Source: Schizosaccharomyces osmophilus (taxonomy: Eukaryota; Ascomycota; Schizosaccharomycetes; Schizosaccharomycetales; Schizosaccharomycetaceae). From it: a DNA stretch of 64,000 nt. Below are positions 1 through 64,000 of this stretch, one piece after another. The number at the start of each line of letters is the position of its first letter. The stretch's first letter is position 1. The stretch covers positions 2,507,501-2,571,500 of the forward strand of contig NC_079239.1 in the NCBI RefSeq assembly GCF_027921745.1. The letters run 5' to 3'. The translations under genes were made by a program, and so were the position numbers. The notes under the pieces were generated by a model. The model worked only from the letters and a program-made list of their open reading frames with translations. It ran no database searches and was not told where the DNA came from.

Positions 1-3000
1 TGATCCGAAGCGAGGAACTCTACCGGATTTTCTCAATTCACGCATATGGAAGTATTGTTTCGAAAACGGTATTAGTTTTTTCTTTCCTTTCTTCGATTGA
101 AGAGTTTCCATAGCTTGCTCAATGTATTCGTTATAACTTTTCAGTTGAGAGTCCAGAAAAGCTCGTTTATCCTTTAAGCTGACCAAGTTTTGGCGACCAA
201 AATCAAGTTCTCGTTGGCGTTGAAGTCGACGTTTTGATTTATTTCGAATATCCAGAGCGATAGAATTAACAATGTCCTGGTAGTTATTAGATCGATTTGC
301 AAAACCAAGATTTTCTAATTCTAGAACATTGGTTAATGCCAAGTATTTTAGTTCAGCAAATGAACTAGATGAGAGCGTATCGTCAAATGCTTCGAATCTT
401 TGATTTCTTTCCGCTTCTGCAACCAAAAGTTCACGCCAAGTTTCCTCATCTTCATCGGTGACAGGTTTTACTAAAATGTCCATAAGACTAGTTCCGTTTT
501 GTACCCTGATAATAAAGAATATATAGCGCTTGGTTTGTACTATTAGTGATCTTTCTTCGGCAACAGGGTCCTCTACAGTGCAAAACCGAGGACTCAACTC
601 TAATTTAATGTCAGTTTCACTTTCCAAAAATTCATCATCTTTAGGTGACGTTGATTCCAATTCACTTATCACAGCCCGTAATGGATCATTTGGTGAATCA
701 GTAGCAATCAAGTCTGAAGCGCGTGATATTTGTGTATATATATTAAGGATATCGTCTCGTTTCATATAAATTACGGGCCGCTTTGTGCTTACTATATCTT
801 CAAACACATCAAATTCAAAGTAAGTCTCTGGATCAACGACATCAGTTAAATGCTCCAAAAAAATTACGATATCCTGTTTGGAAACTTCAATAAACTCTGA
901 AAGAGGTCTTAAAAAGCCTAACTGCCGTGAGTCACGAGGCTCAACACTGAAGATTTCGGATAGAATATCTGAAAAGCAATTGAGATTTTTTCTTTGTAGA
1001 GCATTAATGTGACCTTCCACCAATTTATAATTATCAGGTGAAATTAGCAAAGGCTTGATGTAATTATCAAAAACGAAGCGTCCTATAATACCAAATACCC
1101 ACTCTTTCCTTGCTGATGGAAAATTCTGTTCTAAAGATAACTTCAGCTGAGAAGCAACGTAGCATAGTGAAAAAGGAAAGCTTTCAATATTCCTGGATAA
1201 TGCGATTATAAATGATTGACATAACTTTCTCAATTCTCGCAAGCGACCAACATAAAGGTTCCTTGTTGGAGAATGTTGCATAGCAATATTTAAAGCAACC
1301 TTGGGGTTTTCTGAATGATCCTTTCGATTTGGTTCAAATTGTTTCAACAAGGCTACGGGATTTATTTCAAAATCCATTCTTTCGTCGTATACTAATATTT
1401 TATGCATACGGCTGAGTATTGATTTCCAGAGCTTGGCATCCCTTATATTTCCCAAAAGACCCATTAACAAAATCTTCCAAATAGATTCATTGTTTAGAAT
1501 GTCTTCAGTAGTTTCAGCTTGACTAACTTCCATGTTTAGTACATTTGTCATCAACCTTAGAAACAAGACTTCCTCACGTCTATTAGATGCGTGACCAAAG
1601 ATTTGCAGAATTAAATAGGTAATATGCCTCAATTGCATAAAACTAGGATTACTCTTATTTAATATGTGCAAATAATTAGTAATATAGATTTCGTTAGTTT
1701 GTAGCACATAAAAAAAGCATTGAACAAGATCAAGGTAACGTCTGCTTGAGTTATTAAGGGTTTTCATTGAACGAGAATTGGCAATGTAGTCGGAAACCTG
1801 TTTGCCTGGTTTATATTTATTGTGGTGCTTTAGAACATCATCAAGACTGATTTTGTTCTTAACTAAAAGCGCAATCTTGACGTCCAGTTCATTGATATGC
1901 TCTTCAATCGTTTCATTTTCGCGGACGAGTTTTACAATTTCTTTGCGCATATTTTCTATGCAAACATCTTCTTCAAAGTCAAAGTTGTTATCATCCAATA
2001 AGTGAACAAAATTCTTGACGGTCATAACCGGGGGATTTCTAGCGGTAGCTAGTTCACGATATGCAAGACCCTCTTGACGGCCCCGATATACTGATTTCGC
2101 AATTATCGGATTTTCCATTTTCTGATGAAAGCTTTGTAGTTTCCTCGCAAAATTACTTCTCGCCAAGCAGCCTCTAATAGTGGACTGTAAAGCTAATGTC
2201 TCATCTATGGAGGATTCTAATTGAATTTCGATGAAGTTCACATCGTCTCGAAGTAAAACAGCTCTCACAGCAGATTGTACGAAAAGGATATCTCTGGAAT
2301 GTTTAACAAGATGAATGTTTAGTTTTGCAACAGAAATCCTTGTTAAAAATCCTCGAATAAAAGATTGTAATGTAGTGACGGAAGCTGTATGAGAATAAAG
2401 CTCTTCTAGTATATTCAACTGCCAGCGTTGTGACAGTAACCCTCGACAAATTGATTGCAACGGAATAAGCGAAGGAGACAAATAGTGTAACTGCTTCAAG
2501 TGTCCTTTGTAGATACTACGCAATAAGCATCCTCTCGATAAAGTTGACAAACTAGTAAAAGACGAAGATTGGGATTCTAAAGAGGACTTTAAATTATTGA
2601 GTCTCCTTCTTAGAAAGAAACCTCTGCACATGGCATGGAACCGATAAGGAAACGAATCCAATTCTCTCGACAATTGCTTCAAACGATTGCGGAACAAAGC
2701 ACCACGTATAACGCTTTGTAATTGAATAATTGAAGGTATGTAATGATAAAGATTGTCCAGCATGTTTACAATTTGATGACGGGTCAGGTATCCATGGGAA
2801 GATGACTGAATTAAAATAAATGAAGACTCCTTCTCTTTTAAACGTTCTAAGATAGCAACTTGGCTCCTCCTGTAAAACCCTGCACGAATAACAGCTTGCA
2901 TTTTTGGAACTGAACGCAAACTTTCATTTCGAAGTACTTTTTCCTTGTATTCGACTCGGACAAGATGTCCACGGATTGAAGATTGAAGTGATTCAGTCCA

Positions 3001-4125
3001 CCTAACCATTTCCTCATACGCATTCTCATTAATCTTGTATGTTGATCGAGACAAATATCCTCTGATCATAGCCTGAAAAGTTTCAACATGAGTGCTTTGT
3101 TCTGCTAAAGATTGCAATACGTCGACCAGCTTGATTCTCGCGATTACACCACGACAGCAAGCTTGAACGCCATTCAAAACATTATCCTGGAATGGAGCAC
3201 GTTCTAACTGGTGATAAGGATTATAATACGAAAAGAGAGCTTCTCGTCGTCGATTAGGGGAAAATGTTGTAAAAAAAGAAGGACTTGGGGAATCACGTAA
3301 AGATGAAGATGGCGGTTGCAAAAATGAATCTTCAAATCCATTAAGCTTCGAGGAAGAAGATAAAGCAGGTGTGCTTGATTTGAAACTGTTTAGTGAAGGG
3401 AGAGAGGATTTAGTTCTTCTATGAGAAGTGGAAGAGGAAAGCGGACTTCGTGTATCTTCTTCTTTATATTTAAGCGGAGAAGTTAAAGGGGAAGAAAAGG
3501 CAGATCCTGAGTCGGATAAGTCTTGAGACCTAGCACGCGAATGCTTAGGAGATGCAGCAGGGTTTCGGGTAGGGGACAGTGTAGGACTAGCACGAAGCAT
3601 AAAATCACTGCTTAAGGCAGTAAAGTTTGGTAGTATTGCGTTTGATTGTTGCAGTCTTCGGACTATTTGGGCAACATCATCATCAGCAAAGTTCAAATTC
3701 TCATTTATTCGTACCAAGGGAGGAGCTAAATTTTGCATTGACAAAAAGAATGAAAGAGCATGGATACAATATATAACCTTGGGAAGGTTCTTCCCTTCAT
3801 AGATATCTGTGAGTTCAAAATGAAATATCTCAGGGAGTTTTATGTCGGCTATAAAGTCCAGAAATTTATTGATATTGTCTGAGTGACGGAACTGGAGCTC
3901 ATCAGACTCAAACACTCGGAAACGTCTGAATGGTTGAAACCGTAAAACCAGCTTTGCCAGCACGACTCCATTTCGCAAAGACTGTTCGAAAGTAGAGATG
4001 GGTCCCAAATTGGTATCCAAGCATTCTTCAATCCAGTTTTTTGCTTCTGTTACACGACATAAGTAATTTAAAGCTTGAATGGTATCCCGTTGTTTATCTT
4101 TCCATCGCATAGTTGAAGTTCTCAT
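1..4125 (-). CDS. rng2: IQGAP cytokinesis scaffold Rng2 (3' end cut by window edge)
   Basis: This encodes IQGAP, the contractile-ring scaffold that links actin, myosin light chains and calmodulin at the division site. The frame is open from an ATG at 4125 to base 1, giving 1375 codons in the window. S. pombe Rng2 has about 1490 residues, so roughly 100 C-terminal residues lie outside. A calponin-homology domain covers about residues 20-130 (FRHSDNINKFLDF, LTDIYEGKNLPKVIYCIHAL). A Ser/Pro-rich linker follows. About twelve IQ-like repeats of the type LQSxIRGxLxR lie at about 320-690. A RasGAP-related region comes next, and the RasGAP-C part ends at the motif RELRKSGRVPRFGS. The start is uncertain. 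In-frame TAG lies just upstream, but a branch-point-like ACTAAT and a TTACAG acceptor lie immediately before this ATG, so a short upstream exon is possible. Assignment is firm from domain order and sequence. Confidence 0.93.
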   Translation of the reverse strand, partial: MRTSTMRWKDKQRDTIQALNYLCRVTEAKNWIEECLDTNLGPISTFEQSLRNGVVLAKLVLRFQPFRRFRVFESDELQFRHSDNINKFLDFIADIKLPEIFHFELTDIYEGKNLPKVIYCIHALSFFLSMQNLAPPLVRINENLNFADDDVAQIVRRLQQSNAILPNFTALSSDFMLRASPTLSPTRNPAASPKHSRARSQDLSDSGSAFSSPLTSPLKYKEEDTRSPLSSSTSHRRTKSSLPSLNSFKSSTPALSSSSKLNGFEDSFLQPPSSSLRDSPSPSFFTTFSPNRRREALFSYYNPYHQLERAPFQDNVLNGVQACCRGVIARIKLVDVLQSLAEQSTHVETFQAMIRGYLSRSTYKINENAYEEMVRWTESLQSSIRGHLVRVEYKEKVLRNESLRSVPKMQAVIRAGFYRRSQVAILERLKEKESSFILIQSSSHGYLTRHQIVNMLDNLYHYIPSIIQLQSVIRGALFRNRLKQLSRELDSFPYRFHAMCRGFFLRRRLNNLKSSLESQSSSFTSLSTLSRGCLLRSIYKGHLKQLHYLSPSLIPLQSICRGLLSQRWQLNILEELYSHTASVTTLQSFIRGFLTRISVAKLNIHLVKHSRDILFVQSAVRAVLLRDDVNFIEIQLESSIDETLALQSTIRGCLARSNFARKLQSFHQKMENPIIAKSVYRGRQEGLAYRELATARNPPVMTVKNFVHLLDDNNFDFEEDVCIENMRKEIVKLVRENETIEEHINELDVKIALLVKNKISLDDVLKHHNKYKPGKQVSDYIANSRSMKTLNNSSRRYLDLVQCFFYVLQTNEIYITNYLHILNKSNPSFMQLRHITYLILQIFGHASNRREEVLFLRLMTNVLNMEVSQAETTEDILNNESIWKILLMGLLGNIRDAKLWKSILSRMHKILVYDERMDFEINPVALLKQFEPNRKDHSENPKVALNIAMQHSPTRNLYVGRLRELRKLCQSFIIALSRNIESFPFSLCYVASQLKLSLEQNFPSARKEWVFGIIGRFVFDNYIKPLLISPDNYKLVEGHINALQRKNLNCFSDILSEIFSVEPRDSRQLGFLRPLSEFIEVSKQDIVIFLEHLTDVVDPETYFEFDVFEDIVSTKRPVIYMKRDDILNIYTQISRASDLIATDSPNDPLRAVISELESTSPKDDEFLESETDIKLELSPRFCTVEDPVAEERSLIVQTKRYIFFIIRVQNGTSLMDILVKPVTDEDEETWRELLVAEAERNQRFEAFDDTLSSSSFAELKYLALTNVLELENLGFANRSNNYQDIVNSIALDIRNKSKRRLQRQRELDFGRQNLVSLKDKRAFLDSQLKSYNEYIEQAMETLQSKKGKKKLIPFSKQYFHMRELRKSGRVPRFGS

Positions 4126-4512
4126 ATTCTGTAACTACCACTGTACGATTAGTTTCCATATAGTCTCTAGCTTAACAAAATAAACAAAGAGCCTATTCAA
4201 CATTTAAAATAGTATATTAAATAGACAAAGTTTGCTAGTCGCTTGCGTTTACGACGTAAATAAGAATTGTTGTTACTCTATGTGGTAGTGAAAATGGGTG
4301 TAAGACAGGTAGCTTGCAGCAATGCTGTTCGTTCAAAAGTCGTTATACAGTCTATACAAAAAAATATTGATCGTTACATTCATTGTGTTTATTTGTAAGT
4401 AAATTTGGTGTTGTTTTACATTTACGGTTACTAAAAAAGAATATAAAGGTGGATAAAAGGAAATGCTTAGTCTATTCACGAAACAGATTATCTAAAGTAT
4501 AATTCAATAAAT
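4126..4512. other. Intergenic, rng2 upstream / hcs1 downstream
   Basis: This should hold the rng2 promoter and the hcs1 3' end. On the minus strand, ACTAAT followed by TTACAG just before the rng2 ATG looks like an intron 3' end, but I found no convincing donor. A 34-codon plus-strand reading frame starting at the ATG at about 4293 resembles nothing I know and is left uncalled. Confidence 0.4.
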
Positions 4513-6045
4513 TTAATGTTTAACTTCGTAACTGCGACGGAACATGTCATCAATGCCAGTAAGGTAATAAGTACCAGAGCGAAGGCGGTCGACATTGCCT
4601 TGGGGAGTAAAGTTCTTCTTCAAATGTGCCTGGTGGCGCAATTCAATGGCGTTTTCGTACTCGACAGGAGTCATGGAATGACGGCTTTCAACATCGTTAA
4701 CAAAGTTAGCCTTGTGGGCAATATTGGAGACATCACCTTTGATGGCCAAAGAAAAGAAAGAAGAGGCTAAGCCAGAACCATAAGAGTAAGCGCCGACACG
4801 CTTACCTTGAAGTTCAGCGGCAGGAACACGTGAAAGGAGGGAGGTAAGGCAAGAGAAGACACTGGCAGTGTACATGTTACCGCAATTAGTAGGAGCATAA
4901 ATACTGGAATGGACACGCTGATTATAACGTTCTTTGGTAATAGCCATTAAGGTTTTCTCAAGAGTCTTATCGGTAAGAGTCTTGGCGGCAGGTAATGTAT
5001 TAAGGAGCTCACGGACACTATCCAATTCAGCAACGCCAGGTTGATCAGCATAGTCAGTGTAAAGAAGGCGAGCATAAGCTTTTTGAACTTGCTTACAAGT
5101 GGGGGCATGGAAGACGCAGTAGTCGAAACGGTCAATGCCTAGTCCCTTCGACTTTCCATTCTTGGCAGCATCACGAACATTATAAGCAGCATAGGCTTTG
5201 TCTAAAGCTCTGACATAACACTCAAGAGAGAAATGACCATCAACATAAGGGTATTCACTGGTCAAATCAGGCTTGTAAAAGTCATAAGCGTGTTCCATGT
5301 GAGTACCACGCAAGCCTGGTTCTAAAACGATAGGAGCGTTGGGACCAACCAAGAGAGCAACACATCCGGCACCACCGGTAGGTCTGGCATTGCCTTTGTC
5401 ATACAAAGCAATGTCGCCAGCAACTACGATGGCATCCCGACCATCCCAGGCGGAAGACTCAATCCAGTCGACAGTGTTAAAAAGGGCATTTACACCACCA
5501 TAACAGGCATTGACGCAATCGATACCTTCGACGTTGCTATTTTCACCCAGGAGTTGCATCAAAACACTCTTGACAGACTTGGACTTGTCAATGAGAGTTT
5601 CGGTACCAACTTCCAAGCGGCCAATATTGTTAACATCAATTTGGTATTTTTGAATGAGTTGAGAAAGAGCAGTAAGGGCGAAAGAATAGATATCTTCGCG
5701 GTCGTCAACAAAAGCCATTTTGTTCAATCCGAGGCCAATGGTATACTTTCCGGCAGAAACACCATCGTGTTCCTCCAAAGCAGATTGTCCAACATACTGT
5801 TGTAAAAGATTAGTAATGAAAGCCAGACGAGAGCGAAGAGAGCACACGATAGGAAGCCAAAAGAAAAGTCAGACACAAAACGCGCAACATACATAATTCC
5901 GTAGGAGCACGTTTTTACTCTACCGCGTAATTTCTTCTTTTGTTTTCGTTTTCTATTACAAAGAAAAGAGAAAGAAAGCACTTACTTGATTGGGGGTATA
6001 AAGGAAGAGACCTTTGATACCGATATCCTTTCGATCAAAAGACAT
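4513..6045 (-). CDS. hcs1: Hydroxymethylglutaryl-CoA synthase, 2 exons
   Basis: The enzyme condenses acetyl-CoA with acetoacetyl-CoA to HMG-CoA, the step before HMG-CoA reductase in sterol and isoprenoid synthesis; it is cytosolic. Exon 1 is 5986-6045 (20 codons, MSFDRKDIGIKG...). The intron has donor GTAAGT and ends CTAATCTTTTACAACAG. Exon 2 is 4513-5796. Together they give 447 residues, matching my recollection of S. pombe Hcs1. The catalytic cysteine lies in DCVNACYGGVNALF. Other family motifs seen are ARPTGGAGCVALLVG, the histidine-containing FDYCVFHAPTCKQV and the C-terminal YSYGSGLASSFFS. An unspliced frame would start inside the intron and lose the correct N-terminus, so the spliced model is preferred. 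It lies next to rng2, as I recall for S. pombe. Confidence 0.95.
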
Positions 6046-7394
6046 TTCTTTATTATAAGCTCGATTTATTTTGTCTTCTTAAAGACTGAATGGAAGAATG
6101 AATTTCTATGAAGAATCCGCAGGTGTCTACGCGTTCGTAAAAGGAGAAGGAAAGGTCGGAAGCACTAGCTAAAGGCTTGGCGATAGCTGCCACTTTTGTT
6201 TGTATATAACGAACGGTAACGAAGGTATGGCATAACACACTCGGATACATTAGTAAATAAATAAAAATGGTAATTAATAAAAAAGAGAGAAAAACAAGAA
6301 TATTTCGGTTTCATTTTATAAGACTTACCGAATTTTGTATATAAACAATGAATCTTAATACTTGAAAAATAATGAGAATTGATCTATAAATTTGAGCTAC
6401 TGGAGATTTAAACAATACAGTGGTCCTTCAGTTTTCTCTTCATTAGTTTACTTACAACACTTACGAACGCGTTCATCCATTTTGCCAAATTACTTATAGC
6501 ACGCTCGCCTACCAGAGTCAATTCAATGCAATAAAACAAGCATGGAAGAAGAAAAAAGGTTGATGAATTCCTCTTTTCATCCTTGTCTTGCTACTTCTTT
6601 TTGTTTTTATTTTTTACTCTTAGCATGATAATTCTTTGATAATAGGATATTTGAGTAACGATAACAAGTAACATTTTTGATGATTCTACTCTTCCGAGAC
6701 ACACGCGTAGGGTCAGTCAATTCTTTTCACTTCCCTACTAAGACCAATTCTTGCTGAAGGGCAGTTGCGAGAGGAAACTATTTGAGAATTACCATAATCA
6801 CGTATGAAAGAGTGTAAACATAATTTCTGTACGTTACAAACCAAGTGAATTTTCGAATACGCTCAAGTCGAAGATATCCTTAAGACGTGAAATAACGCTT
6901 TTTTTAATGCGTATTTGCGCTCTTATCATCGATTTGTACTTTAGATTTTGAGTGCTAGTCGTTTAATCTTGCTTGTTCCTGTTCTTTTCTTTTACTCTCA
7001 TTTGTCTTTCTGTGTTCCGTTTATATATTCTCAAAAAGAATTGCTTCTCCTCTCTTTCATTCTAAAGTGCTTTTTTTTTATTTGTGTTAATATCCTTTTT
7101 TTTACTGTATTTTCTTATTACTACGGCTGTGCTTTGTTTGTTTTATTACTATTCGCTTCCATTTGGATATTTGTTTACTAACGTTGTTTGCGCGGAAATA
7201 ACATCAATATCTAAGTTGCTAAACTCTCTCTTAGGAAGTAAACGTATTGTGGTCGGAATTGAGTTTTGTTTACTTTTGGTCAATGCTACTTCCACCAACA
7301 CTTTCTTTATAATTCTAGTACCCTACCTTATAACGAAGAATTGTGCTGTTAATAGTCTTTATTATTTGTTTATTTATTTTTATCATATTTCCTG
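6046..7394. promoter_or_regulatory. Shared hcs1 / inositol-transporter upstream region with three ACGCGT hexamers
   Basis: This 1.35 kb region separates two divergent genes. ACGCGT, the MluI cell-cycle-box core bound by MBF in fission yeast, occurs at 6129-6134, 6467-6472 and 6703-6708, and a fourth copy lies just inside the transporter CDS at 7404. The last 450 bases before the transporter are strongly T-rich, as in a long 5' leader, and contain a short upstream frame near 7285. No protein gene or RNA gene is recognisable here. Function of the hexamers is inference. Confidence 0.35.
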
Positions 7395-9101
7395 ATGGAT
7401 TTAGGACGCGTAAAATCTTCAAGCTCTGTTGACGAAGGGCAATTGTCCAACAATAAACAATCAAGCCATCAGAACCCATTTGAAACTCCTTTGGAATTCG
7501 AAGCAGTCGAAAAATCATCAAAAAAGTCGAGTGAAATTGCAAATGTTGATCAGGGAGTTATTAACCCCGAGCTTTCCTTATCCGGTCATCATGGCTTTAA
7601 TGATACGGTGGAATGTCAACCTGTAGGTAAACGTATCTGGGTCCTTGCCGCAGCTGCAGGTATTGGAGGACTTCTCTTCGGTTATGACACAGGTGTTATT
7701 TCTGGTGCTCTAGTCGTTATGGGAGATAGTTTAGGGAAAACCTTGACTGATGGGGATAAAGAATACATCACATCATCAACGTCACTAGGAGCCCTCATCG
7801 GTGGTATCACCGCCGGTGCGCTTGCTGACTTTCTAGGTAGAAGGCCAGTCATTGCTATAACTAGTGTTTTTGTCATCGTTGGCTCTATCGTGCAGGCCAC
7901 TGCTCATACTTTATGGCATATGATTGCTGGTCGTTTCATTATAGGTATTGGCGTCGGTGTAGCTTCTCTTATTGTACCTCTGTATCTTAGTGAACTAGCA
8001 CCATCCAAAATCCGTGGTCGCCTTGTGATTGTCTATGTATTTCTAATCACTCTCGGTCAGGTTATAGCGTATGGTATCGATACTGCATTTGAACATGTTA
8101 TTAATGGTTGGCGTTGGATGGTGGGCCTTGCTATTGTCCCAGCTTTTATTCAAGCGGTTATATTAGTCTGGCTTCCTGAGTCTCCTCGCCTTTTGATCAA
8201 AAAAGATAAAGCTAAAAAAGCCTTCAAGACCTTAGCAAGTATTTATCCAACAGCTCATCCATATGAGATTGAAACCAAACTTCATATTATTCAGGAAGGT
8301 GTCCGTGATCCTTTTACTGGTACTAGATTCCAGAAAGTTATGAAAACATTCAAAGAGCTTTACTTCGTACCTTCCAATTTTCGAGCTCTTGTCCTTGCTT
8401 GTGGCTTACAAGCATTACAACAGCTTTCTGGCTTTAACTCTCTCATGTACTTTTCAAGTACTATCTTCCAAACAGTTGGGTTTGACAATCCAACTGCAAC
8501 TGGTCTTATTATAGCTGGAACCAATTTTGTTTTTACCATTGCTGCTTTCACAGTGATTGATCGCTTTGGCCGTCGCATATTATTGTTAGTTACTCTTTTG
8601 GGCATGATCGGTGCACTCATTGTGTGTGCTGTCGCTTTTCATTTTTTACCAAAAGACGAAAATGGAAACATTAAGGCAGGACAGGGAAATCCATGGGCTA
8701 TTGTTGTTTTAATTTCTATGATTTTTTATGTTGCATCGTATGCTTCAGGTCTTGGTAATCTTCCTTGGCAACAGTCGGAATTATTTCCAATGTCTGTTCG
8801 TGGGTTAGGTACAGGTATGGCTACTGCTATAAATTGGGCAAGTAATCTGGCTATCGGAGCTACATTTTTGACTTTAATGAGGGAAATAACTCCTACAGGT
8901 ACGTTTGCATTATATGGTGGTCTTTGTGCTGGCGGCTGGGTTATGTCATATTTTTGCTATCCAGAATTTGCTGATTATACAATTGAAGAAATCGGTATTC
9001 TGCTGAAAGACGGATTTGGTGTTAAAGAAAGTATGGAGCATCTACGAAGAGTTCGCCAGGAACGTGCTTGGTCTCAGGAGGACGATCAATCGAAAGCCTA
9101 G
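7395..9101 (+). CDS. itr1: Myo-inositol-type proton symporter, MFS sugar-porter family
   Basis: This is a plasma-membrane MFS transporter of 568 residues in one exon. A hydrophilic N-terminal tail of about 75 residues precedes twelve predicted membrane segments. Sugar-porter signatures are present: [17 protein letters not shown] in helix 1, GRRP after helix 2, the WRWMVG segment, [10 protein letters not shown] after helix 6, [17 protein letters not shown] in helix 7 and DRFGRRILL. The Asp and adjacent pattern in helix 1 and the overall sequence are closest to fungal inositol transporters (Itr1/Itr2). S. pombe is an inositol auxotroph, so the gene is expected to be important. The neighbour hcs1 suggests Itr1 rather than Itr2, but I recall S. 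pombe itr1 on the same strand as hcs1, whereas here the two diverge, so the paralogue assignment is less sure than the family. Confidence 0.82.
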
Positions 9102-9370
9102 CTGTGCCAAATCTTGAAACATCTTTTATTTTTTCTCTGTGCCTTTGCAGTATCCTTTATCTTTTATTTTTTTTTTCGATCTCATATATACTAGATGTCT
9201 TTATATCCTTGATTTTTTTGTTATTTTCCGTTTCATGAAAGATGTGTTATGTTGTACTTTTTCATTGTTTACTAATATTTATATAAATATATAATAATGT
9301 TTAATTTAAAACCTCTGTTAGACAACATCCATCTTCATTATCGTATTTTAAAGGATATTTTTATCTATTG

Positions 9371-10803
9371 TTAGGTAGAATCTAATTCCTGAATGTAATT
9401 AGAAGGAAACAATCCAACAGGTCCAACTGTGGGTTCAACAACACGACCCTTCCACCAGCCGTCCTTTTGTCGATTCAGAACAATTAATATATCGCCCGAT
9501 CGCATACTGATTTCTGAGGAAAGTAGAGCCCTATAATTATACAATGCACGCACTAATTAAATGTTAATAGATACTGTTTTTTTAGAATATATTTACATAC
9601 CGTAACCAAAAATCGGAAATCCATCAGGCGTTATCAATGGATGCGTCGAAAAGTATTTCTCTATGCTGTCGTTCTCCGATAGAGCTGTGTTTGAGGGATG
9701 GGCTGCAGAAGAAGTTTGATATTTAGCTGAAGATTTCTTTTGCAGACTTTCAGGATGCATATTATTTAGAGGAGAGACATGGGAAGATGTCAGAGGTGAT
9801 TCCCAGCCATTGGAAGTAACCACTTGCGAAGGATTCATTCCTCCTTTTTGGGGAGAATAGGAAGAAGGTAATGCATGCTTCTTCGGTTCGTTCACGCGAA
9901 ATTCTCGTGGGTCTCTATCAATTGTATCTTTCAAGGACTCTGGCTGAGCATTATATACCGGTAAAGGTGCCTGCTTACCCTTACTTATATCAGAAGGCTC
10001 CTTTTTAGAGTTAAATGCTTTTAAATCATTTGAAATAAGAGGATTGAGGCGTAACATCGTCAATGCCTCGCTTAGTCGCGATGTCCGATTTTCTAGCTCA
10101 GCATACTCTAGGTAAGAGGGAGAAAGAGATCTTCTCAGCTCGGGTATAGGTTCAGAAAGATGTGTAGGAGATTCAGAAGAAGAAGATAATGATGACTGTT
10201 CGGGCTGTTGGCTAAATTCCGGATTAGTGTAGAGTATAAAATTCTCCATGCTGGCCAAGAGTACGTCAGTAGCTTCCTATAAATTAGCTTAAGCAGGTAT
10301 CAATTTCATACCATGGATAATATAGATGTTGAAGACCGTTTCACCGCACGATTTACATGCTCCTGTAATGGCTCAAAGACCTGAAGCTGAAAATAGCGGT
10401 ATGCTTCTAGATGCTCTTTATTGGAATTCATAATCTCAGTACTAACTCTTTTGTAGAAGTCTTTCAACGAAGAACTACTGTGGCTTCCTTTCAGAGATTT
10501 CGTCAGTCGAGCCAATTTTCCTGCATAGTCCTGTTCTACTACCATCCTAATTATGTTAGATTTATGCATTTAGACCTATAATGAAGTTACAGAACAAAAC
10601 CAATGTTTATAAATGGCAAAGTTGACTAGTGTCTTCTTTTAATTTCACGGATGTGTATACCATTTCCTCAAAGTTCAGAGACCTTACCTTTGTTTTACCA
10701 CATGGTTCCATTCCAATAGGTTTTCCACAGTAAACTCTCCATCATCCATTTCTTTGATTTCCAGTTCATTCATTAACACATTGGGAATCTGTCTAGTTGA
10801 CAT
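9371..10803 (-). CDS. F-BAR-like and SH3 domain protein, 4 exons
   Basis: Exons are 10688-10803, 10312-10546, 9601-10276 and 9371-9552, with phases that join cleanly to 402 residues. Introns have GTAAGG or GTATG donors and CTAAC, GCTAAT or TTAAC branch signals. The N-terminus (about 1-120) looks like the start of an F-BAR/FCH module: helical, with LLEWNHVVKQR and VEQDYAGKLARLTKSL. It is far shorter than a full F-BAR domain of about 250 residues. A low-complexity Ser/Pro-rich middle follows. A C-terminal SH3 domain spans about 343-402 (ALYNYRALLSSE, GDILIVL, DGWWKGRV, GLFPSNYI). A role as membrane or actin-patch adaptor is inferred from this domain pair. I recall an SH3 gene at the equivalent place in S. 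pombe (SPAC7D4.02c). A mug137-like adaptor is another possibility. Confidence 0.72.
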
Positions 10804-10878
10804 TTCTTTATAACCATATCATTAAGTTTTCTATAAAAAAGCGATATATTATTTTCAAATAAGTGCTTAGCATCTAGT

Positions 10879-10952
10879 GGTCGCATGATGTAGTTGGTTA
10901 TCATGTCGATCTAATAAGTCGAATGTCGCCAGTTCGAGCCTGGCTGTGACCA
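10879..10952 (+). tRNA. tRNA-Ile (anticodon AAT)
   Basis: The full cloverleaf can be folded by hand. The acceptor stem GGTCGCA pairs with TGTGACC (one G-T), with A as discriminator. The D loop contains TTGGTTA. The anticodon stem TCGAT/GTCGA frames loop CTAATAA with anticodon AAT. The T arm is GCCAG-TTCGAGC-CTGGC. No intron is present. Encoded CCA is absent, as expected in a eukaryote. The internal B box GTTCGAGCC fits Pol III transcription. Confidence 0.95.
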
Positions 10953-10955
10953 TAG

Positions 10956-10960
10956 TTTTT
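10956..10960 (+). terminator. Pol III T5 terminator of tRNA-Ile
   Basis: A run of five T residues starts four bases after the tRNA discriminator base, which is the usual RNA polymerase III stop signal. It is followed by further T-rich sequence that would act as a backup. Confidence 0.75.
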
Positions 10961-10962
10961 GC

Positions 10963-10991
10963 TTTATTTTATTTTATTTTATTTTATTTTA
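10963..10991. repeat. TTTTA microsatellite
   Basis: About six tandem copies of a TTTTA unit lie directly downstream of the tRNA terminator. Simple-sequence tract; no function is implied. Confidence 0.9.
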
Positions 10992-11373
10992 TTCTATGAA
11001 ATATTATTGCTTTCTGTAGGTAAAAATATATTAAAGTGATCAGTAGCTATTCTAATCCTTTCGATACAATTACTTGTAAAGATTGATCACGAAACAGCCA
11101 TTCTATAAGTAGCAAAGAAAGTACTTTTATACATATGAACTAAATGATAATACTTATACACTAGCCATTGATTTTTCTTTTAGAAAATAAATAATGCGAT
11201 TGACTATATTAGCATTAATTGACTGATCGAAATATAGTATGCATTGAAATGCTATTTTTAGAATACGAACCAAAACTGCAAAGTTTTCGATGAACGTGAT
11301 GCATAAACCTTCATGAGAAGTAACAAGTTATTAAATTACCATAAATAATAATAAAAAAATAGGCATCCGATTT
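10992..11373. other. Intergenic between tRNA and UPF0592 gene
   Basis: AT-rich sequence with no open frame or RNA fold that I can support. It should contain the 3' end of the minus-strand gene that follows. Confidence 0.5.
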
Positions 11374-13962
11374 TCATAAAAACTGTGCAGGGTTATGAAG
11401 TTTGGGAATACGGACAGTAAGTAGAGGAGCTATCATCTCCGTTTCTTCAATATCTTTTCGATTCAAAATAAAGGAATCAAATTCATGAACCACAAGTGCC
11501 CACTCCACTAAAGCTTGACTGGCGTACACCAATTTGCTAGCATGAATCTCACTTAACGGAGCTTTAGCGTAATGAGCAGAAGCATTATTACTATTATACA
11601 GTAAAATTTTGGATTGAGTTGGCAAGACTCCGTGAGAGGAGTGTTCTATAATCGTCGAAAAGTTTTCTCTATTATTTGTTGACCCACTTGTATCGGGAGG
11701 AGACGGTATGAATGTAAACCGATGGCGAGGCTTTTGTCTTTTCCTGTTTTGCATAACTTGCCTTAATAATAAGTTGTTTGTCATTGATGTCTGCTTTGAA
11801 AACTCGATGTCGGAATTATATCTGGACTTATTATTCACAAACGAACCAAAGACCTTCCTTAAGCCACTTGAGACAGTGTTTGAAATTGTCACCACATCAG
11901 TATATATATTGTCAATGATGTTTTCTTCGTTACGATCACCAGGGATTTCAAAGTCACCACTGTCATCACAATTATCCGAAGAGGGTTCAGAATTACAAAC
12001 AATGACCAAGCGTCGCAGTGGAAGGGGTGCAGAAGGCTTCGCTGTTGGAATTGTTTTTGAAGACCTCAAACAACCTTGAGTATAACACTTGTATCCAGAA
12101 TAACAATGCTTAAGCAATCTTTTTAAGCACAGAACGATTTCCGCTTTGAGTTCGGTTTCGCTTTCATCGTCGACCTTTAGTAGTCTCCAGCATAAAAACC
12201 GATGAAAATAAGCACGTACAAGGGAAAAATGATGCAGGAAGAGGTATTCAAACGTTTCTTGAACTAACAACCACCGAAAGCTGATTATTTTCTTATCTTC
12301 AAGGTCCAAGTACGGCCATATCGTATAGACAAACGTTATGCTCCTCACAATCGCCATGTGGTTTGATGTGCTGACTAACTTTTTCATTGCTTCAATCCAA
12401 AAAGAATATCTGGGTCGATGGGAATAATCAAAAAATATTTCAAACCAGCTTTCTGAGAGAGAGCAATACATAAAGGATGCTTGAAAATCATAAACGCGAA
12501 TAAACTGTCCAACGCCTTGAAGTGTACACTCTAACACATCTAACAGTCGCAACTGTTGCTGTCTGCAAGCTTTCACTGCTACAAAAAAACCTTTCACGTG
12601 ATCTGTAAGTTGCTGCAGCATAGCAATTGTAGTAGTAGTAACAGCGGGTTTCACTGCAAGTACCTCAGAAGGTGAATTAATTTCATTGTTTTTTGAAGTA
12701 GGAAATTCGAGAAATGCACCAGTCGTAGGACATTTTCGCTCTGATAAGTTTACAGTGGTTAAACAGATTTGAAGAAGATAGGCATGTAAATGAATGTATC
12801 CAGGGGAATAATAAATTATGTCAGAAGGAAGTTCAAAGGATAAGCTCTGTGCTAAATATGAATGATATTCCGCAAGAAATTCAAAAAATAACCCACCTTT
12901 TGGTACATGAAAACGATGGAACCAATTTTCAGCAAATTCAATCGGCTGCCGTCCGTAGCCAATAGTAAACTCCATATCTAATTTCTCTAATCTCGTTGCG
13001 AACATAACAGAGTATAAATGCTTAGGAAAGAGTGGCGCCATATATTTCTCGGGATGATTTGTTTCATTCCTGTTAAGCTTTGATGAAAAGTATTTGACGA
13101 ACTTTTTATCAATTTTGAGTGCTCTCAGAAAACGGTTTGCAAATTTTTCGAGTCTAAAAAAGGAAAGAACCAATATTTTGGCACAAAACTTTACCAAGGT
13201 GTGTGGTAGTACCTTTTGAGAAAGAAGATGTACTACAAAAGAAAGGGTATCAAACAAAATTAATTGATGTTCCATATTCAGTAGCTCGGAATTTTCAATC
13301 CCTTTCCAACATGAGTGCTCAGCAATGGTGACTATTGATTTGATATAAACAAACCTTTCAGATAGTGCTACTTGAGTTGTTTCCAACAGTCGAATAAGGA
13401 AAGACCACCAAGTATAGAGAATATGGCGCGTCTTATCCAATTCCGGTTCCGTAATGCATCGCACAGAGAGACCATTCAAATAGGAAAATAGAAATTCACT
13501 TAAAATTGTTCCTCTTTGAGCATCTGTACAGCTAACAAATGCAATGAATTGTTCAACTAGCGGAGATTTTTCTGGAGAACCATTCACTCCATACGGAATA
13601 TTTTTCTCAAAACTCTTCGATGTTCTAGAGGATTGACTTTCTAATGATTCACTGGAATGAGGAGACGGAGAACGAGACGACGAATACGAAGACGATGATG
13701 ACGATCCATTAGAAGCTTCACGAGAAGCATTAGAAAGAGATGCTAATGCACCTTTCGTAAAATCGTTAGAAGGAGAAGTGGCTTGATCCGATAAAGAAAG
13801 ATTGGGCTTTAGAGATTGGATATCTTCGAACGACTCAGACGGCGTAACCACGACAGAGGAAATTTCTGCCGGGGATTTTTCAGACTCTGCATGTGATGGC
13901 TTGCTGTTCGGAGGGCCCATAACAGTCATTAAAAGTTCATAGCGGCTATTTGTATCTGCCAT
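11374..13962 (-). CDS. UPF0592 / DUF1765 fungal protein
   Basis: A single-exon protein of 862 residues belonging to a conserved fungal family of unknown function (UPF0592, DUF1765; I recall SPAC7D4.03c of about 886 residues in S. pombe). The N-terminal 140 residues are Ser-rich and probably disordered (a run of serines near 90-110). The central part, about 150-620, is helical and aromatic-rich, with the DUF1765-type core around LECTLQGVGQFIRVYDF, SYWIEAMKK-like and HHFSLVRAYFHRFLCWRLL segments. The C-terminal quarter is again polar, followed by a short conserved tail. No catalytic motif or clear signal peptide is seen. It is divergent from atg11, with 0.8 kb between starts. Function is not known and none is proposed. 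Confidence 0.8.
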   Translation of the reverse strand: MADTNSRYELLMTVMGPPNSKPSHAESEKSPAEISSVVVTPSESFEDIQSLKPNLSLSDQATSPSNDFTKGALASLSNASREASNGSSSSSSYSSSRSPSPHSSESLESQSSRTSKSFEKNIPYGVNGSPEKSPLVEQFIAFVSCTDAQRGTILSEFLFSYLNGLSVRCITEPELDKTRHILYTWWSFLIRLLETTQVALSERFVYIKSIVTIAEHSCWKGIENSELLNMEHQLILFDTLSFVVHLLSQKVLPHTLVKFCAKILVLSFFRLEKFANRFLRALKIDKKFVKYFSSKLNRNETNHPEKYMAPLFPKHLYSVMFATRLEKLDMEFTIGYGRQPIEFAENWFHRFHVPKGGLFFEFLAEYHSYLAQSLSFELPSDIIYYSPGYIHLHAYLLQICLTTVNLSERKCPTTGAFLEFPTSKNNEINSPSEVLAVKPAVTTTTIAMLQQLTDHVKGFFVAVKACRQQQLRLLDVLECTLQGVGQFIRVYDFQASFMYCSLSESWFEIFFDYSHRPRYSFWIEAMKKLVSTSNHMAIVRSITFVYTIWPYLDLEDKKIISFRWLLVQETFEYLFLHHFSLVRAYFHRFLCWRLLKVDDESETELKAEIVLCLKRLLKHCYSGYKCYTQGCLRSSKTIPTAKPSAPLPLRRLVIVCNSEPSSDNCDDSGDFEIPGDRNEENIIDNIYTDVVTISNTVSSGLRKVFGSFVNNKSRYNSDIEFSKQTSMTNNLLLRQVMQNRKRQKPRHRFTFIPSPPDTSGSTNNRENFSTIIEHSSHGVLPTQSKILLYNSNNASAHYAKAPLSEIHASKLVYASQALVEWALVVHEFDSFILNRKDIEETEMIAPLLTVRIPKLHNPAQFL

Positions 13963-14773
13963 GAGAACGAACTCTAAAAGAAGGCCGAATGAAATCTAAT
14001 AAAAAAAGTAGAGTGTGAGTATAAAAAAAAAGATTTTAGAAAATCATGAGAAATTAAATAAATAGAAAATGGGGTTTCCTATCCAACGAAATGGATTTTT
14101 TTTTCAAAAAATGTGAGCAATTGCAAAAACCCGAATGAATCAAAATGTATGAGAAAGGAGAGTAAAACAGACAAATACAATCACCGTGCTGAACAACACC
14201 GAGCAATGCTAATGGAATTCCAGGGTTTTGGGATCAATGAGATGGGTATACAATGCGTCAAAAGAGACCGTCAAATATAAAAGAATGATGAAAAAAGAGT
14301 GATTGATTATTTTCTATTAATTAGCATACCAAAATAAAAAGTAGATGGGACGAAGGTGGGTATGTGGTAATTGAAAGAAACTTATCGGCTAAGCTGGTTT
14401 ATCTCATACAGCATTGTGCATACCAACAACACTAGTCAAACGTACATTCATACAATTCCTAATCATTAGGACCGAAAAGAAACATATATATACATATATA
14501 TATATCTTTAGTTACATATTTCTAAAAGAAGCTTTAAATAAAGGCTTACTTTCCTCTGTAATATAAGAGGGGGTATTGTTTGTACGACTAAATAAACTTA
14601 ACCTTTGCATACGCCTACCGGTAAGAAAACGGACTCGAATTGTGGATTCAGTTTGATTCTATTTTCGAATTCAATACAGAAATTTGCCATTAGCAAGGGG
14701 AAGTTATTTACATTGTGGAAAGTGAATGGTGGCATTGAATGGATGAGGTGAAAGTGAGCAAAAGGAGTGAACT
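13963..14773. promoter_or_regulatory. Divergent promoter region of UPF0592 gene and atg11
   Basis: No gene is visible. The region is AT-rich, with an alternating TA/CA tract at about 14483-14506, and presumably holds both promoters and the atg11 5' leader, which is preceded by the G/A-rich stretch at 14745-14773. Confidence 0.4.
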
Positions 14774-17566
14774 ATGCGTTTTAAATTGAATGATTCTTTT
14801 TCTGGAAAGAGCTGGACAATCGAAAATGTTTACTGGACTCCGCAGGACTTGGTTGCTTGGATTATAAAGCTTGATATCGATCTAAGCGATGATGCGAAAT
14901 TGTTGCTTTCAAATGGCATGTCCTTGAATGAGACATTACTAAACGATGACAGTAACGTAGTGATTTACGTTCTTGACGAACACTTGCTCAAATTTAGTCT
15001 TCAAGACGATGTACCCTCTCTTCCCGGTCTTGAAGAGGCTAGTTTCGTTGACAGCTTACCTAATTTTGAGGATGAGAAAGAAAAATTTGTTTCTTTTGCA
15101 TGGAAAGAAAAGCTGTACGAACGTCGTCAGGAAATTGCTGATTTTATCCATGAATCAAATAAATTATATGAGGAACTGACACTTCATCATGATCAGATGA
15201 CCACTAGTCTGAGTGCTCCAAATGTAGCGATGAATTACTTGCAAAGGCGTCAGGCTGGTATGAAGGAGCTAATGGTTGTCTTTTATGAGCGATTAGAAAA
15301 GGTCTCTATTAATGAACTTCTCCATGACTTTTTGGCTATGCCAGTCGGTTCTTTGCCCATTAATACTCATAAACTTTTATCTCCAAACTGGGCCAAATTG
15401 GATGCTTGGTTGTCCTCAATCTCTTCTCGATATTCTGAAGCTCAAAAACGTGTTCAGCAATGTATAACGGCTACAAATACTATTGATATTTCCTCTCCAA
15501 AAGAGCATCCTTCCATGGAAGAAACCTATTCCTTATTTCAGGCTATCAGCAGTTTCTCTGAAACAATAAATTCCGATTTAATGGATATGTTGGAACACTG
15601 TTCAGAACTGACGAAGACCCCATCTTCCCTAGATAGTAGGCTTCAAGCTCATATTCACCACGTACAAAAACTGACGGCTCTGATAAATGACTTGCATGAT
15701 CACGCGTGCTCTTTTTTCGAATCTAGAAAATCATCCTTGATCACGTTAAAATCTTTTTGGCTTACTTTTTTTAAAGTTTCTGTCAAGTATGACGCCTTAT
15801 ACGAATATTTACGACATGTCGCTGAGGAATTAGACCGAAGTAAATTAATTATTTCTCAGTCTCAAAATATTTATTCTCTTTTTGCTGACATTTTAATGGA
15901 AGCTCTACGAAGAACTGAATGGCAAGCATCCTATAATGCAAACCACGGCAGTACCCTTCCCATAGATCAGGAGAAAGAGTCGAATACCCGAAAAGCCTGG
16001 CTGAGTCAATTCTCTAATTTCTTATTTAATTATGACCAGTTAAGGTATCTTCCTACAATTACACGAAGCGAACTGTCTTCCTTCCTAATCAGTCTTCGAG
16101 CTGAACCCAAATATCAAAATTTTTTGCATATTCTTAGCAATCGTCTTTCAGAGTCGCTCGGATTTCCTAATCCTTTCCAATGTGATGCCTTGCCTAGTAA
16201 TAATCAAGAAATTGCAACACTTCAAGAACGGTTAGCTATCTATCAAAACCGTTGTAATAATCTGGAAACTATATTGTTGCAACAACGAAATTCTCCAGTA
16301 ATTGCGAATGTAAATGGCGTAGCACAATCAAACGCACCTCGCGCAGAGGTAATGGATGATGGTTCGCAGCCATTCTATCGAACGTCCCCCACTATTGTTC
16401 CTATTAACGTTTTAAGAAAAATCTCTCAACGTAAGACGTCAGTTTCAGAGGGTCTTGCATCTAAATATCAAGCAGAAATAGAACAAGTTCGTCATGAATT
16501 AAATGAATCTCTAAAGAGAAATAATGGTCTTTCTGAAGAAATTCATTCTAAAGAGGAGCGTGTTCGTTTCTTGGAAACAGAGAATGAAGAACTCTTAGCC
16601 AAGTATAATGAAAAACCTTCTCGTACAGATGATTCTTCAAAAAACGATACATCGCAAAACGAAAACGGGGTTGTAAAGCTATCTCATGCTTTTGATGAAA
16701 AACAAAACTTAATTTCGTTATGCTCAGTTTTTGAAGGCAAGGTTTCGAAATTACAGGAGGTTTGCGATGTCTTCAAGGATGAAATAAATACGCTAAAACA
16801 GCAGGAAGAGTTTTCAGAAATGGCTAAAAACTCGCAACTGGTAAAGCAGCTTTTGGAAGAAAGAGATTTAGCAACTCAAAAACAAAAGAAAGTAGAAGAG
16901 GTTGCTGAATCCAGAACAGAGCAATGTAAGCTTTTAACTCAAAAGCTTTTTACTTTAGTTTTCCGCTGTCATGAACTTAGGACCGTTTTGCAGGAATGCA
17001 TTGAACAACCCGGCCAGGAAATGGATCGTGATGGTTTTTGTAATGGCTCTGAACGACAAATGCAATTCGGTTCCAAAGATTTACAATATTTGTATTGGAT
17101 GAACAGTGGTGATGTTGATCAATCCTTCCAGGAGTTTATAACTAGGATGGCGTCTTTAGACATTGACTCATTTCATGACTATGTGGTGAATGTTCTCAGT
17201 GAAGCTCACAATAACGAGCTCCGCTGGAAGCGTGAATTTCAGTCTAATCGAGATAAAGCGTTGAAAGCCATACTAGAATCTCAGACGAAAGTTTCTTTGC
17301 GGAATTTTAAGCAAGGAAGTTTGGCCTTGTTTTTACCGACTCGTCGTCATATGCAAGGCCAGCGTATCTGGGCTGCGTTTAATGTTAATGCTCCAAACTA
17401 CTATTTAAAAATTCAAAACAACTCAAAGATTAACGCTCGTGAATGGGTTGTTGGAAGAATAACAACGATTGAAGATCATGTTGCTGACGGAACAATCGAC
17501 AAATGGCTCAAGCTACCTATGGGTACTGTTTGGCATTATGTGGATGTCATTGATGAAAGACTTTGA
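14774..17566 (+). CDS. atg11: Selective-autophagy scaffold Atg11
   Basis: Atg11 tethers cargo receptors and the Atg1 kinase at the pre-autophagosomal structure. The single exon gives 930 residues, against about 926 that I recall for S. pombe (also described there as taf1, a Taz1-interacting factor). The N-terminus is a ubiquitin-like fold typical of Atg11/FIP200 (about 1-75). A long helical Atg17-like region follows, then coiled coil at about 480-520 and 560-740 (heptad-rich, many Glu/Lys/Gln). The conserved Atg11 C-terminal domain covers about 850-930 and contains FNVNAPNYYLKI and REWVVGRITTIEDHVADG. The ATG is the first in frame. It is syntenic with the HAD hydrolase downstream and the UPF0592 gene upstream. 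Confidence 0.92.
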   Translation: MRFKLNDSFSGKSWTIENVYWTPQDLVAWIIKLDIDLSDDAKLLLSNGMSLNETLLNDDSNVVIYVLDEHLLKFSLQDDVPSLPGLEEASFVDSLPNFEDEKEKFVSFAWKEKLYERRQEIADFIHESNKLYEELTLHHDQMTTSLSAPNVAMNYLQRRQAGMKELMVVFYERLEKVSINELLHDFLAMPVGSLPINTHKLLSPNWAKLDAWLSSISSRYSEAQKRVQQCITATNTIDISSPKEHPSMEETYSLFQAISSFSETINSDLMDMLEHCSELTKTPSSLDSRLQAHIHHVQKLTALINDLHDHACSFFESRKSSLITLKSFWLTFFKVSVKYDALYEYLRHVAEELDRSKLIISQSQNIYSLFADILMEALRRTEWQASYNANHGSTLPIDQEKESNTRKAWLSQFSNFLFNYDQLRYLPTITRSELSSFLISLRAEPKYQNFLHILSNRLSESLGFPNPFQCDALPSNNQEIATLQERLAIYQNRCNNLETILLQQRNSPVIANVNGVAQSNAPRAEVMDDGSQPFYRTSPTIVPINVLRKISQRKTSVSEGLASKYQAEIEQVRHELNESLKRNNGLSEEIHSKEERVRFLETENEELLAKYNEKPSRTDDSSKNDTSQNENGVVKLSHAFDEKQNLISLCSVFEGKVSKLQEVCDVFKDEINTLKQQEEFSEMAKNSQLVKQLLEERDLATQKQKKVEEVAESRTEQCKLLTQKLFTLVFRCHELRTVLQECIEQPGQEMDRDGFCNGSERQMQFGSKDLQYLYWMNSGDVDQSFQEFITRMASLDIDSFHDYVVNVLSEAHNNELRWKREFQSNRDKALKAILESQTKVSLRNFKQGSLALFLPTRRHMQGQRIWAAFNVNAPNYYLKIQNNSKINAREWVVGRITTIEDHVADGTIDKWLKLPMGTVWHYVDVIDERL

Positions 17567-17569
17567 CAG

Positions 17570-17916
17570 AATTGTCTGAACAAATTATATTTATGAATTC
17601 GACTCAAGAATACAACACTCGTTATATCATCGTTTTAACGTTAATGTTCAATCAAAAATGAAAAATATTTTAATACAACGCTTATAATAAAAGACATAAA
17701 CTGGTTGATGTTTATACTAGTATCTCTCTATTTTATGCTGACTTCAACTTATAAGTTAATATATCACATGAATTTTAGCATCCCTAATAATATTCTAATT
17801 ACTGTAGAATTGCTATACAAACAGGTTGAGTGGAAGTATAAAGACAGCCTGGTACATGTAGAACCTACCATCCTCAGGTGAAGGTATTGGATCCCAAGCT
17901 TGAATACCGTTGCATT
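17570..17916. other. Intergenic atg11 to HAD hydrolase
   Basis: AT-rich spacer of about 350 bases holding the atg11 3' end and the promoter of the next plus-strand gene. I see nothing else in it. Confidence 0.45.
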
Positions 17917-18751
17917 ATGAGGAAGCTGAAATTGATCACATTTGATGCATTTGGTACATTATTACAATTAGCAAAGCCCGTACCATTTACTTATTATGAA
18001 ACGGCCCAAAAATATGGAATCTCAGCGACCCTGGAGGAAATAAAGAAGAACAGCGATCGTGGTATGGTAGATTTTGAATAAAATAGCAATTGACTAAACA
18101 GGTTTTAGCTTTTGCAGAATTGAGTAAAACCCATAAAAACGGCGGGCTGAAAGATGTTCTGAATCCTCGTGAATGGTGGTTTGAGGTAATATATATTTAA
18201 TGAGACTAAGACATATCATATTGCATTCTGTTTTCGAAACCATGGATCAGAAGAGCGCTCACACATATATCTAGGTTATTAAGAGATCATTCCCGTGTCA
18301 AATTCCTAATACAATGGCAGAGGATCTGTGGAATCATTACTCTACGAAATCAGCTTATCGTATTCACCCGCTGTTTGAAGGCTTTTTGAGAAGAAACGCT
18401 CAAGAGAAGGGATACTCTATTGGCATTATCTCAAACACGGACGACCGTATTTATTCAGTGTTCAAAAGCTGTGGATTTGCTCATTTAATTGACGTTTATG
18501 CATTTTCTTATGACATTGGATGTCAGAAGCCGGAGAAAGGCATATTTGAATATGTCCGCAACAAGACCGGTGAATTAACTAGAGTAATTCCGGCCCCGAA
18601 GGAATGCCTTCACTTTGGAGATGATGTTTCAAAGGACGTTGAAGCTGCTAAAAATATAGGATGGCATGGAGAGTTTTGTGATATCTATACGAACTTTCCT
18701 AAGGTTATTCATGAAATAGAAAGCTCTTTTGGATCCGGATCCAAAGATTAA
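17917..18751 (+). CDS. HAD-superfamily hydrolase, 3 exons
   Basis: Exons 17917-18061, 18109-18185 and 18275-18751 join in phase to 232 residues. Donors are GTATGG and GTAATA; the acceptors are TTTTAG and ATCTAG. HAD motifs are visible. Motif I is LITFDAFGTLL near residue 8 (the second Asp of DxD is replaced by Ala, as in haloacid-dehalogenase and HDHD3-like members). Motif II is IISNTDDR, the lysine is in CQKPEKGIFEY, and motif IV is CLHFGDDVSKDVEAAKNIGW. This fits the HDHD3/Ynl010-like branch; I recall SPAC7D4.05 in S. pombe at this place. The substrate is unknown. The chosen ATG at 17917 is the first ATG of the frame; a GTG 13 codons earlier is in frame but is not a plausible start. Confidence 0.85.
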
Positions 18752-19739
18752 CGCTTTTTATGAAGGAAGAAGCATTCGTATTTGACGAATTGGCATGCAA
18801 TCGAACATGAATCAAGTCACTTTTTCACATACCCCAACACTTCATACAATCTGAGATGCTATTGTCTTTCCATTAGTGTTTTGTGTTTTAGATTCACAAA
18901 AAGACCATGTCTTGTGTCGTTTTGTGATGTTGCGACAGCTACAAGCATCCTGTAGGATTAACGCCATCCTAGCAACCTTGATATTTCAATGCACTAGAAT
19001 CTTATTGAACTTTATAATTCATTTTTAAACCATTTTTTTTGTAAACTATGCTGTGTATGAATTTGAAAAGTCAAGAGAGCATAGACTGCATGCGTGATCT
19101 TTGCTAAAGTGAAGGAACTAGCAGCAAACGATTACCCATTATTTAAAACAGGCTATCTTCATGGAATTCCAAAAAGGAACGTGCACATTTAAAGACACGC
19201 TTGAAAAACAGCAATATCCATTCATTTCCTCCTTGGTTCCTCTTTTGTTTACACTCATATAACGAGCATTTGCGCAATTCGGTTTCCTTTTAATGACACG
19301 CAGCGCAACAACTGTGACTTGTTTTACCTATTTAGATATATTACCAAAATATCCTGAATGATTCCGTACACCAACTAACAGATTTGAAACGGTGCTTTGA
19401 GTGGTACTAAATTTTTAAAAGTTGAGTTAGAGACTGCGAGGTTCATAAGGATTTATTACCAGTCAGTGTACTGTGAACAAAGAAGATCATCGAATGATTA
19501 AAGAAATGAATTTTAACAATCTGTCAATCCCCTGAGAAATTTCTTTGACGAAAAAATTCACAAATTATGACGATGCATTTCCTTTGTTAAAATTGTAAAT
19601 ATTAGAAATAATCAATAAATTAGTTGCATAGACATTTTTTTTAAGTGAACGATAAAGTAGGAAGACGAGAAGAAGCCATGGATCAGTTGTAGGAAACAAA
19701 CTTCAAAGTTTTCTCCATTCCAAGTCTGCCATATTGAAA
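18752..19739. other. Convergent intergenic spacer of about 1 kb
   Basis: This lies between the 3' ends of the HAD hydrolase and alg3. It has no open frame of 60 codons or more. A 33-codon frame starting at about 19160 is not recognisable. The length is more than two 3' UTRs need, so an unannotated non-coding transcript is possible, but nothing in the sequence proves one. Confidence 0.4.
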
Positions 19740-20972
19740 TCACGGTCTTCTAGGGTTCGTAGTTAGTAATCTCTGAATAATAATAGCAGGAATAAAAACA
19801 GTAATCATAGAAGAGATAGTCGTGCTTGGGAAGACATTCCAAGCATACTCCTGAAGTCCCCATAGTAGTATGGTCTGGAGCATGGAAAAGTTGGCTTGAT
19901 AAAGCATGTAGGGAACATACCAAGCAAACCATGCATAGAATTGGTAATGGAGTGAGCGAGCGCAAAGGATACCAATAAGGTTGCTTGTAGTAAGGCTGGT
20001 TAAAATAAAATCAACGGAGATGGGAGCGACCGATGAAAGCGGTTGAAGGGTCAACATGGACCAGACCATTTGTAAAGGAGAGGCTTTTGATGGATAGTTC
20101 CATCTCTTGACAGCAAACACAACCAAAAGAAAAACGTGTAAAAAGATGACAACGAGAGAAAAAAGCGGAGAGTAGAAAATAAACTTTGGAAGAAAGCGCC
20201 AGTTGACTGTCCACTTGTAATCAAAAACCCTACCAAAGTCGAAAGCTTGAGTCCAATAGCTCCAGATAAAGCTAGAAAAGGGAATCGAAAAAAGCAGTTG
20301 CACAAAGGCAAATGAAAAAATATTCAGCCAAGTCTTTTTTGGTCCAACAGACTGTAAAAGGACAACAAGATAAGCGGGAAGGAAAAGGAGAGATGACATT
20401 TTAATGGAACAAGCAATACTCAAGAAAATGGTGGAAGTTGTCCATTTCCTTTTACAAGCAAACAATATAAACAAAGAAGCAAAAAGGCTGTTAAAACTGT
20501 CGTTGAAGAGTCTCAAGATGAAAATACTGTGGAGCCGTTTGGACAAGATCAGTAGCCCATAAAGATATAAAGGGACATGGACGGTTTTGAAGATCCAGCC
20601 AACGATAAAACTAGAACACAGGTATACAAAAGCAAAGATGTACTGGGCTTTGACGATATTCGTCCCGTGATCTGTCAGAAAGTATAGCAACGTGTATAGT
20701 AAAACGTGACCACCTGGATAAACGAGAGGACCGGTAGAGCCAACTAAGGACCGGTAGTCTCTCTCGCCAGAAAGGAAGCTACCGATTTGCTCCATGTAAG
20801 CAATCCAATCGATTTCTGTATAAGGGACATTGGAAATAATAAACATGACAAAAGGGACTTCGAGCCATAGGATACGGGTAGGATGAAACCATTTTGAGGA
20901 AAGAAAGCGGAAAATCAAGAGAAAAGGATCAAACCTATTTGGGCCTGATCGAATAGGAGAGGGAAGGAGCAT
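19740..20972 (-). CDS. alg3: Dolichyl-P-Man:Man5GlcNAc2-PP-dolichol alpha-1,3-mannosyltransferase Alg3
   Basis: Alg3 adds the first lumenal mannose to the lipid-linked oligosaccharide in the ER, using dolichol-phosphate-mannose. The single exon gives 410 residues, close to the usual length of the family. It is polytopic, with about ten hydrophobic segments. Family motifs include [14 protein letters not shown] in the first lumenal loop (about residues 50-63, the acidic catalytic region of GT-C enzymes), [31 protein letters not shown] and [17 protein letters not shown]. It lies in the same neighbourhood as ost4 and dfg10, two other N-glycosylation genes. Confidence 0.93.
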
Positions 20973-21643
20973 GGTAGGACAAGAAGAACGAAAAGTGCTG
21001 TGTACTATGGGAACAATAAAAAACAGGAAACCGCAAACGTATTCGTTTTCAAATATTGGTTCTTATATATTACAACTAGAAAAGGAACACTCAACTTGGA
21101 AAATGATCCAAGAGACGTAAACAAACTCCAAGGAGCGAAAAAACAAAACTGACAACGAAAACTTGAAACAAGATATAGCAACGGCAAAAAAATTCAAATA
21201 GAATAGAAAATATTCATGAGATGAGTGAAAAAGAATCCAAAACACTCAGTTGGTAGTTTTTAGGATGTTCATACAGTCATGATGAAGTAGAGAAGAAAGA
21301 CATGCGATTTCAAGGATCTATAATTCTTGGCACTGACCAGTACGAAGAGAAAAGTATCTTTTCCTAAGCAAATAAATCGAACCTGCTTAGTTTGCTACAT
21401 TTTCCAACACGAGCGATACCATTATGGAAACAAAAAAACATAAAAAGGACTACAATGACAACTGTAACGACATACTTAGCTTATGATGACTATTTTCGTT
21501 TGCAAAGCAAAGCAAAGTAAAGTGAATATATACTAATTCATTCATTCAAATATTCAACACAAAAACATTATTTAAAAAGAGGAATCCTATGTTACCAAAA
21601 GCTAGACAGAATTGGATTGCAAAAACGATCATGCTCATTACAT
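20973..21643. other. Intergenic alg3 upstream / trx1 downstream
   Basis: About 670 bases between two minus-strand genes. It should hold the alg3 promoter and the trx1 terminator. Short hydrophobic frames near 21005-21245 begin at non-ATG codons or overlap each other and are not convincing. Confidence 0.4.
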
Positions 21644-21955
21644 TTAAAGGTTCTCCTTGATAGCAGCCTCGAGCTTGGCAGGGTTGGCACCAACGACTTC
21701 AGCAATCTTTTGACCGCTCTTGTAGAGGAAGAAGGAGGGCATAGCATGAACACCAGCCTCGGCAGCAATTTCGCTCAATTCATCAACATCGACCTTGATA
21801 AACTCGGCCTCGCTGTAGGTCTTGGAAAATTGATCGACCTTGGGAGCAATAGCCTTGCAAGGACCACACCATGTAGCAAAGAAATCGACAACAACAAGCT
21901 TGTTTTGGGCAATAACGGCCTTGAAGTCTTCAGTCTTGGAAATTTGGTTTACCAT
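21644..21955 (-). CDS. trx1: Cytosolic thioredoxin Trx1
   Basis: A thioredoxin of 103 residues, the same length as S. pombe Trx1. It reduces disulfides in ribonucleotide reductase, PAPS reductase and peroxiredoxins and is recycled by thioredoxin reductase. The active site is WCGPC at about residues 30-34 in [15 protein letters not shown]. The cis-proline is in HAMPSFFLY. There is no presequence, which points to the cytosolic form and not mitochondrial Trx2. A TATATAT element lies about 115 bases upstream of the ATG, and CRE-like and AP-1-like sites lie further upstream. The codons are strongly biased (few AT-ending rare codons), as expected for an abundant protein. Confidence 0.96.
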
Positions 21956-23294
21956 TTTATATGTAGAAAGTATTTAACGATTGGGCGTGTAATAAAGAAA
22001 TTATTACTATAAAAAACTTTTGGTGTTTTCTTAGATTTGTTGATGGTTCTTGTTAAGTACCAAAAGCCCTATATATACTGTAAATCCCCACGTTGCTTAC
22101 GCGATATCGCTTATGTTGATGAAGCGGTCCAGAGCCTCGTCCTTGTTGGGATGACGTCTAGCTTTAAAATACTTTTCCAGAATAGTGGTCTGAATAACAT
22201 TTTCGAACCCATATATGACTAACCACGCTCTGGTACGCTATTATTATATCAGCGAGATTTGTAATGAATTGACGAAAAGGTAAACAAAAGAAATCCTCGA
22301 AATGTAGCGAGGAAAAGAAACCATATGACTGGAAAAGAAGAATCAAGATCTTTTTAAAGGGAGTTAAATAATATTTCGATTTTGATTTCGTTTGGTCGTT
22401 TGGTCGGGCGTACGTGCCTGTGTGAAGACGTATGGACTTTCAAACGAGAATGCCAAGTTTCGACGTGAAGTCGTTGCTTCGATTTTTTTGTTGTTTTTTT
22501 TGACAGCCCTAAAAGGCCTTTGTATCCTTATAAATCGTTGGAACGCAGGTTTCGAAACGCATGCCAGCCTTTTCTTCCTGCAATGGAAACGCCTATAAAT
22601 TATCGTTTTGGAGTGAAGTAGAATACGATGTAAATGATATTAACGAGGAAATAATGTGATACCACAAAATCGTATCAATTGGCTCTTTACAGAGTTAAAA
22701 AGGATTTTTTTTTCAAACCTATCATAGAAACAAGTGACTCCCTTTGCTAATAGTTGAAAACCGGCAAATTTCCACCTTTCCAACCAACGAGTCTATTTAT
22801 CCATTGTTAATTCCATTATCGAGTGGGATTCAGATCGCTACTGTCTCAAATATCCCAAAGACCTCCCTTTAAAACGGCTTAAAGCCTTTTGAAAGCCATA
22901 AAACAACTTGTGTATGCTTCCATCCAAATCATGGATCGATTTTTCTTTGCGTTGTTTATTTTATCATATGGTCTAGTATGATATTGGCATATCGTGATCT
23001 TGTAGTACGATTTTCGTGAAACCATACGAGATGAATAGAAAAACAACCGCGGCTATTGAACGTTTGATTCCTTTACTTCTCTGTTCTCCTTTTGCTTTCC
23101 ATAACAAAAACGACAGAAAAAAGAAAAAGAAAAAAATGGATTCATTGACTCACTGTGGATTACGGAATCTTGGTATAACGCTACGGAACGCTCTGTAGTG
23201 AAAGGATCTTGCAAGCGTCTCATGCAACGACTCTCCTTTCCTTTGCAACTCTCTGTAAACAAAAAAGACAAATCCAAAGGTTCTCTCCATCATC
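21956..23294. other. Intergenic trx1 to ost4
   Basis: The region contains the trx1 promoter. It also contains a 46-codon minus-strand open segment (22100-22237) with a homeodomain-like pattern, ending at a possible GTAAGC donor. The remainder, about 22260-23290, shows AT-rich sequence and short frames without recognisable products. Confidence 0.35.
22070..22222 (-). promoter_or_regulatory. trx1 promoter elements: TATA box, CRE-like TGACGT, AP-1-like TGACTAA
   Basis: Reading toward trx1, TATATAT lies at about 22070-22076. TGACGTCT at 22152-22159 (plus strand) contains the TGACGT core recognised by the stress factor Atf1. TGACTAA at 22216-22222 matches the AP-1 half-site pair used by Pap1. Stress induction through both factors is plausible for a thioredoxin gene, but binding is inference. 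Confidence 0.4.
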
Positions 23295-23393
23295 ATGTCT
23301 GATACACAGCTTCAAAACATTGTAAGTACTTTTGGTGTCTCCATGATGTTTTTAATCGTCTTTTACCATTACCTTTCGCGTTCGCAAAAGTAA
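23295..23393 (+). CDS. ost4: Oligosaccharyltransferase subunit Ost4 (32 residues)
   Basis: A complete 33-codon frame, ATG to TAA, encodes a 32-residue protein that is almost entirely one membrane helix. It starts [17 protein letters not shown], continues with [11 protein letters not shown] and ends RSQK. This matches the layout of yeast Ost4: an N-terminal DxQL motif, the TFG turn, a hydrophobic helix with a central Met-Met pair, then YH and a short polar tail. Ost4 bridges Stt3 and Ost3/Ost6 in the ER oligosaccharyltransferase. The GTAAGT inside codons 10-11 looks like a donor, but reading through gives the Ost4 pattern, so no intron is proposed. It lies near alg3 and dfg10, both in the same pathway. 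Confidence 0.85.
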
Positions 23394-23791
23394 TGCACAG
23401 AGTATCCAGCCGAAGGATTCCACGTAAGAGCTGCTCTCTTTGCCCTGGTTTGTTTGATTTACGTCTTTCCTTTTCGTTTTGATTCCAAACCATCAAGCAA
23501 AATATAGGAAAGACAATTCAATCATTGTTGTGCTTGTTACGGAAACTGTCCTGTTCTTTCCTCCTTCATCTCCTTCCATCCTCTGCTTTGTCTCTCTCTT
23601 TCTAGCTCTCTTTTATTTTTATTTTTTTATTTTTTATATTGGAGGCTTCTGTATTGAAGGTTTTCATATTTATCAACTCAAACCGATATTTCTTTAATCT
23701 ATTACTCACAACAGTTACGAATTCTCTTTCATGATGAAATTGCTTGCTTTTCTTTTCTGGTAATGTGTTTGCGTTTTCCGCGAATTCGCAC
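23394..23791. other. Convergent spacer ost4 / dfg10
   Basis: T-rich spacer between two convergent genes, including a T/A-rich run near 23605-23640 that is probably part of the ost4 3' UTR. No further gene is seen. Confidence 0.45.
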
Positions 23792-24640
23792 TCAATAAAG
23801 GAAAGGAAAAAGGATCCACTTTGGCCCGCTCTTGGTAGTTTTCACTTTTTGGAAGGCTTGTGTCGATGTTTGCGAGTAAGATGTTGCAACATTCGTCATG
23901 CTAACCAAAATCCATCCGTAGACAAGCCATATGATCCAGTGGTTGATTATGCATAGGAACCCGGTATAAAGAATGACTTCCCCAAAGTAATGAGCTCCAG
24001 CAATCCAACGAAATCCACTTTTCTGGAGAGGTAGATAGGAACGCTGGTGTTTTTGTGCAATCAAATGCTCATGGCTCGCATTCTGCCACACGCTTCCAAA
24101 GACATACAACCCCAGTCCAATTCCTTGTTTCCAGCCTGCATGTTGTTCATAATCCCCTAAACATGCAACCAGAATAGCTAGAAAAGTATGCGAATAGAAA
24201 AAGTATCCCAACAAGTAATGTGTTATTTGCATTTTTGATCCAGTATTGCGAAAGCGAAGGCTTTCATACAACCGACGTAGCATGTGAATTCCAAATAGAG
24301 TCAATGAAACTTGTGCTTTCTTACTGTTTAGTAACTCTGTCTGTGCTGCCTGGAGTACAGGATCCTGCCACGAAGTCGAAAGCACAAAGGACACATAACA
24401 CACGATGAGAATACATCCATATGCATAGAAATGCCAGAACCAGTGTTTAGGAACCTGTAGCTTTGAAAAAACCCGAGGCGCACTGTTTTCCTTGGAATCC
24501 CCGTGACCGCTGTACATTGTCAACCATTTCCACTTGATTATTTTTGGTACAACAAGTACACTGATCGTTGTAGCTACAAAGTATAAGGCCAACTCAATTT
24601 TTAATAACAGAACCCAAGTCTCTAATTGTAATTGCAACAT
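23792..24640 (-). CDS. dfg10: Polyprenol reductase (SRD5A3/Dfg10 family)
   Basis: This integral ER enzyme reduces polyprenol to dolichol, or acts in the newer three-step dolichol route, supplying the lipid carrier for N-glycosylation. The ATG at 24640 gives 282 residues; the frame extends further upstream without another ATG. About six hydrophobic segments are present. The steroid-5-alpha-reductase C-terminal domain is recognisable from GSVWQNASHEHLIAQ, the segment GFRWIAGAHYFGEVILYTGF (equivalent of the PHYxxE motif) and a final polar tail. The HxxxA and HYFGE residues fit the NADPH/substrate region of this family. S. pombe has a Dfg10-like gene at the matching place (SPAC7D4.09c as I recall). 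Confidence 0.85.
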   Translation of the reverse strand: MLQLQLETWVLLLKIELALYFVATTISVLVVPKIIKWKWLTMYSGHGDSKENSAPRVFSKLQVPKHWFWHFYAYGCILIVCYVSFVLSTSWQDPVLQAAQTELLNSKKAQVSLTLFGIHMLRRLYESLRFRNTGSKMQITHYLLGYFFYSHTFLAILVACLGDYEQHAGWKQGIGLGLYVFGSVWQNASHEHLIAQKHQRSYLPLQKSGFRWIAGAHYFGEVILYTGFLCIINHWIIWLVYGWILVSMTNVATSYSQTSTQAFQKVKTTKSGPKWILFPFLY

Positions 24641-26128
24641 TTCGAAACCCAAAATGATGTGACATACATAAGTATACGGCTTAACTATTAGGAGCAATTT
24701 TTGTCTTCCAATAAGTAAAAAATAGAATTGCAATTGGAAAATAGAACGGATAGCGGGTTTTGCTTCTTAGGACTCTACAACAAGAACCAAAAGCTGCTTT
24801 CTTGGTAGTTCACCTAACAAGCAGGAATTGCTAAAAATAGGATTTTCAACGACCTACGTAAGCTTGATAGAATTTTTTTTCCTTTTTTTTTTTTTTCGTG
24901 TTCTTTTAAAGGAAAAGGAATGTTTTGTGGTTTCTATTCGCTTGCTTGCTATGTTGACTAGTATGAAACTTTTCTTCAGTCATTTCTAGAATTCTCCTAT
25001 CAGGCTTAACTTGCCATTATGAATAGTTAAATACATAACTACGCAATCATTTCTTCTCACTCAAGTCAGGCAAATTTGGTACGGTTATGCTTTCTTGCCC
25101 GAAGAACCTTTTTTTGGAATTCTAAGTCAGGATGATACTTTGAAAAAAAATGGAATTATTGATACTTTAAGGAAGAAGCAAGCAAGTGAAGTCGGTTTCA
25201 GTGGTACCCCTTTCTGTTTTTGCATGTATGTTAATGTACATATTTTACATACTACTCGGGAAATACGATCCTGTTTGGAAATGCTTAGAAACTCAGTTTG
25301 CCATATGATTTGTTAATACTGGATGGGTTGGCAATTGCTTTGTTTTCGTACAGAAGAGGAAATATATCCAGCTCACAGCCTAGCAGAAGCTAGGCTTAAT
25401 AACAATCGGAAACTATTGAATTGTTGTCACCTCCATGTTGCCGATTTCTACTTTCAATATTAGATCTCTGCTCATCTTGGCCATAAAATCGTGTGCTCAA
25501 CCTGACATTGCAATCAGGAGGACTAAAAGTTTAGCAATGGCCTGTACCAAAAGAGGCAATTCCATGAGTTGCTTAATCAAATCCAACGATACGAAACCAA
25601 TGTTTGGAAAGCAAGCAATAATACATGCACCTTGGAAGTGTTTCAAACAAACTTTCTGACTCTCCTGTTCAGTGTAAAGTATACTGTTTCATTTCATGGT
25701 TTTTGGAAACGAGCATAGAATGGAAGGTCTTAATTGACTAATGCGTTCTATTCATATTTTTTCTGAAAGTAGAAGGGATTTCGTATCTAGAATAAGTGTA
25801 TATCTATGCACATATTACAATCATTGCATGTATATTGTACTCGATTTATCGATCTTGATTTCTCCTGTTAGTCCATTAATAATTCAATTGTCAAAAATAT
25901 GATTTTATAACATAAAAAGTTTCTTTATCACAAATGATAAGTAAAACCAGGCTTGTCGTATTTACCCTTTTGTGGAGGGAATTTCTACTTTAGGCCTATA
26001 TCCTTCGTACAGTTATAAAACACACATATAACTCTGGTGCTGGAGATTGAACGTTAAGCATTACAAATTTCCTTTTTTATAATTTTTCAAAGCTATTTTG
26101 TTTAAAAAACGAAGAAATCTGAAGTAAA
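24641..26128. other. Long intergenic region dfg10 to vma13 with coding-like fragments
   Basis: This 1.5 kb region holds both divergent promoters. Two stretches look more protein-like than chance. On plus, 25023-25316 has no early ATG but is bracketed by an AG acceptor near 25070 and a GTATGT donor near 25224. On minus, about 25390-25690 is open apart from one TGA. I do not recognise either product. They could be remnants of a decayed gene or chance frames. Confidence 0.3.
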
Positions 26129-27784
26129 ATGGCTTCTGATGACATTAACTTTGAAGTAAGTTTTCTGGAATTGGCTTTGCCCTTCCTAGAGGAAGACTCC
26201 CATACTAATTATCATTACTAAACAGAATGTTGCCTCTCCTCCTCCGGCCGCATTGGATAATCCCAAAATCGACAGAGTTGTAGACAATGCTCGTAGTGCA
26301 GCAATTCCTTGGCATGGTTATCAACGATCGGGCATCTTAACCGAGAGTGAATATGAGTTAATCTCAGACGTCGTTGGAAAATCAATAGACGTCTATAAAA
26401 GATTTGTCGAATCTGTAAGTTTTCTCACTTTGTTCTACCTCGATTAGTTGATCTCTTTGTTTTTGCTTTACAGCTCTATGACTAACGCCTATAAAGGATG
26501 TAAAGCTATATACGAATTTATTCTTGAAGTTGTTTTCGATCACAACGAACCCTGACATTTTACACTATGCTTTTGTGAAAGTGGCCGATGCTTTATTAAG
26601 TATGTCTTGACTTAAGAGACGATAGTGCTAACTCGTCGAATTTAGATTCCAAAGACTTTTCTTTATTTTTTATTCCATTGCTCTTTAAATTCCTTAAAGA
26701 AAATGAAAGGTATGTCATATATCCATACATTAAAGTGAACCTATGTTTCCTAATTAGTTTAAAAATTCACTAACTTACTTTTTAGCTACTTTGACAATCT
26801 CGGAGACGATGGAAAGTTATTGTTTGCTCGTGTGTTTGCTTTGGCAAACTTATATGTGGCTTGCAGTTGTCCCAAAATGTTTACTGTATTTTTAGAGTAC
26901 TTAAGCAAGCTTATGATAAGCTCAGACAACTGTCTATGCTTATTTGCCGCTCAATGTCTTGCTTCCATGTTGAGCCTGAAAGCTCATCGTTATGCTGTAT
27001 GGGCAGAAGGTTCTTGCCCTTCTCGTTTAGCCGAGCTACTTCGAACTTCTTCTGATTCTCAACTGCAATACTATTCCCTTTTCTGCTTTTGGCTACTTAC
27101 GTTTGAAAGTCCCATTGCCAAAGAGGTCAATAAACCCTTTGATCTTGTCAATGTAATGGTTCAGATTGCAAGATCGGATACAAAAATCAAGGTTTATCGT
27201 TTGATCCTCGCTATATTTTCCAATCTTTTGCAAAAAGCTCCTAATGAAAATATATTTACTATGCTCCTTGAAAACGTTGATAAAGTCGTTAAAGTACTTC
27301 AGCGAAGAAAGTGGGCTGACGAAGAAATCCTTGGTTATATGGAATATATACTTTCAACATTGGAAGTAAGTTCTCAGCATTTATCCACATTTGATATCTA
27401 CAAATCTGAAATAAAAAGCGGCCAACTCCAATGGTCGCCTTCTCATCGCTCAGAACAATTTTGGATGGAGAATGTTACGAAACTCAATTCTGATAATTGC
27501 TCCCTGCTTAAAAAGTTATTTCAAAAATTACAAACCAATGACAACTCTACTTCGCTCGCTGTTGCATGCCATGATTTAGGTGCATACATAACATACTACC
27601 CCAAGGGCAAAAGCGTCTTGGTGAAGTATGGCATGAAACAACGTATTATGGAACTCATGAGCCATCCTGATCCAGAAGTTCGGTTTGAAGCGCTCAATAC
27701 CGTTCAAAGATTAATGACTGAGGTTTGGTATGTTTATATTTAATTGAATGATCATTTTAATACTAACCGATTAGGAATAATTAA
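26129..27784 (+). CDS. vma13: V-type ATPase V1 subunit H (Vma13), 6 exons
   Basis: Subunit H activates the assembled vacuolar H+-ATPase and silences free V1. Exons are 26129-26155, 26226-26414, 26497-26599, 26646-26709, 26786-27727 and 27775-27784; all phases join, giving 444 residues. The last exon encodes only the end of a Trp codon, two Asn codons and the stop. It is supported by a canonical GTATGT donor, TACTAAC branch point and TTAG acceptor. Motifs of the armadillo-like H subunit are present: AIPWHGYQRSGILTE near the N-terminus, ACSCPKMFTVFLEYLS in the middle, and near the C-terminus HDLGAYITYYPKGKSVL and SHPDPEVRFEALNTVQ. Without splicing only the middle of the protein would be read. 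Syntenic with sec39. Confidence 0.94.
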
Positions 27785-28004
27785 TAATTTTATCTTATGA
27801 ATTAATATCGATTCTAAGCTCATCTCCTTCGCTAATTTTTTTTAACTTTGATGCCATCTGATTTAATATGCAATCTATTTTTCTGTCATTCATTTTTGGT
27901 AGTAAAGCAAAGAAAGTGATTTTTATTTAATCAGATTGTTGTTGATTACTGCTTTTACGTAGAGCACAATACCATATTGGTAGTTGCTGATATGCTAATA
28001 ATAT

Positions 28005-30332
28005 TCAATCTTGAGGAACGCCTAAGACCCATCCTAAACCATTGGCAAATGAACTAGTGACCTTTTTGGCTATATCTTCTTCATCGTTATGTGAAAACTC
28101 TTGGTCGGGATGGACTGGGGGATCGGATTCATCATAATTTACATCGACACCGTCTTTCGCGGGCGCATCTACTTCGGCTGCAGCAAGAGACCACTCCTTG
28201 TCAAAGTCATATTCGTCTCCATCTTCATGTAATTCTTCGTGATTAACAGGTTCGTTAAGTTCTGGAAAAGCATCAGCATCCAAGTCACTCTCTGTTTCAT
28301 CTTTGTCCTTATTTGACTCGAATTCTGTCCAGTAATTAACAACATCATTAAGTTTTTCTTTTGGAGCATTGGCAATGGCAAGTTGAAGCATCTCAAGTCT
28401 TATTTCACGTGAAAGATAATCGTTTAGTGGAGTTTTCCCAATTTTATAACAAGTTTTGTAAATGGTTTCTCGCATACCAGCGCTAGATTCCGCTAATGTA
28501 ACAAGTCTGTCTTCAACTAGTTGCTTTGCCATAATCAAGTCGCTTTTGACCAATGCGGCATCTACACATCGATTCACAACTTGCTCGGTAATTTGGCGAA
28601 GTTGGGTTATAGCATCCTTGTAATTGAATTTTCCACAAGCTTTGTAAATTTCAATCGTGAGAGCCATAAGCTCATCGGCTTGCTGATATGAATGTTCATC
28701 TTGAGTTAGAATGAAGTCTAACAATTTATCAGGATCCAAGTTATCCTCTATTTGCTTAGGCGATAGCGGCTTTCCCTTTTCTATTAGAAAACGATATTGC
28801 TTAATTAAATCAACGGTGTTGATAAGGGCATTAAGACGCCGACGAGTTGTAGTAAGGCTACTGCATTCATCAAACACATCCAGAACTTGACTAGCAGTTT
28901 TTAACTTGCCGCGACTTTTGTTCATACTAGAAGCGGCTCGGAAATTTTCATAAAAGCTAGTTTCCATACAACTTTGAAGAATATCCGGATGAATATCAGG
29001 TAAAGCTAATTGATCCTTCATCTTGTCTAAAACTTTAAAATTTGATATAGATAGTAACATTTTTAGAAATATCAAAGAAATGTCTCTTGATTCTATTTTA
29101 TTAAAAAATAGATGTTGACTCTTCCAGGAGAACGTGACAGAAAAGACACTGTTCCAATCATTGTAGCTGGCAGTCCCCGATTCGCCCAGAGAACTAGAGA
29201 TATACTTTTGGAGGAATGTTTCCTGTGATGCCCTTTCTAAATTGGATAGGTTCAAACAAGCTCGCACACTTGGAACGGGAAACACATTAGCGCTTTTGAG
29301 AATTGGAATAGCATCAATGATACGACTTAATAAAGTAACAGACTCGCTAGTTGGATTCGTAAGATCAGTATCGTTGGATAAGAAAAAGTATATAGAGTTT
29401 TCTATAGGTCCTTTCAAAAGATTATCGTACGGGGCAGGAGAGAGTTTTAACTTTTCCTGTATATTTGCAAGCATTTGTTTTCCTAGAGACAAAGCGGTCG
29501 ATGTCGTTTCGTTGGAGATATAAAGGGAAGATAAAGCAACTTTCATCAATACTAACTTAAGCTTGGTATCGTCAATATTCCAGTGAATAATTAGCTCATG
29601 TAGTATCTCCAAGCCATCCGTTTTAACTAACTGAAGTAGTTTCTCCCATACATACGACCAACTGTCCTGTGAGCCTTCAGATTCAGATTCGGTAGCCAAA
29701 ACAAAAGGGAGGATGACACCGCTCATTATTGCAACACAGTTTTCAGAGCTTAAAATAGGAAAAGAAAGAGAAATAACATCACGAATGGAAGCTTTCTCCA
29801 TTTCATCCAAATCAACGGGAACGGAAGTGAATTGTGAAAGACGGTGAAATACTTCGAAACGCCCGCTGCTCCATTCTCTGATTTCAGAAGGCGCTTGCGA
29901 GCTTTTCATTAATAAGTAAGCTAACTGCACCTGATTTGTTTCTTCAACAATTTTTCTAGAAAAAATAGAGTAAAACTGGGAAACATTCTGAATTGAGGGA
30001 AGGCTGCTTTCCCAAAGTCCCATTCGTTTCAAACGATATTGACATAGCTTGTCTGAAGGAAGTTTCACAGTGGAAGCCACATCCAACGTATTACAAACTT
30101 CTCCCTGATCATTCTCAACATCTATATAAGGGATATAGACAGCAGGTTGGGTTGTTTCTGGTAAGAACTTAACTAACAGAGACAGCCAGTTCTCCAATGT
30201 CAATGACAAAGTGCCATATACAAATTTAGCCTCTGATAAGTTTGCATTCGTAATCAAATACAATAGTAAATACGTTTTTTGAGACTTTGCGAGCAGTTTG
30301 TACCATCTTGGACCTATTTCTTCTTCTTCCAT
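28005..30332 (-). CDS. sec39: Dsl1 tethering-complex subunit Sec39
   Basis: Sec39 is a helical solenoid subunit of the Dsl1 complex, which tethers COPI vesicles to the ER. The single exon gives 775 residues, close to about 769 that I recall for S. pombe. The chain is helical throughout. The C-terminal third contains the conserved Sec39 core around NLDPDKLLDFILTQDEH, the segment MALTIEIYKACGKFNYKD and RLVTLAESSAGMRETIYKTC. It ends in an acidic tail of about 80 residues rich in Asp/Glu. The ATG at 30332 begins MEEEEIGPRWYKLLAKSQK. In S. pombe I recall the DUF1212 gene as the next gene; here the NmrA island lies between them. Confidence 0.85.
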   Translation of the reverse strand: MEEEEIGPRWYKLLAKSQKTYLLLYLITNANLSEAKFVYGTLSLTLENWLSLLVKFLPETTQPAVYIPYIDVENDQGEVCNTLDVASTVKLPSDKLCQYRLKRMGLWESSLPSIQNVSQFYSIFSRKIVEETNQVQLAYLLMKSSQAPSEIREWSSGRFEVFHRLSQFTSVPVDLDEMEKASIRDVISLSFPILSSENCVAIMSGVILPFVLATESESEGSQDSWSYVWEKLLQLVKTDGLEILHELIIHWNIDDTKLKLVLMKVALSSLYISNETTSTALSLGKQMLANIQEKLKLSPAPYDNLLKGPIENSIYFFLSNDTDLTNPTSESVTLLSRIIDAIPILKSANVFPVPSVRACLNLSNLERASQETFLQKYISSSLGESGTASYNDWNSVFSVTFSWKSQHLFFNKIESRDISLIFLKMLLSISNFKVLDKMKDQLALPDIHPDILQSCMETSFYENFRAASSMNKSRGKLKTASQVLDVFDECSSLTTTRRRLNALINTVDLIKQYRFLIEKGKPLSPKQIEDNLDPDKLLDFILTQDEHSYQQADELMALTIEIYKACGKFNYKDAITQLRQITEQVVNRCVDAALVKSDLIMAKQLVEDRLVTLAESSAGMRETIYKTCYKIGKTPLNDYLSREIRLEMLQLAIANAPKEKLNDVVNYWTEFESNKDKDETESDLDADAFPELNEPVNHEELHEDGDEYDFDKEWSLAAAEVDAPAKDGVDVNYDESDPPVHPDQEFSHNDEEDIAKKVTSSFANGLGWVLGVPQD

Positions 30333-30753
30333 GTTTTGCTCTGAATAGATGATACTTCGAAATCAAACTGGAACTTAAAGTAACCCAGAATAATATTTGT
30401 CTTGATCAAGTAAAGTAATTATAAAATAGCTATGTGAAATACTCTCTTTTTAATTAGCTTGACAAAAGTTCAAAAGCTCTACAATGACCAATAAGCTCGA
30501 AATGAAACTTACATCATTTAGGAAAAGATGCTAAATGCTTTCTTTTTTTTATAATTCACGATTTACTTGTGCAGTTGAGGTATGATCGTGTTCATTTACT
30601 ATAACTGAAATGTTGATATCTTCCATTACTTGCGTATTGCTGTTTCACTTTTGATGGCATTTTATTTGATACTACTGTGTTCTGGTAACATAGGGCCAAC
30701 TGACCTACTTGTTTTGATTAGAAGTATTAAGAAAATGATATTTTGCTCATGTG
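30333..30753. other. sec39 upstream region before the repeat island
   Basis: AT-rich promoter region of sec39 ending at the left repeat arm. No gene is seen. Confidence 0.4.
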
Positions 30754-31122
30754 TGTCACAGGTTGAGTCTCACTTTTTATGAGTAAGTATTCAGTGGAAA
30801 CAAATATACAATTAAACAAGAATTGTAATAGAATTGGATTCTTAAATACTACTAGGATGAAATAGTAATAGCTCCCAGGTATCTGATTCACTAAGCAAGT
30901 TGTATGAACAATTTATTTTAGCTAGATCAGTCAAATCTTCCAATCTGAAGAATTGCCAGGTAATTTGCGATTTTGTATAATTTGTAACAAAGTCTTCGTC
31001 TAAAACTATTTTCTCTGTCTTCTTTCGACTCTCTGTCTAAACAGTTTCTTTGTTTACTCATTACATTCATGAATCCTTATTCTTATACAATAATAATATC
31101 ACAGCATTAGTAATATCGTATA
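30754..31122 (+). mobile_element. Left LTR-like inverted repeat arm (old, solo)
   Basis: About 369 bases beginning TGTCACAGGTTGAGTCTCAC. It matches, in inverted orientation, the arm at 32266-32626. Similarity is strong over the outer 200 bases and over the inner 38 bases (ending TAGTAATATCGTATA) and weak between. The TGTCA start and length near 360 resemble Tf-family LTRs of fission yeast, so a solo LTR of a Ty3/Gypsy-type element is the favoured reading. No internal retrotransposon region and no flanking target duplication are seen. The divergence suggests an old insertion. An alternative is one arm of a long inverted repeat that arose by duplication. Confidence 0.5.
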
Positions 31123-31128
31123 TGTTCA

Positions 31129-32085
31129 TTACACCTCTAAGAGTGTCTTTAAAACATCGGCAGGTGTACGCTTTGGCGCAGCGAGCTCAAGTACTTCGCT
31201 GCTGGTTGTGGAAGCTGAGCATTTGCCTTCCCACGCCGTCTCCAGGGCGTGTTTGATGGACAGGATAACGTTCTTTGATTGACCGTTTGCGGCGTGATTG
31301 AGCTCATAAAGTGAGTCAATGAACGATACGTCTTGATAGCTAACTTCCTTGACTTGCGTACCAATATGCTGCTCGACCATGTCCACAATCTGTTTCCCCG
31401 TGATATCCGTGGGTCCATTCAGAACATATTTGGCCCGGTTATACGCAGTAGGATCATCTTGGGATAAGAGATGAGCAGCAAAGACTCCAACATCATAAGA
31501 GTCGATAATGCCAACGGCCGCATCCTTCGACCCCCATATCCTAAGGGTATCCTGCTTTCCAGTTTTACGATACTTTTTAATAAATTCGGCGGCGGTGGAA
31601 AGGTAAAACGATGAAAAAACGTTCGGCTGAAGAGAAGTCCACTGCAAGCTGCTGAATTCCGGCGAGCTCAGGAGAGCCTCAATTGCCCAATGCGTGCGCG
31701 GATAGTAAGCGTTGCAATCCGGACGGACGTTCGCAGCAGTTGTCGAGATCCGCACAACATATTTGATACCAGCGTTGAGGGCGGCAACGTGGAATGTTGA
31801 CTCTTCGGCGAATTGATTCGGTTCGTTGTGGGATGCAATGAACGCTCTGACTACTTGGTGTTCATGAAGCCAGTCAGAGGTGATTTCAACCCAATTCTTC
31901 TCTATCACTTCAACTCCAGGCAGTCCGGCAAGCTGTCGTGCCATTGGACTCTCCGAGGAGCGAGTAAGAGCAATGAGGCGGTACTCAGACAAAGTGTTGC
32001 TTGATTTCAGCAACTTCGGCAGGGTTTCAGTTACACTGCGGCCAGTGTTACCAGTGGCTCCGACAATGAGGATGGAAGGAGCCAT
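31129..32085 (-). CDS. NmrA-like NAD(P)-binding oxidoreductase, probably acquired
   Basis: The ATG at 32085 gives 318 residues in one exon. The N-terminus is a Rossmann fold with the extended-SDR/NmrA signature ILIVGATGNTGRSV (glycine pattern GATGNTG). Later features are LNAGIKYVVRIST, the YYPRTHW segment, LQWTSLQPNVF and a C-terminal region ending PKRTPADVLKTLLEV. It is most like NmrA-family proteins that I recall from Aspergillus, Penicillium and relatives. The substrate is unknown; members sense or use NADP(H). The gene is visibly GC-richer than both neighbours and rich in GCG/GCC/CTC codons. It separates sec39 and the DUF1212 gene, which I recall as adjacent in S. pombe. The stop lies six bases inside the left repeat arm. 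These points together support horizontal acquisition. The upstream frame beyond this ATG uses a TTG and is not adopted. Confidence 0.85.
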   Translation of the reverse strand: MAPSILIVGATGNTGRSVTETLPKLLKSSNTLSEYRLIALTRSSESPMARQLAGLPGVEVIEKNWVEITSDWLHEHQVVRAFIASHNEPNQFAEESTFHVAALNAGIKYVVRISTTAANVRPDCNAYYPRTHWAIEALLSSPEFSSLQWTSLQPNVFSSFYLSTAAEFIKKYRKTGKQDTLRIWGSKDAAVGIIDSYDVGVFAAHLLSQDDPTAYNRAKYVLNGPTDITGKQIVDMVEQHIGTQVKEVSYQDVSFIDSLYELNHAANGQSKNVILSIKHALETAWEGKCSASTTSSEVLELAAPKRTPADVLKTLLEV

Positions 32086-32178
32086 GATCAAAGAGTATGG
32101 ACAGGTAACGGCCAAACGAAATTCAATCTTTGTCAAACAACGAGGTACTTCCCCTATATCTATTACAGCATGCTCTGC

Positions 32179-32186
32179 TTACGTAA
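32179..32186. promoter_or_regulatory. TTACGTAA bZIP (Pap1/Yap1-type) site
   Basis: The palindrome TTACGTAA, a consensus site for Pap1/Yap1-class bZIP factors, lies about 94 bases upstream of the NmrA-like gene's ATG, between the gene and the right repeat arm. Redox-responsive control is inference. Confidence 0.4.
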
Positions 32187-32265
32187 CTTATGATTTCGCA
32201 GGAGCGCTTCTATCCGATTAATCCCATTAGTAAAAAAAATTGTCAAGGCCGAGTGTCATAACCGG

Positions 32266-32626
32266 TATACGATATTACTAGTATTTTGATACAATAATTG
32301 TATTGTATTATCAAATACGTTATTACAAAAAGTAAAAATCCATTTTTGCGATTGAAATTTATTAAATTCTAGAAAGATATATAAATATACCTCTAGTTGA
32401 AAGGTCAAATCTTCAGATTGGAAGATTTGACTGATCTAGCTAAATAAATCGTTCACACAACTTGCTTAGTGAATCAGATCCCTGGAAGCCATTACTATTT
32501 CATCTTAGTAGTATTTAAGAATCCAATTCAAAGTTAAGTATACAAATCATTTACAATTGTAACTATTTTTTTTGTTTTTTTTTTAAATAACTTATTCTCA
32601 AAACAAGTGAGACTCAACCTGTGACA
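32266..32626 (-). mobile_element. Right LTR-like inverted repeat arm (old, solo)
   Basis: About 361 bases ending CTCAACCTGTGACA on the plus strand, the inverted partner of the arm at 30754-31122. Read on minus it starts TGTCACAGG like the left arm. It holds a short internal palindrome near 32405-32430 (TCAAATCTTC and its complement). The same Ty3/Gypsy LTR reading applies; no internal region accompanies it. The two arms point away from each other's interior like terminal inverted repeats, which is not the arrangement of a normal LTR retrotransposon. Confidence 0.5.
32281..32318. repeat. AT-rich imperfect hairpin
   Basis: GTATTTTGATACAATA faces TATTGTATTATCAAATAC, giving an imperfect inverted repeat of about 16 bp per arm just inside the right repeat arm. 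It could form a hairpin. No known role. Confidence 0.6.
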
Positions 32627-32864
32627 GTACTAACAATATTATAAATTAACAAACCGGGTATAAATGCATAACGGTAATTCAACGAGTTTAGAGAGGCATC
32701 ATCATAACAATAAATAAATAAAAATCAACACCGGACTTCTATGCTCCAAATGAAAATTCGTAGGACATCATAATCATTAGCAACAAAATCGCATCTAAAA
32801 ATAAAACAATGTTTGATATATGCGAATGTAAACCAGAAAAGGAGATGCATACAAAAAGAATTAC
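32627..32864. other. Spacer right arm to DUF1212 gene
   Basis: Short AT-rich stretch that should contain the 3' UTR of the DUF1212 gene. Nothing else is seen. Confidence 0.4.
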
Positions 32865-35150
32865 TTAAAAACTGAATAAACCAGAGCGCCGTTTTCCAAA
32901 AGGATAAATGACTAACGCAGAGGCAAATAAACCAACGGAAATACCGATAGCTATCTGAACCATATTTATACCGAACGAGAGAGAACTAGTATTAAAAGAA
33001 GAGTCATCGGAAGTGGTTGAGTTGCTGTTGTTACTAATTTGGGTAGCCAAATCAATTCCAAACTTGACACCGCCTTGGGCAGCCAAACCGGAAGGTACTT
33101 GCACAAAGATGGCTGGCAAAACGGCAGCAAATGCGACACCTTGGCCTAGACGAGAGTACAGATTTCCAAGACAACCAATAACAAAGGCTGCTATAGCATT
33201 TCCTATGGCCGCTGTATTCTTAAAATGTTTTTGGGTCGTAAAATAATTGACAATGTAACCAACACAAGATATGAATAAAGACACTGGCCATTGTGACGGT
33301 CGTGCCTGATTTACAATTAGTAAGCATACGGTAAAAAGAGGAACAAATAAAATTCTCCATTTATCGTCAATATATCGCTCAACACTACAAGTGTATTCCG
33401 AGGTTGCATGATGATCCATCCATCCATAAAGAGCTGCACCTATAGCGATACCAAAACTCAAAAATAATGAATAAATAATTGCATAAAACATTCGAACACT
33501 TCCTGCAACAATGTTTTTACTTTGCAATTCAAGAGATCCGCACAGGACGATATAACCAGGAAGGATTAGCACAATTGCACCTTCTGCTAAGGCTGCAAAA
33601 CAGAAGATAGGATTCGACTTATTTGCGCGATCATGAAAAATGCTTCCGAATGCTCGACTCAAAAAGGAAGTTAGAATAGAACCGGTGACCTCCAGTAGAC
33701 TATTGTACAAGGGCGACCTTGGGGCAATAAGTAGTTGAAGAGATCCGATAATTAAACCCAAAAAAAAGGAAATTGGAAGATCAATCCAACCGCCAGAAAA
33801 TGCGATTGGTAGAATAAAGGCACTTGCGAAACCATAAGTTACAACTAATATCCAAGTCTTAAAATAAGGAGGTGATTTTAGAATAGTGTCTAGTCCATTG
33901 ATCGCTTCCTCAACGCTCATCAAATCATGAACAACAGCTTTATAAACATCGTGAACTAACTTCAACTTCCCCAGGTCAACCGTCTGATTAACACGTACGA
34001 TATGCATATCAGAGGTATGGGTGTTTGTATCTCCAAACGAAATTATCATACAACCGGGAACATATAAGAATTGTCCCTCGATCTCCAGAACTTTTGCAGT
34101 AGAGGACATGTGCTCCTCCAACCGGTGGCTGGGTGCACCATGAGTCATAAGTGCTCGACAAAGCTTTAAAATGTATTTTTGCCTTTGTAGTACGTCTGCC
34201 AGGTGAACGGTAATTTTGTATTTTTCATTTAAAGACGAAGGCTTTTTTGAATGATGTGGAAAGTGAAACTTTTTGGATTTTTGATTCGGCAATTTCGGAA
34301 GATTCGATAAATCATCACGGGACTGAAATCCTACAGCTGGACCCATAAATGTCTGATTTGATGCACGCATAAGATCTGTAAGCGAATGACTGGAAGATAA
34401 TTGTGAATGCTTTTGTAGCTTAGAGGCATTTGGTTGTTTTAATGAAATTCTACTCGACGTAACTGTGTCAGCATTCGTATACAGCTTTAGCAAGCTAGAA
34501 AGAACACCAGCTTTGTAGTTCTTGGGATGACTTAATATGTCTAATTCATCTTCAAAAGGGTCTTTTTCATTCTCTTCGTCAGTGTTCTCTCCTGTATTCT
34601 TCATTGCATTCAATCTCATGTGTTCCAATTTTGCCGAAGTATGCGCCGCAACAAGTTTATAAGCTTCATTTACAGATGATGGTACTTTAGGAATAGTAGA
34701 AGTCAAATCCGTAGCCGAGTTGTTTTCCATATTATTCATTCCAATCATAGGGGCAGAATGACTTCGATCTAAAGTGGGTCTCTTGGCAATATTAGTAAGT
34801 GATTGATTTGGGCTATCTTGCGTTCGAATACTCGATGCATAACGTTCATCAATGCTGTTGTTATCGGACACTGGTCTAGATGCAACAGGACTTGGCAATG
34901 ATGGAATATTTAAGTTTCCATTGTCCGTAGAACCCGCAGACCCCGTCTGTCTATGAACAGCTGGTGAAGGTGCTCTATGGACGTTCAGAAATTGCGGTCC
35001 ATCATCTTCGTCTGACTCTTCATCTCCTTCTTCTATTGAGAAGGAAGGAGGTGGTCGTTGATAGGTAGTCGGGTTAGTATACGGCGCTTGACTATTATTC
35101 AAAAAGTGCCTTCTTTCAGTGTTAAATCGCACCCTTCGATTCCCTTCCAT
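32865..35150 (-). CDS. DUF1212 / ThrE-family membrane protein (Prm10-like)
   Basis: A single exon of 761 residues. The N-terminal 280 residues are hydrophilic and Ser/Pro-rich. The next part, about 310-480, is the soluble ThrE/DUF1212 domain, with LCRALMTHGAPSHRLEEHM, the segment QFLYVPGCMIISFGD and LGKLKLVHDVYKAVVHDLMSVEEA. It is followed by about ten membrane helices, including the glycine-rich AAIGNAIAAFVIGCLGN and VLPAIFVQVPSGLAAQGG segments. The bacterial relative ThrE exports threonine. Fungal Prm10/DUF3815 proteins have no proven substrate, so transport is inferred from fold only. I recall the S. pombe equivalent as SPAC7D4.12c, of nearly the same length. Confidence 0.82.
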   Translation of the reverse strand: MEGNRRVRFNTERRHFLNNSQAPYTNPTTYQRPPPSFSIEEGDEESDEDDGPQFLNVHRAPSPAVHRQTGSAGSTDNGNLNIPSLPSPVASRPVSDNNSIDERYASSIRTQDSPNQSLTNIAKRPTLDRSHSAPMIGMNNMENNSATDLTSTIPKVPSSVNEAYKLVAAHTSAKLEHMRLNAMKNTGENTDEENEKDPFEDELDILSHPKNYKAGVLSSLLKLYTNADTVTSSRISLKQPNASKLQKHSQLSSSHSLTDLMRASNQTFMGPAVGFQSRDDLSNLPKLPNQKSKKFHFPHHSKKPSSLNEKYKITVHLADVLQRQKYILKLCRALMTHGAPSHRLEEHMSSTAKVLEIEGQFLYVPGCMIISFGDTNTHTSDMHIVRVNQTVDLGKLKLVHDVYKAVVHDLMSVEEAINGLDTILKSPPYFKTWILVVTYGFASAFILPIAFSGGWIDLPISFFLGLIIGSLQLLIAPRSPLYNSLLEVTGSILTSFLSRAFGSIFHDRANKSNPIFCFAALAEGAIVLILPGYIVLCGSLELQSKNIVAGSVRMFYAIIYSLFLSFGIAIGAALYGWMDHHATSEYTCSVERYIDDKWRILFVPLFTVCLLIVNQARPSQWPVSLFISCVGYIVNYFTTQKHFKNTAAIGNAIAAFVIGCLGNLYSRLGQGVAFAAVLPAIFVQVPSGLAAQGGVKFGIDLATQISNNSNSTTSDDSSFNTSSLSFGINMVQIAIGISVGLFASALVIYPFGKRRSGLFSF

Positions 35151-35751
35151 TTCAATTCAATGTAAATTGTCACACAAGTCATCAAAAGAATAGATATATA
35201 CGATCTTCAAGGAAACACCCTCGTTTGTAGGTTGTATAGATGAATTGTCAATACACCTTTACCAGGTCAATGAACCTTCAAGAAAAACAAAAGCAAATAA
35301 ACAATTGACTATACTGGAAACCTTTTATGGTATGTTTCTCGTGCTCCTTACAGAATGAGGATGAACGGCCGTTGGTAGGAAGATACTAAGATTTTAGCAT
35401 AGGTACATCTTAGGTATATCCTATGTCCGAACTTTTACGTATAGCAACACAAACAAGGACTCTTATTATATCAAGAATTACATATATATATATTTTTCCT
35501 TTTTATTTACATATAAATTTATTGGTTCCTTTATAGTTGATTATACAGGTAGGACTCCAAAAGAAACAGGTTAATTGCGGAATCACAAAGTTGTAAGACA
35601 ATATATTTTACCCAAACTATCAATTTTTATTCTCTATTTTTCTTATTCATTAAATTATTGGTACCTTCCAGTAATTAGAGAGCTTTTCGTAGATGCATCG
35701 TCAACGTCAGTTCACATGTACTTTTATAATTCCCGTATGAGATATTTGTTA
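35151..35751. other. Intergenic upstream of DUF1212 gene
   Basis: About 600 bases. It includes a TA-alternating tract near 35485-35500. A plus-strand frame at 35575-35805 overlaps the next gene's 3' end and looks like chance. No gene is supported. Confidence 0.4.
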
Positions 35752-36792
35752 TTAGAGATTTTTGATGCTCTTCTCGGTTGGTCGCGATCCATTAGAATAC
35801 TTTAAAGTATCTCGAAAAAAAGAATTATAGGTAGTCGGTAGCTGCAATTCATTTCCCTTTAATATTAAGAAGTCAAGCATTGTCAAAATTTCATTTTTAT
35901 GCAATATTTGATTTAAATAAACGTTTCGGAAGATCGATTTTGTGTGGCATCCTACACGATAAAACCTAGGGGTATTATACCGGGTAAAATTTAAATACCT
36001 GGATACGGGAAGCTTGGTAATAATTTCCATATTCTCCTGTAGGTATTTCTTTGAATACTCGAATTGGGCCTGCTTGCTCGTAGGACTCCCCCGGCAAGAA
36101 TATAGCAATTCAAGAGCTGCAACAGAAGGCAGCGTTGCCAAATCTAGTAGCTTATAGACAAGTAGATCCTTATACGGAATACAATTTTCTTTCCCTTTCT
36201 CTGAATTGAAGATTAGACTGACTAAATCCATCGTTTTGTAGAAGTCTTGATCCATAGGATCCAACTCCTCTTCGTCTTTCATCAACAGTTCAAATCTAAA
36301 TGGAAAAGGAACTTTTGAAAGGTAAACTTTTCCACCTTTATGTTGTAGGCCAAAACGTCTTGTCGTCAATTCATATAAAGAAGCTCGCATAAATCCTCTT
36401 TGGGTTAGCGTTCGAATAACTTTTTCTGTAATTGGAAACGGCTGATCAACTAAAACAATAGAGGATGAATCGTTGATTTGGTGTTTGCGTATTAAATCCT
36501 CCAGTGCCTTCGTTGTTTCATCCCATCTACTAGACAAAAACAATGCTGTATCTCGCTGTGGCTTGTGTCCTTTTACAACATATCTTTGCCCAAGTGCATT
36601 CAACTTCTCTTTTTCGTTATTCTTAGAAATTTCTTTTTGTTTCTGGATATCCTGGACCGTGTTCTTCAAACTATTTCTTAATACCCATATTCCAGACCTT
36701 TCAAGGTTTTGAATCCTCTTTTCAAATCAATAGTTAGTATGGAATTATAAAGCAAAATAACAATATAGAAAGCTTACAGTAATTAGGCCCAT
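35752..36792 (-). CDS. Unrecognised protein with probable mitochondrial presequence, 2 exons
   Basis: Exon 1 is only 15 bases (36778-36792, MGLIT), with donor GTAAGC. Exon 2 (35752-36717) follows a CTAAC branch point and an AAG acceptor. Together they give 326 residues. Without the intron the frame has no ATG near its start. The N-terminus is basic and free of acidic residues at first (MGLITRIQNLERSGIWVLRNSLKN), as in mitochondrial presequences. The body is soluble, basic and helical, with segments such as RFELLMKDEEELDPMDQDFY, the segment LLVYKLLDLATLPSVAALEL and RYNTPRFYRVGCHTKSIF. I do not recognise the family. It could be a mitochondrial gene-expression factor of the fast-evolving kind. 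The position matches SPAC7D4.13c as I recall. Confidence 0.65.
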
Positions 36793-37181
36793 ATACAATG
36801 GGTTATTTCGTAAAGGATAGCCTTTGCTGTTAGTTGGCGGCAATCCTCTGTTGGTTTAGTTTCTACTTCACAGCATCAACGCTTATGCATAAACAAGTAC
36901 AATTCTAATTATTAAATAAAACCAAAAAAAAAAAAAAAGAAGTTTGAGAAAACGGTAACTCTACATTCATTGTATCGCACATAGCAAGTACAATCGCCAA
37001 TTTTTTGGTCATTATTAGTATCTTCAGAGAAAATAACAATTAAACTATCATAAGATTTATAAATAAGTTTCTATAAAAAAATATATATATATCCTGCTAA
37101 ATATATGCAAAATGCTTGTGTTTCCAAAATTGTTTCAATGAGCATTGTAGTCCAAAAAAAATAAAATCCAAAAAAAGTCAA
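36793..37181. other. Intergenic upstream of unknown gene, downstream of iss10
   Basis: AT-rich, with an A14-like run near 36930 and a TA tract near 37080-37090. No gene is seen. Confidence 0.4.
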
Positions 37182-38777
37182 TCAGTAGTTGTAGCTTCCA
37201 TTCGGGTGATAGTCGATGTTCCTAGGGTCGTTCAAGGGATAACTATGAAACGCAGGATTTGGAGTCATACTCCTATAGTTCACAGCAGCTGACGGATTGT
37301 AGTAACCGGAAGCAGAAGGTGGTACTTGCATCTGAGGAAAAGCATTTGTACTTCTCACACGATGATGATAATACGGAGAATAAGACGATGACGAGTTATA
37401 TTGATCGTTATAACTTTCAAAGTCGCCATAATGAGATGCTGCTGGTAAGTTATGCATATCCTTCAATGAATATTCTGTAGGGTGGTAATGCTGTGGAACA
37501 TATGATCCTTCCCTATTGTAGGATGCAAACTGCAGAGGTGCTACCGAATTTCTAGGGGGAACGCTTATAGATTCAGCGGAAGAAGGATAACGAGAATGCA
37601 TTCCCGTCATATTCCTTTCGTATGGATGAAAACGAACCTTGGTTTCGGTAATCTCGGAACTATAGGTAGGTCGCGATGACCCAGCATCAGCGGGAACAGA
37701 GTACAGTTCAGTGGGAGGTAAATCTGGAACGCGTCTTATGGTGGTCTGTGGATGATTTACTTCATAAGGTGCCCAAGTTGGAGAGTATGCTTGTTGCTGA
37801 TTCGAAGGTTGTGACGAGCTAAACAGTGTCTCCGGAGGAGGAGGTCGAGGTGATAATTCCTCATCTTTGACGGTTACATTCGCAACCTCATCCTTTAAAG
37901 ATGAAGAATAAACCTTCTTAGGTGGTTGCTGAATTGCTGCCGATGGAGGCGGAGAAGGAAATCGAATATGCGTCGGAAGTTTATCGGCATTCGCGGAAGA
38001 CAATTCATTCACAGGTGATTGAATATGTTTCAAGCTTGGAACGGAGAAAGTGGGAACACGTGGAGGAGATGGTGCAGAAACACGAGAAGGCGCAAACGCA
38101 GACATGGGAGGAGATGGTATATCGGAAGCAGTTTGGGAGTCTTTGAAAGAAGACGCTTGCTTAACAGATTTCATGTCTATTTGTTCAAGGCTTTTACTAA
38201 CAAATAATTGAAGTTGCGAAGAATCCTTTTGGTCCTCGGTTTTCTCAGGCTTCCCTGCGTCTTCTAAAGTTGCATTTTTATATGACACATCAGAAACAAC
38301 GGGTAAGCCTGAAGGCGAAAGAGGTGCTCCTTCCACATGTTCTTTCGCCACATTATTATTGTCTTTCTGATTCTTTTCTTGATTTGAATCCACATGTTCC
38401 CGACGTAGTGCCTCCAATGATCCTTCAGACCTTTGTACTCGAGATAATCCCAATCCAGGAATATTTGTAAGCTCGCTAGATACAGGCTTCAATTCCTCTA
38501 TCAGTGGAGTCTCACTTATTGACCTCTTCGAACCAGAGGATTCATGAACCTTTGGTTCTGAATCCTTCACTTCCAAGCTGGTCTCCTCTTGTAATCCACG
38601 GTTTTGTGGGTGTTCCCGCTTTTTACTCCCTCTTTTCAAAGAGCTTGAAAGCTTCTCCTTTAAAAAATTTAATTTAGCTTCTTCTGGGACCTCAATCCGG
38701 CTGTGTTCACCTTTAAAAACCGTATTTCGAAAAACAATGATTTTTTCGAACTCCTGCTCCCATTCTACGGGATTCAT
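37182..38777 (-). CDS. iss10: Iss10-like meiotic-RNA elimination factor
   Basis: A 531-residue single-exon protein that is mostly disordered: rich in Ser, Pro, Glu and, near the C-terminus, Tyr. The N-terminus has a short ordered piece, MNPVEWEQEFEKIIVFRNT. Pro-rich stretches (PRPPPPETLF) occur in the middle, and a Tyr/Ser/His-rich C-terminal 180 residues contain YNSSSSYSPYYHH. In S. pombe Iss10 binds Red1 and Mmi1-associated machinery to destroy meiotic transcripts during vegetative growth. The assignment rests on composition, length and position (I recall SPAC7D4.14c here) more than on a diagnostic domain, so it is moderate. Confidence 0.6.
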   Translation of the reverse strand: MNPVEWEQEFEKIIVFRNTVFKGEHSRIEVPEEAKLNFLKEKLSSSLKRGSKKREHPQNRGLQEETSLEVKDSEPKVHESSGSKRSISETPLIEELKPVSSELTNIPGLGLSRVQRSEGSLEALRREHVDSNQEKNQKDNNNVAKEHVEGAPLSPSGLPVVSDVSYKNATLEDAGKPEKTEDQKDSSQLQLFVSKSLEQIDMKSVKQASSFKDSQTASDIPSPPMSAFAPSRVSAPSPPRVPTFSVPSLKHIQSPVNELSSANADKLPTHIRFPSPPPSAAIQQPPKKVYSSSLKDEVANVTVKDEELSPRPPPPETLFSSSQPSNQQQAYSPTWAPYEVNHPQTTIRRVPDLPPTELYSVPADAGSSRPTYSSEITETKVRFHPYERNMTGMHSRYPSSAESISVPPRNSVAPLQFASYNREGSYVPQHYHPTEYSLKDMHNLPAASHYGDFESYNDQYNSSSSYSPYYHHRVRSTNAFPQMQVPPSASGYYNPSAAVNYRSMTPNPAFHSYPLNDPRNIDYHPNGSYNY

Positions 38778-39171
38778 TGATCTTGCTAAAGCTAATTTAT
38801 ATATGCTTGTATATTTATATTATAAGTGTCTTCTCTTCCAGTGGCTCTTGCCAAACCCTTAGCTTCATCAAACGTAGTTGTTCATTGTAAAACACCAACG
38901 GTTCTCTCAGAAAACTGCTCTTGTCAATTCAGTCACCATACACTAAAAATAACAGAAATTTTGATATATAAGTTCTTTTTTAATACTATATTCACTGAAT
39001 CTGTTTCCTTGGGTTGCAAGCAACTGCATTGGATTTAACTTAAGAAAATATCCGATTCTTATGAAGCAAATATTGGAGCTTAATGGTGTTATATTCAAAA
39101 CAATTTTATAAACGCTCTTATCTTTTTTAGTCCTAAAAGGCTTTGCAAGAAATATTTGATCTGTCGGAATC
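38778..39171. promoter_or_regulatory. Divergent iss10 / atg18b promoter, possible rearrangement junction
   Basis: About 390 bases between divergent genes. It contains a plus-strand chance frame (38826-39038). It joins two blocks whose orientation relative to S. pombe gene naming appears opposite, so it may contain an inversion breakpoint. Confidence 0.4.
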
Positions 39172-40370
39172 ATGGCTCCTGTGGTTTTACACTGCTCTTG
39201 GAACCAGGATCAAAGGTTAGTACCTTGTTGAAAACTTTTCATTAACAGAATTCATTTAGCTTTCTCTCAGTTGGGACAGAAACCGGTTTTCAGATTTATC
39301 AGTGCGATCCGTTTACTTTACGTTTCTCGAAAGGTAAGATTACAGCCGCAGAGAGCGATTTTGGGACAAGCGATAACATTTGCTAGAAACAAACGGTGTT
39401 GCTTTTTGTGAGATGCTTAATCGATCATCACTTGTTGCGCTTGTTCAGGTGTCGCCCGCATCTACTCGATTACTTAAGCTCATTGATATAAAGGTTTGTT
39501 CACTTGGAAATATATTTTATTAACATAAACAAATACAGAAAGATGTCGAGCTTTGTGACATGTTCTATCCTGCTCCAGTATTGAATGCTCGTCTTACGGT
39601 TACTCGTCTGGTTGTAGTTATCAAGGGGAGCATTTACGTTTACAATCTTAAGAATCTGAATTTGATTAACACTTTGGCAACAATTTCTTCAAATAAAATC
39701 GCATTCTGTGCTCATGAATCCTTTATTGCCTACAATTCACCCCAGGTTCCAGGCCATGTATACTTGACTTCACTGGAGACAGCAATGCCGATTACACTGC
39801 TATATTGTCATTCGAGTCCAGTGCGATGTATTGAATTTCATCCAGATGGACGCCTGATAGCTACAGCATCCGCCAAGGGTACAGTTATACGCATTATGTC
39901 AACATTAACTGGGGAAAAAGTTATGGAACTGAGACGTGGGTACCTGCCTGCTTCTGTTGTTTCAATCGCCTTTCATCCAAAAGAACCCTTTTTGGCCTGT
40001 GCTTCTGAGAATGGAACTATTCATATATACAGACTGTCAAAGCAGACCGTTTCTGAAACTAATCATTCTCCTGCTTCTTCTGTGAGCAACTCATCCTCCT
40101 GGTCAAAATTTCTTAAATCCAATGTCACTAAACCACTAGAAGCTCGAAGGGAGTTTGCGACAGCGAAAATACCAGAGTCATCGTTTTATGGAAAAATCGT
40201 CTTCTGTGCATCAAAACCTCATGTACAGGTAATCTCTTACAGTGGACAATACTATCGTTTTGTGGTTGACTTAAAACATGGTGGAAACTGTGCCATGCTG
40301 GAAAAGTACATGTAAGTTGAAGGAAAGTTCCATGAATTTTTGCTAACTTTGATTTAGACTTGATGAATAA
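39172..40370 (+). CDS. mug179: PROPPIN WD-repeat protein Atg18b/Mug179, 5 exons
   Basis: Exons are 39172-39215, 39260-39333, 39387-39493, 39539-40311 and 40358-40370; phases join to 336 residues, close to 335 that I recall for S. pombe Mug179. The last exon is 13 bases and encodes the end ILDE; it has a GTAAGT donor, GCTAAC branch point and ATTTAG acceptor. Without it the protein would end a few residues earlier at an unspliced TAA. PROPPIN features are NQDQSFLSVGTETGFQIY at the N-terminus and the phosphoinositide-binding motif LRRG in VMELRRGYLPASVVSIAF (equivalent of FRRG). WD-type blades are visible, for example CIEFHPDGRLIATASAKGT. It binds PI3P on autophagic membranes. One of the three Atg18 paralogues; the WIPI3/4-type branch is likely. 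Confidence 0.88.
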
Positions 40371-40842
40371 ATTATTATGGTTTGCGGAACGGATTACTGG
40401 TAATGAACTTTTAAATATCCTCTACGAAAAGGTGGATTTTCTATATGAATAAACTAATCAGTTATGAATTTTATATTTATCTTTCCTTGTCTTATTTGGA
40501 CGTTGTCTTATAATGTCATAATGATCATGCATTTGGTACTAAGAATTTGGAATGTTCAGCACGTTAAATAAACAGGTTCGTTCCATTTTTGTTAAGAACT
40601 GTGGTATTAGCTTTTTACCTGCAAACTTCCTTTTTTATATATTACAGTCTATACCAATTGCAAGACTAGGCAAACAGTATCACAAATTATAACAATACAG
40701 TGTACTAGTTTTTCGAAAAACACTGTCGGTTGGAAGCTTGATTTATTGAAATTAAGCATAAAGGAGAACAGTTGAATAAATTAACAACGACTTGCCAAAC
40801 ACTATCATAAGGTCATAGAGGTAAGGGTAAGAATAAAAGAAA
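40371..40842. other. Convergent spacer atg18b / ppa1
   Basis: About 470 AT-rich bases between two 3' ends. No gene is seen. Confidence 0.45.
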
Positions 40843-41778
40843 TTATAAAAAGTAATCTGGTGTCCTCCTTGTAACTTTCAATTCATCTTTTCTGGGAGCC
40901 GTTTCATACTGGATGAACGCATAGTTAATATGATCATCAATGCCCATGATGGCTGCTTGATTTCCGCAACGATAGCAATAATTTGGAGCAGAAAAAATTG
41001 TTACTACATTATGACTATTTGTCCAATTGTAACCCTCCATTACTAGTTGATGAGCTCTGGCAATCAAGTCCAAACCGTTGTTGTGATTGAATGTTTCGGC
41101 AATATCTGGCCCAAACGTGTAGCCAGCACCACGGGGCGAAATTCCCCATCCGGGACGGTCCTCTGGATCCGACCATAAAAGATCACATATGGGACCCTCG
41201 TGAGGAATTTCTTGAATACGGTCAAGGATTCGGATATGGTCTAAAGTATCGATGCTAGGAGATAAACCTCCATGCATGCAGAGAATTTTGTCTTCTATTA
41301 AAGCTGTTAAAGGCAAAAAATCAAAGAGATCAGTAAAGCATTGCCATATATTGGCATTGCCATATTTGCGAAGACATTCATCATAGAATCCATAAACTTG
41401 AGTAATCTGTCTAGACTCATGGTTACCACGAAGGATGGTGATGCGGTGAGGGAATCGTATTTTGAGTGCTACCAGCAATGAGACAGTTTCTACACTGTGA
41501 TAACCCCTATCCACGTAGTCACCCATAAATAAATAATTTGTATCAGGAGAATGTCCTCCAATATTAAAAAGTTCTTGTAAGTCATGAAATTGCCCGTGGA
41601 TGTCACCACACACAGTTACAGGGCATCTTACACTTTGCACATTCGATTCATTAGCTAAGACTCCTTTGGCCATTTCACACATTTGATAAATATCATCTTC
41701 AGAAAGAGGCTCACATTTCGACAGCTGCTCAATCCAGCGGTCTATGTCAGCTCTGGAACCGGTTAATTCCGACATCAT
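40843..41778 (-). CDS. ppa1: PP2A catalytic subunit Ppa1
   Basis: Serine/threonine phosphatase 2A catalytic subunit of 310-311 residues (two adjacent ATGs at 41778 and 41775). All metal-binding signatures are intact: [32 protein letters not shown] and [11 protein letters not shown]. The C-terminus is RRTPDYFL, the tail whose final leucine is carboxymethylated and whose tyrosine is phosphorylated. S. pombe has two such genes, ppa1 and ppa2. Length (ppa2 has a longer N-terminus as I recall) and the neighbours atg18b and the HAD phosphatase point to ppa1. It acts with the regulatory subunits Paa1, Pab1 and Par1 in mitotic-entry and cytokinesis control. Confidence 0.9.
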
Positions 41779-42582
41779 TATAATAATCGTAAATGCAAAT
41801 CAAACGCTGCTGCCGAATAGATCCAAAAATAACGAAAGAAGCCGAAAGCTTCAAGAATGGTATCTGTTTTATTTGATCGATTTATCTCGTTGTTATTCAG
41901 AATTTTTCCTTTTCTTTTTTTGGGAGCAGACCACTAACTGTGTCAACCTCTTTTGAAATTATGTCTGAATGTCCCCAAACAAGAAGAGGTGGAAGATGTA
42001 TACCTTTTGATCAATAGAGAATAAAAGACGAGCTCCTATGTTTTCTTTCAAAAAAGCTGAGTAGTCTTCAGCTAGTTTTTGGTAAAGGAAAAGAGTCAAG
42101 TGACCACTTGCTAAGTAACGAAAGAATGATTCTTGATGGTAGGAAACGCATCCACACACAAGTTTTGCTGATGGCAAGGATAATTTGGAAATGCAAGAAA
42201 AAAATAAAAAATATAATTACTAAAAATTTAAGATTGAACCGATTTCCTCTCCAAGCAGGATGGTTTCAGATTCATGAAGGAAACAAAAAAGCAACCTCGC
42301 TAGTTTATTTAGAGATCAACACAAATAGCGAATCTTATAGTTGAAGTAATAAGATAAAAGGATTGTTGTATTTTATTGAGGTTTTACTATAGAGTTGTTT
42401 GTCTCTTCTTTTTTAAATTTTTGTGAAATACTCGACAGAATTTATACTGCCTTTTTTTCCAGGGTCTTGTTTTTGAGTGGTTAAAAATCAGCTTAGCAAA
42501 CAATACTTCGTTAAGCTCCATAAATTCATTTACGATAAGACAGGATTGTATAAATGAGCTTTGGAAAAGGAGGTATCAGGCC
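41779..42582. other. Intergenic upstream of ppa1, downstream of HAD phosphatase
   Basis: About 800 bases. A minus-strand coding-like stretch (about 41959-42160) of some 65 codons follows a possible CAG acceptor near 42168 and lacks an ATG start. A 44-codon minus frame begins at about 42520. Neither is recognisable, and both could be chance or 5' leader. Confidence 0.3.
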
Positions 42583-43599
42583 TTATACAGTGATTTTAGA
42601 CTTAAACTCAATCAAGGCCTTATGAATCTCAGAGAACGTTTCAAATTCGGTATAGGAAACGTTTTCTCTTTTGCAATAGGTGATCAAATCACGTCCTTTC
42701 TTTGCATATAAGTGTTCGGTTTCTTTGGCGGCACTTAAATCGGATACACCATCTCCACAGTAGACCATGTGAGGTCGCTTTTCTTCAGGAAGTTGAGCAT
42801 AGGGACGAATGGTGAGACTCTTGTCGTGTCCAAAATGAGTATCGTCGTGATATACTATATTCCAAGTACCATCTTCATTAACATTTATATCATTGGAGAC
42901 GATTTCGATTTTGGTAGCCTCTTCTTTGCCCAAGTATTGTTCTAAAAGACTGCGAATAAAGGGCATCATTCCACTAGAGAGAATGACCAAACGTACGCCT
43001 TCTTTTTGGCACCATTCATAAAAAGAGGGAAAGTCGGGATCAATAGCAACGTTCTTTTTCAAAGTCTCAAGAGTTTCTTCGTACTTCAAGGGTACACTGT
43101 TGAGCATTTGAGCAAATCCATCACTGATAGTAAGTAAAACATATCAAATGAAATGAAATTTTATATGGTCAACATACCGAAAACTGAGTTTTCCTTGGAT
43201 AATTTCTTGGTTCAATTGAACACGCATAGCTTGACCCATACCATAGTTATCTGTGGGACCGGTTAGATGCTATTTAGGTAGAATGAGAGTAGATATTCCT
43301 TGTGATAACGAATGGCTTCTCCTTTTAGGTCTGTCAAATTGGGGACTTCCCGTTCTAGCCCAACTACATTTGTATTCACACAGAACAGAAATGCCTACAG
43401 GGAAAGGCTCTATGCCTTTTGCTTCTTTCCTTTTTTAAGCAACTTACCGGTCAAATAATCATTGGAATCTTGCTGAGTGATGGTACCTAATATGTAAGAT
43501 GTGAGCTTTTCAACCTCTGATTGAAGAACCCTTCGTGATATCAACTTTATTCATACCATCAAAGTCACTGAAGACATATAATTGTTTATTAAGAGACAT
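42583..43599 (-). CDS. HAD phosphatase of the PSPase-like (2,3-diketo / Pho13-unrelated) type, 4 exons
   Basis: Exons are 43557-43599, 43448-43486, 43178-43250 and 42583-43123; phases join to 231 residues. The N-terminus MSLNKQLYVFSDFDGTIT carries the HAD nucleophile motif DFDGT (Asp near residue 12 and acid-base Asp two later), split by intron 1 after the second Asp. Motif II is LVILSSGMMPF and motif IV is YCGDGVSDLSAA. This arrangement is typical of phosphoserine-phosphatase-like HAD enzymes. I recall SPAC823.14 at the matching place in S. pombe. The physiological substrate is not known. Reading only the last exon, as an unspliced frame would, loses the catalytic aspartate. Confidence 0.85.
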
Positions 43600-44753
43600 A
43601 ATATTAAAATACGACTTGTGTTTTTATTTCCTAAGGATTTCTTACTTGTTTAGGATGTGGTATGTCAGAAGAGACAGGACGACAGCTCTGAAGTGTTTTT
43701 AAAAGGGAATTTCGTAAACCAAATATTCGTTTCTACGATAGAAGGATGGATTACATATAGAAAACTCTAGAAAAACTATCTTTCTATTGTCTTTTGTCTT
43801 TCATTATAAAATTAAAAATACAAGATCGCTGGTGACGATCCATAACGGTTCAAAGACTAGGTATAATCAGAAGATATTTGTACTCTGAAATGATAAACAA
43901 TGTGGAAATTAAACCAGTCCTTGATGCATTTACCGATGGGTGAAAAAGAGGAGGAACCATGCCAATAAAATGGATGTGGGCATAAACGCCTAGGTTTAAC
44001 GACATGGAGCAATTTCTGTTTTTTTCCTTTATTGTTCTTATCATTATACCAGAGTGAAAAGCACCTGGTCGTTTCGCTCATTGATTTTATGGTTTCCTTG
44101 GAGATTTCAATTTGGAAAAAGAGGTTTCTCTGATACCGCCAAAAGAGATTGAACGCTAGAAACTGTTACCGATATAGTTATCTCGCTCCCTCCTTTAAAA
44201 TCTCTCTTTTCCGAAAGAACTAAGTGCCTTGTCTTGTGGAGTTATGAATGATTCAGTGTTCCATATTGTACAAATAGAGGAAAAAGTTCTTAATAGAGAA
44301 TCTACGATGCAGAAAAGAAGTAGGAAGTTTTTGAGAAGCGTACTAAAGCTATGCTAACACTCAACATGCTGACAAAGTCTGCTTAAAATGTAGCAATCAA
44401 TTGGGAACATTTATGGCACATGCTGAAGGTTTCATACATGAAAAGGAAGTTATTTGTGAACAGAAACCTATACATTCTCTTCATTTTTTAACAGAATAAA
44501 TATTCAAAGTCTAGAAATGTTTTCAGATATGTGCTTAATGGTACCTTACTTTTGTGTGAAGTCTTAATTTCTTTCAACAAAATTTAATGAAAATAGATAA
44601 CTAAAACAAAAGCAAAAGCGTCTAAGCAAAGTCAAACACTTACCTCTTCTAAACTTACCTGATCTGATAAATTAAACTATTTCTTTTGGCGAAGACGAGA
44701 CCAAACAATTTAGAACTGGTTCATTCAAACGTTTCAAGAAAATCAGATACATC
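43600..44753. other. Divergent spacer HAD phosphatase / she9, 1.15 kb
   Basis: Holds both promoters. A minus-strand frame at 43857-44081 starts with ATG and is 74 codons long, but overlaps another frame and looks like nothing known. Upstream exons of she9 might lie at its right end, because the she9 frame is open for 26 codons before its first ATG. Confidence 0.3.
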
Positions 44754-45746
44754 ATGAAGGTGAACTGGAATGGTGTAACAAATGCTATTAAGCAGTTTTC
44801 CTTTAAAATCTCTTCTGCTCGTTCTGGAAGGGAAGCATTCTCATTTCGGGAAGCTATGCTACAAGCTAGCCGTAGATTAAACGAGTTTACTGGATACACT
44901 ACTATTGAATCTTTAAAGAAAACTGTTGTTTTACGAGAACGGCAGCTCAAAGAATTTCGAAAACTAGCGAACGATGCTCGCAGAGCATACCTAGAAGCCG
45001 TCGAAAGGAGGTCATCTAGTCAACGAGAAGTCAATGAATTACTTCAAAGAAGAGGCAGCTGGTCTTCGACAGATCTAGAGCGATTTACTAAATTATATAG
45101 AGAAGACTACTCCAATAAAGAAAATGAAACTCTGCTTCAGGAAAATGTCAAATCTACTGAGGAGAAAATAGAGGATGCACAGAATGGTCTTGTGCAATCT
45201 ATCCTATCGCGGTACCATGAAGAGCAAGTATGGAGTGATAAAATCCGGCAAACGAGCACTTGGGGTACTTGGGGACTCATGGGTATTAACGTTCTGTTGT
45301 TCGTTGTTGTCCAACTTATATTGGAACCGAAGAGACGACGAAGATGGGTTCAGGAGTCAATGGAATTTGTTGAGAAGGAAAATAAAGATAAAATGGAATT
45401 ACAAATTCAAAAACTATCTGAATTGGAAGAAAAAATATCTGAGGATGTCGCCAAGTATGGATCGCAAAAATCAGAGAGCTCCTCCAGGACGGATCTTGAT
45501 TCTAGTGAGCCTTCGTCAAAGCCTTCAGTTTTGTTTCAATTTCTTCAAAGAATACCCTCTTTAGATTTCTCTTCCTTCAAATCCTTTACCGGTTCCATCA
45601 AAGCCATTATACGCTATATATTGTCTCCTTCTGATGTTGTACAGGTCACCCATAAACAACTTTCCATGCTAATGACTGAGTTTGTTTTTACCGGAGGAGC
45701 GATACTATGCTCAACTCTATTTCTGTTCCGTCTTTTCAGACATTAA
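44754..45746 (+). CDS. she9: Mitochondrial inner-membrane protein She9/Mdm33
   Basis: She9/Mdm33 shapes mitochondrial inner membranes and may act in inner-membrane fission. From the ATG at 44754 the protein has 330 residues. A long heptad-rich coiled coil occupies about 55-160 (LRERQLKEFRKLANDAR, ERRSSSQREVNELL). A membrane segment lies at about 170-190 (TWGLMGINVLLFVVVQLIL), followed by a basic cluster PKRRRRW, a second coiled coil and a C-terminal membrane segment FTGGAILCSTLFLFRLF. The region LERFTKLYREDYSNKENE is typical of the family. A cleavable presequence is not obvious at this start, and the frame stays open for 26 codons upstream without an ATG, so an upstream exon may be missing. 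Next to pep5, as I recall for S. pombe. Confidence 0.8.
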   Translation: MKVNWNGVTNAIKQFSFKISSARSGREAFSFREAMLQASRRLNEFTGYTTIESLKKTVVLRERQLKEFRKLANDARRAYLEAVERRSSSQREVNELLQRRGSWSSTDLERFTKLYREDYSNKENETLLQENVKSTEEKIEDAQNGLVQSILSRYHEEQVWSDKIRQTSTWGTWGLMGINVLLFVVVQLILEPKRRRRWVQESMEFVEKENKDKMELQIQKLSELEEKISEDVAKYGSQKSESSSRTDLDSSEPSSKPSVLFQFLQRIPSLDFSSFKSFTGSIKAIIRYILSPSDVVQVTHKQLSMLMTEFVFTGGAILCSTLFLFRLFRH

Positions 45747-46025
45747 CGATTGCTCTATATCTATGAAATGTTTTACTTCTTTGGTCAATGTGCATTCTAT
45801 ATCCTTCTATTCAGGGCTCTTAAAATAACTCGATTTATAAATGAACTTCAAATTAGTTGGTTCTACTTTCATATTTATTTAGAAAACAACTTTACCTTGA
45901 ATTTCATATAATTTCATCCTCTCTTTTTACTACAAGTAAATATGACACAATTTTGGATCGGTGGTCTCTCATAAATAAATAAATATTGTAAATGTTCGTA
46001 AAAAAAGATCTCGTTGCTAAAAAAA

Positions 46026-48743
46026 TCACAACCATTGACAGCGTATACATTCATCTTCTATACATCGTAAATGGTAGGAATGCCTACATCGAAAATGTAC
46101 CATCGGTAATTCCAAATCAGTATTACAGGCAGAGCATTTAGACTCCTGAACAACAAAAGCAGTTGTGCGTAAATTGGACAGTTCTTTATTTAATTCCAAG
46201 ATCTCGGATTTGCCTATTTCGATGCCTTTCTTTTTTTCAGAGATTTGGCTTTCAAACCTATAGGCCGCGTTCTCTACTGCTTCCTCAATCATGCCCAGAG
46301 TAACGGCATCTGATTTACCTAAGATCTCTGCAAGCTGAGTAGGTGAAATCAATTGATGATTAATTATATATTCTGTAACCTCCTTTACTTCTTTTGACCA
46401 AGGCTCTAGCTGATTTGTTGAGGCGAAATAGTTAAGCATCATGATATATAACTCACTTTGATCTTCCCCTTGAGCACGTACCATTTCCATTGCACGACTA
46501 ACATCGTCATGTTTGCAAAATGATCGAAAAATATCTAGTGTTTGACCAGACTTTCCCTGTACAAATCTGACCCCGTCATCGAATTCCAGAATCTGAGATA
46601 TCAGGAAGGTAGCATTCAGATCCAAGTGTTTTTCTGAATCTTTCAGTAGTAAGTTGGCCTTTTTTTTCCAGAATCCTTGAGCATTTTCATCCTGTGAAGA
46701 ATGGGATTCTCTTATATAGGCTTCAAAAAGGCAAGTATTGATGTGTGTTTTGTATTCTTCAGAAACATGTGGCAAAATGGCTTCTAAAAATCGTATCAAC
46801 TCAGAGTTATGGTTTAAGAAAATGTGAAAACACGTCTGTGGGTTCGGAGCAATGTATGATTCGTCTACTTGGGGTTCTTCACTATCTGCTCTTTCCTCAG
46901 TCGTTTCCGAATTATGATCGGCAGACATAGAAGATATGCCAAATGGAGTAGCATTAGCATAAGGAAGAAGAGAAAGGTAAGTCTGTCGCAATGACTTTTC
47001 ATATTTTGTCTGAGCTTTAGATCGCATGCTTTGCTTAGATTTATGATTATTAGAATAAAATGATATAAACAGATCAGTTGTCTCTTTTGGTAAATTCGAA
47101 AGCAATACTCGGCCAAAACGAAGCAATAACGGGAGTAACCTAGACGGCGCGATTTCATACATGTAATCCAAATTTTCGGAATACTTCTTTTCTTCTAAAA
47201 GAACATCGATGACTCGCTCATGATTATTGAACCGAATACCAAGGTGCTTAGCTTCTTCAAGAAAACCAGACCGATGACAGATATCAAATGCCTGATTAAA
47301 TGCGAATCCACCAGTATCGATAAGTCTATTAATCCCCTTCAAGTTTTTTGTTTCCACATGGCACGAAAGCAGAAGTAATTTAAGATCAGAATTTGCCAAA
47401 TCGTTTTGCATGAGTGCTTCTATAAATCTTATGAGTTGGTCAAGGCGCTCTGCTTTAAGAAATTCTAAGCAAACGACTGGTATATTAACTGACCTTATTG
47501 ATTTTATATACCAATCCATAGATAATGAGTAATCTCCCTTACGAAATAAAAAGCGAGCGTATTCTATCATTAGGCTTTGCAGAAAGTATGAATCCATGTT
47601 TTTCTGTCGAGAGAGGGAAATAGCCAAGTCATACATTGTTTTTTTACTAAGCAGGGAAATTTCATCATTAAGGTCAATTCTTTTAAGTTTTAAAAAAGAA
47701 TTGACTGAGGTTAGTATTAAGAAGCCTTCGTCTATGGATAATATTTGGGCAGAATGATCCCTCAAAAAACCTTCCCAAACAATCAATTTCCTTGGTAAAT
47801 CTATCAATAGTAATCGAGAAAGTGGTGTTGTCAGACGGTCTCCTTCAAGTCTTGAAAAAGAGTTAGAAGATGGCATGCTCTTTCTCGAATTAGGCAAGCC
47901 GGTTGCAGACGGATCGGTTGGTGAATAATGTAAAGCTAATATAGGACCTTGTGTTGCCAAAAAATGTTTCTCTCCAGGGAATGTAAAACAAACTTTGTCC
48001 TGCGAGGGAAAATAGAATGTAAGACCATCAGACCGAGAGCAGATAAACGAAGGCGAAGTAGTCGTAAGAGAGGAAATATTTTGCTCATTATATCCTGACG
48101 AACAATTAATGGATGTGCCAAGTGTATCCAGAGTTGTTATATTCTTTCCTTTAATTGAGTAAGTTTTGTTCGTTGTGGAAACGTAAAGAATTAAGTCCTC
48201 GGATTTGTGAAACGCTAAGCTGGTTATCGGTTCAGATAATTTGAAATTATTAGAAATACGGAGTCCTCTTTCACGAAAAGGAGTACCATAAAATGCTAGG
48301 ACATGTCCTCCAAACCCACAAGCTAAATATCTATCTGATAGTGATTCAGAGACCGCCACTATTGGATGCGGTTGTTCATCAACTATAAACCGGTTGGCAG
48401 ATACAAGTGAAAACTTCTTTTCTAATGAAGGATCCTCTTGAGAGCACGAAAAAGCGTAAATGACTAAAAAGCTCGGACCATCCTGCTCACCAAAGTTGTA
48501 AAATAATAGAAAACGATCATTATCGATCCAAAGTATTTGTTGGATAGCTACTTCATGCTCCAGATCGATCACTTGCTTTACCCCCAAGGAAGAATCGTAT
48601 AGGGTTACCCTCCCCGAAGTGTTACAAGCTAGAATTTGATTTCCAAAAGATGCTATAGAGACGTTTGTTCTACCAAGTTTTTGAGGCAATTCATGTTTTT
48701 GAAACAGAGTCACTCGTTTCCAAGATCGAATGAAAGTAGTCAT
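46026..48743 (-). CDS. pep5: HOPS/CORVET core subunit Vps11 (Pep5)
   Basis: A core subunit of the HOPS and CORVET tethers at vacuole and endosome. The ATG at 48743 gives 905 residues in one exon (seven codons further upstream use a TTG start and are not adopted). The N-terminal third is a beta-propeller, as in Vps11 (blades such as ILALHYSPTDPSA). The middle is the clathrin-heavy-chain-repeat helical solenoid (AKHLGIRFNNHERVIDVLLEEK-type segments). A C-terminal RING-H2 finger (CSACNTDLELP, FRCRHSYHLRCIEDECIRC) has eight Cys/His ligands. The RING is preceded by a coiled coil of about 40 residues. Confidence 0.93.
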   Translation of the reverse strand: MTTFIRSWKRVTLFQKHELPQKLGRTNVSIASFGNQILACNTSGRVTLYDSSLGVKQVIDLEHEVAIQQILWIDNDRFLLFYNFGEQDGPSFLVIYAFSCSQEDPSLEKKFSLVSANRFIVDEQPHPIVAVSESLSDRYLACGFGGHVLAFYGTPFRERGLRISNNFKLSEPITSLAFHKSEDLILYVSTTNKTYSIKGKNITTLDTLGTSINCSSGYNEQNISSLTTTSPSFICSRSDGLTFYFPSQDKVCFTFPGEKHFLATQGPILALHYSPTDPSATGLPNSRKSMPSSNSFSRLEGDRLTTPLSRLLLIDLPRKLIVWEGFLRDHSAQILSIDEGFLILTSVNSFLKLKRIDLNDEISLLSKKTMYDLAISLSRQKNMDSYFLQSLMIEYARFLFRKGDYSLSMDWYIKSIRSVNIPVVCLEFLKAERLDQLIRFIEALMQNDLANSDLKLLLLSCHVETKNLKGINRLIDTGGFAFNQAFDICHRSGFLEEAKHLGIRFNNHERVIDVLLEEKKYSENLDYMYEIAPSRLLPLLLRFGRVLLSNLPKETTDLFISFYSNNHKSKQSMRSKAQTKYEKSLRQTYLSLLPYANATPFGISSMSADHNSETTEERADSEEPQVDESYIAPNPQTCFHIFLNHNSELIRFLEAILPHVSEEYKTHINTCLFEAYIRESHSSQDENAQGFWKKKANLLLKDSEKHLDLNATFLISQILEFDDGVRFVQGKSGQTLDIFRSFCKHDDVSRAMEMVRAQGEDQSELYIMMLNYFASTNQLEPWSKEVKEVTEYIINHQLISPTQLAEILGKSDAVTLGMIEEAVENAAYRFESQISEKKKGIEIGKSEILELNKELSNLRTTAFVVQESKCSACNTDLELPMVHFRCRHSYHLRCIEDECIRCQWL

Positions 48744-49434
48744 GATTAACGCCTGTTTAGGCAAACGGTAGTCCTACAGGTTTTAAAACATAAATATACG
48801 TATATAAAAAATAAAATATGAGAAAGTTGCCCTGATTATGATAATACAAGAGATATTCTTTAGAACCGTGCGAGGAACATTCAAGAGGTGGTAGCACTAT
48901 GGAAAGGAAAAATTCGTTAAGACAATGTAGCAGATTCAGAGTCCAAGATATTTCCTGCTATAGTAGAAACCTTACAAATAATAATGATTTGATTGTTTTA
49001 TAGATTAAAATTGCATTGATATTTGAAGCTTTATAAGATTAAAGTCTTTCAGTCTACAAAAGTAAATCGCTCGATACGTAATCATGAAAAAAAAAAATTA
49101 AATAACAAAAAGAAGGCTATTCAAAACAATAATCCTATGTGTCTAGAAACTAAACCAACGACGAAACCAAAAACCCAGAAGGAAGTACGCAACGAAACAA
49201 TCATAAAAACAAGTAATAAAAGAAACCAGATTAATGAGTAACGAATAATGATGGCCTCATGTAGTCTCAAAAGAAAATACAAATTAGAGAAATGAACAAA
49301 CTGAGGTTTATATCTTCCACTGAGTCAATGTAAGTAAAACAATTAAAGCTCTCTCTTTATTTAGAGATGAGTAAAAAAATAACAAAACATAGCCTGTCTA
49401 TAGAACACCTTTGTGGAAAGCAAAGAAATAAGGC
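48744..49434. other. Intergenic upstream of pep5
   Basis: About 690 AT-rich bases with A-rich low-complexity near 49085-49200. No start-to-stop frame with convincing composition, so no gene is called. Confidence 0.4.
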
Positions 49435-50831
49435 TTAAATTTTCCACCAGCGAAATACGATTGGAGCAAAGTACGTGGAAAGAAATCCAATCCCTGCATA
49501 AATAACAATTCGTGCAACTGTCTCACAGTCAAAGCTACAACAGAGTTCATGACCAGATACATTGCCCAAGGGTGTTTTAGTGGTACCTGAAGCATTATTG
49601 GAACCACTAGCCGCACGAATCCCTTTCGACGCGGACGAAATTTTCCATTGGCAAATCCGTAATTTTTTATACATTGATGGTAAGAGCGTCAACAATGCTT
49701 GTTTAGCGAAAGACTTCCAGAAAAAAATCATCGTAACACCTAGTCAAGTTAGTAAACGTAAATACCAAGAAACAATCAATAAAGAATAAATAAAGTAAAA
49801 GACATACCAAAAACAATTCGAAGAACAAAACGCAAAATAAATGTTGCGTTGATACCACCAATTAAATAATTTATAGACTCGGGAGACGAAAGCCATGTGC
49901 CCAAATCAATCCCCATAATCACTGCCACAAAAGAAATACTATCATCGATGCAAATGCAGTGTTCCGCAGGCAAAGGATGCATCCATATAAAATATAAGGA
50001 AACCGCAACGACCGTTATGGGCACATGACAAGACGAACTTGTGTTTACGGAATGAAATATATCGGAATACTTCCATTGAATACATGATAAACAGATTCCG
50101 ATGAAAGAGCCAACGATTACGTCCATAAATCCATGCATGCCACAATACAATCGACCCAAGGAAATTGAAAAGATGTAGAGAAGGCTGAGAAAAACAAGTA
50201 AGTGAAAGCAAGGAGGAGACATGGATTCCTTCATGCTAACAAGCATAAATATCGAATAGGAGCCTGTGGAAACTGCATTCGTTGTATGTGTACTTGGAAA
50301 TCCGTATTCATATTCGGCATCGGATGACAAAGTCAAACGGATTAGGGGTGGCGACAAGGGACGCGGTAAGCAAAGGAAGTCCTTTAGAATGCCACTGAAG
50401 TAAACCCCAGCTGCAAACAGTTGTGTAATGTCTAGCGTAAAGTTGATACATCCAGACCAGAAGAAAATAGGCAATGCAAGCATAAAGAATACGTGCGTGC
50501 CAAGGGTAGCACTGTAACAAAAGTACGTATCTAGCCAAGTCCTTCTTAGACGTGACTAAATTAATTTGTTAATATACTGCCACGTAAATCTTTATTTGTA
50601 GAGGAAAGCAACCACTTCTCGGAGACTTCTATTTCCAATTTGGGCACATACCTGGAGTTTATGCAAATATATACTTTCGCTGCGAACGTACGGTAAGAGA
50701 AATTGTCGCAATTGGTACCGCAAGCTGCCTTTTCCGAACAATTGACTATAATACCCTTGGCTTTTATATCCAAGAAACTTTTCGTTTATCGAGGCTGCCT
50801 TAATTTGCTCCATAGTATTTGAAGGATCCAT
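49435..50831 (-). CDS. Sphingosine-1-phosphate phosphatase (Lcb3/Ysr3 family), 3 exons
   Basis: The enzyme dephosphorylates long-chain-base phosphates in the ER. Exons are 50652-50831, 49808-50555 and 49435-49739; phases join to 410 residues, matching about 411 that I recall for SPAC823.11. The three PAP2 motifs are complete: KDFLCLPRP (Kx6RP), GFPSTHTTN (PSxH) and GRLYCGMHGFMD (Rx5HxxxD). About eight membrane helices follow. The introns have GTATGT donors with ACTAAC and TTAATT branch-like signals. The upstream frame before the ATG at 50831 lacks another ATG. An unspliced reading would give a shorter protein missing the N-terminal 60 residues and the last two helices. Confidence 0.92.
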
Positions 50832-51444
50832 GGTGAATGGGCATTTAGATGGGTTGTCCCAACTTGGGTTGTTTATAACTTGGAACAATTCTTGTCACAT
50901 ACCTGTCAGCAAATAAACATGAAGGAAAGCGTACTGCAAGCCACTTCAGAAATTAGTTCGCTGGACTGCAGTAATAAACAAAGAGTAAAAGGAACGATGT
51001 TGTGGGAATAGAAAGGCTGAAAGACGGATTTGTAGCGTTTTGTTGCGTTGAAACCTAGAAAAGGTTGGTCTCGTTTTCTCAGGAAATGGTTTTTTCAAAT
51101 GTCGCCATAAAGAAATACGAAAGTTTGGTGAAGGCAACTATTTAAGAGCATGAAATGAAAGGAAAAACAAAGTAAACGGTTGTTTTTACCATTATTGAGA
51201 AGTTTGCTTAAAATTTGCTGTTATTTTCGATATAGAATTCCATGAACTTTCAGGTCGAAAGGGAAGAGGAAGCGCCCAAGGTACCCATATGAAGAGAACA
51301 AATTGGTAGGTTGTAAAGTCTTGGTTTTGAAATTCGTTTATTGATATAAAGTTTTTTTAATATACTTCAAACAAGTTTGGCAATAATTTATGAACAAAGC
51401 AGCTTGCTGTTCAACGAATTTTTGGCGGTGCAAAAATTAAACTT
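50832..51444. promoter_or_regulatory. Divergent promoter of S1P phosphatase and hem25
   Basis: About 610 bases between divergent starts. No gene is seen. The part near 51010-51130 contains chance minus-strand frames. Confidence 0.4.
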
Positions 51445-52388
51445 ATGTCTCAGTCAGCTAACGCAGTGGAGCCTAAACAGAAGAAAGCAAGTCATTTTAA
51501 AGCAGGTGCGTTAGGAGGGTTTCTGTCAAGTGCTGCTCTGCAACCTTTGGATCTTTTAAAAACACGATTGCAACAAAGTCAACATTTGCCTCTGCCACAA
51601 ATTATTCAAAATGTCGTTCGCCAAGAGGGAGGCATCACGTCCCTATGGAAAGGAACGCTTCCTTCTATCCTCCGATCAACGAGTGGATCGTCATGCTACT
51701 TTTATGTTCTTAACTGGTTGCGACGGTATAACCCACAGAGCAATTTGTCCAGCTTGAAAAATACACAAAACTTTTGGACTGGTGGACTCTCGCGGGCAAT
51801 TGTTGGGTTCGTCTTTATGCCGGTAACTGTCATTAAAGTCCGCTACGAAGTAAGTCGAATAGCAATCTACTTGGTTTCTTTCCGCGTATCTAACTTTTTC
51901 AGAGTAATTATTATTCCTATACTACGATCGGATCCTCCATAAAAAGCATTTGGAAAAAAGAAGGTTTCCCCGGGTTTTTCCATGGTTTTGGTGTAACAGC
52001 CATTCGAGATGCACCTCATGCAGGACTTTATGTTTATTTTTACGAACTTTCTAAAGAAACAATTCACAATCTTCTTGGACACTTTCATGAAACCCTTCCC
52101 GGCGATGTTCTTCAAAACCCTTACAACAATTCAGTTAATGTGGCCTCCGGTATGTTTTCAGGGATCATAGCCACAACAATTACAAATCCTTTTGATATGC
52201 TTAAAACCCGTGTCCAGTTACAACCCGACCTCTATAAAAACTTCCTCTATTGTGCGAAACGTGTCTATATGAACGAGGGCTTATACGGTTTCTTAGATGG
52301 GCTTGCCCTCCGAGTTTTACGAAAATCTGTTTCTTCAACTATTACCTGGTCTGTTTACGAGTGGGCCATGCATCGAAATGATACGTAG
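51445..52388 (+). CDS. hem25: Mitochondrial glycine carrier Hem25 (SLC25A38), 2 exons
   Basis: A mitochondrial carrier that imports glycine for 5-aminolevulinate synthesis, the first step of heme biosynthesis. Exons 51445-51849 and 51903-52388 join in phase to 296 residues, the usual carrier size. Three repeats carry Px[DE]xx[KR] motifs. Repeat 1 has [10 protein letters not shown], repeat 2 has [10 protein letters not shown] (altered at the acidic position, as is common in Hem25), and repeat 3 has [10 protein letters not shown]. The SLC25A38-specific segments [21 protein letters not shown] and [21 protein letters not shown] are present. The intron interrupts just after RYE and has donor GTAAGT. 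Confidence 0.92.
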
Positions 52389-52928
52389 GCGTTTTGGATT
52401 CTTTTTGTTTACCTCTCGGCACGAAATTATCTTTGTCAATATATAATTAGACTCTTGATTGAATATTTTTGATATGCATGTAATCACCTATCTGAAAGAT
52501 ATAATATGTATTCATTTCTTGCACTTGCTGTAAAAATAAGACTATCCAGAGAACCCCGTACTTCTTTGGGTTCTTAGTAACTTGATGTAATTATGCAGCC
52601 TTTTGAATGCATATTTTTACACGAAACCAACTTCTATGTTCAGCGTAGTCTTATCCTTTTGAAGTATCAATTGATGACAAGTTCCAAACCCATTCTTCAA
52701 ACATGACTTTTATTATTTCATCTTCTTTTTTTTTTTTTTTTTTTTTTTTATGGTGAAGCTTACGATGCACCTACAACCATAGGAAAGTTTTTTCCAACAG
52801 CATAGGGTGAAATCGCTAAATAACTTTCACCGTTTGCAAACCCATTGTTCATTTTTTGATCTATTCCAGAGTCTCTGAACCACGTATACGGAGTGTCCTT
52901 TTTTAAATAATGCAAACGAACTAAAAGC
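52389..52928. other. Intergenic hem25 to asparaginase-like gene
   Basis: About 540 bases with a T-rich run at 52726-52750. It contains a 3' end and a promoter. No gene is seen. Confidence 0.45.
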
Positions 52929-54069
52929 ATGAATTCTGGCTTTGTGATTGTCCATGCTGGAGCAGGCTTATATTCAGAACGAAGGGAACATTTAGCGAAG
53001 GATGCGTGTGCTAAGTACGAACATTCTATTCTTTTTTCATTTTGGGTACTAATTCTTCAAATAGAGCATGCATGCAAGCAAAACTTGAACTCTGCAGAAC
53101 TTCTGATTCAATTGCAGCGGCAATAGCAGCTGTAAAGGTGCTTGAAGACAGCCCAGTTTGTAATGCTGGTACAGGATCGAATTTGACTGTCAACGGAGAA
53201 GTGGAGTGTGAGGCTGGTTTGATGGAGTCTCACACAGGAATGGCGGCAAGCGTAGGTGCATGCAGAAACTATAAATATCCATCTGAAATTTGCTCGAGAA
53301 TTTTAAGCAAACGTAAGCTTCCTAAAAGTCATGGTCGAATACCTCCCTTGATGATTGTAAGTCATGGAGTTTCTGAGTTCTTGAAGGAGGAAGGGATTCC
53401 CACAAATACCAATGAAGAGTTGCGAACTGATGGGTCTCGTAAACAGTATGAAAAATGGAAGCAACTTGTTGAAGATGATGGGAGGATACCATCATCTCAA
53501 GATACAGTCGGTGCTATATGCATTGATCCTGCTGGCGAATTCTGCGTGTGCTGCAGCAGTGGTGGTATATTATTAAAATCTTCAGGAAGGATTGGATCAT
53601 CTGCTATCCCTGGCCATGGATTTTGGCTGGAAAGAGAATTGAATGAAATGGGTGCCTCCACCTTTGCTACATGTATGACCGGAACAGGTGAACACATTTC
53701 AAACACGAATTTCGCAATTAGATGTTCAAATGTAATGTTGCACACAGAAGATGAGATTCAAGATCTGGAACGCCTTATCCGAGACTTCTGGGATCATCCA
53801 ATGTCGAAATATATCCCTAATCTATCTCTGGGATTCATATTTGCAAAAATGGAAACAATGCCTGAATCAAAACGTCCACGGTTGACATTTGGCTTTGCAA
53901 ATTCCTCGCCATCCATGGTATGTAATAGCGGTATACCTCCTATTTCATCTTAACTAACACTTTGAAGGCAATTGGATATATGAAAACCACTTCAAAGAAG
54001 CCTCATGTCCTTATTACGAGAAATCAGAATAAACCGCATACAATTAGTGTTGTTTCTACTCGACTTTGA
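52929..54069 (+). CDS. Ntn-hydrolase of the asparaginase-2 / threonine-aspartase family, 3 exons
   Basis: Exons 52929-53014, 53065-53917 and 53968-54069 join in phase to 346 residues. Exon 3 is easily missed: the donor GTATGT after codon SPSM is followed by an ACTAAC branch point and a TTTGAAG acceptor, replacing an in-frame unspliced end. The spliced C-terminus (GYMKTTSKKPHVLITR) fits family members. The N-terminus FVIVHAGAGLYS and ACxxA-rich helix are typical. The catalytic threonine, which becomes the N-terminal nucleophile after self-cleavage, is in SSQDTVGAICID at about residue 176. GGILLKSSGRIGSSAIPGHG supplies substrate-binding residues. Whether it cleaves asparagine or beta-aspartyl peptides, or acts as a threonine aspartase on proteins, cannot be told. 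I recall SPAC823.09c here. Confidence 0.87.
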
Positions 54070-54395
54070 TGAAATCAAATTATACCTAGTATTGGAAACA
54101 TAATTGCTTCCCATTTTCTAAGAATCATTTTCATCGAGCTGTTGTTTTTTACCGCTTAATTGTTTATTAACGATAATGAGATGTAAACTCGTTGTTTTTG
54201 CCTTCCATGGCACTTTTACTCGTAAGACAAGATAAAGGATTCTAGCACTATTTTATTAAATCTGAAGGGCTATTAATTTCAACTTTAGCAATTCCCAAGT
54301 GGTAAAGAAATCTCTGTACAACTTCAATTCTTATCGTTTCCCTTCGGTTTAGTAAGGAATTTTTTTTTTATTTGGATTAATAAAAAAGAAAAACA
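54070..54395. other. Intergenic asparaginase-like gene to rrp3
   Basis: About 325 bases with a T-run before the rrp3 start; promoter and leader of rrp3. No gene is seen. Confidence 0.5.
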
Positions 54396-55861
54396 ATGAC
54401 GACCGACGTGAAGAAGCAAAAGAAAACCGTGAATGGAGACGGTGTCAAAGACGAAGGTTTTAAGGAAGAAGCTGAAAGAAAGGTGTCTTCTGATTCGAAA
54501 TCATCTTTAGAGGAAAAAGATGAAAAAGATGAAAAGGATGAATCTCCTAAAACTTTTAGAGACTTGGTAAGGCTTACGAAGTTTTGATGTCTATATGTTT
54601 TCTAATTAATTTATAGGGTGTTATTGAAGAATTGTGTCAGGCTTGTGAGAAGTTAGGCTACAAGGATCCTACTCCCATTCAACGTGAGGCTATTCCCACC
54701 GCTTTGTCGAAGCGAGATGTGATTGGTCTTGCTCAAACAGGAAGTGGTAAAACTGCCGCATTTGCTCTCCCTGTGATCCAGGAATTGTGGGACAATCCTA
54801 GTCCTTATTATGCTGTTGTGCTTGCACCTACTCGAGAGCTTGCTTACCAAATTTCTGAACAGTTTGAAGCACTGGGAGGTGCCATTGGTGTGCGAAGCGT
54901 TGTTATTGTAGGTGGAATGGACATGGTCACTCAAGCAGTTGCTTTGTCCAAAAAACCACATATCCTTGTTTGTACTCCTGGTCGTTTGATGGACCATTTA
55001 GAAAATACCAAAGGATTTAGTCTGCGAAACTTACAATACCTAATTATGGATGAAGCTGATCGTCTTTTGGATATGGATTTTGGACCCATCATTGACAGAG
55101 TTCTAAAGGTCATTCCTAAAGAGAGACGTACTATGCTTTTCTCGGCCACCATGACCAACAAGGTTGAGAAGCTTCAACGTGCTTCCCTTCATAACCCCGT
55201 TCGTGTTGCCGTTTCTTCCAAATTTTCCACTGTAGATACCTTGATCCAGCGTTACTTGTTTTTCCCTTTTAAACACAAAGATACTTATCTCGTTTATTTG
55301 GTTAATGAACTTGCTGGTAATACCATCCTTATCTTTGCACGTACAGTAAACGATACTCAACGATTGGCAATTTTGTTGCGGTCTCTTGGATTTAGCGCAA
55401 TACCTCTTCACGGTCAACTGAGTCAAAGCAATCGTCTTGGTGCATTAAATAAATTCAAGTCCGGTACTAGATCAATTATGGTTGCTACAGATGTTGCTGC
55501 TCGTGGTTTGGATATTCCTCTTGTTGATGTCGTTGTCAATTACGATATTCCCACTGACTCTAAAGCATACGTTCATCGTGTTGGCCGTACTGCTCGTGCC
55601 GGACGTGCCGGTAAATCAGTCGCCCTCGTAACTCAATATGATTTGGAGCCATTCCTTCGTATTGAGGCTGCTATTGGCAAAAAGATGCAAGAGTACGAGC
55701 ACCAAAAGGATGCAGTGTTCTTGTTGTCGGAGCGGGTGGATGAAGCACAGCGAGAAGCTGTGATTCAAATGAAGGAAATTCATGAAAGGAGGAGATCTAA
55801 GGGTAAGCTTCGTACAAAACGCAAGCATGATGATCTTGATCGTGAAGAGCAAGTCTCTTAA
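54396..55861 (+). CDS. rrp3: DEAD-box RNA helicase Rrp3, 2 exons
   Basis: An ATP-dependent RNA helicase for 18S rRNA processing (human DDX47). Exons 54396-54566 and 54617-55861 join in phase to 471 residues, close to 465 in S. pombe. A charged N-terminus (about 1-50, Lys/Glu/Asp-rich) is followed by the Q motif (TFRDLGV ... DPTPIQREA), motif I AQTGSGKT, Ia PTRELA, Ib TPGR, II DEAD, III SAT, V ARG and [12 protein letters not shown]. The tail is basic ([10 protein letters not shown]). The intron donor is GTAAGG and the branch-like TCTAATTAATT precedes the acceptor. Nucleolar location is inferred from the family. Confidence 0.95.
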
Positions 55862-56179
55862 TCAGAAGACGTAAGGGTTGTAAAAGAAGATTTTGGTTTC
55901 AAATAAAAAATTAAAAGGACAGGTTACTTTTTGGATACTCTATTATGGTTATGTTTATAATAGGATTAGATATTAGCACATTAATCAGGTGCGTTCATGA
56001 AATGGTAATATGAAACAAGATATAGGTCGTAACCGTCGCTTCTTGTAGACGAGCAACATATATTGGGTAAATATAAAAATTATTTCGAACCATTCCTGAC
56101 TTAATTATAGGAACGAGTAAAAGAAAATATATATTGGTCGAGGACATGATTTACGAAGAATGAAGAAAATTAAAAGAAA
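55862..56179. other. Convergent spacer rrp3 / per1
   Basis: About 318 AT-rich bases between 3' ends. Nothing else is recognised. Confidence 0.5.
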
Positions 56180-57184
56180 TCAATCTTTGCCGTACATGGA
56201 TTTGAGCTTCGGAGAAGTATCGTTTATGTCATAAACCGAGCTTTTTATTACAAAACCGTAAATGTAGTAAGTAATAGGTACTGTAGCCAGATGCCAAAGG
56301 GCATGAGCATCAACTAGATTTGCAATTGGACTGAAATCGAAAAGCTCCAAGGAAGCAGAGAGCATCAAGGCGGTTACAGATAAAGCAGGCACCTTTGTCC
56401 AAGAAAGTCCGATATTTCTATGTGACCATGAATAGTAGTACCAAACGAGGTTTGAGAGCAAGCCTACAGAAAGGTTCGCCTTCATGTTGTAACCGTAATC
56501 GAAGGTATAAAAAGACAGATAACTGACATGTGCCACAAAAGCGACGAAAAAGAGGATTCCGAGTATGAATGTTGCGGTTCTACCTCCGCGCTTGAGATCT
56601 AATTTGAACATCAGAAGGAGCGAATTATATAAGCCGAATAAAACAAAAGCACCGGCTGAAAAATAGTCCAACTTCTCGGTTAAAGGAGTGTCGCGAATGT
56701 GGAAAACACTACTCCATACCCATGCGTTCATGCCGATAATGGCCCATATAAGACACAATGACTTACTATGGTGAAAATCTGGAATGCAACGACGCATACG
56801 TTGATAACCATTGTAGTGAACGATTAGATTAAGTACAGAGAATAAGACGCTAAAGAACTCCTGGACGCCACAGATTCGAATAAAGTACCATTTACCAAAG
56901 TACTGCTGAGAGGGAATTCCGTTTACGGCAAAGTAGTGTTCAGTATCAATTTGACATTCGTAACGGCAATTGCTACCACAGTCCCAAAAAAGTGATCTCA
57001 AATACCAGGGGAGCATTCCATTTTGTGAAGGATTCTGATTACAGTCAATGGTAAGACAGTTATTTAAGCATGTCCTATAGTATGGGTGTAAATCACCATT
57101 GCTTGCTGATGCACATTGTATCCAGGATGCAACTAGAAGTAATACTAAAAAAGAAAGAAAAGAATTTAGTTGCCGACCAGTCAT
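56180..57184 (-). CDS. per1: GPI-remodelling protein Per1 (PGAP3 family)
   Basis: Per1 removes the sn-2 acyl chain of GPI-anchored proteins in the ER (phospholipase A2-type remodelling). The single exon gives 334 residues. A signal peptide covers about residues 1-27 (FLSFLVLLLVASWIQCASA). A cysteine-rich lumenal region is CLNNCLTIDCNQNPS, WDCGSNCRYECQI, typical of PGAP3. Seven membrane segments follow. The CREST-type motifs include SSVFHIRDTPLTEKLDYFSA and DAHALWHLATVPITYY, with the catalytic His/Asp candidates. The gene is convergent with rrp3. Confidence 0.94.
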   Translation of the reverse strand: MTGRQLNSFLSFLVLLLVASWIQCASASNGDLHPYYRTCLNNCLTIDCNQNPSQNGMLPWYLRSLFWDCGSNCRYECQIDTEHYFAVNGIPSQQYFGKWYFIRICGVQEFFSVLFSVLNLIVHYNGYQRMRRCIPDFHHSKSLCLIWAIIGMNAWVWSSVFHIRDTPLTEKLDYFSAGAFVLFGLYNSLLLMFKLDLKRGGRTATFILGILFFVAFVAHVSYLSFYTFDYGYNMKANLSVGLLSNLVWYYYSWSHRNIGLSWTKVPALSVTALMLSASLELFDFSPIANLVDAHALWHLATVPITYYIYGFVIKSSVYDINDTSPKLKSMYGKD

Positions 57185-58024
57185 TTTAAGATTGTAGATC
57201 AGCTAAATCCATAAAGTTGTTTCCGGGTTATTCCGCTAGTGTCATGTTTTGGTTAGGAAAGGTACAATGTAACCTGCGAAAAAAAAATTGTAAACAATGC
57301 GAAAATTTGTTCTTCTTGAGAAAACGAAGAAAACTCAGTAAGCATTCGTTTCCAAATACAAAAGAGTATTGAGATGGCGAAAATCTATTGCCCGCTCCGA
57401 CAGCTTCTGAAACTTCACAAGGGTAGGACATTCACATGTTCGTACGAATTCTGCCTAGTACGGATCCAACGACAAATCAATTAAGGAAAATAGGATTAGC
57501 CTTGAAAAAATTTTAGGTTGGAACGTACTGAGTCAAAATGTTCAGACAAAAACATCGGTTGAGCGTAAGCAGTGCAAACAACGAAGAGAAATGTGTAAAC
57601 GTCAGATGGATATTCATGTTTAAGTAAAAGTTTGTAGAGTTAAATTTCAACGCATCCTGTGAATAAGCTTCTCTGTGAATTGATTTTCCGTTCATCGTGA
57701 AACTTTTTTAACCCCATCGTTTAGTAGAGTTTTCTTGTTGCTCATAAAGTTTATAGATTTCTTCTGAAGAAATTAAATAAAATCTAAAGCAAGATACAAA
57801 TCAAAGAGACCTTTAAGTTGTACGACACTTAAGATTTTGATCCCTCCTTTCAGCTCGAGTCCTAATTATAGCTACTTAGGGGGAGCGATAATTAGAATCA
57901 TCATAGTTGTATAAATGAGGAAACAATTCATGTGTCAATAGTCAAACATTGACATATTGCCAAGCTGTAGCAGTAGTTTTGTGCGGCTGAGTGCAACATG
58001 GCGACCAACGTACGAAAAAAGCAT
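57185..58024. other. Upstream region of per1 and 3' flank of the following gene
   Basis: About 840 bases. It contains overlapping chance frames (57228-57695). No gene is supported. The TTTCG/GAGC-rich 57850-57900 part has no recognisable motif. Confidence 0.35.
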
Positions 58025-58468
58025 TTAGGAGTAGGGATCCTTGGAATAATGTGCATACTGAGGAGGGGAGCATACAGGAGGAGTACGGACACCAGACGCG
58101 TAGGTGTCAATGATTTGATATTCTTCAACCGAAGGGACTTCTCCAGCGGGCACGGAATTGAAGTGCAGAAAGTAAACAAGAACAAGATGTATATAGAATA
58201 TGAGAGCGCAGTAAATAGACCATATGACGAAAGAGGGTGTGGAAGCACCGTTGGTGGAAATGGAATACAAGAGACCCAAAAAGAGAAAAGTGAGACCAAT
58301 TCCAATGTAACTAACAGTCGTTGCTTTTTTACTACGTTTAAGAAGAATCATTCGGCCAAATTCGTACGGAGTTGTCCTTGTATTTGCTGCCATTTTGATA
58401 ACGTCGTCTATATAGGAAAGCGAGTACTTCCATACAGCAGAATATGACCTGCCTTCCTTCCAATTCAT
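58025..58468 (-). CDS. Small two-helix membrane protein with PPxY motif
   Basis: This gives 147 residues from the ATG at 58468, or 122 from the in-frame ATG at 58393 (MAANTRTTPYEFGR), which I prefer as more likely since the upstream 25 codons add no recognisable feature. Two hydrophobic segments, about 28-48 and 58-80 of the shorter form (SYIGIGLTFLFLGLLYSI, WSIYCALIFYIHLVLVYFL), are preceded by a basic loop LLKRSKKA. The polar C-terminus has EEYQIIDTY and ends in PPVCSPPQYAHYS, which contains a PPxY motif of the kind bound by WW domains of HECT ubiquitin ligases. I do not recognise the family. A plus-strand frame covering the same bases has no membrane pattern and is rejected. It is divergent from the small gene at 58580. 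Confidence 0.6.
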   Translation of the reverse strand: MNWKEGRSYSAVWKYSLSYIDDVIKMAANTRTTPYEFGRMILLKRSKKATTVSYIGIGLTFLFLGLLYSISTNGASTPSFVIWSIYCALIFYIHLVLVYFLHFNSVPAGEVPSVEEYQIIDTYASGVRTPPVCSPPQYAHYSKDPYS

Positions 58469-58579
58469 TCCAGTTCAGTCCTCCCCATTTTTTATGAATT
58501 GAAGAGCCAAGAAAATAATTTATGTCTACATAAAAGTCTGCTTTTTTTCTAGTTTCCAAAAGCCACCGTACGGTTCATA

Positions 58580-58906
58580 ATGGGTTCCGACGTGAAAATG
58601 GAAGAGTTGCAGAATCTTCTCGCAGATGAACAGAGAGCTCAGGAGTTGCAAGAGGACAAAAAGAGTATGTATTTGGAAATTTCTGAAAAGCTCAAATCAT
58701 TGGAAAATGTGAATGGATTCTTACTCATTGGTCAATTAATTTATCGAGTAGGAATATTCTTTACAATTCTTAGTTCTCCAGATAGTGCAACTCTACGCTT
58801 TTGCATTTATTTAGAACTTCTTGTTGGATTACTTACTATAGCCTACTTTTTGGGAAATATTGTCTGGCTAAAAACGGACATTTATAAAAGTTTTGTTTCT
58901 AATTAA
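58580..58906 (+). CDS. Small membrane protein with N-terminal coiled coil
   Basis: A 108-residue frame starts MGSDVKMEELQNLLADEQ. Residues 7-45 are a charged amphipathic helix, probably coiled coil. Two hydrophobic segments follow: about 47-66 (GFLLIGQLIYRVGIFFTIL) and 76-98 (FCIYLELLVGLLTIAYFLG). I do not recognise it. Its start lies only 110 bases from that of the minus-strand neighbour, so the two probably share a promoter. I recall per1 and taf3 as adjacent in S. pombe, so this pair may be lineage-specific or overlooked. The frame is clean, but expression is not shown by sequence. Confidence 0.55.
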   Translation: MGSDVKMEELQNLLADEQRAQELQEDKKSMYLEISEKLKSLENVNGFLLIGQLIYRVGIFFTILSSPDSATLRFCIYLELLVGLLTIAYFLGNIVWLKTDIYKSFVSN

Positions 58907-59636
58907 GAGTCTCAAATGCTAGTGCAGACAGCCTGACAAAAAGACAAAAAAAATATAAAAGATGAGGGCCTAAATGTTGGAAGAAGGATGAGCTTGTCAC
59001 GAGAAACAACTGTAAACTACTGAATGCTTTTCGGGCGGAGAAACATGTTCGCATTTTCATGCTCTGTATTCTTTGACCACTCATGTAATTTGATACATTG
59101 AACGTGAACGGACCTGTTAAAACTCGCAGCGGATTCTTTATACCCAAATTTTTTCTTTTAAAACGATTCTTGAGCTCTGGGGCACGAGACAACAACTTAA
59201 CAATGACTCGAATACCGAATCTATATATATATTTATATAAGATTCACCATGTTCATATCTCTTAACCGCGTTCTGTAAACGGCAATCTTTTGGTTTATTA
59301 TACTTGTACAGATGTGCATTCTGCTAAAACCGATCGAAAAGACGTTGAATAAATCAAAATAAAACGTTCATGCAGTCACAATCCCAGGTATCTTTGTAGA
59401 TTAAATCCGTAAAATGAAAGTCAGCCCAGATTTTTCTATTCGTTGACTTTTGCTCCCAGGAACGTAAATTCCAATACCATACTGATTCCCTGTTTCCTTT
59501 TACATTTTCAAAGCATACGCATACGAAAAAGAAGCCATTGGGTTCGATAAAGATATTTTGACATATGATTTTCTTGAAGGAACAAATCAAGAGGTCAATG
59601 GTAAAAGATGAGGCCATTTCGAGAATTTGAATCGCA
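58907..59636. other. Convergent spacer, 730 bases
   Basis: Between the small membrane protein and taf3. A TA-rich tract lies at about 59221-59240. A 98-codon minus frame (58899-59195) starts at TTG and overlaps the preceding gene; it is treated as chance. Confidence 0.35.
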
Positions 59637-60104
59637 TTATGTAGGATGTGAAGGATTGTTTTGGACTGCAGAGGAGAACATTGTATCTTGAAAACGCTCG
59701 GGGCCGCTAACACGCACTTGTTTCTGCACAAGGTTCGTCAACCAATCCTTAGGCTTCGTCTGTGTCTCTGCAGCTGGCTGGAATCCGGCTACACGTCGTA
59801 GTTCATCCATTTGAGGACCATGGTACCATTCGATAAACTCTTTCACATCCTCTTCTGTACCATCGAGTAAACCCACTTCTTCGAGAGCCAGGCGAAAGTC
59901 TTGCAGGTCGCAGTCTTTTTTCCTACTCAATTCTGCTTCTGTCATTGTAGTTTCCGAAAGCAGTTGGATGTAACGGATCATTACATCTGTAAATGAATCC
60001 AACAGCGACAACTTCGTACGATCAAGACCAGCTGCACGCAGTGTTTGCGAGCAAAACACTCGCATAAGGCAAAAATAAATGTCGTTTTTTGGTGATCCTT
60101 CCAT
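59637..60104 (-). CDS. taf3: TFIID subunit Taf3
   Basis: A histone-fold subunit of TFIID. A single exon of 155 residues, the same short length as S. pombe Taf3; the long PHD-bearing C-terminus of animal TAF3 is missing, as expected in this genus. The bromo-associated histone fold covers about 5-80 (YFCLMRVFCSQTLRAAGL, LDSFTDVMIRYIQLL, and DLQDFRLALEEVGLLDG). The second conserved part, EFIEWYHGPQMDELRRVAGF, is diagnostic. It is followed by KPKDWLTNLVQKQVRVSG. Confidence 0.92.
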   Translation of the reverse strand: MEGSPKNDIYFCLMRVFCSQTLRAAGLDRTKLSLLDSFTDVMIRYIQLLSETTMTEAELSRKKDCDLQDFRLALEEVGLLDGTEEDVKEFIEWYHGPQMDELRRVAGFQPAAETQTKPKDWLTNLVQKQVRVSGPERFQDTMFSSAVQNNPSHPT

Positions 60105-60906
60105 GAGATCCTTTATAAGAGTAGAAACACGTAAAGAAAAGGATTTCGCGTTTTTTTCCTAATCGTGCTCGTGGATGAATTCAGTTTCCGTATATTCCAG
60201 GATTGTGATGTCTCCTTGAAAAATCCTATTTAGAATATGATACGATAGCGATGGCTTTACAATACCGGTAAAAGTGATAATGATACATTGGATTTCGTTG
60301 GTAAACATAACAAACAGGTGAAAAAAAAAAATGGATTATTTGTTCCATAGCAGAATGGTGAATAGCAGTTTCTTTTCAAACTCTTAGATTTTATGAAAAA
60401 ATCTTGGAAGCGTCTCTATGGATCGAAAGAAGTATCTTTTTACTTCTGTTATACACATATAGACATATCTCCTGAATGAGTTTCGCTGTGATTTCTGGTC
60501 GATTTCCTTTTCAAGTTCATTCACTCTCCTTTTTTATGCAATAAAACAAATGAATATATCAGTAATTCCAGTTCTGAAAAAGGAAATCCACTTGAATGTT
60601 TACCGTTTACTGATACCTTGCATTCCATTATGTCAGTAAGACAAGAACCTCACCCAAGAGAGGCTCTCAGCTAGATTCTTGTTTTGTCAATTTCAATTGC
60701 TACTTATATTTTAGTATTTGTATATATAATTCTTTGAAAGAAAGGTCTCGTTTACTATTTCTTTGAATTCGTGGTTGCACGTACTTGTCATAACGGTCGT
60801 TTGAATGCAGCAGGTTTGCCAATTGGGTGGAAACGTCTAGGAATTGGCCAACTATTTCCTCATTACTTTTAATTAACTTAGAACAAAAGGATTGACTTAC
60901 AGTATT
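60105..60906. promoter_or_regulatory. Divergent promoter region taf3 / tlg2
   Basis: About 800 bases between divergent starts; no gene recognised. A short CTTACAG-like acceptor before the tlg2 ATG leaves open an upstream non-coding exon. Confidence 0.4.
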
Positions 60907-61856
60907 ATGGCTTATCGAGATCGAACAGGACTGTATATAACCTTCCGACAATCGTATGCACATCATGGTCAAAGACTAGAATTCTCAAAATGGGAACCAA
61001 AGGAAGAACGACAAAACCTTATTCATAAGGATGTGGATGACAACGTCGTCATAGAGATGGACATGCTAGCTCCTAAATGGGTTGCTATCGAACAGGATAT
61101 AGATTCCTTACTTCAAAACACTCACAGAAATATTCAGTTACTCAACAAGCAGTATGCAAAACATGTCCTCCCGAGTTTTTCCGATAAAACAGAACAGGAA
61201 AACGAGATTCAACGCCTAACCATTGATATAACGAGTGACTTCCAAAGATGCCAACGAACTTTACAAAATACAAAACGCCAGACTAATAACCTTAAAGGCT
61301 CAGAAGCCTTGGTTGCTCAAAATCTCCTGGCAAATTTGGCAGGGCGTATTCAAACCGAAAGTGCACAATTTCGGAAAAAACAATCAAACTATTTAAAAAG
61401 TAAGTGATCACTCGAGAAGTATCGTGAATGCTAATAATCCTAGAATTACGAGGTTTGAATTCTGATTTTTCCTCTTCGGATGCGAAACTAGAGGACACTG
61501 TTTCCGACGTTGCAATATCGCAGTCGACAATTCAGCAGGCTGCTCTTATGGAAGAGGAAGGCGAAGACGAGCGGGCTGTCCAGCATGAACGGGCTGTTGC
61601 AAAAATCGCCGAAGGTATCCTGGAGTTAGCTCAGATGTTTCAAGATTTGCAGGGATTGGTAATTGAGCAAGGGGCTCTGGTGGATCGCGTCGACTATAAC
61701 GTTGAGCAAACCCAAGTTCATGCAAAATCTGCCGAAAAAGAGTTAACAAAAGCTGAAGGCCACCAAAGAAATACGGGACGGCTACGTTTCATGTGTTTTC
61801 TAATTTTACTTATAGTTGCTTTAATTATCATATTAATTGGCAAACTTGCACGATAA
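60907..61856 (+). CDS. tlg2: t-SNARE Tlg2 (syntaxin-16 family), 2 exons
   Basis: A Qa-SNARE for traffic into the trans-Golgi/early endosome. Exons 60907-61399 and 61444-61856 join in phase to 301 residues, the same length as S. pombe Tlg2. The start MAYRDRTGLYITFRQSY carries the N-peptide that binds the SM protein Vps45. Helical Habc domain follows (about 60-160). The SNARE motif is at about 205-265 (ALMEEEGEDERAVQHE, ILELAQMFQDLQGLVIEQG with the central ionic-layer Gln, VDRVDYNVEQ). A C-terminal membrane anchor is at about 280-300 (FMCFLILLIVALIIILIG). The intron ends in a CTAAT branch point and CCTAG acceptor. Confidence 0.95.
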
Positions 61857-62081
61857 TGTTCGACTTATGTCTTTTATACATCTCATGTATTTTCTTCCTT
61901 TTTCAATTCCTTTACTGAATTTTTCTTACTTTAATTACTATTTCCGCTGTTTTATACCTAAATACAACAACCTTTTTGTATCCAAGATAAGTTAGTTGCC
62001 GAATGTTCATAATTAATCAATTCCAAATCCCTTGTAAACCCATATTAACAAAATAAAAAGAATTTTCCAAACGTCAACTTC

Positions 62082-62970
62082 CTAAGAGCTGGAAGATGGA
62101 GCCGAACGTGCACGAGGTAGTCGCTTTTTTTCCTTTTGAGCGCGTCTTCGCATTTTGTTTTCCAAGTAACGATCCAGTTTCTTCGTTCCTTCCATAGATT
62201 TATACTTATCCAATTGAACCAACTTCTTCTGGTCACTCTTCTTCATATAAAATGGCTTCTTTCCTTCCTTAACTTGCTCTCTTTCGTTAGCACGTTGTTC
62301 GCGCAAAACTCGGCCTGTTCTTTCTTCTTCAATATGTCTCTCCATCTTTGATAAAAGAGATTTTAGTGTTGTCTTTATAGTTTCTGCGCGTTCGGGATCT
62401 TTGCATTTTTTCAGCTCTTCGCGAAGAAGCTCAATTTCCTTTTTCCGGTAATCAAAAACAAACGAGTAGTTATTTTTAACCTTCTCTTTATTTAGACTCC
62501 CGGAAAGAGAATCGAATCGAGGGTCTCTTGTAAACTTTTTGGGAACATTCACAACCTCTCGAAACCGAGTAACTGGTTTCTTGCTAGATACTTCCATCGG
62601 TGCGTGCTTTTTTCTTTCAGCACGTTCATGTGCTTCATGTTCATCTCTTTTTTGTGATTTCTTCCTAATAACCGCAGATTCTTTCTTTTCAGTTTTGTTC
62701 TGTTCCGCCATTAATTTCTTTTGAGCGGCCAACAGAGTATCGAATGGAATTTCCGAAATTTCTAGTCTTTAATTAGCAACATTCTACAATCTTTCTGATC
62801 TTACGGGTTTTAGCAGACTTCTCATCCACATCTGAGATCGCCTCTGGCTCACTTTCTTCCATTCCATTAAACTCTTCTTCTGACACCAATTCATCTGAAC
62901 TACTAACTGGATCATCCTCTTCGACGTTTACGTGTGCCAAGCTTCCTTTTTTCAACGCGTTTTTGCTCAT
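62082..62970 (-). CDS. rrp36: Ribosome biogenesis protein Rrp36, 2 exons
   Basis: Rrp36 is a nucleolar SSU-processome factor for early 18S rRNA cleavages. Exons 62805-62970 and 62082-62761 join in phase to 281 residues. The intron is only 43 bases (GTAAGA donor, CTAAT branch point, ACTAG acceptor). The junction gives TQISEIPFDTLLAAQ, the conserved start of the family core, and is therefore well supported. After an acidic N-terminus come KKPVTRFREVVNVPKKFTRDPRF and DSLSGSLN, then NYSFVFDYRKKEIELLREEL and the basic, coiled RKKP-type C-terminus KPFYMKKSDQKKLV, KYKSMEGTKKLDRYLENK. It ends in an Arg/Ser-rich tail. Confidence 0.92.
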
Positions 62971-63247
62971 TGAGTGAATACTGAAGTTTCGCGCAGATAC
63001 ACAGTTACGGTGAAACTTCCACAGACAGGAAGGAAGCTCATATATAGCACTCAAGAGCTCAACAACAATTCTACACACCGAATGAGGTTTATATGAAATT
63101 TTTATTTCAAAAGTTATATATATTATATATAGATTTCATGAATTGAAGAAAAACTATTCTTAGCATAAACAATGGAATCCGCAAACGTAATCTTTAAAAA
63201 ACATAGTTTTGACTCTAATAAACGTAAGTACTACCAACAAAAAAGCA

Positions 63248-64000
63248 TTAAAAAAATTCATCTGTCTCTTCGTTGTCATTACTGGTATAGGCATCAGCAG
63301 GTGGATAATATTGTGGCAACGGTCTTGTTTGTACAAACTCTTCGGGTTCATTCGTAACATAAGTACTGGCACGCTGTAGCGAAGGAGGAACCATGGCTTG
63401 GTTTCCAATTGTGTGAGAACGGTTTCTTGTGCGAGGTGTAACAAATGGCGGCTTCTGCTTGTTCATGTAGTATTGAGTAAACGAAGCACCAGTTATGAAA
63501 GGATGTAATTTCGCTTGATCAGGACTCCAACGCTTCAAAGGATTAAGCTCTAAAAACTGTTTAACAAAATCAATGAAGCATAGTCGTTCCTCATGCTCTT
63601 CGGGAGTATGCTTGGGTGTGGTTTTGCGACGTGGATAATTCATTATAATAGCATCTAATGCTTTTTCACCGAAATACTGTTTTCCTGGTTGCTCCACCTT
63701 GTTGTTTTCAATAGAAAACTGCTCAATCGATTTGAGCTCGTATATCTTTCGTCCGTTAACGAACGAAATATTGAAATACTTTTTTGCATTCTTCCCCATT
63801 TCAATCATCCAGGCTGGAGGATTACCCAACATGTCTACGATACGACTAATTTGGTTATACTCGGAATTTCCAGGAAACAAAGGGAGGCCTAAAAACAACT
63901 CGGCAAGAATGCAGCCAATTGACCACATGTCAATGCCACAATTGTAATGAAGACCTAAAACGACTTCTGGACTTCGGTAAAAACGAGATTGAATATATGT
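63248..64000 (-). CDS. ppk15: Yak1/DYRK-type protein kinase Ppk15 (5' part outside window)
   Basis: The C-terminal 250 codons are visible; the frame runs off the right edge in phase. The first residues in the window are TYIQSRFYRSPEVVLG, the DYRK/Yak1 activation-loop end with the tyrosine autophosphorylation site (YxY pattern). GIDMWSIGCILAELFLGLPLFPG is kinase subdomain IX. A region typical of Yak1 follows (KYFNISFVNGRKIYELKS), then NPLKRWSPDQAKLHPFI (subdomain XI). The remaining 70 residues are Pro/Tyr-rich and disordered. Yak1-class kinases act in stress and nutrient responses. The position beyond rrp36 matches S. pombe ppk15 (SPAC823.03 as I recall). Confidence 0.88.
   Translation of the reverse strand, partial: TYIQSRFYRSPEVVLGLHYNCGIDMWSIGCILAELFLGLPLFPGNSEYNQISRIVDMLGNPPAWMIEMGKNAKKYFNISFVNGRKIYELKSIEQFSIENNKVEQPGKQYFGEKALDAIIMNYPRRKTTPKHTPEEHEERLCFIDFVKQFLELNPLKRWSPDQAKLHPFITGASFTQYYMNKQKPPFVTPRTRNRSHTIGNQAMVPPSLQRASTYVTNEPEEFVQTRPLPQYYPPADAYTSNDNEETDEFF

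What the first reader, a model, noticed from the sequence alone, without database searches (positions are those of the whole stretch)
30754..32626. Filamentous-fungus-like NmrA gene inserted between two conserved neighbours
Seen: a complete 318-residue NmrA/NAD(P)-binding gene with a GATGNTG Rossmann motif, visibly GC-richer and with different codon use than sec39 on one side and the DUF1212 gene on the other. Known (my recollection): these two flanking genes are adjacent in S. pombe, and the closest relatives I can think of are in Pezizomycotina. Inference: horizontal acquisition by a Schizosaccharomyces lineage, perhaps carried in or trapped by repeats. If it is a cargo gene maintained by selection, it would be an unusual gain in a genus with few transferred genes.
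Basis: partly seen in the sequence, partly recalled or inferred. Interest (0 to 1): 0.8.

Follow-up and report, generated by a model that had tools for sequence, protein, structure and literature searches.

The report
Mould gene between inverted yeast retroelement ends
A fission yeast carries an intact enzyme gene that came recently from Aspergillus/Penicillium-type moulds and sits closely between two inward-pointing leftovers of the yeast's own retrotransposons, which suggests how foreign genes can lodge in a yeast genome.

Summary
Window 31129-32085 (-) is an intact 318-aa NmrA-family gene. The window lies on chromosome 2 of Schizosaccharomyces osmophilus. Nearest named proteins are Aspergillus (82% identity, full length). 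S. octosporus, S. cryophilus and S. pombe are in the same database but none is named among the 120 listed hits. The gene is the GC, GC3 and codon outlier of 26 ORFs and single copy. Horizontal transfer from a Eurotiales-type source into this lineage is well supported.

One starts at or within about 7 bp of the stop codon; the other ends 155-168 bp upstream of the ATG. Neither has a matching target-site duplication, so recombination in or between LTRs is likely. The inner end of the right LTR carries a double LTR end found at only two other places in the genome, both near chromosome ends. One lies about 1 kb from a second GC-rich, mould-like gene that S. cryophilus shares (94%).

Best reading: a recent mould-to-yeast transfer whose final position was set by recombination between LTRs. 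The product is an atypical SDR (quinone/carbonyl reductase-like), perhaps stress-induced. Kind known; anatomy unusual.

The parts
31129..32085 (-). NmrA-family (atypical SDR) gene, 318 aa, intact, of Eurotiales type
30754..31133 (+). Left LTR (Tosmo-type, TGTCACAGG start), 3' end reaching the NmrA stop codon; 95% identical to an LTR at C2:2279766-2280138; the last ~9 bp are diverged, so the end could also be 31124
32254..32626 (-). Right LTR (TGTCACAGG...TTATGACA), inverted relative to the left one; best other match 87% at C2:2332755-2333132
32241..32253 (-). 13-bp second LTR end (CTCGGCCTTGACA) directly after the right LTR; the resulting double end occurs 3 times in the genome
32086..32240 (-). 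155-bp upstream region between gene and right LTR, GC 0.387
32179..32186 (.). TTACGTAA, the 8-bp AP-1/Pap1-type site; only copy in the 64-kb window (1.02 expected)
28005..30332 (-). sec39, native neighbour on the 3' side
32865..35150 (-). ThrE-like (DUF1212) gene, neighbour on the 5' side

Best explanation
A single NmrA-family gene from an Aspergillus/Penicillium-type mould entered the S. osmophilus lineage, most likely after it split from S. octosporus (shown as far as protein similarity and database presence can show it). It now lies between sec39 and a ThrE-like gene, bracketed by two inverted, inward-facing LTRs of the host's Ty3/Gypsy elements. The LTRs lack target-site duplications and the right one has a hybrid inner end shared with two subtelomeric LTRs. 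I therefore infer that the gene's present borders were set by homologous recombination between dispersed LTRs, either moving an LTR-bordered piece from a subtelomere or deleting DNA between LTRs that landed on both sides (either version about 0.65 together; the subtelomere version alone about 0.35). The product keeps all 77 residues that are at least 99% conserved in its listed relatives and is predicted to fold as an NmrA/HSCARG/QOR2-like atypical short-chain dehydrogenase. Most likely it is an NADPH-dependent reductase of quinones or other electrophiles, switched on by the Pap1 stress regulator through the TTACGTAA box at -94 (inferred, about 0.45).
Against: Only 120 of 1216 hits are visible, so a distant fission-yeast relative below about 73% identity cannot be excluded, and S. 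japonicus was not shown to be in the database. At columns 95% conserved the protein departs at 5 of 129, rank 106 of 116 (median 2), so some relaxation is possible. Missing target duplications also occur at other LTRs of the genome (for example L002, L009, L015). With looser distances (500 bp on both sides) about one bracketed gene per genome is expected by chance. The double end at C1 lacks one base at the joint, so it could be an independent event. The 155-bp upstream region is as AT-rich as the host (0.387). The Pap1 site was noticed after the fact. No expression data were reachable.
Confidence: 0.8

Rival explanations
1. The mould DNA was captured during repair of a chromosome break, together with LTR cDNA ends, so that the inverted LTRs and the gene arrived in one patch.
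For: The inner borders lie at or close to LTR 3' ends, and neither LTR nor the whole 30754-32626 block has a target duplication, as end-joined cDNA would look.
Against: The two LTRs are different, diverged copies (left 95% to one genomic LTR, right 87% to another), not products of one cDNA burst; the double end on the right is a structure also seen in other genomic copies.
Confidence: 0.2
2. The gene reached S. osmophilus through another fission yeast or hybrid donor that had taken it from a mould, rather than directly.
For: The mould-like epimerase in the chromosome 1 subtelomere is 94% identical to an S. cryophilus copy, above the 85.2% average for S. osmophilus/S. cryophilus orthologues (PMC9562144, passage).
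Against: No fission yeast other than S. osmophilus is named in the listed hits for the NmrA gene.
Confidence: 0.12
3. An old fission-yeast gene kept only by S. osmophilus and lost by its relatives (vertical descent).
For: The recipient has other NmrA-profile matches, so the fold is not foreign to it.
Against: 82% identity to Aspergillus, whereas sec39 is only 45% identical between S. osmophilus and S. pombe; composition outlier; the nearest other match in the genome is only 30% identical over part of the protein.
Confidence: 0.03
4. Contamination or misassembly.
For: Foreign-looking composition.
Against: The gene is joined to host LTRs on both sides inside a 3.5-Mb chromosome contig; [quoted passage not shown]
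Confidence: 0.02

Closest known systems
NmrA/HSCARG (NMRAL1)/QOR2/triphenylmethane reductase group of atypical SDRs (PF05368)
   Different: Only 14-22% identical to these solved members; no NCBIfam match; substrate unknown; YxxxH where classical SDRs have YxxxK (motif recalled)
Solo LTRs of Tosmo Ty3/Gypsy retrotransposons in S. osmophilus (PMC10085805)
   Same: TGTCA...TGACA ends, about 370-400 bp, dispersed copies
   Different: Here two inverted copies bracket a foreign gene closely and both lack target duplications; the main text does not mention NmrA (0 occurrences; supplements not seen)
wtf genes spread through flanking repeats (5S rDNA in S. octosporus and S. osmophilus, Tf association in S. 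pombe; PMC9562144, section 16 and passages)
   Same: A compact gene between dispersed repeats that can recombine ectopically
   Different: Single copy here, foreign origin, no driver function known, LTRs in inverted orientation
Fungus-to-yeast horizontal transfers in general (recalled)
   Same: One metabolic gene of Eurotiales type in a yeast chromosome
   Different: Borders are host LTRs; no mould-derived neighbouring DNA recognised

Membership tests
NmrA-like family (PF05368) | Profile score above the curated cut-off | tested here: met
   52.3 bits against 27
NmrA-like family (PF05368) | Glycine-rich dinucleotide motif at the N-terminus | tested here: met
   GATGNTG at 9-15, invariant in 40 rows
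NmrA-like family (PF05368) | Rossmann fold with small C-terminal domain as in NMRAL1/NmrA/QOR2 | tested here: met
NmrA-like family (PF05368) | NAD(P) binding and reductase or regulatory activity | not testable with these tools
   needs biochemistry
Tosmo-type LTR | TGTCA...TGACA ends and sequence similarity to dispersed copies | tested here: met
   start TGTCACAGG in both; right end TTATGACA; left end diverged (ATTACA)
Tosmo-type LTR | 5-bp target-site duplication of an undisturbed solo LTR | tested here: not met
   left ATGTG/CCTCT, right AGTAC/CTCGG or AGTAC/ATTTT: LTRs yes, undisturbed insertions no
TIR DNA transposon carrying a gene | terminal inverted repeats that are not LTRs, plus a duplication around the whole block | tested here: not met
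   the repeats are LTRs; outer 5-mers ATGTG and GTACT differ
Horizontal transfer | closest relatives in a distant taxon and absence from close relatives present in the same database | tested here: met
   limited to the 120 listed of 1216 hits and to named rows
Horizontal transfer | empty orthologous site in sister species | not testable with these tools
   no S. octosporus or S. cryophilus DNA reachable
wtf-type repeat-mediated gene spread | several copies of the gene at repeat-bordered loci | tested here: not met
   one copy in the genome; the same kind of recombination may still have placed it, but it is not a spreading family

The most novel reading that the evidence does not exclude
Subtelomeres of S. 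osmophilus act as entry ports for mould genes, and pairs of inverted LTRs then act as recombination handles that carry such a gene as a cassette into chromosome interiors: the NmrA gene would be one delivered cassette and the chromosome 1 epimerase next to the same rare double LTR end one still at the port.
Probability: 0.15. Interest if true: 0.75.

Novelty: new member of a known kind. Interest (0 to 1): 0.45.

Why it matters
Clean, recent mould-to-fission-yeast transfers with readable borders are useful because they show how foreign DNA becomes fixed. Here the borders are host retrotransposon LTRs, in a species close to model organisms and easy to sequence in many strains, so the order of events (gene first, LTRs first, or together) can be tested directly.

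Tried and rejected
TIR DNA transposon with NmrA cargo: my first reading of the inverted ends; dropped when the genome search showed many dispersed copies and the published Tosmo ends matched.

Shared flank CTCGGCCTTGACA as a common locus flank: first taken as a duplicated promoter. The 12-mer TCGGCCTTGACA occurs 21 times. Read by eye, 13 of the 21 look like the 3' end of another LTR subtype, 3 are the double end, and 5 (L053, L054, L055, L061, L067) are not LTR-like. That the 13 are an LTR end is my inference; two of them (L057, L063) run into CCTCCC..CCTAAG, like what follows LTRs L010, L024, L025 and L028. I could not decide between one shared ancestor of the double end and independent insertion into the same LTR position.

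Retrotransposition of the gene as an RNA copy: unsupported, because the LTRs are inverted, and full-length 318-aa homologues from metagenome and read-assembly sources suggest that the source gene has no intron (inference lengths).

TSD count: one search took the best-matching of several possible 3' ends, which favours matches, and misplaced that end at least for LEFT, L002, L007, L024, L025 and L027; I read LEFT by eye. The 12 of 26 copies counted with 4-5 of 5 are L003, L004, L005, L006, L008, L008b, L012, L014, L016, L022, L023 and L030; L024 and L025 (4/5 at a misplaced end) are not counted. The stricter scan found perfect pairs in 9 copies. The 26 include LTRs that run into internal element sequence (L010, L024, L025, L028) and two pairs of identical copies (L019/L020, L024/L025), so 26 is not a clean set of solo LTRs.

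PDB sequence search with the single protein found nothing; with the profile one weak hit, an NmrA-family regulator, residues 4-24 only. Rooting with the genome's own NmrA paralogue gave a very long outgroup branch and has little weight. Which organisms P0002 to P0004 (85-88%) come from could not be learned.

Literature: searches listed no report of this gene or of mould genes in these yeasts that I recognised by title and abstract start (open-licence library only). I opened three papers: PMC10085805 (outline, passages, sections 23 and 24), PMC9562144 (passages, section 16) and PMC3111461 (passages).

Full report
Where it is. The window is C2:2507501-2571500 of a genome of 11,412,266 bases in 3 contigs of 5,565,604, 3,504,162 and 2,342,500 bases. 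These sizes fit the S. osmophilus type-strain assembly (5.57, 3.50, 2.35 Mb; PMC10085805 section 23), and a protein named S. osmophilus is listed on a contig of exactly 5,565,604 bases.

The gene. 31129-32085 (-) encodes 318 aa of the NmrA family. It is the most GC-rich of 26 scored window ORFs (0.497, against 0.366-0.455 for the other 25), highest in GC3s (0.511, the others at most 0.405) and lowest in codon adaptation (0.610, the others at least 0.655) (one of the 27 ORFs, 51445-51942, was not scored). It is present once; the next match in the genome is 30% identical over part of the protein. Six places in the genome match the Pfam NmrA profile, this gene included, five of them over the cut-off (one only together with its neighbours in the frame).

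Relatives. Of 1216 hits the best 120 are listed. After itself come an 88% and two 85% matches without organism name, then Aspergillus hancockii and A. leporis at 82%. An organism name shows in 67 of the 120 rows (my count): Aspergillus, Penicillium, Talaromyces and one Monosporascus; no other fission yeast is named. The same database returned sec39 of S. octosporus (84%), S. cryophilus (82%) and S. pombe (45%) for the neighbour gene, so an orthologue at ordinary divergence in the two near species should have been listed. In a tree of 116 of the 120 proteins (the four longer than 325 aa were left out) the gene joins unnamed P0002 with 98/67 support and an end branch of 0.069, then unnamed P0007 (84/80); a 41-row tree with a distant outgroup places it alike (92/65 and 96/74). 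Deep forks are poorly supported, so I claim Eurotiales-type, not a donor species.

Is it alive? The frame is intact and there are 0 departures at 52 columns invariant, and 0 at 77 columns at least 99% conserved, in the other 115 proteins; at the looser 95% level it has 5 of 129, rank 106 of 116, more than the median of 2. That fits recent selection with slight relaxation or adaptation.

The borders. Both are LTRs: a search with this region gave 109 matching pieces over the genome (40 of 84 candidates scored), with TGTCA starts and TGACA ends as published for Tosmo elements. Left LTR: + strand from 30754, its similarity ending at or just before the stop codon (31129-31131). The coding strand there reads GAG GTG TAA and then runs into LTR sequence, and the last codon and stop may themselves be LTR-derived. 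Right LTR: - strand, 32626 to 32254, followed by the 13 bp CTCGGCCTTGACA and then 155 bp to the ATG. So what is left of the foreign piece is little more than the coding region; I did not establish how much of the 155 bp is mould DNA.

What the borders say. Undisturbed LTR insertions carry 5-bp duplications; 12 of 26 other copies examined show 4-5 matching bases, the two here show none (with the faults of that count told under Tried and rejected). The 12-mer TCGGCCTTGACA occurs 21 times (reversed control 0); by eye 13 of the 21 are the 3' end of a second LTR subtype, 3 the double end and 5 not LTR-like. At C3:68 kb one LTR sits inside the other with a clean CTCGG duplication. The double end exists at three places only: C1:30900, C3:68844 and here. 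Hence the right border shares a structure with two LTRs near chromosome ends. A common origin is the simplest reading; independent insertion is not excluded, all the more as the C1 copy lacks one base at the joint. Elsewhere in its 3' half the right LTR looks, by eye, closer to the LTR at C2:2332755 (L003), which lacks the double end, so its history is mosaic at least.

Chance. With 101 LTRs (63 solo plus 19 elements, counts from PMC10085805 passages) spread over an assumed 45% of the genome, a gene with LTRs within 10 bp on one side and 160 bp on the other is expected 0.006 times per genome; within 500 bp on both sides about once. The estimate is rough and made after seeing the case.

A second mould-like gene. 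About 1 kb from the C1 double end lies a GC-rich open frame (0.519 for its annotated 222-aa part). Its best matches are two S. cryophilus proteins (94%, 84%), then proteins at 72% or less, where named mostly Aspergillus, Penicillium and other Pezizomycotina; the S. osmophilus record is N-terminally shorter than the S. cryophilus one. No S. octosporus or S. pombe protein is named among its 120 listed of 387 hits. Mould-like genes in this clade are therefore not unique to the window.

Verdict. Horizontal transfer: supported. Repeats: host LTRs, inverted, probably recombined. Mechanism of arrival: inferred. Kind: known; anatomy: uncommon and testable.

Noticed in passing
L037:706-1746 (-), G000 C1:28886-29926: Second mould-like oxidoreductase frame in the chromosome 1 subtelomere: 94% and 84% to two S. 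cryophilus proteins, then 72% or less to Aspergillus and others; S. osmophilus record N-terminally shorter. 94% exceeds the average S. osmophilus/S. cryophilus orthologue identity (85.2%).
   Followed up: partly
L042:6759-7541 (+) and 9041-9814 (+), G000 C3:66759-69814: Two short-chain dehydrogenase genes, alike by eye, with the nested LTR of C3:68 kb between them; origin not searched.
   Followed up: partly
L047:4388-5275 (+), G000 C2:2354388-2355275: Epimerase/NmrA-like 295-aa ORF, GC 0.444, within about 4 kb of an LTR-subtype end at C2:2359041; origin not searched.
   Followed up: no
L014, L028 and L015, LTR starts: The LTR start TGTCACAG stands twice in tandem in L014 and L028, and nearly so in L015; in L014 the target duplication lies outside the repeat, so it may have been present before integration.
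   Followed up: no
L019/L020 and L024/L025 (C3:1.140/1.152 Mb; C2:1.175/1.187 Mb): LTRs alike with alike flanks in opposite orientation about 12 kb apart, perhaps parts of centromeric inverted repeats.
   Followed up: no
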